This document shows positions 1-64,000 of a stretch of DNA of 64,000 nucleotides, one piece after another; position 1 is the first letter of the stretch; every line of letters begins with the position of its first letter. The translations under genes were made by a program, and so were the position numbers. The notes under the pieces are model-generated. The model ran no database searches, was not told the origin of the DNA, and worked only from the letters and a program-made list of their open reading frames with translations. Source of the stretch: Dysidea avara (taxonomy: Eukaryota; Porifera; Demospongiae; Dictyoceratida; Dysideidae); the NCBI RefSeq assembly GCF_963678975.1, contig NC_089272.1, positions 57,234,713 through 57,298,712 of the forward strand, read 5' to 3'.

Positions 1-9
1 CCTTCCGTG

Positions 10-484
10 TATACATTATTCTCGGTCGGCCCTCCTGTTGATGGTCAGTAATTTTGGACTTGCTTGTACTCCAATGTATTCGAGACATCACGTGCCTGCA
101 ACATGTGACAAATAAACAAACCATTTATGAGATAAATATACATCAACTATTCACAGTTTGTGCTCACCTGACACATGTATAACACAACCACTCATGCAGC
201 TGCTACCTTGTAATATGTCTGCCTCAACCAATCAACACTCTTTCGCCATTTCCACCATGCATCACATGTGCTACTGATCAAGTGATGCAACAGATCTCGA
301 TGATTTGCAGTAGTTCAGCATTAATGCAATGCAACCCTCAACAGTAGTACAGAGGAGCACCAGTGTGCAAGTAGCTACCGGAGAGCTCCAGGACTATAAG
401 ATTTGATGTGATTTTTAGCTTTAAATATTCTGCCTCTGAAAGGAGGTTTGTCCGAACCCCCCTCCCCCTGGCTACGTCCTTGAT
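10..484. repeat. Dispersed repeat, copy 1 (left edge)
   Basis: This stretch aligns almost base for base with 19364-19829 in the same orientation. Shared landmarks are an 'attattctcgg' start, 'gagacatcacg' and 'agctaccggagagctccagg', and both copies end in a C-rich tail followed by 'cttgatc'. The copies differ by scattered substitutions and small indels, so this is an old interspersed family. It has no open frame. The 'ggctacgtccttgatc' end (reverse complement 'gatcaaggacgtagcc') resembles the terminus of many non-autonomous DNA transposons, but I could not define a target duplication. Confidence 0.75.
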
Positions 485-1045
485 CTCCCCTCCACCAACT
501 ACACTTCCTTATTTATAACTACATACATTTTATTTATTTATACTAGCTTGCTACACTGCTTCTCTGAATACTGAGACTGATTTATCTCGACCTGACTGCT
601 CTATTAGAGTATCTCGAATTATTGATGCCCGGGCCTGGGTCCAGGTTCTAGCTATGCCCCTGCATAATCTATACTATGCTGTTATACACTTTTTTCCAGT
701 ACCTCAGAAAGGATACACAACAATGAAATGGGTCTGTAATTACACACAGAGGATTTTTCACCAGATTTAATTTATATACTGGTACTATGCAGTGGGTTCA
801 CCATTCTTGTGGTATAGTGCTGCAGATACACTTGTGTGGAAGAGATGGCAAATTGTTTGAAGTAATGGAAGTGCACAGTGCTTGAATATTTTAGGACAGA
901 TTGTCAATACCACTTGTTTTACTGACATCAAGGGTTGTAAGTAAATCAAGAACATCAGAATTGGAGAAATGAATATCATGAAGTGTGAAAGAGCTTGGCT
1001 GTAAATCTGGTTCACTTGATAAGGCATCACTAGATGGGGGAAAAC
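485..1045. other. Gene-free stretch with one CTCTATTAGAG motif
   Basis: I see no gene. One copy of the dispersed motif GACTGCTCTATTAGAG begins at 594. The short minus-strand open frame at 785-1030 has no recognisable domain or coding character. Confidence 0.4.
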
Positions 1046-1833
1046 CAGTGGCGTATCTACAGCAGGGCTTTGTAGGGCCTAGGCCCTGCTAAACTTGGCT
1101 AGTGCCCTACTAAACTGAAGACTACTAAACCCACAATCACCAGCTTTTCATGGGTCATTGCATTATCTAACAAGTTATACTAAATTACTCACCAAATTAT
1201 TAGTATTGAGCTGTCACGAAGTCAATAATTACGACGATTCTTAATTAACGCCCACCAATCAAGCACGTGATTAAATTAGCTGCAGTTGGTGATATTGATA
1301 AGGACGTGTCTTCCTAGTGTTCTTGTAGTTTGTAATCACTATCATATCTATAGATCCTTGTAGCGTTTCATTATGTATGAGGTGTATAGTGTTGTCTTGT
1401 TCTAATTTATTTATGATTAAGGCTGCAGCACATGTTGCTGTCAGACCTTCAGTGCTGGTCACTGTAAAGTGCTAATAATAAAAAAATAATAATAATGTAG
1501 CTAGCTAGCTATTTATAGCTAGCATCCAAATTGGAAGGGGTGGCACCAAAACGTTAGGCCTGCACAAGGGTGCTTCTCTATTAATGTTGTTCGTGTTACT
1601 TTACAATTTGAACAGGTTACTGAAATATATAAATAAACCACTTCATAAAAATCTAAAAAAAGCATGTTTTTTTGTAGTTGAAATGGCCTCAGATGCCATT
1701 TTGTAGCTGTTGAAATTCAAAAATTTCTCTGGGTGGCATGGGGTATGCCTCTGCCTTCAGCAGCATATACAGTTTCCTAGCTGAGACCCTAGCTGTGTCC
1801 TACCAGTATAGGGATAGTCTAGATATGCCACTG
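1046..1833. mobile_element. Non-autonomous hAT-type element with perfect 8-bp target duplication
   Basis: The ends are inverted: the left end reads CAGTGGCGTATCTA and the right end TAGATATGCCACTG (one mismatch). The element is bracketed by the identical octamer GGGAAAAC at 1038-1045 and 1834-1841. An 8-bp duplication with CAGTG-type termini is the hAT superfamily signature. The 788-bp body encodes no transposase. A 65-bp stretch at about 1410-1475 reappears in inverted orientation at about 39178-39235. Confidence 0.8.
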
Positions 1834-1841
1834 GGGAAAAC

Positions 1842-2168
1842 ACAGTAAAAAAAATCTATTGAATATTTGAGCTTTGTCAAAGTTGGTGGACACACTTTCA
1901 TCATTGTAGCTATGACATTTTAGCTGGAAAATTTCCTGTCCTTTGATGCTAGAAATAATGTGCTGAAATATTTTGTTGTTGTTTGTACAAGCATAGTTTA
2001 GGGCAAGATTATCATCTTTTGCTGAAGCTATCATTAGTTGTATGTAGATTATCTACTTTGAGTCTTTTCCTTGTAGTGGGATGTCTTACAAGTTGCCTTT
2101 TGGGGGTGCAGAGACACTTAATTGTATGACAAATAGCTGAGTTTCCTGTACCTAATCACAGTAACATC
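1842..2168. other. Gene-free stretch
   Basis: AT-rich sequence between two transposons. I see nothing that can be supported as a gene or signal. Confidence 0.4.
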
Positions 2169-2281
2169 CACTGGAAGAATACTAAAATTTCCTGGGATCA
2201 GGAATTCCTGAAAAACCTATAGGAAATTCTGTCCTGTACTGCATATTTCCTGATCCAGGAAATTTTAGTATTCTTCCAGTG
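2169..2281. mobile_element. 113-bp palindromic MITE
   Basis: The left end begins CACTGGAAGAATACTAAAAT and the right end is its reverse complement, giving terminal inverted repeats of about 33 bp in a 113-bp unit. The two arms leave a loop of only about 45 bp, so single-stranded DNA or a transcript would fold into a long hairpin. A possible short duplication 'atc' flanks it. Confidence 0.7.
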
Positions 2282-3645
2282 ATCTCCTCCTTGCTCTCAG
2301 CTACTCCTAAACCGGCCAGCTTACAGAGACTATAGCTACTGAGAGTAGTTAAATAGAATTTCAATTGTGGGTTGGAGTAGCTACTCTGTTATGTTTTAGT
2401 CGAGCCTAGCTACACTAACAGTAGAAAACGTTACTAGATCACCAGTTACTACAAGAAACTATTCTGAGTATTTAGAATTTGAGTCTAAATTCAAGGCGAA
2501 GATTACAATAAAGCTCTATGAAAAGTCCAGGAAAAGTCTTCCATTTGTGTAATTCTCCCATGTAATCCTGTTCAAGTCACTGCCAAACAGCCACTCAACT
2601 GATACTGATCAATGTATATAAAGATTGTCATGTGAATGGAATTCAGTGCATGTAAAAGTTGCTCCCTCTGGTATTGTTTTAAGGGCTGTGTGTGACATCT
2701 CTGAGGAGGGGTCTTGATTGCTATTGGGGTGAATAATATACACTGATTTTGCTAACCTAAGGTGTTTGAGCTTACGCTGCTTCTTCAGGTCAAGCAAGTA
2801 CTAGATTTGCAAATTCTACTGTGCAAAAGATAATATTATGATGAACAAATCAGTTGTAGAAAGTTTTGACCTGACAGTCAACACAAATGGATGTAGGAAA
2901 TTCAACCCACTCCTCTTTCTCATGTTCCAAGTTTGAAGGATAGCACTACAGAAGTTAAAGAGCATAATATATACAAATCGAGAATGTTGGGAACCTTACT
3001 GACAGATTTTGTCTTCTGTTGGCCACATTGGATAGTGAACAGTGTAAATGATGACATGTATATTAAAAAGAGCAACTAAGTTGAGGAAAAGTACAAGATG
3101 GAACAAGGTTTGTATCTCCCAGCGTACTCTGTGAAGAAACACTAGGTAGCTAAATAAGGCTCTAAGAGATGAACTAAGCAACGAAGAGCAAGTGGCTAAA
3201 AAGATATTATAATAAAAATAGGAATAATTGTATCTAAGGGTCTCAGCCTACCTCACAATCCAATCTTTGAAACTATAATAATTTATTGTTATTTGTATAT
3301 AAATAATTAGGTACTTTAACACTTGCTGTAGTTATGGCGGCGAGTACAGGATATCAGCTGACCTTGAGCTGCATATCTGTCATGTACACTTACCTTGTAA
3401 TCATACTTTGCAAATGTAAAACTTTGATAATTTCTTCATGCCACCTACACTGCCATACAATTTAGTAGCTACTGACACAGTGAATTGTCTCAACTCCTTT
3501 CTTATGAATTCTAAAAGATAGGGAGCAGTCAGGAATTTCCCTCCCAGGGATGCATAGAAGACTCTGTTAGTGGGGGTGGGGGGGGGGAGAGCAAAAAGGT
3601 TTAGGATAAAACAGTGCTCATTCCACGAGGAGAAGATTGGAACTC
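2282..3645. other. Gene-free stretch
   Basis: No exon, RNA gene or repeat unit can be supported. A run of G with interspersed T at about 3570-3590 is simple sequence. Confidence 0.35.
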
Positions 3646-3878
3646 TACATAGTAAAAACAAACTAGTGAACGTCACTACTAAATGTAGTGAACGTCGCTA
3701 CTAATGTCCACCATAATACTCACTATTTTTGTGTAGCAATGTTCACTACTATGTAGTGAGGGTCACTACAAAAGAGTAGTGAAGGTCACTACAAAAGTAG
3801 TGAATGTCACTACACAAAAATAGTGAGTATTGTGGCAGATATCAGTAGTGAAATTCACTAGTTAGTTTTTACTGTGTA
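3646..3878. mobile_element. Palindromic MITE with internal GTAGTGA/TCACTAC iterations
   Basis: The outer arms are inverted: TACATAGTAAAAACAAACTA at the left and the complement of TACACAGTAAAAACTAACTA at the right. Inside, GTAGTGAA-GTCACTAC units repeat in both orientations, so almost the whole 233 bp is self-complementary. TA at both edges would fit a TA target site (Tc1/mariner-like), but no transposase is present to confirm the class. Confidence 0.65.
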
Positions 3879-4186
3879 TACACAAGTTTAATATATTCAT
3901 TTGCATAACTTTGTTTGGATGAATGAAGGGAATACACTTTCTAAGTGGATATCTTCTGAGAAATGTTTAATTAGTCCTCCTAGGTTTGCATATTTTGATA
4001 CTATCAAAGCATATAAAAATAAGTTAGCTTAAGATAGAACCTGTTTGGTAATAAAGTGTAAGGTAGTATTACAAAGCTTATTGATGACATTAGAATTGTG
4101 ACTGCTCTATTAAAGTATCTCAATCTGGAAACTCGCAGATATACTCTAATAAAACAGCCAACTCCAGAGCATAATTTTGAGCATAA
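3879..4186. other. Gene-free stretch with two inverted CTCTATTAGAG-type motifs
   Basis: A copy of the dispersed motif at 4100-4122 faces an inverted copy at about 4139-4160. Nothing else is recognisable. Confidence 0.4.
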
Positions 4187-4515
4187 TAGGCAGCGGCGGA
4201 GGAAGTAGTTGATATGAGGGGGGGCTGGGCTGACCCAGACTTATTTCTATAGTTTGGTAAGGTGAGACCAAAAAAAAAAAAAAAAAAAAAAGGTCACAAC
4301 CAACTGACAAGAGCTTTCCACCTCACCAGCTACCATTTCTAGCTGATAAACTACATAAAAATCCTTACATAGCTCGCTACACACTGACTACTTTATTAGA
4401 GTGGCTGCTCTATTAGAGTATCTCGATCTTTATCCCGGTTTTCAGCCCCACTCCAAGAAAGATAATTAGGGGGGGGGGGGGCTTTAGCCCCCTAGCCCCC
4501 CCTTTCCGCCGCCTA
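4187..4515. mobile_element. Non-autonomous DNA element, TAGGC-GGCGGA ends
   Basis: The left end (TAGGCAGCGGCGGAGGAAG) and right end (CCTTTCCGCCGCCTA) are imperfect inverted repeats. The body holds a poly-A tract (about 4270-4290), a poly-G tract (about 4468-4480) and two copies of the dispersed CTCTATTAGAG motif at 4385-4428. No coding sequence is present. I could not establish a clean target duplication. Confidence 0.55.
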
Positions 4516-4593
4516 TGATAATAGGCTGTGTTTTTCAGCACTGCTCAAAAGCATAACAGGCTAATATAAGGCACACTAAGTATTTGGGTAGCT

Positions 4594-4760
4594 AGCTAGT
4601 GGCTGCACCAGCGTTGAAACCGGGTCGGGTCATCCGGCAACTTATTCTCAGTCTTATTTACACCAAATACGTGTATAAACATTTTGGCGTTATTTCGACC
4701 TATTCGGTGTAAGTATACTGCTAGTAGTCTCCGAGAATATTCGGTGAGTATCTTCCGTGG
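4594..4760. repeat. Partial GGGTC-rich hAT-like end joined to a second repeat
   Basis: From about 4609 the sequence CAGCGTTGAAACCGGGTC is the terminus of the element that is complete at 31938-32458. It is followed by a segment (4649-4760) that matches 36420-36530 in inverted orientation. Both copies of that segment adjoin GGGTC-rich element sequence, so the two parts may belong to one longer family member. Confidence 0.55.
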
Positions 4761-7519
4761 CTGGTTACGGTTACCGCTGATTCAGTCCCCCGCTGCTCTC
4801 TCCCACAATCGATGTGAGTGGGTTTCCTCGCTTCTTTCTATCACCCCCTTTGCCTGTCACTGAGTGCCGGAACGTATCTACCAAGTGACCCACGGTTGTT
4901 GAGCGGGTATACACTGCAGCTAGGTACGTGGTAGAGGTACTACTCGTCAGAGTGAAGGTGATTTTTTACTGGGTAAGTATTACTATCGGTACCATGCAAA
5001 AGTTGAGTGTTCATGACATAATGTCTCTGAAATTTGTACTTTCGGTGGACACAGCTATATAGCCTGATGCAGGCATAGAAGATATTATATAAGAGCTATA
5101 ATGAGTGGTGTCAGCATATCGAACAGCATATAATACCTAGGTAGTGCTAACCCTCCTCATATATACACTAGCACACCCATGGATCGTGCCCCAATAAACT
5201 TGGAAGTGCATTCATGCATGCTGACCCTGCACGGTTTCTACCAGAGACACATGATAATACACAAATTTTACATCAGCTTCACAGACATAGAAAAAATGTA
5301 TGCTACATAGCTATTTACACTTTTACCTTTTACTTCCTGAGAGCTTTCCACATTGATAGAATCAAATAGTATTAGCTACAGACATCGTGTACTGTTTTAC
5401 CATCCATCTAGCAGTCCTAGCCACATTGTAATGCTTATAACTCTCAATGCTTTCTTAACTGATTTCAGAAATTTCCTGTCTGTCCATTTGAAGATAAGTA
5501 TATATAGCCACGTCCATGCCATGTCATGTCCCTATGTTATGTCATATGTCCCTACATAATTATGTCATGCCATGTCATATATAGCCATTTCCCGCAAGAG
5601 GTAGTTAGCAAAATGACAGCAATAATATGATGAAAACTTTGGTCGCATACTTGGGTCGTACACCTACAAAGTAGTGATGCTAAGCAAGTTCATGTTCACC
5701 TTGATGACCACCCAGCTAGCCATCAGTTCTGAACCCTATATATAGTGGCTGAATTACAGAGATTGAACAATATCTAAGTGTCTGACAGTGCTAGAACACA
5801 ATTTGATAAATATTATAGCCAGCTAATCAACCTCAAAGTAATATAAATCTTTGTTTGCACATATACTCAGCCACATGCAGTGCAGCAAGGTTACTGCTAA
5901 GTGTATGATTAAAGAACTGGCATACACAATGGTATCCCTCTTTTTAGGTGGAGGAGTGTTATATATTGACATCGTAGATACGTAAAAAATTACCTGAACC
6001 ATGTGGCATACTCTCAGAGTGTAGGTATCAGGTGTATTGTTATATCTGTATACCTCCGTCCTCAAGTCAACCCCACCTCTAGCTCTTCCCATCCTCTAGC
6101 ACCTATGCAAATGTTCCTTCTCTGGGGACACCTTGAGCAACTGCTATATACTCTGGTAACCTTGTGAGGCAATCAACACATTGATTGGTGCCCAAAAACT
6201 CTATCATATTATGTGCACTTGTCATTGTCATACTCCACCAGACAGTGGGTTGGACATTTGTCACTTACACAATTCCCAGAAAAAGGGCTGAAATTTGTTC
6301 CTAGAAGATAGGGAGTTTGTTACAATGCAAATCCTCACCTCTGCTTTACCTGAGACAGTAAGGGTGCAAGATTAATAGGGGAATAAAATGTGAAGGATAA
6401 TTGGGGCAGTTATGGAAGTACTATATTTTTAGGGGATCCATGGACCTGGGGACCCACAGACCCATGGAGACCCAACTTTTCATGGAATTTTACATACTTT
6501 GCAATGTTTCACTAGACACCACTGTTATAGTCACAGTGGTTAATCTCACATGGCCAACCCACTTCTGTCCGTTGCTATTGTTCACACTTCAAAGTGCTTC
6601 TGAAAATCACCTCTGTGAACTATGTATTAGTCTGGAATAGTAGCATATACTTGTGCTGCACAAAGAGCACTCTTAGCTATGATATCACCAATTAACTCGC
6701 CAGTTAATATTCAGTGCGCATGATAATGGCTTCAGTAAGGCAACTACTGCAAAGTACACCAGTAGCTTGATAAACAGACTTCATGCCATCATGGTAGCAC
6801 ATGAAGGCAACTACCTGTTAGAAACAAGCCCTTGCTAAAGCCACTGAAGGAGTGGTCTATGAGGCACTTAAAATTTCTAGGAATTGTGCAAGGAACCCGT
6901 CATGATGACAAAACAGAGAAAGAGTGGTCTAGGCAATTTGAGACTAGCCACTGTGACTTTGCAAAGTATAATATGTAGTACAAGGATAGAATGTATGTAA
7001 CATTGTGAAGTATGTAAATGTAGGGTCCCTGGGTTCTTGGATCCCTGGTCCCTGGGTGCCTGTTTATACCTACCAGAAAATGCTGTAAATTTATGTTTAA
7101 TAGCGTGGATTTTTAGTAGCGATGAAATATTTGTGGTCATGGAGTACTGCATGGGAATTATAATGTTAAGTGCATGAATTGTCATATGTTGTGAAATGTG
7201 ATCATGCTTATAATAGAAGAATCACAAACAATTTATACGATGTGTGCATCCATATTTAATATACTTATAATTTCTATAATTATAGCACCTTAATTTTATT
7301 CTACTATATTGTTAACTAGTGCATAAATGAATGCTAAAATTGGAGATTCAGATGTCTAAATAAAAACACTGAATGTCAACAAACACTGGTGAATTAAAAG
7401 CACTTAAGATATGTATTGCTAATACTGAATTCTGTCACTATACGTAATTGTTATTGCCCATTAAATTTCATTATCTCTTTACATTGTTCACAGCACATTT
7501 TACCAGTATACACCGTACA
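4761..7519. other. Long gene-free stretch
   Basis: I find no exon with supportable coding content on either strand and no RNA gene. Open frames near 5353, 5823, 6401 and 6877 are short, start with low-complexity AT-rich codons and match no family I know. Confidence 0.35.
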
Positions 7520-7557
7520 GTACAGAATTTTGGAGAGAAAGTTTTTGTCAAATTTAG

Positions 7558-7643
7558 AGGAGTTCGAATCGCCAAAAAATTCTTGTCCAATTTGTAACCA
7601 ACTATTCAGAAAGAAAGCAGTAGGACACAATTGCAAGCATTAG
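7558..7643 (+). CDS. Possible terminal or upstream exon with a Cys/His finger-like motif
   Basis: The frame after a plausible acceptor (gtcaaatttag, ending 7557) gives a short tail with the pattern CPICNQLF...GHNCKH and a stop at 7641-7643. The C-x2-C ... H-x2-C-x-H spacing resembles a small zinc finger. It lies about 100 bp upstream of the KDZ gene start. It could be the last exon of another gene, an alternative 5' exon, or chance. Nothing upstream supports a longer model. Confidence 0.25.
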
Positions 7644-7739
7644 CAATGCTACAATGGCTATAGTTTATTTACTAGCTGTACCGCTTCTGTTCAAATTATG
7701 TTTATCAATTATTATAAAATTAATATAGTGAGTGAGAAA

Positions 7740-20641
<12,902 letters not shown>

Positions 20642-22613
20642 TTTTCACATAATATCTAACATGTATATCCTTATGCATGTATACAAGTATTCTAACATTT
20701 GTAAAGGGCACACTTAACCATGCACTCTTCCTGCAATATTCCCAGTGGTGGTTTCACTTAACCTGTACCTTCCAGTTTGGCTGCTCATGGAATTCGAGCC
20801 AGACATTTTGCACCATCTGTCAGAATAAATATAGCCAGAAACATTTTCAACACCAGGCCTCTATTGGTGGAATTTTCTTCCTGCATACCTGCAAGTATAT
20901 TTCAGGATGTCGCAGCCTTTCAGTAAATTGATTTTCGTTAGTATTGCTTCTTTGTTTTATGGAGGTGTTATATTTTGCTTTTCTGTATAGTGTACGTAGT
21001 TGTATAATATTATTATGCTTATATAGTTACAGTTGTGTAATAGATCTGTGCGTGCGTACTCCAATACAGAATTATAGCGTCCATTGACCAAGTGCATATT
21101 TCTAGTTTATAGCATGCAAACTGGAATAGAAAACTCTAGCAGTATACACTTGTGTTTGCTGCTTCTCCAGTGTCAATAATTGATAGCTTCAAATTCAGTA
21201 GATTGGAGCAACAATTATAGCTAATTGCTGAATAAGGCCAATGTATTTGGATGTCACTGTGCATCAAATCTAGAAATTAATGTTCAACTATATACAATAT
21301 AGCTACACTGGAAATTAAACCAACAAGTCTAAGCTAACCAGCACAGAGTAATGGTCAAAATTTCATGGCATATGTACTTGTGTAATAGCACAGGTGACAT
21401 TATAAGACCACTTTGTATAATATAAAAAATAACAACGTGAAGGTGCATGTACATGGCCATATATCAAGTAGGTCCCAAACACAGCTAGCTATAATATAGG
21501 TGTACTTCATGACCTCATTATAGTGACCACGTCAAGTAGGACGTCCCAAACGTAGTTATCATGACCTCATTACCAGTGACCATGTCAAGTAGGTCCCATA
21601 TAGAGCTAAGGCGTACTTCATGACCTCATTAATAAGACATAGTGACCATGCAATGATCAAGTCTATACATCACCTAAACTTATATAACAGTGTGAGAATA
21701 AATTAAAGATGACAAGACTACAGACTAATTGCAATGTCAACATCAAGAACTGCAACTAGTAATGCACTGGCATCTAACATCACATTGAAGATAATATACA
21801 TGTACAGTGTAGGTAAGCGGCTTCCATGATCTTGTGGATCCACTGAAGGTTAGATGTTATTATATGACTTGCTGATAACAACATAATATCACAAATATAT
21901 CATCATAAGTCATGTGTGCAAGACCTATGCTCTTTTGTCATTATGATCTATTTTATACAACCTCAACGAGAGTGTACAATCACATTCGCCTTTGATTTTT
22001 AAAGCATGAAAGTAGTTACCCACAGACTACAGCTACATATTTTACTCAAACGAATGCTTGATGTGGTCGTTCAGTAAGGTTTTACTCTACCCATGCCATT
22101 ATACACCATGTATTAGAAGTCCAATGTTCCACTAGAAAATACAACCTGTTTGCATTGTGACCAACAAGGCACATAGTTTAAGCCCATTCCACCTACGCAT
22201 GTCTGATGTAGTGCATATATTTCTTGTGCATAGTCAGACCACTTTTAATATATTCTTGTGTGTGTGTGTGAGCAGGTTCCCAGATTCTGACAGTATGTGT
22301 AAGACTAATGCATTCATTATACAGGTAACTATATAAGGAGAGGTGTTGAAACTAAATCACTAGACATGCAGTTACGATAATTAGTATTATAAATGCATTT
22401 CGAAGAATCATCATCTTGCTACTGCATTGGTAGTGATCTATAAGGGTATCTATATTTATATCGATTGTTCATGCATGCAAAGTCTGAGTGATGTCCTACC
22501 TAAACAAATGTGGATATTCCATTTGAGTACTTATTCTGTAGATATGATTTGATACATGGTCACGTACATAATTATAAGTACACTTCATTACATCCTCAGA
22601 TAGTCAGTTTTCC
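20642..22613. other. Intergenic region between two convergent genes
   Basis: It lies between the KDZ stop codon and the stop codon of the minus-strand micro-exon gene. It should hold both 3' UTRs. A near-tandem block with 'catgacctcatta' and 'tcaagtagg(t)ccca' repeats about three times at 21465-21650. Nothing else can be supported. Confidence 0.5.
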
Positions 22614-22744
22614 TTAATACCTTAACGAAACACACCTGCGCTCTTTGCATGGTTTTTTATGTTGTTTATTACAGCAAAATTTGCATTTGCCACAACTGGT
22701 TGCCTGGCAGCCTCTGCACTCACCACAACGCCTCCTCTTCTTAC
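22614..22744 (-). other. Terminal exon encoding a short CXXC zinc finger
   Basis: After the acceptor 'tattattttag' the exon reads KKRRRCGECRGC, then CGKCKFC and PCKERRC, and stops at 22616-22614. The spacing C-x2-C-x2-C-x4-C-x2-C-x2-C-x8-C-x4-C, with a basic lead-in, matches zf-CXXC domains, particularly the short form of the TET/CXXC4/CXXC5 type that lacks the KFGG insertion. All eight zinc ligands are present. In that family the fold binds CpG-containing DNA. Confidence 0.78.
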
Positions 22745-25700
22745 CTAAAATAATAAATAATATTTCATACATGTATCCTAGTTGTTGTACATCAGTTACT
22801 ATGGTAACATTTTTATTATTAGTTACTTACCATTGGTAAGAGCAACTTGTGGTGTGGAAGTTACTATGGTAACAGTTGTAATACAGAAACACACTCTACG
22901 ATTACTTACCATTGGGCAGAGCCACTTGTACAGCAGTTACTATAGTAATAGTTTTTATTACAAAAAAAACACTCTATGATAACTTACTATTGGGCCGAGT
23001 CACTTGTGGTGTGGTAGTTACTATGGTAACAGTTTTATTACAGAAACACACTCTACGATTACTTACCATTGGGCAGAGCCACTTGTACAGCAGTTACTAT
23101 AGTAATAGTTTTTATTACAAAAAAACACTCTATGATAACTTACTATTGGGCCGAGTCACTTGTGGTGTGGTAGTTACTATGGTAACAGTTTTATTACAGA
23201 AACACACTCTATGATTACTTACCATTGGGCAGAGCCACTTGTACAGCAGTTACTATAGTAAGTTTTTATTACAAAAAAACATTATAATAACTTACCATTG
23301 GGCCGAGTCACTTGTGGTGTGGAAGTTACTATGGTAACAGTTTTATTACAGAAACACACTCTACGGTTGCTTACCATTGGGCAGAGCCACTTGTACAGCA
23401 GTTACTATAGTAATAGTTTTTAATATAGAAAAGCACTCTATGATAACTTACCGTTGGGCCGAGTCACTTGTGGTGTAGTACACAGGATAAAATATTATTT
23501 TGATCAGCACAGATTTTGCTTACCAGTTGTAGATAACTGAGTAGGTGTTGTACCTAAATCAGAAGAGCATTTGAATGGTCCAGAGCAATGCATTATACAT
23601 AATTACAGTGAAGTGATATAGCAACATTAAAAGACATATGGGAAGTGAACTGTTTATTAGAGCTGAGCGATAGTTGCGATCTATCGATTATCGTGATAGT
23701 GAGCAACAATTGTGATAATGATAGTATGCAAATTGCATACTATCGCGATATATCAAAACATCTCTCACAAACATGAATAACAGCAGCAAACATGATAGTG
23801 TTGAAGTTGAGGAAACTGTTGAGCATGCACAACAACGATTACAACTGTAATACATAATAATTTACCAATATAGCATTAGAAAACCAGATACGAGATACGT
23901 GGTATGTAATTGAATTATTTGTGTGTCATTTATGTGAAGTTGAGTGTCTTTGATAACTAGTAGTACTATCGTGATACTATCATTATCGTGATATAAAAGT
24001 TACTATCAAATCGTGATAGTGATAGTTGCACTATCGCTCAGCTCTACTGTTTATACTGTTACATTAATAGCAAAAGCATTAGTGTATTTACTGTTGTAGG
24101 ATTTTTGAGTGAGAACAAATTTAATGAAACATTTAGTGGATTAATTCACTATTTAGTGGATTAATTCACTAACATAAATTTCACTAAATGGATGAAATAA
24201 CATCCGTGCTTTGTAACATCCAAGCATACATGCTCAAGTCTGTCGATATACAGGCTGTGCCTATACCAGTACTTAAATCATAATCATTTGTATATGCAGC
24301 GTTACAACACACTCTCCATTATTACTTACCACTGATTCGGGGAGCTGCCAGAGTAGTTACTAGGGTGAGATGTATATCATCATTACTGAGCATCTACCAT
24401 TACACACTTACCACTGGTATGGGGAGCTGTTGGAGTAGTTACTAGGGTGAGATACATATCATTACTACTGAGCATTTACCATTACACACTTACCACTGGT
24501 ACGGGGAGCTGTTGGAGTTGCTACTAGGGTGAGATACATATCATTATTACTGAGCATTTACCATTACACACTTACCACTGGTACGGGGAGCTGTTGGAGT
24601 AGCTACTAGGGTGAGATACATATCATTATTACTGAGCATTTACCATTACACACTTACCACTGGTACGGGGAGCTGTTGGAGTAGCTACTAGGGTGAGATA
24701 CATATCATTATTACTGAGCATTTAACATTACACACTTACCACTGGTACGGGGAGCTGTTGGAGTAGTTACTAGGGTGAGATACATATCATTATTACTGAG
24801 CATTTAACATTACACACTTACCACTGGTACGGGGAGCTGTTGGAGTAGTTACTAGGGTGAGATACATATCATTATTACTGAGCATTTAACATTACACACT
24901 TACCACTGGTACGGGGAGCTGTTGGAGTGGCTACTAGGGTGAGATACATATCATTATTACTAAGCATTTAACATTACACACTTACCACTGGTACGGGGAG
25001 CTGCCGGAGTAGTTATTAGGGTGAGATGTATATCATCATTACTGAGCATCTACCATTACACACTTACCACTGGTACGGGGAGCTGTTGGAGTAGTTACTA
25101 GGGTGAGATACATATCATTATTACTGAGCATTTACCATTACACACTTACCACTGGTATGGGGAGCTGTTGGAGTAGCTACTAGGGTGAGATACATATCAT
25201 TATTACTGAGCATTTAACATTAAACACTTACCACTGGTACGGGGAGCTGCCGGAGTAGTTACTAGGGTGAGATGTATATCATCATTACTGAGCATCTACC
25301 ATTACACACTTACCACTGGTACGGGGAGCTGTTGGAGTAGTTACTAGGGTGAGATACATATCATTATTACTGAGCATTTACCATTACACACTTACCACTG
25401 GTACGGGGAGCTGTTGGAGTAGCTACTAGGGTGAGATACATATCATTATTACTGAGCATTTACCATTACACACTTACCACTGGTACGGGGAGCTGTTGGA
25501 GTAGCTACTAGGGTGAGATACATATCATTATTACTGAGCATTTAACATTACACACTTACCACTGGTACGGGGAGCTGTTGGAGTAGCTACTAGGGTGAGA
25601 TACATATCATTATTACTGAGCATTTAACATTACACACTTACCACTGGTACGGGGAGCTGTTGGAGTAGCTACTAGGGTGAGATACATATCATTATTACTG

Positions 25701-28700
25701 AGCATCTACCATTACACACTTACCACTGGTACGGGGAGCTGTTGGAGTAGTTACTAGGGTGAGATACATATCATTATTACTGAACATCTACCATTACACA
25801 CTTACCACTGGTACGGGGAGCTATTGGAGTAGCTACTAGGGTGAGATACATATCATTATTACTGAGCATTTAACATTACACACTTACCACTGGTACGGGG
25901 AGCTGCCGGAGTAGTTACTAGGGTGAGATGTATATCATCATTACTGAGCATCTACCATTACACACTTACCACTGGTACGGGGAGCTGTTGGAGTAGTTAC
26001 TAGGGTGAGATACATATCATTATTACTGAGCATTTACCATTACACACTTACCACTGGTACGGGGAGCTGTTGGAGTAGCTACTAGGGTGAGATACATATC
26101 ATTATTACTGAGCATTAAACATTACACACTTACCACTGGTACGGGGAGCTGTTGGAGTAGCTACTAGGGTGAGATACATATCATTATTACTGAGCATTTA
26201 ACATTACACACTTACCACTGGTACGGGGAGCTGTTGGAGTAGCTACTAGGGTGAGATACATATCATTATTACTGAGCATCTACCATTACACACTTACCAC
26301 TGGTACGGGGAGCTGTTGGAGTAGCTACTAGGGTGAGATACATATCATTATTACTGAACATCTACCATTACACACTTACCACTGGTACGGGGAGCTATTG
26401 GAGTAGCTACTAGGGTGAGATGTATATCATTATTACTGAGTATTTATCATTACACACTTACCACTGGTACGGAGAGCTGTTGGAGTAGTTACTAGGGTGA
26501 GATACATATCATTATCACTGAGCATCTACCATTACACACTTACCACTGGTACGGGGAGCTATTGGAGTAGTTACTAGGGTGAGATGTATATCATTATTAC
26601 TGAGCATTTACCATTACACACTTACCACTAGTATGGGGAGCTGCCGGATTAGTTACTAGGGTGAAATATAGAGTATATCATTATTACTGAGCTTTTTAAA
26701 TTATTACCACTGGTATGAGAAATTGCAGGCATACATAGTACCAAATAGAAGGATTTCACCAAGAGGAGAAAGTTTTGTGTATCACCAAGATTCAAAAATT
26801 TTGAGGAAGAAATTTTAAATCTTTATGTGTTAAGAAGAATGCCAGCTGCACATTTCAGGGAGTAGGGATGAGAGAGATTTTTCATGGGTAGTAGCTTATC
26901 CACAAAAAATTGAGACCATTGGAAAAAACCTGCTATATGGTATTAAGAGTATATTCTTGATGGTGTGTGTAAATTATTGTGTGACATTGCTGACTACAGT
27001 CTACAGTATATAGACAGCAATTACAACCCACAAGTATAGTACACATGTACATATGTTGGTATTTCACTGTTGCTGTTAGCTCAAAAACCTGAGAAACCAG
27101 TGAAAAATTATTTATCCATTTTGAAAGCATATATGCCAGTAATGTTATACACAATAATTAAGTGTATCACCAGTGTACTACTATAAATTTTAAACCCATA
27201 CAGTAATGGTATTTACTTACTACGGTTAGTGATACAGCTAGTAATTAAATGTATAGCTATTAGCTTCTTGGTCCTTTATAGTCTACCAATTGCAATTTAC
27301 CTTATTATCATCACTTATCAATTGATGAATTCTACTGAGTAATGTACAAGAAAGACGAATAAAGCCACTAAGTACAGTACAAGGTAAATACTTTATGTTT
27401 ACAAAACAGAGTGGGGTATAATTTTACACTGTAACTATTAAATTAGAAACAAGACCAATTCTCTTCAAAAATACTGTACTGTAACACTATTGAAGGACGT
27501 TTTCTTTTACTTGGAGGACTAATATTAGAGTTTCAAATTTTGGAAGATTTGCTTTAATATTACATTTGTGACCAGCTGTGCAAAAATCAACTGTTTTCGC
27601 AAAATTCTATTTTGCTATAAAAACCGAGAAAAAAACATATTGAAATAAACTAGGTAAAATTCGTGTGGTACATAAAAATTTTTGTATGTTTCAATTGCAT
27701 TGGTATATACACTACCAATAAAACCTATACACCACCAGGTTTGCCTGTTCATAAGAAAATCCTTATTTTGTGTCATTAATGTTTCAGCAGTTCACCAATG
27801 TTACAACATCTCTGCTTTCACCTCCCTGATAGCCTTGCAATATTACATTACATTTTTGTGTTTGTATGTACAGCTCATGGTACTTGGGCTATGGCGCTTA
27901 TTTATGATGCGGTAGAAATAAAGTTTTCTGCTGTCATTTAATTGTGGAAAGGCCTTCTTCTTTGTCCACATGGAGATATACAGGGGAAACACTACACCTT
28001 GATCGATGTGCCAGTTCATGGTGAACAGACTGAGCCAAAGCCTGTCTCCATGCTTGTTTCAGTTGTGAGTTATGATGATTGATTAAACAAGTGCCTGCAA
28101 TTTATTTGCTGTATCGTTGCTGCACATTCCTGTTCCAATTGTCTAGTGCTATAACTCAGATGCTATACAAAAGACTGAAACTTTGGCTGTCCACTCCTTT
28201 GATACTATACGTAGATAACAAAGAAGCAATAAAATGAATGCATGAAAACGGCCGGTTATGCTCAGAAATGTGAGAAACCAAGCTTCCACGTACACAAACT
28301 CACATTCACTATATAAACAACAAATGAATTGCTGCACTCAATTTCCACCTTCTTTGTGCAGCAAAGAGGAGGTATGATTTCTGTGCACAGAGATGGACAT
28401 CATACTTCATCAATTCAGAGTGATTTTAGCACAAGCACAAGCCATGGGTTCTTCTCACTCCCACAATTAGCCCACTTATACAAGTACACAAAAAAATTGA
28501 CATTTCAACTAGAGTAGGGACCATAGCACATCGATAAAAAGTACTGAAACAAGTTGGAATAGTGCATGATATTAAATCACAGTAAAACAATAAGTGGAAT
28601 ATCCCTACTGTGCATTTCCATTATGGTATCTTGAGCACAGTAGAATTTTTATTGTTTTACAGTGATTTAATATCGTGTACTACTCCAGCTTGTTTCAGTA

Positions 28701-31700
28701 CTTTTTGTTGATGTGTTATGGTCAGTTGAAAATTCCAATTTTTTTGTGTACTTGTTTGTTAACTTTTTATTTCAATGGTGAACCCATGTATCCTGCCTTA
28801 ATGGTGCCGCGCACCCCAGCTGTTAATTATTGCCTGAAAAGTGAGATATTCATTATGCTTTGCTGTTCACTATGTTCAACCCATTACACAGCATTATGAA
28901 TCAAGAACTATTCAAAAAGCATCTCCAATCAAAGTAGCCACTATGAAAAATACTGATGATTTGTTCCATTATGAAGGGGTGCTACTACCAAATCAACACC
29001 TTTCGCTGTCAGCAAAGATGATGGGACACAAAGGAGGTCACTGGTAAGTCCATGAAGAATGCATTGTACATACTGCAGTATGCCAAAAGGCACGTGTCCA
29101 GCTGAAGCAACGTGGAAAAATCAAGCCCATAGCCTTAGCCATTATTGAGTTATGCTTGTCTGAAGTCATCAGTCAGTCAGTCAGTCAGTAGAAAATTCCG
29201 TTTTGTAATTTAAAAAAAAGTTCATAGCAACTTGCTGAAAGCATTCCGGGTCAGATCTGAAAGCTTGTTTTTATCTAAACAATACTGCTTCAATGTCGTC
29301 AGGTAAAAGTGAGGCAGTTTTTGGGTGATGCTTTTTCATGGGCCACACCCACACCTTTGTGGTCCTTACTATACAGTACAATTGCACTGTATGATATACT
29401 TTCTGCAACAACTTTAAACAGGCTATAGGACCAGGTGTCCTACAGACCTTCAGCACTTATGCTGTAAAGCCTTAATGAATAAATAAATAAAATATTATCC
29501 CACCAACAGAAAAAGAAAAAAAATCTGCCAAACTGGACACATTTTAAGCATCACATTTGGCCCATACAGTAACAGCTTAGATTTTTTTTGTGAAATATTT
29601 GTCTATATAGCCCTATGTACATAGGCATTGTAAAGTTATATACTGTACCTTGATTCATATAATGATGTTTTGAGTGTGGAAGCTGGATTTTGTCAAATAA
29701 AAAATAATTCCAAGCTACCAATCAGTTTATACAGTGATTAAAATTTTTAGATAACAGATTTTTGAAAATACACACCATTTTGTTCTTGGATTCTGCAAAG
29801 CAAACTCTAGAAAGTTTGAAATGTAAAATACACAACAAGCATACCATCCATGTCCTCTGGCAAGTCACCACCTTGATCTCCTAAAGATTTACAACAAAAC
29901 CAAAATTACACACACATGCACACAACCTCTCTAACAAAAAGTATTCGTACACAATCAATGACTCGATTCTACACACTCTTGTCTTTATGTCCATATTATT
30001 ATACCTTACTTGCTGAAACCCATTAGAAAGCAATCAAAATAACTACATGCATACATAAAAATGATATACGTACCATCCTGAGTTCTGACATCATCATCTT
30101 CATGTTGATACTCAGCTATAACCATTCCCAGGACAACAACATAGTGAATGATATACACACGTTAGTGCTGAGCAATATCCGTGGTCTGTTTTTGATACTG
30201 TTTAATGTCTTAACACTGCAATACCGTAGATTTAAAATAATAGTTTTTACTACTGTATTTTTAACCACAGTAAAATGTCTGGCTCAGTATTTAGAAGCGA
30301 GTTCAGAAGGCAGGTACATTTTTGAGCAGAGATTTCTGTACAGTCTTCTGTAAACCCTTCACTGACTCGGCAAAGCTGAGAGGCACATTAAGGCATATCT
30401 ACCCCGGGCTGACCATTTTCTAAAACAGTTAGACACCAAACACTAGCATCTTTGTGGCATAAACGGTTTGTAGCAGGTGATAGAATGACACAACAGAAAC
30501 CTTGGCTATTCTATGTTGCTTTATTCTAATACCTCCTACTCAGCATTTATGTCTTAAAGACCCTGGTATGTGGTGTCTAGCTATAACTAAGCTGCTGTGA
30601 TACAATTACATCTTGAGTACAAATGCTTTAAAGTTTGTACTTTTGTATCTGGATCTAGTAGTAGAGGTCTAAAATGGCATCTAAGGAATACCAATAATAT
30701 AGTTATACCGCAGTATCAAGTATCAATATCATACCATCTATGAGATATTAAAACTGTTCAGCACTAACACACATATACATCATAAAATAAATAGCCAGCT
30801 ACATACATCCTATATGTACACACATACTGAATACTTGGTTGTGAGAAGGAACTTTGAAGTACAGCTATAGTTTCCCACTAGGGAACTGTGAACAGCTGCT
30901 GAAAGTCTATGAAGATAAGAAGCAAAATCCTTATCAAACCCTACAACTTGCTAAAAACCAGGCGCCTGTGCAGTTTAAAATTATTTAAACATTATAGGTT
31001 TTTTCATTACTTTTGTTGAAATGCATTATTCAAGAAAGTCTTACAGATTAAAATTTCTAATTTGACTTTATTGAATGATGTGCTTGACTGCTATTATTAT
31101 TATAGTTAGACACATTAATATTTCTTTAAGCTGTGGGGTATCTGTATGCACAATATTATCTATCAAACAGTACGGTAGTATTGTTTAGTATAGCTTTTCC
31201 TAAAATGAATGGTGCGGGCCAAACTTCTGCTGTTAAAAAAATATCACATGTGAAGAAAAACGAAGAGTCTTGGTGCATCTACCATCAAATCCAGCATTAA
31301 AACTGAACCAGTGAGCTATAAAATAGACAAAAATCCACCTTTGGTTTGCCTGTCTTAACCAGAGTCACAAAGCTAGAGGCCAAACAAAGTAGTGAGTATA
31401 GCCTTCATTTCATGCCACAGTAACAACTCATCCATGGCGTTGCCTTTTCTGGTTGCAATAAGGGTTTGCCTTATGAGTTGCTAGATGCCTTGTTAATAAT
31501 AATAAGCTCACTGTGTAATAAGGTCACCAGTATAAAAGCCAGTCAACTTGATAACCCCTAAATGTGTGATTTATGTACAAAGTGATGTAGCCACCTGTCA
31601 ATAAGGTTGAAAATTTTGGCCCAAAAGTGACTGGAACAGATCAGAGTGTTTCTTTATATTAAATACCATAATTATTTACTTGGTTAAACACCGGACTTTA

Positions 31701-34580
31701 ATAGTCGCCAGACTTGAATAGTGGCTGCATTGTGCCTTAAAAATAGAGCATATACACACAGTCCTTGATTATTCTAAGGAGTTTTCTGCTTATTATTGGG
31801 TCAGGAAACTGAAGTATACTATAACGCAGTATTGTTCTCAGTAAAGAAAGAACAATAGTTATTCTAGTCTACATAATGTGTCTAGGGATTATTTTATTTA
31901 TTTATTTGGTTTAACCACAAGGTAAGGGGGTACAGGACAGCGTTGAAACCGGGTCGGGTCATCTGGGTCACATTTTCTCCGGGTCATCCGGGTCTGACCC
32001 GGTTTACAATTTATCCGGGTCTGACCCGGATTGGATCATGTGAGAAACGAAATTGTTCGTTTGACGACGTGGAAACTTATAAACGCTATCGCGTAGCTCT
32101 TTCGTGAGCCACGCCCACTTATCGCATTACCAACATACGCTCAGCCACGCCCATTTGTTAGTATGTAGCACGAAACTGAGGGTATCTATGGTGAGGGGTA
32201 GCTATTGTCAGTAGGTGAAGACCTTTTTTTTTTGGTCTTCAACCTACAGCTAGCTGAAGTTGCAATATTTACTCAACACGAATCGAACGCTCAAAATGTA
32301 GACTCGTTCGCTCGCTTGAGACTAGCCGAAATACGTCTCGGCTTTAATTAATCCGGGTCAATCCGGGTCACATCCGGGTCAAATCTGGGTCTGACCCAGA
32401 TTGCTATCCGGGTCAGTGGGTCATCCGGGTCAGCAGTAGTGACCCGGTTTCAACGTTGGTACAGGAGCCTGGAGGCAACAAGGGGTACCTACAAAAACAA
32501 CAATTAATACAAAAACAAGAACACATAATAGCTCAACATTACAAAAACAAATTGAGTACATAAGTTAGAAATCTATTCTACATACAAGAAAAAGGTTACG
32601 TAAAACAAAGAAACTTATACAAAAGCTGTTTAAAAGTGGCACAGTGGGAGATGGAGTGAATGGAGTTACACATAATCGATACAATTTACAAGGAATACCT
32701 ATGGATTGTTTACACAAGAGAGATAGAGAGTGTGATGTTGTTGGAGCAGTGGAGAAGGTAAAGTGATCACTAAAGTACACATTTACTGTTTCCTTTTAAT
32801 GCACATTGCGTTGACATGTGCTAGAGTTACTAAATGTAAAGTTAGTATACATACTCATCCTATAAAAACAGTGCTATACTGAATAGTCGTCGCACTCTAA
32901 GAGCTGCTTAAGAAATAACCACTACCCTTAAATAATGGCTGCCCTTAAGTACTTTAAACTCGGCTATAGTAGCCAAGGCGTTAACCAAGTAAATACGGTA
33001 CATATGCTCATCCAAGAGTACCAGTCTGGAAGTGAAGATTAGTGTCTGACGTAATTCAGAAAAAAAAAAAATTAGTACTAAAATAGGCATATAGTGTAAA
33101 CAGCACTTTTAATGTTATAGCCTAAGGAAACATATTGTATACTTTTTGATAAAAACTGATAAAGGAAAGCACCCTGGCCTTCCGAAGACATTTCAATTCA
33201 AATTTTATTTACTATTCAGTAGACAGACAGGGCTCCAAATCCAAACTCCCTTCCAGAAAATCCTGGCTACATCCCTGAAGTATGGACAAACCCAAAATGT
33301 ACGTGAAACACTTTACACACACTCTCACACACACAGTCACTCCGTCACACACACGCGCGCGCACGCATGCACGCACGCATGCACACACACAACACACAAA
33401 ACACACACACACACACACACACACAAAACACACACACACACACACACACAAAACACACACACACACATACAACACACACAAACCTATGCCATCATCTTCA
33501 ATAATTTCTTCCTCCTCATCATCAGTTGTGTCTGCTATGCGCATAAGCATTGTGATAACTCGGGACTTTATGTACCTGTTTGATTTTCGGAATTATGAAG
33601 TCCTGCAAGAATGGACATTCATTATAGCCATATGTACAATGCAAGTGCAATGTAAAATTAAGGTTACTGTGTAACATAACACACTGTGCTACATACCAAT
33701 ACCCTATGCACAAAAGTACACTGTAGAATATTAAAAGTGCAATGTAGAATAACATACGCAAATAAGCTTTGACGAAACGCCTCCAGTAATTTCTGATAGT
33801 TTTGAACTTCTTTGCAAATGCCTTGCCAGCTCCCTTAGAAGTCAGGTGATACCATGTATCCCTTTTATCATTTTTTTTGTGCATGAGGATAAAAAAATCA
33901 GCCCCACAGGATTTGTTCATCATCAATGCCTACATAATATACATATGTGAACTCATACCAACATGTATGTATGCAAACACAGCTAGCTGCCACCCAATAT
34001 AATCAGCATTAATATTATGGTACTGGAGAACCATGGACTACTATCAGTTGTTGACATGTACCATTTATTTGTCCATAGTTGAGTTTTAACCACACTCAAA
34101 ATCTAGTGGAATGTGAGCTTACACTATTTCTTGAGAGGTGGATAGGATACTGGGAGCCTTTGAACAAAGAGAATAAGTATGCCCATTCCCATATGAATTT
34201 CAATGTACTGTAAGTTACATAAAAACAACACAATGAAGGATTAGCTAACATGCAGTGTGTTATAAAGGTATGCAACCAAATCAACTACGTACTTATACAG
34301 TAGCTTTTTGCAAAACATAGCATTTTTGAAAACAGGTTTAGTCCTGGATGTATTTGTTTACAGAGGTGTGCACATTGTAATCTGAATATCAACATATACA
34401 TACATGTATGAGAACACAAATGTGCATGTACCTTTTGACGCAAACAAGCCCACGCTTTATACGCGTGCTTTATTTGCTTTATCTTTGGAGCACGTTTTGG
34501 GAATTCTGTCTTACAGAAGTCACAAAAGTGACATCTTGGATAACACCGAGTACCACAGTGTGCACATGTCTTCATCAAAG
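22614..34580 (-). CDS. Cys-cluster / micro-exon-array / CXXC zinc-finger gene
   Basis: Exons in coding order: 34580-34432 (ATG at 34575), 33929-33758, 33534-33484, 30115-30074, 29880-29845, then 29 micro-exons (first 26655-26626, last 24359-24330, period 82), 23553-23524, 23404-23375, 23328-23296, 23252-23223, 23176-23144, 23096-23067, 23020-22988, 22939-22910, 22863-22831 and 22744-22614. Junctions are GT-AG and phases agree (0 after exon 1, then 1-1 throughout). The predicted product is about 575 residues. It starts with a cysteine cluster (CAHCG, CYPRCHFCDFC), then a basic segment (KKNDKRDTWYHLTSKG), acidic spacers (DDEEEEIIEDD, HEDDDV), about 380 residues of Thr/Pro-rich repeats, and a CXXC finger. 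Function is unknown. A CXXC finger suggests DNA binding in the nucleus, while the repeats would be a flexible, O-glycosylation- or phosphorylation-prone linker. I do not recognise the architecture. Further exons in the 26.7-29.8 kb intron, or a 5' exon, are possible. Confidence 0.7.
22831..23404 (-). repeat. Second micro-exon array: alternating 33- and 30-nt exons
   Basis: Eight exons on a period of about 155 bp, made of two related half-units. The 30-nt exons (23404-23375, 23252-23223, 23096-23067, 22939-22910) read VTAVQVALPN. The 33-nt exons (23328-23296, 23176-23144, 23020-22988, 22863-22831) read VTTTPQVTRPN or close variants. Each has an acceptor of the form ta(c/t)(c/t)atag or tactatag and a gtaag donor, all phase 1-1. 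A further half-unit at about 23452 has lost its acceptor. The introns contain GTTACTATGGTAAC-like palindromes. Confidence 0.75.
23524..23553 (-). other. Linker micro-exon (30 nt)
   Basis: Flanked by 'ctgatttag' and 'gtaagc', phase 1-1, encoding GTTPTQLSTT. It is unlike the two arrays in sequence but has the same length and phase, suggesting a common ancestral exon. Confidence 0.6.
23658..24046. mobile_element. hAT-type MITE, perfect 8-bp target duplication
   Basis: The ends TAGAGCTGAGCGATAG and CTATCGCTCAGCTCTA are perfect inverted repeats. Identical octamers CTGTTTAT lie at 23650-23657 and 24047-24054. The 389-bp body contains many ATCGTGATA-type inverted iterations and no coding sequence. 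It sits in an intron between the two micro-exon arrays. Confidence 0.88.
24325..26700 (-). repeat. Array of 29 micro-exons, exact 82-bp period
   Basis: The unit starts (plus strand) at CTTACCACTGG and recurs at 24325 + 82k for k = 0 to 28 with no length change. On the minus strand each unit is acceptor 'ctcaccctag', a 30-nt exon, then donor 'gtaagtgtgta' with a 52-nt intron. Exon k occupies 24330+82k to 24359+82k. Reading is phase 1-1 and gives VTTPTAPRTS. Observed variants are VATPTAPRTS, VTTPAAPRTS, VTTPTAPHTS, PIAP forms, VTNPAAPHTS and VTTLAAPRIS, all without a stop or a lost splice site. A degenerate 30th unit lies at about 26700-26720. Higher-order similarity between blocks (the CCGG-containing units at 24980, 25226 and 25882) points to unequal exchange. 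Confidence 0.9.
26721..29844. other. Intron of the micro-exon gene
   Basis: This 3.1-kb stretch between the acidic exon at 29845-29880 and the array holds a palindromic MITE (28480-28754). I found no further exon with certainty. Open frames at 27682, 28329, 28675 and 28841 on the plus strand show no family resemblance. Confidence 0.4.
28480..28754. mobile_element. Foldback MITE
   Basis: The left arm (from 'acaagtacac' through 'aaaaagtactgaaacaag' and 'gatattaaatcac') is repeated inverted in the right arm ('gtgatttaatatc', 'cttgtttcagtactttt', 'gtgtacttgt'). The loop is small. There is no coding potential. Confidence 0.65.
29845..30115 (-). other. Two small acidic exons of the micro-exon gene
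   Basis: Exon 30115-30074 (42 nt) encodes EYQHEDDDVRTQD and exon 29880-29845 (36 nt) encodes DQGGDLPEDMD. Both have 'atag' or 'ttag' acceptors and 'gtacgt' or 'gtatgc' donors and are phase 1-1, so they join each other, the upstream acidic exon and the micro-exons in frame. Confidence 0.65.
30116..31929. other. Intron of the micro-exon gene, no insert recognised
   Basis: I see no exon or element in this stretch. Open frames are short and non-descript. Confidence 0.35.
31938..32458. mobile_element. Complete GGGTC-rich hAT-type element
   Basis: The ends CAGCGTTGAAACCGGGTC and GACCCGGTTTCAACGTTG are inverted repeats (one mismatch in the outer part). Perfect octamers GTACAGGA flank it at 31930-31937 and 32459-32466. 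Within 120 bp of each end, GGGTC or its complement GACCC recurs many times, often as CCGGGTC, as expected of iterated transposase-binding sites. The body is 521 bp and non-coding. Relatives occur at 8300-8878, 36527-39093 (interrupted) and 4609. Confidence 0.9.
32459..33300. other. Intron sequence with probable old retroelement remnant
   Basis: The hAT element is inserted in sequence that begins with a (TTTA)n run near 31896 and continues past 32480 with A-rich, gene-free sequence. A (TTTA)n edge is compatible with a retroelement tail on the minus strand, but I cannot identify a family. Nothing else is supportable. Confidence 0.3.
33310..33480. repeat. (CA)n-rich compound microsatellite beside an exon donor
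   Basis: CA repeats with interspersed AAAACA and GCACGC units. On the coding (minus) strand it is a TG-rich tract that begins right at the donor of the 51-nt acidic exon (33534-33484, donor gtttgt). Confidence 0.95.
33484..33534 (-). other. Acidic exon of the micro-exon gene
   Basis: 51 nt, phase 1-1, encoding DTTDDEEEEIIEDDGI. The acceptor is 'gcgcatag' and the donor 'gtttgtgtgtg'. It joins the preceding 172-nt exon (33929-33758) in frame. Confidence 0.6.
33758..33929 (-). other. Second coding exon of the micro-exon gene
   Basis: The 172-nt exon (acceptor 'tatgtag', donor 'gtatgt') encodes about 57 residues, including SCGADFFILMHKKND and TWYHLTSKGAGKAFAKKF. It is lysine-rich and compact and looks like a folded basic domain. 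I do not recognise it. Confidence 0.65.
34432..34580 (-). other. First coding exon: N-terminal cysteine cluster
   Basis: From the ATG at 34575 the exon encodes MKTCAHCG, then CYPRCHFCDFCKTEFPKR and a basic tail that ends at a 'gtacat' donor. Seven cysteines within 20 residues (C-x2-C-x3-C-x3-C-x2-C-x2-C and the preceding one) suggest a zinc-binding knuckle. An acceptor-like 'ttttggtag' just upstream leaves open either a 5' UTR intron or an earlier coding exon. Confidence 0.6.
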
Positions 34581-34585
34581 CTACC

Positions 34586-36419
34586 AAAACAAAGCGAGAT
34601 GATGTGTATAATATAAACCAACAGTTGTATAATATAAACCAACAGTGTACAAAAATTGTCACAATAAATTCTTATCAATGTAGATGTCATATCATAGTAC
34701 CGTATAATAGGGATCATGGAGGCTTACTTTCACAATATAAATTAGACCAGAAATCAACCTTACAATATGGTACAGATTGGATCTATCGTTTCACTGGTAG
34801 TCGAGTGTATCTGTGCACAGGTTGAAGGAAACACGCGTGTACATTGCCTACACGTTTAAAGTAACTCGCGTGTATATTGCAGTATGTACCAACGAGTTTG
34901 AAGAAAGTCTTGTTCATTCTACTCACTAGTTAGCTATGTGGGAAATTCTAGCCACCTCAAAAACTATGCTTGAGTTGTTTACCCATGAAAACTTAAATGT
35001 TTGTTCTTATTAACATTCATCTTATACCAAACCTTTCGAAAACCAAAACAATACAGTATAGTACGTATGTACTGCAATTATTAAAATCCAGCATAGCGTT
35101 AACAGTTTAATGATCAATGTTCATTCACAAGTATAAAAGCTACAATATAATTATATTCAGCCACTGCATCAGTGCTCAATACAATGTCTCTACAGACCAG
35201 CATGCAAATGGTCAGCCATCGGTACACAATAGTATGCAGCTTACATATACATAATGCTTTTTAAAGTTTATCTTTATAAGTCACAATGTCAGACCATTTG
35301 TAATTCAGTTGGTCACTGTTGATTTGGGTTGGAAAGACAGGCTGTTATTTTGAGCTCTGTACATTTTTTTGATATTTTACTACTTAGTATTGATCAGTCA
35401 GAAACTGGTGAGACTTTACTGGTTGATCACTTTCTCAAAAAAATTGCATACTACTGGCACCTAGTCACTCCTTCCCTGGGAGAATTTGACATTTTGTTTG
35501 TGTGCATGCACACAAATTCTATTGATCTTTAACCATATAATATCAAGAATAAATAATAAAAGAGAATGTCTAACTCCAATACTGGTCATTAAAAATGACA
35601 GCCACAAGTCCACAGGCTTCCCTTGGATTTACAGGAAGGGTGTTAAAAAGCACCATTCTTGACCTTTTAGCAGGACAATTAATGCAGTCCTGGTTAAGAC
35701 AGCTAAGGCCACTCCAAATAAATTTTTTGTTTCCTGTCCTGGACTCAGGCATATTTGCATTCGGGCAGGCGGTCCATTTCCATTATTTCATTATACGATT
35801 GGCAGCTTTTCAAGCCATTATTTGCCTGGCACAACCATAAAAAGCTGCATAAAAGCATGCTTAACCTTGTTCCTTCCCTTTCAAGTTAAGTTGCAAAAAT
35901 AGCACTAACGTGAAGTTTGTGCCGACTTGATAGCACTGCTGACCCTGGCTTTTACTGAGCCTGTCAGTATGTAAGGAAAATAATGGAAGAATACGGAATA
36001 GAATATTTAGAGCTGACAGTAACTAGATGCGGGCGGTGGACGGGAAACAGATTATTTACTTGGAGTGGCCTAATCCCCAGACACTAGCACTGAGCAGGAC
36101 TCTAGATGGCAGCTATTAAGTGACCAACCAACCAATAGTTGGTTACCCAGGCGCTCTTTTTAGGCAGATGAGGGCCGATCACTGGGACTACTAATCCAAT
36201 ACACACTGATACATTGTTACTAGGCTCAATAACACACATAACAGCAAAATTTTGCTCTCTTTGTAGAGAAAAACGTCAAAAGTTTCGATATAATAATAAT
36301 ATACAGACGTACCAGGCATCTAGAAAAAGGATCACAATCAACCGCCAATTCAGTATCGTCTTTTCGATTGTGGAACTAGGTCTGCGCTCTGCCTGTGGAA
36401 ACAAACTCGATCCAAAGAT
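34586..36419. other. Gene-free stretch with old repeats
   Basis: It contains the second copy of the 9.4-9.7 kb repeat (35165-35370). It also contains an inverted-repeat element at about 35701-36071 whose arms read 'ggccactccaaataaa' and 'tatttacttggagtggcc'. No exon can be supported. Confidence 0.4.
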
Positions 36420-36530
36420 ACCTACCGAATACTCTCGTACACTACTCGAGATAATACTTACACCAAATAGGTAGAAATAACGCGGAAATCTCTATATACG
36501 TATTTCGTTTAAATAAGAATGATATTAGGT
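36420..36530. repeat. Inverted copy of the 4649-4760 repeat
   Basis: Read on the minus strand it follows 4649-4760 through 'cgttatttc' and 'ggtgtaagtat' and the 'gtattcggt' block. It directly adjoins the truncated GGGTC-rich element. Confidence 0.5.
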
Positions 36531-36754
36531 TGCATCCGGGTCACATTTTCTCCGGGTCCTACCCGGTTTACAAATTATAGGGGTCTGACCCGGATTGGAT
36601 CACGTGAGAAACGAAATTGTTCGTTTGACGACGTGGAAACTTATAAACGCTATCGCGTAGCTCTTTCGTGAGCCACGCCCACTTATCGCGTTACCAACAT
36701 ACGTTCAGCTAGGCCCATTTATTAGTAAGTGCTGTAGCACAAAACTGAGGGTAT

Positions 36755-38850
36755 ATTATTATTTTATTATTATTAATTAGCAAAGCCCACCAGGGGCAAC
36801 ACGCTAATGTGCATTACAAATCACAAATTGTTTAGCTTATCTATAATGTTCTTAAAAGTGTCAAGGTTAATTGTGTCAATGTTGTCAATTTTCAAGTTAT
36901 TCCAATCAATAATTGTTCTTGGCAGAAAAGAATACTTATATAAATCAATTCTGGATTGCAGCTGTGCAAATTTGAGGGGATTATTGGCACGAGTATATGA
37001 TACAGGGGTTGGCTGGGGTAAACAATGGTTTGGTAGCACCAGTAAGTTTCTTACAATCTTGAATAATAATATAAGTCTAGCATTCCTTCTCCTACTTTTT
37101 AAACTTGGCCATTGAAGGTAATTAAGCATATCTGTAATACTGTGTTGTTGACTGGATCTGTGCCATGGTTTATTAAGAACAAATCTTGCAGCTCGGTGTT
37201 GGATCATTTCTAATTTGCTAACTGTTATTATTATTATTAATTAGCAAAGCCCACCAGGGGCAACACGCTAATGTGCATTACAAATCACAAATTGCTTAGC
37301 TTATTTATAGTGTTCTTAAAAGTGTCAAGGTTAATTGTGTCAATGTTGTCAATTTTCAAGTTATTCCAATCAATAATTGTTCTTGGCAGAAAAGAATACT
37401 TATATAAATCAATTCTGGATTGCAGTTGTGCAAATTTGAGGGGATTATTGGCACGAGTATATGATACAGGGGTTGGCTGGGGTAAACAATGATTTGGTAG
37501 CACCAGTAAGTTTCTTACAATCTTGAATAATAATATAAGTCTAGCATTCCTTCTCCTACTTTTTAAACTTGGCCATTGAAGGTAATTAAGCATATCTGTA
37601 ATACTGTGTTGTTGACTGGATCTGTGCCATGGTTTATTAAGAACAAATCTTGCAGCTCGGTGTTGGATCATTTCTAATTTGCTAACTGTTGTTTGGTGAT
37701 AAGGATCCCAGATGGCTGAGCAGTATTCAATAGAAGGTAACAATAATTGTTTGTATAAGTGTTCTTTGATTTGTATTGGGGCATTATATAAATTCCTTTT
37801 CAGAAATCCAAGAAGACGGTTTGCCTTTCCACAAATATAGTTAACATGAGGTTCCCATAATAGTGTATGATGGAGGCGGATACCAAGATAGGTCTGCTCT
37901 GATACAATATTCAATGGAATATTAGACATTTTATATGTAAAAGTGCTTTTACTGTGGTGGGTTGTAAATTGTAAAATATTGCATTTGGGAATGTTAAATT
38001 CCATCAGCCAGTTGCTAGCCCATTGTGTTAAGGAATCTAAGTCATTTTGCAGTATTCTGTGATCGTTGGGTGTAGCTATAGTTTTAAAGAGTAGAATGTT
38101 GTCAGCAAATAATCTAATTTCACTCTTGATGTTTGATACAATATCGTTAATGTAAATTAGGAACAACACAGGACCAAGTACGGAACCTTGTGGAACACCA
38201 GATGTAACTTGACATGTAGAAGATCTAGAGCCTTCTACTACAACCTGTTGGGTACGACCATGAAGGAAGGACTCTAGCCACTGTAAGACAGTTCCTCTTA
38301 TACCATAGTAATTTAATTTGTAGAGAAGTCTAGAATGAGCTACTCTGTCGAACGCTTTAGAAAAGTCTAATATAGCAGCATCAACTTGCAGGTTCCTGTC
38401 AATATCTTTTGCAATGTCATTAACAGTAATGAGTAGTTGAGTCTCACAGGAATGTTTTGATCTAAATCCAAACTGGTTGTCTGAAAGAATATTGTGGTCC
38501 TCCAAATGCTTCATAATTTGACTCACGATGATATGCTCCGTTGTTTTACAAACTACTGAGGTGAGTGAGATAGAACGGTAGTTGCCTGGGTGAGCTTTGG
38601 AACCTTTTTTAAATATTGGGGTGACATAGGCATGCTTCCATTGTAATGGGACTTCACCAGATTCTAGTGATTGTTTGAAAATATGAGTTAGAATGGGAGA
38701 TAATTCGGCAGCTGTGGCCTTCAGTACATACGGATGCAAGGAGTCAGGTCCTGGGGATTTGGATGTGTCACAGGTACTTAACAAGTTGTAGACTCCTTGT
38801 TCGGTAATCTCAAATGTAGGTAAAGATGGAAATAAGGATGGACCTTTGTC
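36755..38850 (-). mobile_element. 5'-truncated CR1/L2-like LINE with duplicated 3' end
   Basis: It is flanked by a 7-bp target duplication AGGGTAT (36748-36754 and 38851-38857) within the hAT element. The 3' end (low coordinate) is an (ATT)n tail. The last 470 bp occur twice in tandem: 36755-37226 and 37227-37692, each ending in the same tail. This suggests a second 5'-truncated copy inserted or templated at the tail of the first. The unrelated-looking start at 38850 is a typical 5' truncation. Confidence 0.88.
37285..38850 (-). pseudogene. LINE reverse transcriptase, inactive (FADN)
   Basis: The open frame of about 520 codons runs from the truncation point to a stop at 37285. Non-LTR RT motifs are in order: SKSPGPDSLHPYVLK, PIFKKG with NYRSISLTS, QFGFRSKHSCETQLL, AAILDFSKAFDRV, SGVPQGSVLGPVLFLIYIND, then FADNILLF. 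The second catalytic aspartate of the FADD box is asparagine, which should abolish polymerisation. The C-terminal part (YLGIRL, IEYCSAIWDP, the AARFVLN segment) is typical of the CR1/L2/Jockey group. No endonuclease domain remains. Confidence 0.88.
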
Positions 38851-39093
38851 AGGGTATCTATGGTGAGGGGTAGCTATTGTCAGTAGGTGATTACCTTTTT
38901 TTTCTTTTGGTCTTCAACCTATAGCTAAGCTGAAGTTGCAATATTTACTCAACACGAATCGAACGCTCAAAACGTAGTCTCGCTCGCTCGAGACTAGCCG
39001 AAACATAGCTCTTATCGCACGCCTCGGCTTTAATTAATCCGGATTGCTATCCGGGTCAGTGGGTCATCCGGGTCAGCAGTAGTGACCCGGGGC

Positions 39094-40790
39094 TGCACTT
39101 GTATAATAACTAGAGTTATAAGTTCATGTCAGTAGAGCAATCCCCTGACAGCTAAATTGTTATTTATTATTATTATTAGCACTTTACAGTGACCAGCACT
39201 GAAGGTCTGACAGCAACATGTGCTGCAGCCTTATAGGATTACCTAACCTAATTTCAAGGACTTAGACCTAGTGACTTGACTTACTGACCGATAAGGTGTA
39301 ACAGAAAAGGGGCCAAAGTAAGGAAAAAAATCCCTCCAACCCCAGGATTCGAACTGCAGGTCACCCAATGTCTAGTCGGGGCCACACTCAGTCTTCCTCC
39401 AGGAGGCATGGATTAAACCAGGACCAACTTTGAACGGTACACTGAAATTGGTAGCTAACCGGACAGATTTTGATCAGGCCGGACCAGTTTTGGATGCCAA
39501 AAAGGTCCCAGTGACCGGACAGAAATTTCCGGACCAATTTTTTCGTTACATATGGAAGAATTCAATACAAAAAAATGACAGACTGCTTTATTAGAGTGTT
39601 TGAAAATCTTTCTGTCATATAACAGAGATAGCCATACTGAGAGATGATTGATGTATACAAAAATCTTTAGTTGTTGATCAGTTGCCTATTTAACCAATGA
39701 AATCCCTACAAGTGCAAATTATATTCATATGGCAATATGCAACAGTAAGCCTTTTCTATGTCGCATTAATTTTCTTTAACATGATTCATTATTGAAGGGA
39801 ATTCATTAGCTCATACAGTGCACATAATAATTGTCTTCAAGGCAAACCCTTCAATTTTTCTTCAAGTGATCACTGTTTACTGTAAACAAATTAAATCCAA
39901 ACCTGGCCGACTGCTTTATTAGAGAACTTCAAAATAATTGTTATTGTATATCAGAAACAATTGTACTTAAAGTCAGTTGCTCTGTATTGCCTTCTTTAGT
40001 GGTCAGCTACTTACTTATTCAGATAATGAAATCCTTACAACTGTTAAGTATATTCATAACACTCAATGAGACAGGTATGACATATTTGGTTTCTTAAATG
40101 TTATTCATTATTAAAGCAAATTCATAGGTCCATATGATGTATATAGCACTTTACAAAGTGTCTATACACACAAACATTCTGAATGTGTTATGTATATCAA
40201 CGAAATCCATGAAGACTGTATTTACATACTCTAATAGAACATTCACTGATGTCGCAAAATTGTTTCCATATGTTACAGGACTAAACAGAAATAAAATTGT
40301 AGGCGCTTTTGTGTTTAATACAGTGAATGGCTTTACATGAAGTTGCGGTGGACTGGTGGTGCCACAAGAGACAGTACCGTTGTGTGATGGTTGTATGACT
40401 TCTCGTATGAAAGGTATGTATTTCTGCGTGTGCATGTATATATAGCTAGTTTTGGTTGATTGTTTCGACCTGAGCTACTCGGCCCCAAAAGGGGGAGCCA
40501 AAAATCATGAGCGTGGGGGCCATGACTCCTACCCCGGGTTCCTACGCTCCTATGTAGAATAATCAGGTATCATTATAAACTACTCTAATAAAACAATCAC
40601 TCCTCATACGAAGATCTCTTTAACCCATACATTATAGTGTATAGAAACAATGCACCCACCTTCCTAATCGATACCAAAACACATTAATAGTCATCATAGT
40701 GTAGGTGTACAATTAAAAATGAAGTGCAGCTACACTGAATGGTTTAATTAATAAATTACGAACAGTTTCTGATTGACTCAAAAGAGTTAA
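39094..40790. other. Gene-free stretch with CTCTATTAGAG motifs
   Basis: The dispersed motif occurs near 39581, 39909 and (inverted) 40581. The 39178-39235 block matches 1410-1475 inverted. Open frames here have no coding support. Confidence 0.4.
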
Positions 40791-40797
40791 CCCATTC

Positions 40798-41046
40798 TCA
40801 AAGTCCAAAGAATACTGATGGACGCTCTTCTGCAAACTTCAAAATACAATTACCCCAGTTATTAGCATCTACTTTGCTGTGATTCCTCTCCAATCTTCTT
40901 TTATATACAGCTAAAAGGTCACAATATGTGACTGGATTTTGGAAAAACGATCCAAATCGCACATTAGAAGTTTCGAGATAAACGGTTTTAAAGAATTGAA
41001 GCCAGCATAACTCTCCAAGGATAGCAAGCACGCGTATGAAATTCAC
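40798..41046 (-). CDS. Unclassified short open frame, possibly a last exon
   Basis: About 80 codons with balanced composition, including NPVTYCDLLAVYKRRLERN and NNWGNCILKFAEERPSVFFG, then a stop. The composition looks more protein-like than its neighbours, but I recognise no family and cannot define an acceptor or an upstream exon convincingly. It could be a decayed transposon frame. Confidence 0.25.
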   Translation of the reverse strand: MNFIRVLAILGELCWLQFFKTVYLETSNVRFGSFFQNPVTYCDLLAVYKRRLERNHSKVDANNWGNCILKFAEERPSVFFGL

Positions 41047-41177
41047 ACAAAAGATGCATCAATCTGTTACCTTTCAAGCCACTTCCAGTACCTGTAGCTG
41101 CTTGTACAGTTTCCCGCCAAATAAGATAGAAAATCTGAGCAGTTGGACGAGCGAAGTAGTATCACGAGTGCTCACAA

Positions 41178-41352
41178 AGGGGTGGAGGCTGGGGGGTGGA
41201 GGCTGGGGGGTGGAGGCTGGGGGGTGGAGGCTGGGGGGTGGAGGCTGGGGGGTGGAGGCTGGGGGGTGGAGGCTGGGGGGTGGAGGCTGGGGGGTGGAGG
41301 CTGGGGGGTGGAGGCTGGGGGGTGGAGGCTGGGGGGTGGAGGCTGGGGGGTG
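41178..41352. repeat. G-rich 14-bp minisatellite
   Basis: The unit GAGGCTGGGGGGTG repeats about 12 times without interruption. Runs of six G every 14 bp give strong G-quadruplex potential on the plus strand. Confidence 0.95.
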
Positions 41353-41367
41353 GCGGGGAGGGCAAAA

Positions 41368-41808
41368 GATAGGCCTCAAAATGGAGGCAGACCACGATTG
41401 GAGTCCAGACACGAGATGACAGGGCTGTGCTGGCTCCTTAGTGGCTGATATGTAGCAAAATCTACAGAGAACACGTCTGGCCAACATTATAAGGCTGTCC
41501 ACCAGTAAACCACTGATAGGCCTCAAAATGGAGGCAGACCACGATTGGAGTCCAGACACGAGATGACAGGGCTGTGCTGGCTCCTTAGTGGCTGATATGT
41601 AGCAAAATCTACAGAGAACACGTCTGGCCAACATTATAAGGCTGTCCACCAGTAAACCACTGATAGGCCTCAAAATGGAGGCAGACCACGATTGGAGTCC
41701 AGACACGAGATGACAGGGCTGTGCTGGCTCCTTAGTGGCTGATATGTAGCAAAATCTACAGAGAACACGTCTGGCCAACATTATAAGGCTGTCCACCAGT
41801 AAACCACT
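41368..41808. repeat. Three tandem 147-bp repeats
   Basis: Units start at 41368, 41515 and 41662 with 'gataggcctcaaaatggag' and are essentially identical. 147 is divisible by 3, so the minus strand stays open across all three and the neighbouring 14-bp array. This explains a 263-codon frame that I regard as non-genic. A diverged relative lies at about 56385-56730. Confidence 0.92.
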
Positions 41809-42084
41809 GATTCTTGCCAGGCCAGGTCCTTCACAAGGCCTGAAACCGCCATTTGGGTACTCCACACCACCCAGAAAAGACGTCTATTAAAACCAGCCTC
41901 GTGTAGTTTGAGTAGTGCTGAGGGTCAAAACTTGTAGTACGATAGTGTAGCTATCCACTGGTGGTGTTAGTTTGATTTTGCCTTATGTGCGATTTGGTTC
42001 GGTTCTGTAAAATCTGGTCACATATTATAAATATACATTTAATTTAACTACTATAGTTAATTGTCATACTGGTTGTATTCATAG

Positions 42085-42790
42085 TTCTCCACAGATTTTC
42101 ATTTGAAATCCCCCTCCAAAACCATGGCTGTAAAAAAGGCACGTCCTAGAAAAGACCTGATATTTGGTGTGGCCAAGAATGAAGGTCAATATACAACTAA
42201 CAACAATAATATTTACAAAGATCATTAACATTGGTCCTTATCATAGACTCATGCAATGTTGCTACATTCCTAGTGGATTACTTTGAACTCTAATTGGCTA
42301 GTATTTTGGCCACCTTTTTTCCTAGTCTTGCGTGGCCAGACCCACTCTTCGCGCGGCGCTTATTGATTGATAATTATAACTGCTTTCGGGTGGCCAGACC
42401 CACTCTTCGTGCAGCGCTTATTGATTTATAATTATGAACGCCTAGCCATAAGCGGTTATAATTATCAATCAATGAGCACCATGTGAAGAGTGGGTCTGGC
42501 CATGCAGACTACTACTTTTTTCCCTATGTGAAAAAGGCGGCCAAATTACTAGCCAATTAGAGTTCAACTAGGAATGTAGCAAGACTGCAATACTGCATGA
42601 GTCAATGATAAGGACCAGTGTTAATGATCTTTGTATTATTGTTGTTGACATTCATTCTTGGCCTCACCAGATGTCAGCTCTTTTAATTGCCAGTCACTTT
42701 TACTTTGGATGTGCCCTTTTTTACAGCCATGCATGTTTTTGGAGGGGGATTGTACTTCACATGGATGGAAATGTCGACTGTGGTTTTCAG
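42085..42790. mobile_element. Large foldback element with nested palindrome
   Basis: The left arm (42085-42330) and right arm (about 42495-42775) are inverted copies. Matching blocks are 'ccccctccaaaa' with 'tttttggaggggga', 'aacattggtccttatcat' with 'atgataaggaccagtgtt', and 'ctctaattggctagta' with 'tactagccaattagag'. The spacer is itself palindromic ('gtggccagacccactcttc' with 'gaagagtgggtctggcc'). The open frame at 42605-42793 lies in the right arm and is not a gene. Confidence 0.75.
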
Positions 42791-43482
42791 TAATCATTTG
42801 CATTCATCAAACATGATCCAATTATGTTGAACCTTTGCAAGTGAGATAAGTGCATGTGTAGTGAGGTTGTTGGGCCTGCCCCACATATTTATATCCTTGA
42901 AATCCCTGTAAAGATTGAGATAGCTATATACTCTAATAGAACAGTCACATACGTGCAACAAAAATATAAAAATTCTAGTGTGTGTGTGTGTGTGTGCGTG
43001 CATGTGTGCGTGTGTGTTAGTACAGTCTTCTTGTGTTGTTTCAGCTTTCAATTGTTGACTTAGTTACATGTAATAATTACTCTAATAATTATTTACAAAT
43101 TAATCAAAGGTGGTGGTCAACTAGCTGCTGCTCACTATATTCCTGCAATGGTGCTAGCTGTATTAAATTATACTTGGTTGCCAGGTAATTACAGTTGGTC
43201 TAGGTAGTTAGCTGTTTGTGATGTCATCTAGACCACCCACTGGCAAATTTCTTATGCTATAGCTACACATTTAAAATGATTTGAGTATTTCTAATTGTTG
43301 CTACAGGAGAACTTTAGTTCCTCACTCTTCCTCTTGCATGATGATTCCTAATTGCAACACTTCACTTCACTGTTTCAGCTCCGCAATTGGATAATAACTA
43401 TAGCTATATAGCTAACTAAAAGCATGAACTGGTCCAATTAGCTATACCATTTACAATAATGACATTTAGGCCTGAGTCAAAT

Positions 43483-43909
43483 ATGCTCAAAATTTTGCCC
43501 AAGATACGTTCAGAATTTTTACCTATTGTGCTCTTCAGTGTTCCCATTGTGCCTGCATTATGCTGGTTAATAACATTTCTTATAATAATCTTGGAACATT
43601 TTAATCAGTGAATGTTCTATTAGAGTATTTCACACTACAAAGTGACTGTTCTATTAGAGAGTGTTGATAGAGCAGTCAATGGAAAATGCAAACTGCAAAA
43701 GAGCACTCAAATTCAGCTCCTTAGGTTGATACTGTCTAATAGAACAGTCACTTTGTAGTGAAATGCTCTAATAGAGCATTCACTGATTAAAATGTTGCAA
43801 GATAATTGTAAGAAATGTTATTAACCAGCATAATGCAAGCATGATGGGAACACTGAAGAGCATAATAGGTGAAAATTCTGAAAGCATCTTGGGAAAAATT
43901 TTGAACATA
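43483..43909. mobile_element. Foldback element carrying four CTCTATTAGAG motifs
   Basis: The arms are inverted copies from 'atgctcaaaattttgccc' at the left to 'gggaaaaattttgaacat' at the right. Each arm holds two copies of the dispersed motif (near 43613 and 43647, and near 43729 and 43770), paired symmetrically about the centre at about 43690. Confidence 0.75.
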
Positions 43910-46727
43910 GGGAATAGCGATCTATTTTCAAGGAATTAACCTCCACAGTTTGAAATATCCACCTAATATGGTAGCATTATACTGGCATAGCACTCAAGCC
44001 TTGGCATATTAATTTTGATGCAGGCCTTTAGATATTATTTCACACAATATGCCTTACCAAATGACAAGCATACCGCTATTTCTTTTTGTTTTAGCAGTTT
44101 ATTTATTTACCATTACTGTACAACTTCAAGATGAAGATGGCATACAGATAAATCACAAAATGTTTTAAAAAAACATTAAATTAACATTACAGTGCATTAG
44201 TGCATTATTACAGAACATTAAATAAGTCATTACAGTAACCATAAGTAAACAATGTTTGATTTAAATGAGTTTTGAATCTTTTACTGCAAGGAGTTTATTC
44301 CAGAGTTGTAAAAAAGGATTGAGCTTTTTTACACCATAAAGGAACTAAGTTACTTAAATGAAAATTTCTTGTCCTTGAAGGTAACTAACAGATATTTAGC
44401 CAAGTGTATTAGCTATATGATTTTGAGTCTTTTAATAAACAAATCCAAGGGCAGCTGAAGAAATTTTGGTGACAGGTTTCCAAATAATTATTTTGTTGCA
44501 TGCACACTTAATCTAGGGGGGTCTGGGGCATGCTCCCCCAGGAAATCAGGGGCGGATAGACTAGGATTTTTCCAAAGAGGGGCTAAGCTGGACAAGGACA
44601 TGTGTTACTAATGAAACAATTTGTAATGCCAAGAGTTACCGTAATTCACTTTATTTCGTGCAAAAAATTTTCGTGATAATTTTCATGTAAAAATATTAAA
44701 TTTTTTATGCGAATGACTGCTCTATTAGAGTAGTTCAATCTTATGCAAAGAAAATCCGTGTAAGAAATTTTCGTACAAGTCCTTGCACACGAAAATTGTT
44801 TTACAATGATAAAAAAAGCTAATTACGGTATTGTGAATGTGGAGTGTTCATGTGCAGTTAAATTATGTGGAAAAAAAATAATTCACACACAAGCATGCGA
44901 ACCTGGGGGCATGCTCCCCCAGAAAATTTTGAAAGTTCTTAAGATGGAATTTGAGAGCATTTTCAGTAGCTTTTAAACCAATGTCTAAAACTGATTCTCA
45001 TATGAACATCATGATCTTTTCTTGGATGTATGCCAGCTCCTTCTTAGTCATCTTCTAATGGAAACAGGGGTATGTAAGTAAAAGGTGGTATTGATGCTTT
45101 TCAAAATTAGACACTCTGTAGCTAGAGATACATCTTGCTAACAAACACCTGACCCATGGGCTGGCTATGTACTAGTAGCTATAGTATGCATTTGTGCTTC
45201 ACTGGTACGGAGTGCATTCTTCTGCCTCTTGTTTAAAGCAAGTACTATGCTTTCTGAAATCGCTGGACAATCAAGACTAACCTAACTACATCTGCAAAAT
45301 CACATGGGGTCATATCAGAAGGCACCTGGTACAGTATACAATAGAGCCTCAAAATCACATGGGGTCATATCAGAAGGCACCTGGTACAGTATACAATAGG
45401 GCCTCAATAAATTATACTACAGCTACCTAATCAGACTGTTTACTAAATGGCTGAGTTGGTAGCTGTGAATTTCATAGTCATGAGTATAAGCTCTGGCCAA
45501 ATTGAGCCAACTACCATTTTGAAACCATATAATTCTCTTAAAACGATCATAAATTGATTAAGAATTACCTATAATAGTCATAGTAGAAAGTACTGCAGTT
45601 ATCTGAATAAGACAAAACCCATAATTAACACTTTTGTAACTATGGAGATGCAACCTGCAATCAAACTATTTCTTGAAGACTTCTTGAGGAAAACGGAGCA
45701 TCCCCTTGTCTGGAGCAGTGTTAAACAATAAGTATAGTTATATAAGCATCATTTGTATTGCTAATTTCTCTGCTTTTGATTAAGGTTAGACTATTTTCAC
45801 TGGTACAGGCAAACTAAATAACTTTAAAAAATGCAAATTAATGTGATTAGGGTAGTTGACTGCTTTATTAGAGTATTTTGATCTGAACCTTTGATGCCTT
45901 TGCAAATCAATGCAAAATCAATTTTAATTGCCTAAATATACTTGACCAGTTTCTGGAAATCTCAGAAACCCCCTGGATTCACCCCTGAAATCTGGTAGCT
46001 AAGTATATAGCTCTATTAATATAGCTTAAGGCAAGGCCAAGTGCTACATTAATACTGAGGCCAAGAAAACAAGTTTTGAAAGTATAATTCATTCGACTGT
46101 TTTATTAGAATAAATGACTGTTCTGTTAACATATTTATCTTGGTTCTGTACAGGGATATGTGGAGCAGGCTACCTCATCACACACGCATTTATCTCACCA
46201 CAAAGATTCCAGGGATCATGTTTTGATGAATGCAAATGATTATTATACTGAGAACCACAATCGATATTTCCATTTATGTGAAGTGCAATATTTAGAACAA
46301 TGCGAAGTCCATTAGGGGTTCTAAATTATTTGTAATAAGTTTTCTTCTTGATACTTTCATGGAATTAATGAGTTCTGTGTAAAATACACAGTAAGAAGTA
46401 TTTTATTTGCTGTGTTCTGGCATTGCCAATAAGCCTGTGCCGATTATGCCAGTACAATTTGGGACATAATAAGTAGCCAAGGCATTGAGTATAATGCCAA
46501 CATAACGGGCACAATTTTTGTCCATTGGTTATCAGCGAAGCAAAAACTCTGCATATTTTGCATGATGCAGAATGGGATAGTGAGCAAACTCAGGTTTACA
46601 GCTACTTGTGAAAAGATTAAACGATCAACATACTCTAATAGAACAGTCACCACCCATGTTGAAATATCCTAATAGAACATTCACAGATACATACATTAGA
46701 TATTCTAATAGATCAGTCAACACACAA
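43910..46727. other. Gene-free stretch with simple repeats
   Basis: A 54-bp unit is tandemly duplicated at 45299-45400 ('catggggtcatatcagaagg'). The palindromic phrase 'ggggcatgctccccca' occurs twice (44525 and 44908). Copies of the CTCTATTAGAG motif lie near 44708, 45860, 46096, 46630, 46669 and 46703. No exon is supportable. Confidence 0.45.
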
Positions 46728-47410
46728 TCTATATATATAAAGCTGAAAAGCTGTCTGTCTGTCTGTCTGTCTGACGGTCACGCTGCTTACTCACCAGACT
46801 TGGCGCGAATCGACATAGTCTGTGCTGATAATGAAGCGCTCATCATCCGCCTACTCTAAGATTGTTATCACGAGTTCACGCGTGCTTCCGTTCGGTCTCT
46901 ACAGCGCGTAGAAGGCCAAGGTGTAGAGAAAACTTGAGCAACATTCCTTTGAAAACCACAGCACATACTGTTCAAGTGGTAGAACGCCTGACTAGCGTGT
47001 AAGAGGTCGTGGGTTCAAATCCACGTGTTGACAGATTTTTTTTCTTTCTACTCAGTACCTTTTTGCGAACGCCTTTTTAAAACACGACTTTTAGCTCATC
47101 ATATCTTGGCATGCAAAGCGCGTATCGAGGCGGGACCTTAGCGAAATTAAACGCCCATCATCTGGCAACTCGAGTGTTGTTGTAGCAAATCAATACGTGC
47201 TTTTGTTCGCTCTTTATAGGGCGATGAAGGCACTGGTGTAGGGAAGGATCACTGAAAAGTTGAGCTACATTCCTGTCAAAACCACTGATAAACAACTGTG
47301 GCGATTTGTGCACCTCCCTTAACCCCAAGTTATTATAACCAGCCAGGGTTCAATCCCCGCCTAGGTCATAACTTTTTTTTTTCACTTTTGGGACCTTTTT
47401 GATGCACCTT
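46728..47410 (+). mobile_element. Helitron- or SINE-like dimer with two Pol III box-B-like sites
   Basis: It starts TCTATATATATAAAGCTGAA after an A, followed by (GTCT)n, which resembles the 5' end of many invertebrate Helitrons. The body is two diverged units of about 310 bp. Both contain 'tgtaggga' or 'tgtagaga' and 'acattcct' before a tRNA-like part. Unit 1 has TGTTCAAGTGG (46969) and GGTTCAAATCC (47012), spaced like boxes A and B. Unit 2 keeps GGTTCAATCCC (47347). Each ends in a T-run and a 'cctttttg' tail. The TpsiC stem in unit 1 is imperfect, so this is not a functional tRNA. Confidence 0.5.
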
Positions 47411-49562
47411 TTTGCTCTATCTGTTCCATGCAGTCTTCATCTACAAACTCTTATGATCAGTTTTTCAGCACTGGCACTGAATTACCTCACATAATAGGGA
47501 CTCTTATAGCACTTTTGGGACAGGACAGACAAATTGCCAACATATTTGTCCATCTGTGTGTTGGTCCAGTGTGTTGTATTAGAGTAGGTAAAAGCTTCTT
47601 TCACCAGTATCCAGAATATCTACATCTTTGTTTTAAGCACATAGGTGTGCACTGACATGAAAAACTGTTTGTTCGGACTTACCTCAATACTGCTGTAGTA
47701 ATAGGCAGCTTGCATGATTGAACAAATACTACTGTGCATCTGAAAAATGATAATACTGGAACCATGCAGATCCATAGTTTACACCGAGGAACTGCATCTG
47801 ACCTGGCACAACTGTTTCACTATCCTGCTTACATACTTTCACTCTAAAGATTCATACATTACCTTATTGGTCAATTACACTGCAGGTGTTTCAAAACTGG
47901 GTTTTTGTATGGCAAGAGGTATATGTGTCACTGCAACATCAGAACTGAAAGTGCATAGGACAAGTTCTGAACTTTTGCTTGCCATGCAGTAACTATAACT
48001 GCAAATTGTGTTTACTTTAAATTATGCTCAAGTTCATTTCTCTTTGTGACAGTCAGTAAGGTAACCATCAAAATGTAGAAACTGAAACTGTACCGTGTGT
48101 ACACAACCTGTATGTAATGTAGGGTATACTGTATACAATTGCCTTAGCTCGCATGCAGTTTAACTAATTAGCTAGCCTTGCATGCATGCTTCACTATAAA
48201 TTATTATGTACTGCATAAGGATCATGTACTTTAAAGCACTATCGACATACATGCTACACAGCAAATATAGGACACTAACATTTATGCTTGGTTCCCAATA
48301 TATTAATTATTGTTGCATTAGTTCTCATGTAAAGCAGCAAAGGTTTCGTTTGTTCTATACAGCACGTTGAAGTCACTGGTAGGGAAGATGCACTAAATAA
48401 TTAAACTACATTCCTGTCAAAACCACAAACAATAAACTTTAGTGTTTTGCATCATTAATGACATAAGAAAACCTCATGCTCTTTAAAAAATGTGACATCA
48501 CCATGTACCCTACATAGCTACATTAGCAGTGCTGGTGTTTAATGCTTAGTCCCTCTTCGTGGCATTAAAATGTTTAATGTGGAGATGGTCCTGCACATAG
48601 GGCAGGTACCAATGCTAGTCTTATATAAGCATATTTGGAACATAAAGGGACACAACTGGGCATAATTGGAGCATACTAAGGGAAGTTTTGGAGCATTGCT
48701 CAAAAGCATAATAGGCTCAGGCCTAATTGCCAAGAGACAAAAAAAAACCATGCCATCAACAGATGAAGGCAATTGAAGGGTCCAGAAAGAATTTTGAGAG
48801 GCAGACCAGTACATATGAAATATATAACTCTCTATACCTGGTGAGAATTGGCAAGATTGGCACTTTAGACGGACTTTGACCTTGTTAACAGAGCCAGCCT
48901 GTGGATGATGTAGCTAACCATGGGTGCAGATAGAGTTCAGAGAGGAAAAACGTCATGTTTGATGTGGAAAGTTTCTTATACATGGTGAAAATTGGTCAAG
49001 ACCGGTGCTTTTGCAGATTTTGAGCATGTAAGGAGAGCTGCCAAACCAGGCATATGGATGAATGAGACTAACCATGGGTCTAGCAAGGCTTATTAGAAGC
49101 AAACTAGCACATTAGACTTTGCAAAAGTTGCTAGACACTGATAAGATGATGGTAGTAGTTGAACCCATGCTAGGCCTCTTTGACCTGGGAGGGATGCTTT
49201 GTCATCGCTACTGTATGTTCCAGCAGCATCAAAACATTTTTTGAGTCCAAAATGTCATTTTTGCAATGCTGCAGCTGAAAATATTACTGCTCCTGATAAT
49301 ACAACCACTGACTGTTTGGATTTTAGTAAGAAAGGTTGAGGGTGAGTATCGCAGCTTGAAAAAACATTTCCTTCAAGATAGCAAAAATTCACATGATTGT
49401 ACACATATCATATAGTTGACCAATTTGCGCAACTAGGTGTTTTACAAAAAATAGCGCCAATCTGGCATTTTCTATTAATTTTGGTACATTTGTGGATGGT
49501 TTGGTAAATGGTAGTTGACTCTCAAAGGTCAAAATTTCACGTTGCAGACACTAAATAATAGT
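47411..49562. other. Gene-free stretch
   Basis: A fragment of the 46.7-47.4 kb repeat (about 48315-48425, 'acattcctgtcaaaaccac') is present. Open frames at 47428, 47747 and 48539 (minus) have no recognisable domain. Confidence 0.4.
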
Positions 49563-50411
49563 TGACCAAGGAAACTAAGTGATTTAGTAACCCCGATGGC
49601 CCGAGGCCCAAGGGCCTGAGGCAGGGGCTAAAAAGGGGGGCTAGTTGTGGCCAAAAAGCTAGTTGTAAGTGACTTTTGGTTAGTTGTAAATAGTGAGATT
49701 GGGCTAGTTGTAAAAATCAAGCTAAAATAGCAAGCTGCACCACAGATAAGTATAACCTCAAAGTTACGTATAATAGTATTATGTGCACGTGTGTGCAGCT
49801 TAAATCTGGGATTTGGCTACAAGTACCTCAAGATCCTATCTTGAGATAGCTATTTTGCAAAAAATTTCTCCACTCCACTATTTGATTATAGATTGCCTTA
49901 CAATTCAGCCTATAGTCATAGTTACTTTTATTACAGTCCACGATTAAAATTGCCCTAAAACCTAGCTAATAAAACAACAGTTTATTCTAAAACTACTTTC
50001 AAACCCTGTAACTATGTTGCCTCTATACGTAGTTCTTTTTATCTTTCAATTCACTATTTCCTTAAAACATCCAGATTTCAGTAATTTCTCTCAAATTGTT
50101 TCCAGATTCAATCTCATCACAGCTACATTTCAAAAATTTCCTGGGGTAGTATATATGTCCCAGGCCCCCTTCGGCCTTCCCCATCCAATGACACTTCACT
50201 ACACAAGTTCTCTCTTCACTACTGTAGCTATTTAGACAATCACAACAATAAGTATAGAGTACAATATGTATATACACCAAACATAAATGCAAATTTTATT
50301 TACATGTGTAACAACCCCCACCACCGCTGTCAGATTTGGCTAGTTGTAAAAAATACTTTTTTTTAGCCATTGGCCTGAGGGGTTACTAAATCGCTTAGTT
50401 CCACATTGGTC
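49563..50411. mobile_element. Non-autonomous DNA element with about 45-bp inverted ends
   Basis: The left end 'gaccaaggaaactaagtga' plus 'tttagtaacccc' is repeated inverted at the right ('ggggttactaaatcgcttag' plus 'ttccacattggtc'). The interior near each end has 'ggctagttgtaa' iterations. It encodes no transposase. Confidence 0.6.
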
Positions 50412-50561
50412 GCGGTGTCTAACTTATTTAGACTATGGTTTCAAGTACGTACCTTTATAGCCAGGGCATGAGTGTTGGGTGAAAAGCAACGCAGAACAGA
50501 GTCCTCACAGTGCCCACAAAAACAAGTTGATGTTGTGCTACTTCTAAAAACCAGGCACCAT

Positions 50562-50925
50562 TATTATTATTATTATTTATTGTTAATCAGCAGGACCCTC
50601 CAGGGGTATAATGCTGATGTGCAATTACATGTGTACAATTTCCATTAGTTACTTAACTATATAAGTATGTACAATTATGACAAGTTACTTAATTATATAC
50701 ATATGTACAATTACAATAATAAACTATAAAAATATATACAATTACGATAAGTTACTTAACTATATACATAGAAGGGGCTAATTTTTGCTTAAATTCTTCA
50801 ACACAGTCAGTCTCAATAATCTCATCATCTAATCTATTCCATTCTGGTACAGTTCTTGGGAGGAAGGAATATTTATATACATCAATTCTTGGTTGGTATG
50901 CAGCTAGCTAACTCATCTGGAATTA
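50562..50925 (-). mobile_element. LINE 3'-end fragment inserted in the foldback arm
   Basis: An (ATT)n tail is followed on the minus strand by 'agcaggaccctccagggg', like the 3' end of the LINE at 36.8 kb. A short C-terminal coding remnant reads VPEWNRLDDEI and FLPRTV. It interrupts the arm between 'ccaggcacca' and 'gctagctaactcatc', which are contiguous in the other copy. Confidence 0.7.
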
Positions 50926-51201
50926 ACCATAGATAGTATATGCTACTATGAATTAACCAACTATGTATTACTATTTTATTGTTGTAACCAATAGGGTAGT
51001 TTTGGGTTGTGCAATAATATTATTAGCTAATTGTATTTCGTAATTCATGAAATTTTCGTAATTCGTTCAATTACGTTGCTAAAAATAAAATAAATTACGT
51101 TGCTATGCACTGCTAAGGAAGCGCTTGTTAAACAAACTGCTTTTTACAAAATTACGCACAGAAGTATCTTGTAAACTGTTCTATAGGATTATCGTGTTTT
51201 T

Positions 51202-51240
51202 AACCAGGCGCGCGGCCGGCTGTGGGCGCGCGCCTGGTTT
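51202..51240. repeat. GC-rich terminal hairpin (left)
   Basis: AACCAGGCGCGC pairs with GCGCGCCTGGTT around a GGCCGGCTGTGG loop. Beyond it lies 'tactgaattttttcgtaaa' and an ACCTATCT microsatellite. The same order is found inverted at 53459-53560. Confidence 0.75.
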
Positions 51241-51350
51241 ACTGAATTTTTTCGTAAAAGTGTGTGTGTGTACCTATCTACCTATCTAGCTACATATCTA
51301 CCTATCTAGCTACATATCTACCTATCTAGCTACATATCTACCTATCTATG

Positions 51351-51892
51351 TAGTCTCGCGTGCCAGACGGTTTGTGTGGGGGCGGAAAATAAACCGTCTG
51401 GTCACTGTTGCACACTTTCCGTGAACTCACTGGAATGCAATTAGATTGCATCACGGCATTGTTTTGCGCCAAGGATGATGCAATAATCGTTCCAATCACC
51501 TCTTTGAGCAGACTAAGACAATAATTGTACTGGTAATGTCCTGGTGACGTATTCGAAATATTGCTGAACGTCTTCCTCGACAATTCTGTCGTTTCACAAA
51601 TCCGTAGCGAACCACGATCGTTCTTATACGAACGCTTTTAAGAGCCCTGTACTAGGGAAACAAAGATCCTAAGCCAATGGCGTTGTTAAACTTTCGAAAA
51701 AGTGATCTGTAGCCGAGATTCAGTTCTTTATTACACTAAGAATTTGAATTATTAGTGGTTGTTTCGTCACAGAGTGCGCGAAGCGATCTGATTGGCTCTG
51801 CCAACATTCCGGTAGTGGTCCCGGAATGTGTGCAACAGTGACCAGACGGTTTATTTACCGCCCCCACACAAACCGTCTGGCACGCGAGACTA
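51351..51892. mobile_element. Mutator-like MITE with about 65-bp inverted repeats
   Basis: The left end TAGTCTCGCGTGCCAGACGG and the right end are inverted copies for at least 63 bp with one mismatch. Both flanks read CTATCTATG (51342-51350 and 51893-51901). A 9-bp duplication and long inverted ends fit Mutator-like elements, although the insertion lies in a CTAT microsatellite, so the duplication is weaker evidence. The interior contains no transposase. Confidence 0.8.
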
Positions 51893-52929
51893 CTATCTAT
51901 GTTTGTCCGTACGCACCCACGTGAGCAAAATCGTTTAATAATGGTTAAAGCAGCTTTTACGTAAGAAGTAAAAGTGAAATGAAGTCTGTATTAAACTTCT
52001 ACACGGATGAACTTTGCTCTGAGGTGGTTTCTTATCGGTGGACTGAAATACGGGTGTGGCGACTTTCCTCAGACTACCTTCCCCTTGAGGTTTTCAGGCG
52101 TTTAGCAACTGAAAAACAATGGTGCAGGCCTCGTACACTACCAGGAATAGCCTATCGCTTCGAGTTGAAAGGGGGCGTATCCCTTACGTACGCGAACGAA
52201 AATGAAGAGCAGCTTTGAGGCTTTGTCGAGAGAATCTGTGGGAAAAAACACGTTAATCAAACTATAAAACAGTTTAGAAGATACTTCTGTGCGTAATATG
52301 TTGGTAAAAGCGGTTTGTTTAACAAACGCTTCCTTAGCAGTGCATAGCAACGTTGGACTCCTGACCCCTTGTAATTATTTGTTCATGTAATTGTCAATTA
52401 TTATGACGTTTATCTCCCTTATTGCACAACCCAAAATTACCGTATTGTAAAGTAGTAATACATGGTTGGTCAATTCATAGTAGCATAGATGAGTTAGCTA
52501 GCTGCATGGCGCCTGGTTTTTAGAAGTAGCACAACATCAACTTGTTTTCCCACAGATTCTCTCGACAAAGCCTCAAAGCTGCTCTTCATTTTCATTCGCG
52601 TGCGTAAGGGATACGCCCCCTTTCAACTCGAAGCGATATGCTATTCCTGGTAGTGTACGAGGCCTGCACCGTTGTTTTTCAGTTGTTAAACGCCTGAAAA
52701 CCTCAAAGGTAAGGTAATTTACAAAGTCTGAGGAAAGTCACCACACCCATATTTCAGTCCGCCGAAAAGAAACCACCTCAGAGCAAAGTTCACCTGTGCA
52801 GAAGTTTAACACAGACCTCATTTCGCTTTTATTTCTTACGTAAAAGCTGCTTTTACCATTATTTTAACGATTTTGCTCTCGTGGGTGCGTACGGACAAAC
52901 ATATTGTAGGTAGATCATAACTTACGCGA

Positions 52930-53460
52930 ATGTCCTACTCACATTAAATGTAATTGTTTCAAGATTATGGTTCGTCCAATCATTGAATATGCTGCGTCTG
53001 CTTGGGATCCCCACACCTTGTTGAATATAAACAAGCTAGAATCAATCTAGAGAACTGCTGCTAGATTTTGCTTTAATGACTTTTCAAGATATTCAAGTGT
53101 TACTAACATGTTGTCTTCTCTTAATCTACCATTGTTACAGGCAAGAAGAACCCAAGCTAAATTAAGTACTTTTTACAAAATAATTAACGGATATTTGATT
53201 GTGCCTACAGATGATCTTACCCCTAAACTTTCAAGTTTAAGGAGTGGCTACTATCACCAACCAATGACTCTAATTGATGCATACAAATTTTCCTTTTTCC
53301 CATCAACCATCAAATTATGGAACCAACTCCCTGCTGATGTAATTAATTCCTCTACCCCTAATGAGTTTTGTAATAACTTAAGTAACTTTTATGATCACAC
53401 CTGTGCGTTATAATCTTTTGATTGCTGCACAGTAATAAATATAATATAGTATATAATAAT
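52930..53460 (+). pseudogene. LINE C-terminal fragment
   Basis: In one frame: RPIIEYAASAWDPH, an in-frame stop, then AARFCFND, LPLLQARRTQAKLSTFYKI and FSFFPSTIKLWNQLP, ending before an AT-rich tail with AATAAA-like units. This is the region downstream of RT in CR1/L2-like elements. It is a separate insertion from the next copy because the same region recurs there. Confidence 0.75.
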
Positions 53461-53560
53461 AGATAGGTACGCACGCACGCACATTTACGAAAACAATTTC
53501 AGTAAACCAGGTGCTCGCCCACATCTGGCCTTTGGCCGGCTGTGGGCGCACCTGGTTTAA
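53459..53560. repeat. GC-rich terminal hairpin (right)
   Basis: TAAACCAGGTGC pairs with GCGCACCTGGTTTA, with GGCCGGCTGTGG in the loop. It is preceded by 'acgaaaacaatttcag' and 'agataggtacgcacg'. It is the inverted counterpart of 51202-51300. Confidence 0.7.
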
Positions 53561-53564
53561 TAAT

Positions 53565-55139
53565 TATTCGACTGGTAACCAGAGTAAAGGCTAGAGACTT
53601 TTTGAAAGGACACAGACAAAGAGTTTCTGTGAATAGTTCATTGTCTGGTTGGAGTGATGTAATAAGTGGAATATCTCAAGGATCAGTCTTGGGTCCTCTC
53701 TTCTTTGCAATTTTCATCAACAATCAACCATCATTATTAAATAATAAAGTTCTTTTATTTGCAGACGACACAAAAATATATTCCAGCATTAGTCGCGCTC
53801 ACCCAATATCCTCCCTGCAAGATGATATTAATGTTTGCATTGAATGGTCAGCAATGTGGCAGTTGACTTCCAACATTTCCAAATGTAAAATACTACACAT
53901 AGGCAGTGTTGGGGGTAACGCGTTATAAGTAACACGTTACGTAATAATTATTATTTTTGTGGTAACGAAGTAATAATTATAACGAAATATGCTGTAAAAA
54001 CAGGTAATATAACTCAAGTTACTTTACTTGCAAATGTAATGCGTTACATAAGTAATGAAGTTACTGTAACGAGTCTAATATTATTACTTTAAGTAACGAA
54101 GTTACTAATCTCGTTAGTAATCCACTGAGTAACGCCTAGCCACTACAAAGTAACGAAGCCTACTGAATGAAGCTTATTCACCAGCTTCTTGCTTATAACC
54201 AACATTGTCCAATAACGCAATCATGTCACGTGATAAAGTAGTTGTAGTTTCACACGTGACAGCTTAAGGCTGTGGACACAAAGTATATGTGATATTATTA
54301 TAGTTACTTTATTATATGGGTAATATGTAACTGTAACTAAATAGTTCAGTTGTAAATAATAAGTAACGAGTTACATTTTAAAAATAACTGTCCCAACACT
54401 ACATATAGGCCAGTTTAATCCAGATATTGTTGTAAGATGGATGGTATGGACATTGTTAAGGTAAATGAGGAAAAGGATTTGGGGGTGTTGATTGATTGCA
54501 ATCTCAAGTTTCATAGTCAGTGTTCGACAGTGGTTAACAAAGTTAATAGACTTCTTGGCCTTGTTAAAGAGACCTTTTCAAATATTCTGCAGATTCATTT
54601 ACATGTCTATACAAATCATGCATTAGTACATCCTATTTTAGAATATGGTAACTTGGTTTGGGGACCTTACTATAAAACAGACATCCAAAAATTAGAAAAA
54701 AATCCAGTGGAAAGCCACTGGAATGATCAAATCTATAAGAAATCTTGACTAGGAGAAACTATTGAAAGTACTTAACTTGCCATCATTGCATTACGGACGT
54801 TACCAAGGTGACATGATTGCTGTCTACAGTATGCTACATGATAAGTATGATATAGACTATTCTGACTTTTTCCCATACCAGAGGTCATACATTTAAGCTA
54901 TTCAAATCTTTTTCAAGAGTAGATGCCAGAAAATATTTTTTTATAAGAAGAGTTGTTGAACCATGGAAAGTAGTCTGTGCAGCACCAGTTGATGATTTTA
55001 AGAAATTGATTGACCAGTATTTATCTAACACTATGTATATGTGTATGTAATTAGTCTACGTACTTTTTTTACCTGTTGATCAGGTGTAACAGGCTGTTTA
55101 GCCTTACAAATTTACCTGTAATAAATAATAATAATAATA
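53565..55139 (+). pseudogene. LINE copy with intact FADD box, split by a hAT MITE
   Basis: From 53575 the frame reads FLKGHRQRVSVN, SGISQGSVLGPLFFAIFIN, LLFADDTKIYSS and NISKCKILHIG. It is then cut by the element at 53904-54401 and resumes with NEEKDLGVLIDCNLKF, KVNRLLGLVK and HPILEYGNLVWGPY. Later parts are frameshifted (for example FKSFSRVDARKYFFIRRV near 54905) and the copy ends in (TAATAA)n. The 5' part, including the first RT motifs, is absent. It belongs to the CR1/L2-like group by motif style. Confidence 0.82.
53904..54401. mobile_element. hAT-type MITE (CAGTGTTGGG family), copy 1
   Basis: The ends CAGTGTTGGG and CCCAACACTA are inverted except for the last base. The 8-bp duplication is CACATAGG (53896-53903) and CATATAGG (54402-54409). 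The interior is dense in AGTAACG/CGTTAC iterations. It is 498 bp long, non-coding, and interrupts a LINE RT frame. Confidence 0.88.
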
Positions 55140-57282
55140 GAGCTACAGTAGGAAATGTCTAGATAAACCGCTTAGTCTACTATTTGTCCAGAATTATTTG
55201 CAGAACACGGAGAAGAATGAGTATTATAGTATTATCAAGTACTGCAGTACTACCTTTCGTGTTATAATTATTTATCATGTACAAAATTGCTTGAGGGCAG
55301 GTGACTAAGTGAACATGTCAGGTGATTAAGTGAACATGTCAGGTGACTAAGTGATTTAGTAAACCTGTAAATGAGCCGTACCATAGTCTAACTATACCTA
55401 GAAACTCATGGTGAACACAATGAGCCAAGATTACACTCTGTATGTCGTTGTATCAGTAGATGGATTAAGTAAGCGCTTGTAGAATATTTTCTCGATGGCC
55501 TCTGTACACATACAGTAGATATATTTGGCTGTCTAGTGCTGTATTACCCACACTGCTTAACATATGCTGAAACTTAGCCAGTCCATTCCTCTGTCCCTGT
55601 AGACAACAAAGAACCAATAAAATGAATTTTGAAAAATGTGCGGATATTGGCGGTTTTGTAAAATTAGTTCACCACTTTAAGCATTTGTCAGCCCTAATCA
55701 TATACTATAATATTATTTTGTTCAATGGATAACGATATAATTATTTGTGACTGAATTTGACAAAACAAGGCTTCGACGCACAAAGCTTTGTTAGGAGATA
55801 TGGCGATTTTAAGGAATCATTGTGTAATAACTTGCCAGTGCCTACAGCTGTGCAAACAAAATTTGTACCAATTGTTCATCTGTTCACTAGCTATCACTGA
55901 GTGGGTGTATACATTTCTGATACCCAAAATTTTCCCTGTTTTGAGCAGCTTTCACTGTGAAAAAGATGGGATATAAGATGGTATTTCCAGTGGCTTATTG
56001 AATACAAATAAGCTTTAATATAAACCCTGTATTATACTCATGTTATACTTTAGTATAATGCATACTATACTATTACATATATGGTTTCAGTTTATTTACC
56101 ACATTACCTGAAATAGCTTATATCTAGTATAATTCCCACACTATACCATCACATATATGGTTTCAGTATGTTTAACACATTAACTAAAGCCTTACATGAG
56201 ATTGTTAGTATAATACAGGTTATATCAAGCTTTTTTGTATTCAATAAGCCACTGGAAATACCATCTTATATCCCTCTTTTTTCACAGTGTTTTTTCGAGC
56301 GGGTAATAATATCACAGGTGGTAGTAATAGGGTGGGAGGGTGGGGGTGGACGGTGGCCTTAATATACGGGTATAAAATGAAGTAAGAAGACGATTGGAAT
56401 CCAGAGGCCAAGTTTGGGCTCTCCATGGCCCTCCATGGCCCTCAAGTTACTCCAAATTGACTGAGAACACCATTGGCGAGCTCTCTGTGAAGTCCCAGCT
56501 CACTACACACCATTATCACAAAGCCATGGTCATTTAATGGTGCCAATCTCACACTCGTGGCTTTGACAGGGTCGGAAGAAAGCTGCTACAGAAACCAGAC
56601 TTGCCAGTGCTGAAGGAAGTACAGTGTGAAATATGATAGTGTATTAGACCAGCAATCCATTTCTGGTAAAATCGTAAGTTTGATTTTGTGTGTGTGGAAG
56701 CCTTGTTATATGAAATCCAGTCACATTTGTCAAATTAGCCTTTAAGTTATAACTTGTCATTTAGAATAGGTCCCTCCAGATTTCATATGATTCATATGCA
56801 GAAGACACATAGCTATTAAGAGTTTTACTGAATACATTTACTTATCCAATAAGCACCATGTGAAACGTACCTAGACTCTGGTTAAACAAAAACCTGTAGC
56901 TAAGTTGATCATAGCCTATGCTGTCAATTGACAAAATGACCATTGAGCATGTTTAATTTTGATAACAAAATCTCCACTATTTAAAACTCCTACACAAGAT
57001 GAAATGCTTGTGTGTGGGCTGCTGTTGTATGAATACTCATCAATAGGGTCATCTACAGTATTATTTATTATCTCTGGCAAAAAAGTTTTCTTATATTGAT
57101 TGAAAAACAGTCACTAGTCAGCTGCATTCGAAATTTTTTTTTACACAAAGGAGTAAATACTGTAAATTCACACATGCTACCATCTACCTAGCTCTAAAAA
57201 CTGTCAATATTATGCGTAGGTAGCAATATAATAATACAGTCAATCAGTCATACTGCAGTTATAAGCACAAAGAACTACAAAT
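55140..57282. other. Gene-free stretch with dispersed repeats
   Basis: About 56385-56730 is a diverged relative of the 41.37-41.95 kb sequence. A 'tttcag(t)(a)tgttta..acacatta' block near 56086-56190 is repeated twice. A minus-strand AATAAA at 57069-57064 may serve the monooxygenase gene. No exon is supportable. Confidence 0.4.
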
Positions 57283-60200
57283 CTACAGCAGAAATGACAG
57301 CATGGCCATCAGGACTACAACAATAGTTGAATAAGCAAACTGGGCTGCTCCTCCTGTGGAACAAACATCCGGTGGCTCATATGGCAGATTAATTGGTGGA
57401 GGTCTTTCATTAAATGCTCTATAGCCACTATCTTCACCAGTTGTCTGAAACAAATAAGGAATATTCACTTTTACAAATTTGCTATCATATACGTGAATAA
57501 TGCAATGAAACTTCATTAGCAGGGCCACTCATGGGATCATTTGGTCTTAATACAGCTGATTTCAGGTTGCTTGTAAATTCAATTGAACAAATTGCACACG
57601 TGATTCGCACACATGATCATGTGAACGTGTACATGCAGTGAATAACTAGTGCGAATAACTGAATAACTAGTGCGAATCATTGAAAATGTGGTGAATAACT
57701 AGTGCGAATCATTCAGTTGCATTCGCAAGCAATCTAAAAATCAAGTGTAATGAGGTAATATCACAAAGTACACCTTAGCCATGTGAGACCTATGGTAAAA
57801 GTGGCCACTTTATTATTAAAGAGTTGGCTGCTAAGCGAGGTTTCACTGTAATGCAAATTTGTACTAACACTATTTTAAGAATAATAATTACATATTGGAA
57901 ATGAATTCACATTAATTAAGAGTCCAGAGACTGATTTTTGACATGCATGATATGGAATACAGTACGATACGTAATACTTGTAACACATACCTCAGATCCA
58001 CACACTACAAAGTGGACACCATTCAGATTCACATCTTCAATATCACGGAAAGCTTGATCAGTCCACTGGAAACTATTAAAGAAATTGCTGGCTTCTCCTA
58101 GTTCATCAATTTGTCTGTAGGTATCTAGAGCTAGCCTATGAAATGATTGCAATGTAGATGTATATAAAATCATAATTTATTATGAACATGTACATTTGAG
58201 CACAAATGGTGCTTGTACAATTGCAAAAGCTTCTTAAAGGAGGTAAACCATAATATTATAAGCTATACATACAATAGTTCTAGACTATATTAATACTGCG
58301 TCTATGAATTTTATTGGAACTAAATGGCATACAGCCTTAGGCTTTCAGGTATAGGAATTAAGTCTGCAGACTCTACATGTTGACTTTGTAGGTTATTATA
58401 TACTCTCAGGGGTGTACCCAGTAGGGTTTCAGGAAACCCCTTTGAAGTTAGTTCGCACTACTGAAACATTGAGAAATTGAAACTTCAGGTTCTGAAACAG
58501 GACACATTTTAAAACTTAATCCACATAATAGCACACTTGTAGCATACTGTAATTTCCTTTTTTCATTGTAAAATAATTTTTGTATGCAAAAGCTTGTATG
58601 AAAATTTCTTACACAATTTTTTTTATAGAAGATCGAACTACTCTAATAGAGCAGTCATTCACGTAAATCATATGAAAATATTTTTACATGAAACTTTTTA
58701 TTACGAACATTTTTGCATGAAAATAAAGTGAATTACAGTAGCTCTGACTGTTGGTAAAATATTGAGATACTCTAATAAAGCAGTCAGGCAATATAAACTC
58801 TAATATAACAGTGGAAAACTCTTTTCAAAATTTATGCATATGCCCCTGTATACATATCATAGTGTATAGTCTATGTGTTAATACTGTATGTACACTTGAT
58901 ATGGTAATAAAAGTGTGTCTTAGAGACGATAGTGGATTTACTAGAAGAGAATATTTTTATAAGATTATACAGTACGACATCTATATGAAGGAATTTTAAC
59001 CACATGCGTCAAGACACGCAGTATTGTGCTGTGCGGCCAAGAAAGTGTATGTGCCACAATTTGCAAATATTGATAGGAAGAAAGAAAACGTGATTATTAC
59101 GCATGCATACGTACAGTAATTACCTCTATGGCCCCTTCTCCAAAGCACACCATTTTTGCATTTTAGCTCTCTGTCAGGCAGTGTTGAGGGTAATGCGTTA
59201 CTTATCATAACATGTTATGTTATATTATTACCCTTTTGTGGGTTTAACTAAGTGAAACACACTATAAAAACTAGTAATATTACTCAAGCTACTTTACTTA
59301 CAAATGTAACGCATTACCTAAGTAATGAAATTACTGTAACAACTTGAATATTAAGTAATTTTATTACTACAAGTAACAAAGTTACTCTCAACGAAGTGAT
59401 GAAGCAGTAACAAAGCCCACCTTGAGTTAATGAATGAGGCTTACTGACCAGTTACTTTCTCTTGAATACAATTACCATGGTTTACACATTGTCCAACAAT
59501 ACAATCATGTCATGTGAAAAGGCGGTAGTTACACATGTGACAGCTTAAGGCTGTGGACACAAAGTAAAATAATAATAGTTACTTTATTTTATGAGTAATA
59601 TCTTACTGTAACTAAATAGTTTTCGTTGGAAGTAATAAGTAATGAGCTACTTTTGAAAAGTATCTACCTCAACACTGCTGCTAGGTAGGATAGGCCACAA
59701 AGTAAATTTGATTAAATTTGCTATAGATCATTCTAGAGCATTCTATTAGAAGTCCTAAAAATGTGCACTCTACTCTATAGTATTGCAATAATTTAACAAA
59801 TAGATAAATAAAGCATGCAATACAATTAACTTCTGACTTCAATAATCATCATTTGTCTTTAGATATGGTAAAAGCAAACCCCAAAGCCAGCATTAGGCTG
59901 GCTTGGGGCCTTATAAAGTACAAAAAGAAGTGAAATCTACACACAAGCTGTGAAAAGGGTGCAGCTGTTAAAAACCTGAGCAAAAAAGCTGTGAGACCAA
60001 GAAATGGCTGCAATTGAGTGTACTATTAGCATTAACATCATGGCAGCTGCCACCTTTCATTTCACAACTTTTTCTGCACAGGTTTTTGAAATCTGCACTC
60101 ATAGCTTGGCTAATTTCTTGTGGTATATTTACATTATCACATTAACTTACGGTGCATGTGTTTGCACCCAGTCTTCGTACTGATCTGTTCTGGGGAAGGA

Positions 60201-60922
60201 TACACAGTATGTAATGGGAACTTCCGGGTAGTAGGATATGAAGGATAAACACATCTCTTCACTGGTGCTCTCCCCGCCCTGCAAACACAAAGTGGTGTAA
60301 TGGAATTTGTTTACTAAAAACTGAGCAAAGAACTCTCTTTGGTAATCAAAGCACATAGTTGTTTGTGCATCTCTAGGTAACACACAATAGTAGTTTTGTT
60401 GTTTAACACACTTCACTCCATGCAAAGTATACATTACTGTGTGTGCTACAAGTTATTAAAAATTAAACAAATCAGTGGATCAAGCCCCTCTATTCTGGAC
60501 ATCTTGTAAAGTGTTCTTATTAAAAAATAAGGTGTTACAATTTTAATGTACGTATACACAATTATACAAAATATGAGTGCTCTGATTATTAAGGTGTCCG
60601 TATTCTCTTTAAAATATTGCTGTATTAGAGTTTCAATAGGCATATCCATATTTTATGCATGATATGGTGTATGAGGAGGCTTTGACCTGTGTATACATAA
60701 ATAACCTCTCCAACTGTAGGTGAAAATAAAAATTGATATTGTTAAAATGCATGATGCATGTACACACAAATAGCTATATTATTTACATATTTAGTGCACT
60801 ATGAATGTTGATCGACAGACAGACAGACACACACACAAGTTCTCAATGTTACCAAGACTTACAAATGTTGAAAAGTTACGTCCAGTTGAATTGTAACGAC
60901 ACTCCACAATGAGATCATCCCC
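57283..60922 (-). CDS. DBH-like monooxygenase (MOXD family), last four exons
   Basis: Exons in coding order: 60922-60863, 60278-60151, 58135-57991, 57444-57283, all GT-AG and in phase. They encode GDDLIVECRYN, then GGESTSEEMCLSFISYYPEVPITYC, a helical segment (QIDELGEASNFFNSFQW) and a C-terminal tail. The family is copper type II, ascorbate-dependent monooxygenases (dopamine beta-hydroxylase, PHM, MOXD1). The Met in STSEEMC is the expected axial ligand of the catalytic copper, and the cysteines of the C-terminal domain are kept. The last 20 residues (YSTIVVVLMAMLSFLL) are hydrophobic with almost nothing after, suggesting a GPI signal or tail anchor, so probably secretory-pathway membrane. The N-terminal domain and histidine ligands are not in the window. 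The substrate is unknown. Confidence 0.85.
57566..57737. mobile_element. Small MITE in a monooxygenase intron
   Basis: The ends 'aggttgcttgtaaattcaat' and 'gttgcattcgcaagcaatct' are imperfect inverted repeats. Internally 'gaataactagtgcgaat' occurs three times. Confidence 0.55.
58136..60150. other. Intron of the monooxygenase gene with inserts
   Basis: It holds three CTCTATTAGAG-type motifs (near 58634, 58757 and 58798), the hAT MITE at 59179-59677, and a hairpin 'ccaaagccagc'/'gctggcttgg' near 59881-59910. Open frames here are not exons. Confidence 0.5.
59179..59677. mobile_element. hAT-type MITE (CAGTGTTGGG family), copy 2
   Basis: The ends CAGTGTTGAGG and CCTCAACACTG are perfect inverted repeats. 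The flanks CTGTCAGG (59171-59178) and CTGCTAGG (59678-59685) match at 6 of 8. The length (499 bp) and interior (AAGTAAC/GTTACTT iterations, 'acagcttaaggctgtggaca') match copy 1. It sits in an intron of the monooxygenase gene. Confidence 0.85.
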
Positions 60923-61329
60923 CTGTAGTAGTATGAAAGGTATTGTAGGAAATTGACTTAACATTAATTAGAATATAAACTAAATATAGTGTGATCACAT
61001 GTGCATGTCATTTTGTTGCTGAGTGTATTGTAGCGTGTCATTATTATCCGTACTAATCACACTCTACTGAGTCATTAGTCCCTGGCTTGAACCTCCCGTT
61101 GTCGTATTGACACTATATTGTGGTGCTGTGACCTGTTTTGGTTCGCTACTCTCGTTGCTACTTAACTCCTCTAACCTAACCCCAGTCGCAGAAGTCGTGG
61201 TACTGTGTCAATTTATTCTTAACGGTACCTGCCAAGGTAAACCACTTCCATCATTACAACTGTTATTGTTGCCATTGTTTTAGCAAACCAGTGGAGGAGC
61301 AGACTTGTCTATTAGCCTCACGCAGTGGA
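60923..61329. other. Junction between monooxygenase and BEL element
   Basis: It should contain the start of the retrotransposon (long terminal repeat and primer-binding site), but I cannot fix the LTR borders because the second LTR is outside the window. No upstream monooxygenase exon is visible. Confidence 0.35.
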
Positions 61330-61676
61330 TACATGACTCTTCAATAAATAAGATCGATGAACTAGTTGGTGGAGAATTCGACAACTACACGACCACATCA
61401 TAACAATGCTGTCGAACAACTCACCAGAAAGATGGAGAAGATAACACAAATTGATGAGCAATTATTAGCAATGTATATATAATGACGCAAGTGAGCTATA
61501 GTCAGCTGTGATGGAAGCAGAAGAGTTACATGACAATATAATGGATAAGATCGCTCGAGTGCGGAGGTACATAGAATTAAAAGCTACAAGGCAGTCAGGC
61601 AGAGTCTCGCCACCACCAGTCAGTCAGGCACAATCTACGTAACTGAGAGCAACCACAATCAGTAAGTGATATTCCC

Positions 61677-62339
61677 TTGTCCGCTATATCCATAACATCA
61701 GTTGATATCTCTCATGAATCTACAGCTGATACTTCCCATGAATCTACAGCTGATACTTCCCATGAATCTACAGCCACTACTTCTCATGTACCTATAGCTG
61801 CTACTTCCCATTTATCTACAAATGAGTACAATGTTGTTGAAGTATCTAGTACACAAGGCGCTACGATGCCGTGTCCTCGAATGACAAGCTTGCTCTACAG
61901 TGATGGATCAAGACCACCCCCATTAATTCCAGCAACCTTCCACACAGCTGCCACACCTAGTGGTATCAGTCCTTACAGGCCATTTATGTCTACTGTACTT
62001 GCTCCAGGGAACCTCTATGAATCGCCACTGTCCACACAAGCTCATAGATTCCCAGCCTCAGCAATCACAACTCATGTGACTCCACCCAATCAAGACCACC
62101 AACAGTTTGCCAACATCCGTCTTCCCACATTCTCTGGAGACCCTTTTGAACTGATTAACATTCTGGGATTTATCTACATGGCAGTCCATGCCAACCCCAA
62201 CTTGAGTGGGATCCAGAAGTTTTCTTATCTGAAGGCGCAATTGCAGGGAGATACTGCTAGAACCATTGCAGGTCTTCCACTCACTGAGGCAAATTACACC
62301 AACTCTATTGCATTGCTGGAAGACCGCTATGGCCAATGA
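61677..62339 (+). pseudogene. BEL/Pao Gag fragment
   Basis: The open frame carries a 10-residue tandem repeat at its start (variants of HESTADTS), a Pro/Ser-rich part, then the Gag core: LPTFSGDPFELI, SGIQKFSYLKAQLQGDTA, IAGLPLTEANY and LLEDRYGQ. An upstream helical part (61410-61600: KITQIDEQLLAMY, HDNIMDKIARV) is in other frames, and the frame closes at a stop right after YGQ. Gag is therefore broken in at least two places. Confidence 0.82.
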
Positions 62340-62747
62340 CACAAGATAGTGGATGCTCATATGCGAGCCCTCAGAGACATACCATCCCCATCAAACAGTC
62401 TTGCTAGCCTTTGAATTTTCTATGACTCAGTGGAAAGTCACATCCGAGGACTGGCATCATTAGGAAAATCTTAAACACCGTATGGTGAACTACTTATACT
62501 GGTCATCTTAGACAAGCTAACCATAGATGTCCAGAGAAATCTTGCATGAGAGCATTCAAATACTCAGTGGATTCTTTCTGATCTCATGGCTGCAATACTC
62601 AAAGAAATTAGAGTCCTTGGGTGTGAGCAATATAACTTACACAAGCATATTTCTAGATAAAGTGCAGTTACGCTTGTTGTCAACTCTAGAGACTACTTTA
62701 GCAAAAAAAACAACGCCAAGATGGTCTTGACAGAAAGCAGAAACAAC

Positions 62748-62800
62748 AGTGTGTGTTTTGCAAGGGACCTCACTCTACACGTAATTGTAATGTTGTCACA
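62748..62800 (+). pseudogene. Gag zinc knuckle (CCHC)
   Basis: QQCVFCKGPHSTRNC gives C-x2-C-x4-H-x4-C, a retroelement nucleocapsid knuckle. A second Cys/His-rich segment follows (ALCFDCLAYHSAH), as in other BEL elements. The frame is interrupted on both sides. Confidence 0.75.
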
Positions 62801-63061
62801 GATTATCAGAAGTGACTTGACATTGTCAAAGACAGTGCATTGTGCTTTGATTGTCTTGCTTACCACAGTGCCCATCCAAGTTTCGTTGCAGGAAGTGCAA
62901 GAAGAAACGCCACACCAGCCTTTACAGTAGTAAATCAACCAGCATTTCAGAAGGGGCGAGTAATGAGCAGAATACAGAGAATTCAAAACACCCATGCCCA
63001 CCAGTGGACTCCTAACACCAGCATCACACTGTAGGGCTTCTCAGAACAGCGCACAACCTGT

Positions 63062-63388
63062 TTGCATAAAACAGCTGTTGCCCCAATCATTGCCAGTGAT
63101 ATCAAGACCCGGGCAAATATACTTTTCAACAAGGGGGCACAACGCTCATTTATATCAATGGCAATGTCCAATGAGCTACAAATTACTTCTGTGTCAACAA
63201 CAGACGTAGCAGTAGCCTCCTTTGGCACCACAACTGTGACACAGCAGAAACGTGGAACTGCCATGGTGGAGATAGAGACAGAGTCTGGTGCCCTTATCTG
63301 TTCTAATTATTCAGAACTCAATTTCAACCTCTATCCGCAGTATGCCACATCTGCGAGGCCTCAAACTAGCGCAACCAGTGACACCTGA
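63062..63388 (+). pseudogene. BEL/Pao aspartic protease-like domain, catalytic motif altered
   Basis: The frame reads ANILFNKGAQRSFISM and continues with ITSVSTTDVAVASFGTTT. In this family the segment normally carries the D-(S/T)-G catalytic loop before AQRSFI; here it is N-K-G, so the protease should be inactive. The frame stops at 63386-63388. Confidence 0.75.
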
Positions 63389-64000
63389 AGGGAATTTTAC
63401 TATACGTATCTCTCCTTATTGGTACCAACTATTATTGGAGCTTTGTTCAGGACCACGTTGTGAGAAGTCAGGGCCCCACTGCTCAACAATCCAAACTAGG
63501 GTATTTGCTGGCTGGGCCACTACCAGGTGCAATTTCAGAGTCAACATCATCTGCCCTCCTACAGATCACCTCTGTGATGATTATTGATGAACTCAAGTCA
63601 CCCAACCTACAGAATATCTGGCAGTTAGAACAGACACCAATTCACAGTCCATGGACTCAACATTCCACCAATCATACCAACAATTTTCTATCACTCAAAC
63701 CCCTGAAGGCCCATTTATTGCAAGATTCCCATGGGAGGTAGATAAACCACATCTTCCCTCCAACATCACCATTTGTAAGGAGAGAACTCAAACACTTGTG
63801 AACAAACTTAGGAAAACCCCACACCTCTTACAACTCTATGATGGCATCATCAAGGAACAAGAGGAACGAGGATTCATTGAGAGAGTATATGATGATGCCA
63901 CACCTGATGTTCATTATTTACCTCACCATCCAGTGAAGAAGGAGTCAGCCACAACTCACATCAGAGTTGTGTATGACTGCAGTTGTTGTGGTTGTAGTAA

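Follow-up and report, generated by a model that had tools for sequence, protein, structure and literature searches.

The window, a stretch of 64,000 nt from the sponge Dysidea avara, contains a 2.3-kb repeat that looks like satellite DNA, and the question raised by this locus is whether the repeat is a plain satellite or a row of exons. An earlier note had read it as exons. The repeat (array A1, 24324-26668, minus strand) is a row of 29 candidate micro-exons, and most of the description given in the note proved exact: all 28 spacings across the 29 units are 82 bp, every exon is 30 nt long, of phase 1-1 and free of stop codons (29/29), and the GTAAGT donor is present in 29/29 units with introns of 52 nt. 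The acceptor had been described as intact, and as ‘ctcaccctag’, in each unit. AG is found in 28 of the 29, whereas the unit at 25015-24986, which reads CACCCTAA, has AA, and the first unit has ttcaccctag. The 28 units in which AG is intact spell ten distinct decapeptides (VATPTAPRTS 12 times, VTTPTAPRTS six times and eight other kinds in 10 units). That the differences are mostly conservative amino-acid changes, as had been claimed, was not borne out, with 4 of 28 possible synonymous changes seen versus 6 of 59 non-synonymous ones. Alternative bases numbered 10 in the 30 exon columns and 13 in the 34 inner intron columns, and a candidate exon was also present in 118 of 1000 dinucleotide shuffles of the A1 consensus unit (11.8%). 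A1 by itself is weak evidence for exons; the strength is supplied by related arrays.

When the genome that contains the window (550.8 Mb, 108 contigs) was searched by pattern, a second array came to light on contig C4. The same genome gave 27 Wnt matches, which mark it as that of an animal. The C4 copy covers 4638-36535 of the window at 99.2–99.9% identity, lies between other flanks and has its own target duplication, CATATAT. Haplotype duplication was considered for the two copies and rejected, as contigs, flanks and target duplications all differ. The outer ~118 bp of the window element form an imperfect inverted repeat, and the Pfam KDZ match of its transposase spans profile positions 48–122 of 217 (Table 1). 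Among family G elements, the C9 copy has the target duplication CTGTAGC and the C10 copy is without a matching duplication. In the available part of PMC12730594, two Kyakuja families are given target duplications of 7 bp together with CA..TG ends, and the figure for Zisupton is 8 bp; the window element has both the 7-bp duplication and the CA..TG ends. Because of the KDZ and CxC3 matches, the ends and the 7-bp duplications, the element is on its sequence a KDZ DNA transposon and Kyakuja-like, the latter as judged by its ends.

Table 1. Features of the transposon and its two genes (window positions; exons of the second gene are predicted)
Feature	Position	Strand	Remarks
KDZ-type DNA transposon, 31.9 kb, CAAC..GTTG ends, 7-bp target duplication CATCCGG	4638..36535	.	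Near-identical copy on contig C4
Left terminal inverted repeat, ~118 bp, ~82% identical to the one at the other end	4638..4754	+	Window left end compared with right end of C4 copy
Transposase gene (exon by exon)	9980..18173	+	Pfam matches; exons also match elements on C10 and C9
Transposase Cys-rich exon	10177-10341	+	
Transposase CxC3 match	about 11902-12144	+	Pfam 51.4 bits, cut-off 26.6
Transposase KDZ match	about 12476-12805	+	Pfam 30.4 bits, cut-off 26.6
Terminal exon: CXXC zinc finger and stop codon, starts in phase 1	22614..22744	-	
Array A2: 8 predicted micro-exons, 30 and 33 nt alternating, ~156 bp period per pair	22831..23404	-	
Candidate exon of 30 nt standing alone, GTTPTQLSTT, phase 1-1	23524..23553	-	
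Array A1: 29 predicted 30-nt micro-exons of phase 1-1, repeating every 82 bp	24330..26655	-	Unit 25015-24986 without AG acceptor
Predicted exon 2, phase 1 at end	33758..33929	-	Similar exon in families C, D, E, F, G
Predicted exon 1, Cys-rich, phase 0 at end	34432..34575	-	Similar exon in families C, D, E, G
Right terminal inverted repeat, inner limit approximate	36418..36535	-	Comparison of two element copies

The array gene is the second gene of the element and lies on the minus strand, convergent on the transposase gene. Its predicted order is the Cys-rich exon 1, exon 2, A1, the single 30-nt exon, A2 and the terminal CXXC exon, with exon phases judged by eye. The predicted exons total 1599 nt, a multiple of 3 (stop and AA-acceptor unit included), and 1152 of these nt lie in 38 exons of 30 or 33 nt, so that the predicted gene has the short symmetric exons of a micro-exon gene. 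Introns inside the window arrays are 43–52 nt long. An exon similar to exon 1 was not found in families B or F, nor one similar to exon 2 in B, and exon 2 of family F apparently ends in phase 0, unlike that of the other families. The region of exons 1 and 2 gave no Pfam match. A PDB profile match of this region to a ribosomal protein (E 0.033) was not accepted as homology.

The profile of the terminal exon matches chains of KDM2B, TET3, TET1 and HRX (best E 4.6e-6, PDB profile search), and Pfam zf-CXXC is matched by all seven members with E values no higher than 0.1, the window copy reaching 26.1 bits against a cut-off of 26.5, i.e. 0.4 bits under it. The finger has eight zinc-binding Cys in CXXC spacing along with similarity to the family. 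Cys spacing and profile similarity are shared with the fingers of KDM2B, TET1, TET3 and HRX; the finger of the window family is shorter than that of KDM2B, as the loop reading KFGG there is absent. In the alignment, the fingers of families B and G are each without one usual Cys. The CXXC exon begins in phase 1 in all eight families read (A to G and K).

CXXC-type places were searched for with two protein queries, which found at least 41; counts over these 41 are lower bounds. L021 and L022 are weak matches. KDZ matches number 33; 20 of the 41 listed places have one of them no more than 40 kb away, and 19 of these 20 are convergent on it. The share of convergent places is 19/41, where ~0.5% would be expected for mere nearness. 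Upstream of the CXXC exon, a micro-exon array was found in 15 of 20 related loci examined and an uninterrupted coding repeat in one more. Fourteen of the 19 convergent places were examined and 13 have an array; the fourteenth, L020, holds a contiguous coding repeat (27 bp x 10.5 copies) in the CXXC frame. Six of the 22 other CXXC-type places were examined, and two have arrays, C5:30910679 (family F) and C4:48718988 (family K). No array was found in the stretch examined at L017, L021, L022 and L056, the first three covered for ~1.5 kb upstream only.

Nine array families were distinguished, with exons of 27–60 nt and, in the arrays whose introns were measured, modal introns of 46–54 nt, B being without a clear intron mode. 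Modal exons are 30 nt in A1 (29 and 23 units), B (7 units), D (25 and 8 units) and K (10 units), 33 nt in C (16 and 9 units) and F (28, 18 and 15 units), 42 nt in E (16 units), 60 nt in G (12 and 5 units) and 27 nt in H (14 units), while A2 has exons of 30 and 33 nt (8 and 8 units); unit counts at loci read 1.5 kb upstream only are lower bounds. The array of family K sits 1.1–1.9 kb upstream of its CXXC exon. The two family G copies contain 14 and 7 donor motifs, of which the unit finder recovers 12 and 5 units. The two A copies (29 vs 23 units) differ mainly by one six-unit block, plus small changes. Among 45 unit pairs tested, clear similarity was seen in A2-A2b (one array) and B-D, and three pairs were borderline (A1-E, A2-F and A2b-B, 2–4 of 200 shuffles each). 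Among eight comparisons made for K, it was near E (0/200 shuffles) and near A2 (2/200). Most array families look unrelated in sequence, and a remote common origin is possible.

Exon status was assessed across families. A phase-1 exon was present on the gene strand in 8/8 units tested and in H, and on the opposite strand in 0/9; the phase-1 exon rule was written after the arrays had been seen, and family G passes only with the donor GTACA allowed. In the shuffle test, in which A2 and B were entered as single real units and not as consensus units, a candidate exon was held by 2.2–12.4% of 1000 shuffles for each of eight units. Deviations in exon length were a multiple of three in 20 of 21 cases, compared with 5 of 23 for introns (Fisher p 5e-7), the cases not being independent because near-identical copies are included. 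For these counts a 15-nt chance unit was removed from each A2 list, introns outside 30–75 nt were uncounted and K was left out. Splice-site columns were less variable than inner intron columns (4/48 vs 52/186, p 0.004), as were the columns of the pyrimidine stretch (7/60 vs 52/186, p 0.009). Exon columns were not significantly quieter than intron columns (50/228 vs 52/186, p 0.17). An earlier count of 87/186 variable intron columns was discarded, as it included units with indels; with the strict count of 52/186 the difference between exons and introns is non-significant.

Codon positions did not differ in variation. In six arrays, the changes seen amounted to 19 of the 180 possible synonymous ones, 31 of the 471 non-synonymous ones and 1 of the 15 that give a stop. 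Defects among the 227 units of families A to G comprise a broken AG or GT in 10, a stop in 3 and a frameshift in 1; H is uninformative on splice-site loss because its units were chosen by a rule demanding GT. Ten repeat peptides consist to 88% of T, S, A, V, G, N, Q or P, and to 5% of charged or aromatic residues. The pattern of variation, the defects and the composition fit a linker whose sequence is only weakly constrained, some copies apparently decaying.

On this evidence, we consider it likely that the second gene of this giant, Kyakuja-like KDZ element contains, in A1, a real tandem run of micro-exons. The earlier note took the units for symmetric micro-exons of phase 1-1 that code a Thr/Pro-rich linker, and this reading is well supported by comparison with arrays of like design at the same position in the gene. 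The note had not recognised the transposon, the second array A2 or the terminal CXXC finger. Most likely, splicing would combine the exons into a disordered linker, and the length of that linker would evolve in the DNA. The note had gone further in proposing that splicing could vary the linker from 0 to 290 residues; on this view the exons are real but serve mainly isoform diversity, through units skipped or included in varying number. All units being of phase 1-1, any subset would stay in frame. We nevertheless regard this role as doubtful, as units and splice sites are near-identical and give no indication that one is chosen over another, the number of copies differs already at the DNA level, and constitutive splicing of an expanding array needs symmetry too.

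It is improbable that the array is a plain intronic satellite, in which chance splice-like motifs were copied with the unit and the whole array leaves within one long intron. Such a satellite would account for the homogeneity of the tandem array, for the candidate exons in shuffles of the A1 unit and for the equal variability of A1 exon and intron columns. It does not account for arrays without detectable similarity that repeat the design, strand, phase and place, for exon indels that keep the frame, for splice-site columns quieter than introns, or for the plain coding repeat that L020 holds at the array position.

A function at the DNA level, for example as a binding platform for transposase or chromatin proteins with the exon look secondary, would suit the periods near 80 bp in most families; we judge it very improbable, since sequences are mostly unrelated between families, the arrays lie inside the gene and away from the element ends, and exon indels come in multiples of three. 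Least probable of all is a host gene adjoining KDZ elements by chance: convergence on a KDZ match is missing at 22 of the 41 listed CXXC-type places, many of them clustered on C12 and C4, and arrays occur in two of the six such places examined (F_C5 and C4:48718988), but the window gene lies inside the element ends and moved together with the transposase gene, with separate target duplications, and the 19 convergent pairs are spread over many contigs.

If A1 is a run of real exons, splicing would join the 30-nt exons, up to 28 or 29 decapeptides together with the A2 repeats, into a Thr/Pro/Ala-rich disordered linker between the N-terminal Cys-rich domain and the C-terminal CXXC finger. The product, with its Cys-rich N-terminal domain, long disordered linker and C-terminal finger, would probably be nuclear. 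By analogy with other CXXC fingers, the finger may bind DNA, probably CpG, and may help the element to find or protect CpG-rich or unmethylated DNA, as CXXC biology and the TET/JBP partners of fungal elements suggest. Every unit being a symmetric exon that carries a minimal intron of its own, units could be gained and lost by unequal exchange or gap repair with the frame unbroken, and linker length could therefore shift at the DNA level without loss of the reading frame. Tentatively, and with our doubts somewhat outweighing our confidence, we propose that the CXXC genes of KDZ elements repeatedly and independently converted a repetitive coding linker to an exon-intron array, the host spliceosome offering a frame-safe way of evolving the distance from the Cys-rich domain to the CXXC finger.

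Tandemly repeated exons were reportedly the subject of an early report on schistosome genes, by Davis in 1988. Dscam exons are larger than the window exons and mutually exclusive, whereas those of the window are ~30 nt, symmetric and without sign of choice. Dscam-type tandem exon duplications form arrays of duplicated exons, as given in the available part of PMC1397879. According to the available part of PMC10526429, the micro-exon genes (MEGs) of schistosomes combine 10 to 20 short exons with introns that range from 100 bp to almost 5000 bp, and their products are secreted. Many very short exons are common to MEGs and the window gene; the latter differs in having 29 near-identical exons on 52-nt introns in a transposon gene, and it lacks the long introns of the MEG family.

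The Kyakuja/KDZ transposons, as far as the accessible text of PMC12730594 goes, share with the window element a KDZ transposase with a CxC3 cluster, the 7-bp duplication and the CA..TG ends. In both, moreover, the second gene has a connection with DNA methylation, being TET/JBP in the fungal KDZ elements of that source and CXXC here. The window element differs from Kyakuja as presented there in its animal host, its 31.9 kb and its CXXC partner with a micro-exon array; it has terminal inverted repeats of ~118 bp, and the two Laccaria Kyakuja families are described in the same portion of the text as lacking such repeats. The word CXXC is absent from PMC12730594. Among the listed titles and abstract starts of papers on micro-exon arrays and KDZ elements, none described a micro-exon array in a transposon or a KDZ element with a CXXC gene. 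None of the listed matches on Zisupton in sponges mentions Zisupton.

If the exons are spliced as predicted, a group of giant animal transposons would carry genes that are coded mainly by a self-homogenising row of micro-exons, which resembles satellite DNA and is easily masked or missed in annotation. The nine families, with exons of 27–60 nt and near-constant introns, would form a natural series on the origin of tandem exon arrays and bear on spliceosome handling of tiny, near-identical exons and introns by the dozen. They also raise the question of why KDZ elements retain partner genes with a link to DNA methylation, which are TET/JBP in the fungal case and CXXC in this sponge.

Repeats of the CCGGGTC type border the 31.9-kb KDZ-type element at either end, and the element may have been inserted into another repeat; a tandem similar to these flanking repeats was also found within it. 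To the right of the element, an open frame resembles, as judged by eye, the reverse transcriptase of a non-LTR retrotransposon, and it overlaps a tandem duplication. Two minisatellites were recorded further to the right.

Repeats, open frame and duplication in the window
Feature	Position (strand)	Description
CCGGGTC-type repeats, left border	4618-4637	
CCGGGTC-type repeats, right border	36536-36560	
Similar tandem within the element	32350-32391	
Open frame	37285-38913 (-)	542 codons
Tandem duplication	36764-37690	464 bp, 98%
Minisatellite	41179-41353	14-bp unit x 12.5, 100% matches
Minisatellite	41368-41811	147-bp unit x 3, 100% matches

A related 21-kb element of family G, in which the modal micro-exon length is 60 nt, was located on contig C10 of the same genome (L045/L044 region, ~7.932-7.953 Mb). 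The copy on contig C9 has the target duplication CTGTAGC, whereas the C10 copy has no matching one.

Further CXXC-type exons are grouped on contigs C12 (6.5-8.2 Mb) and C4 (47.7-48.7 Mb), in both cases without a convergent KDZ match. The single member of the C4 cluster that was read (C4:48718988, in locus L028) carries a micro-exon array of its own, with 10 units, an 82-bp period and the peptide VSGDVIPPRN. Separately, numerous Wnt matches are closely spaced on contig C13 (5.32-5.50 Mb), as in a tandem gene cluster.

At locus L020 (1182-1472; contig C9, ~36.22 Mb), a KDZ-paired CXXC exon contains an unbroken coding repeat instead of micro-exons, with a 27-bp unit present in 10.5 copies; this contiguous repeat could be an ancestral or an intron-lost form.
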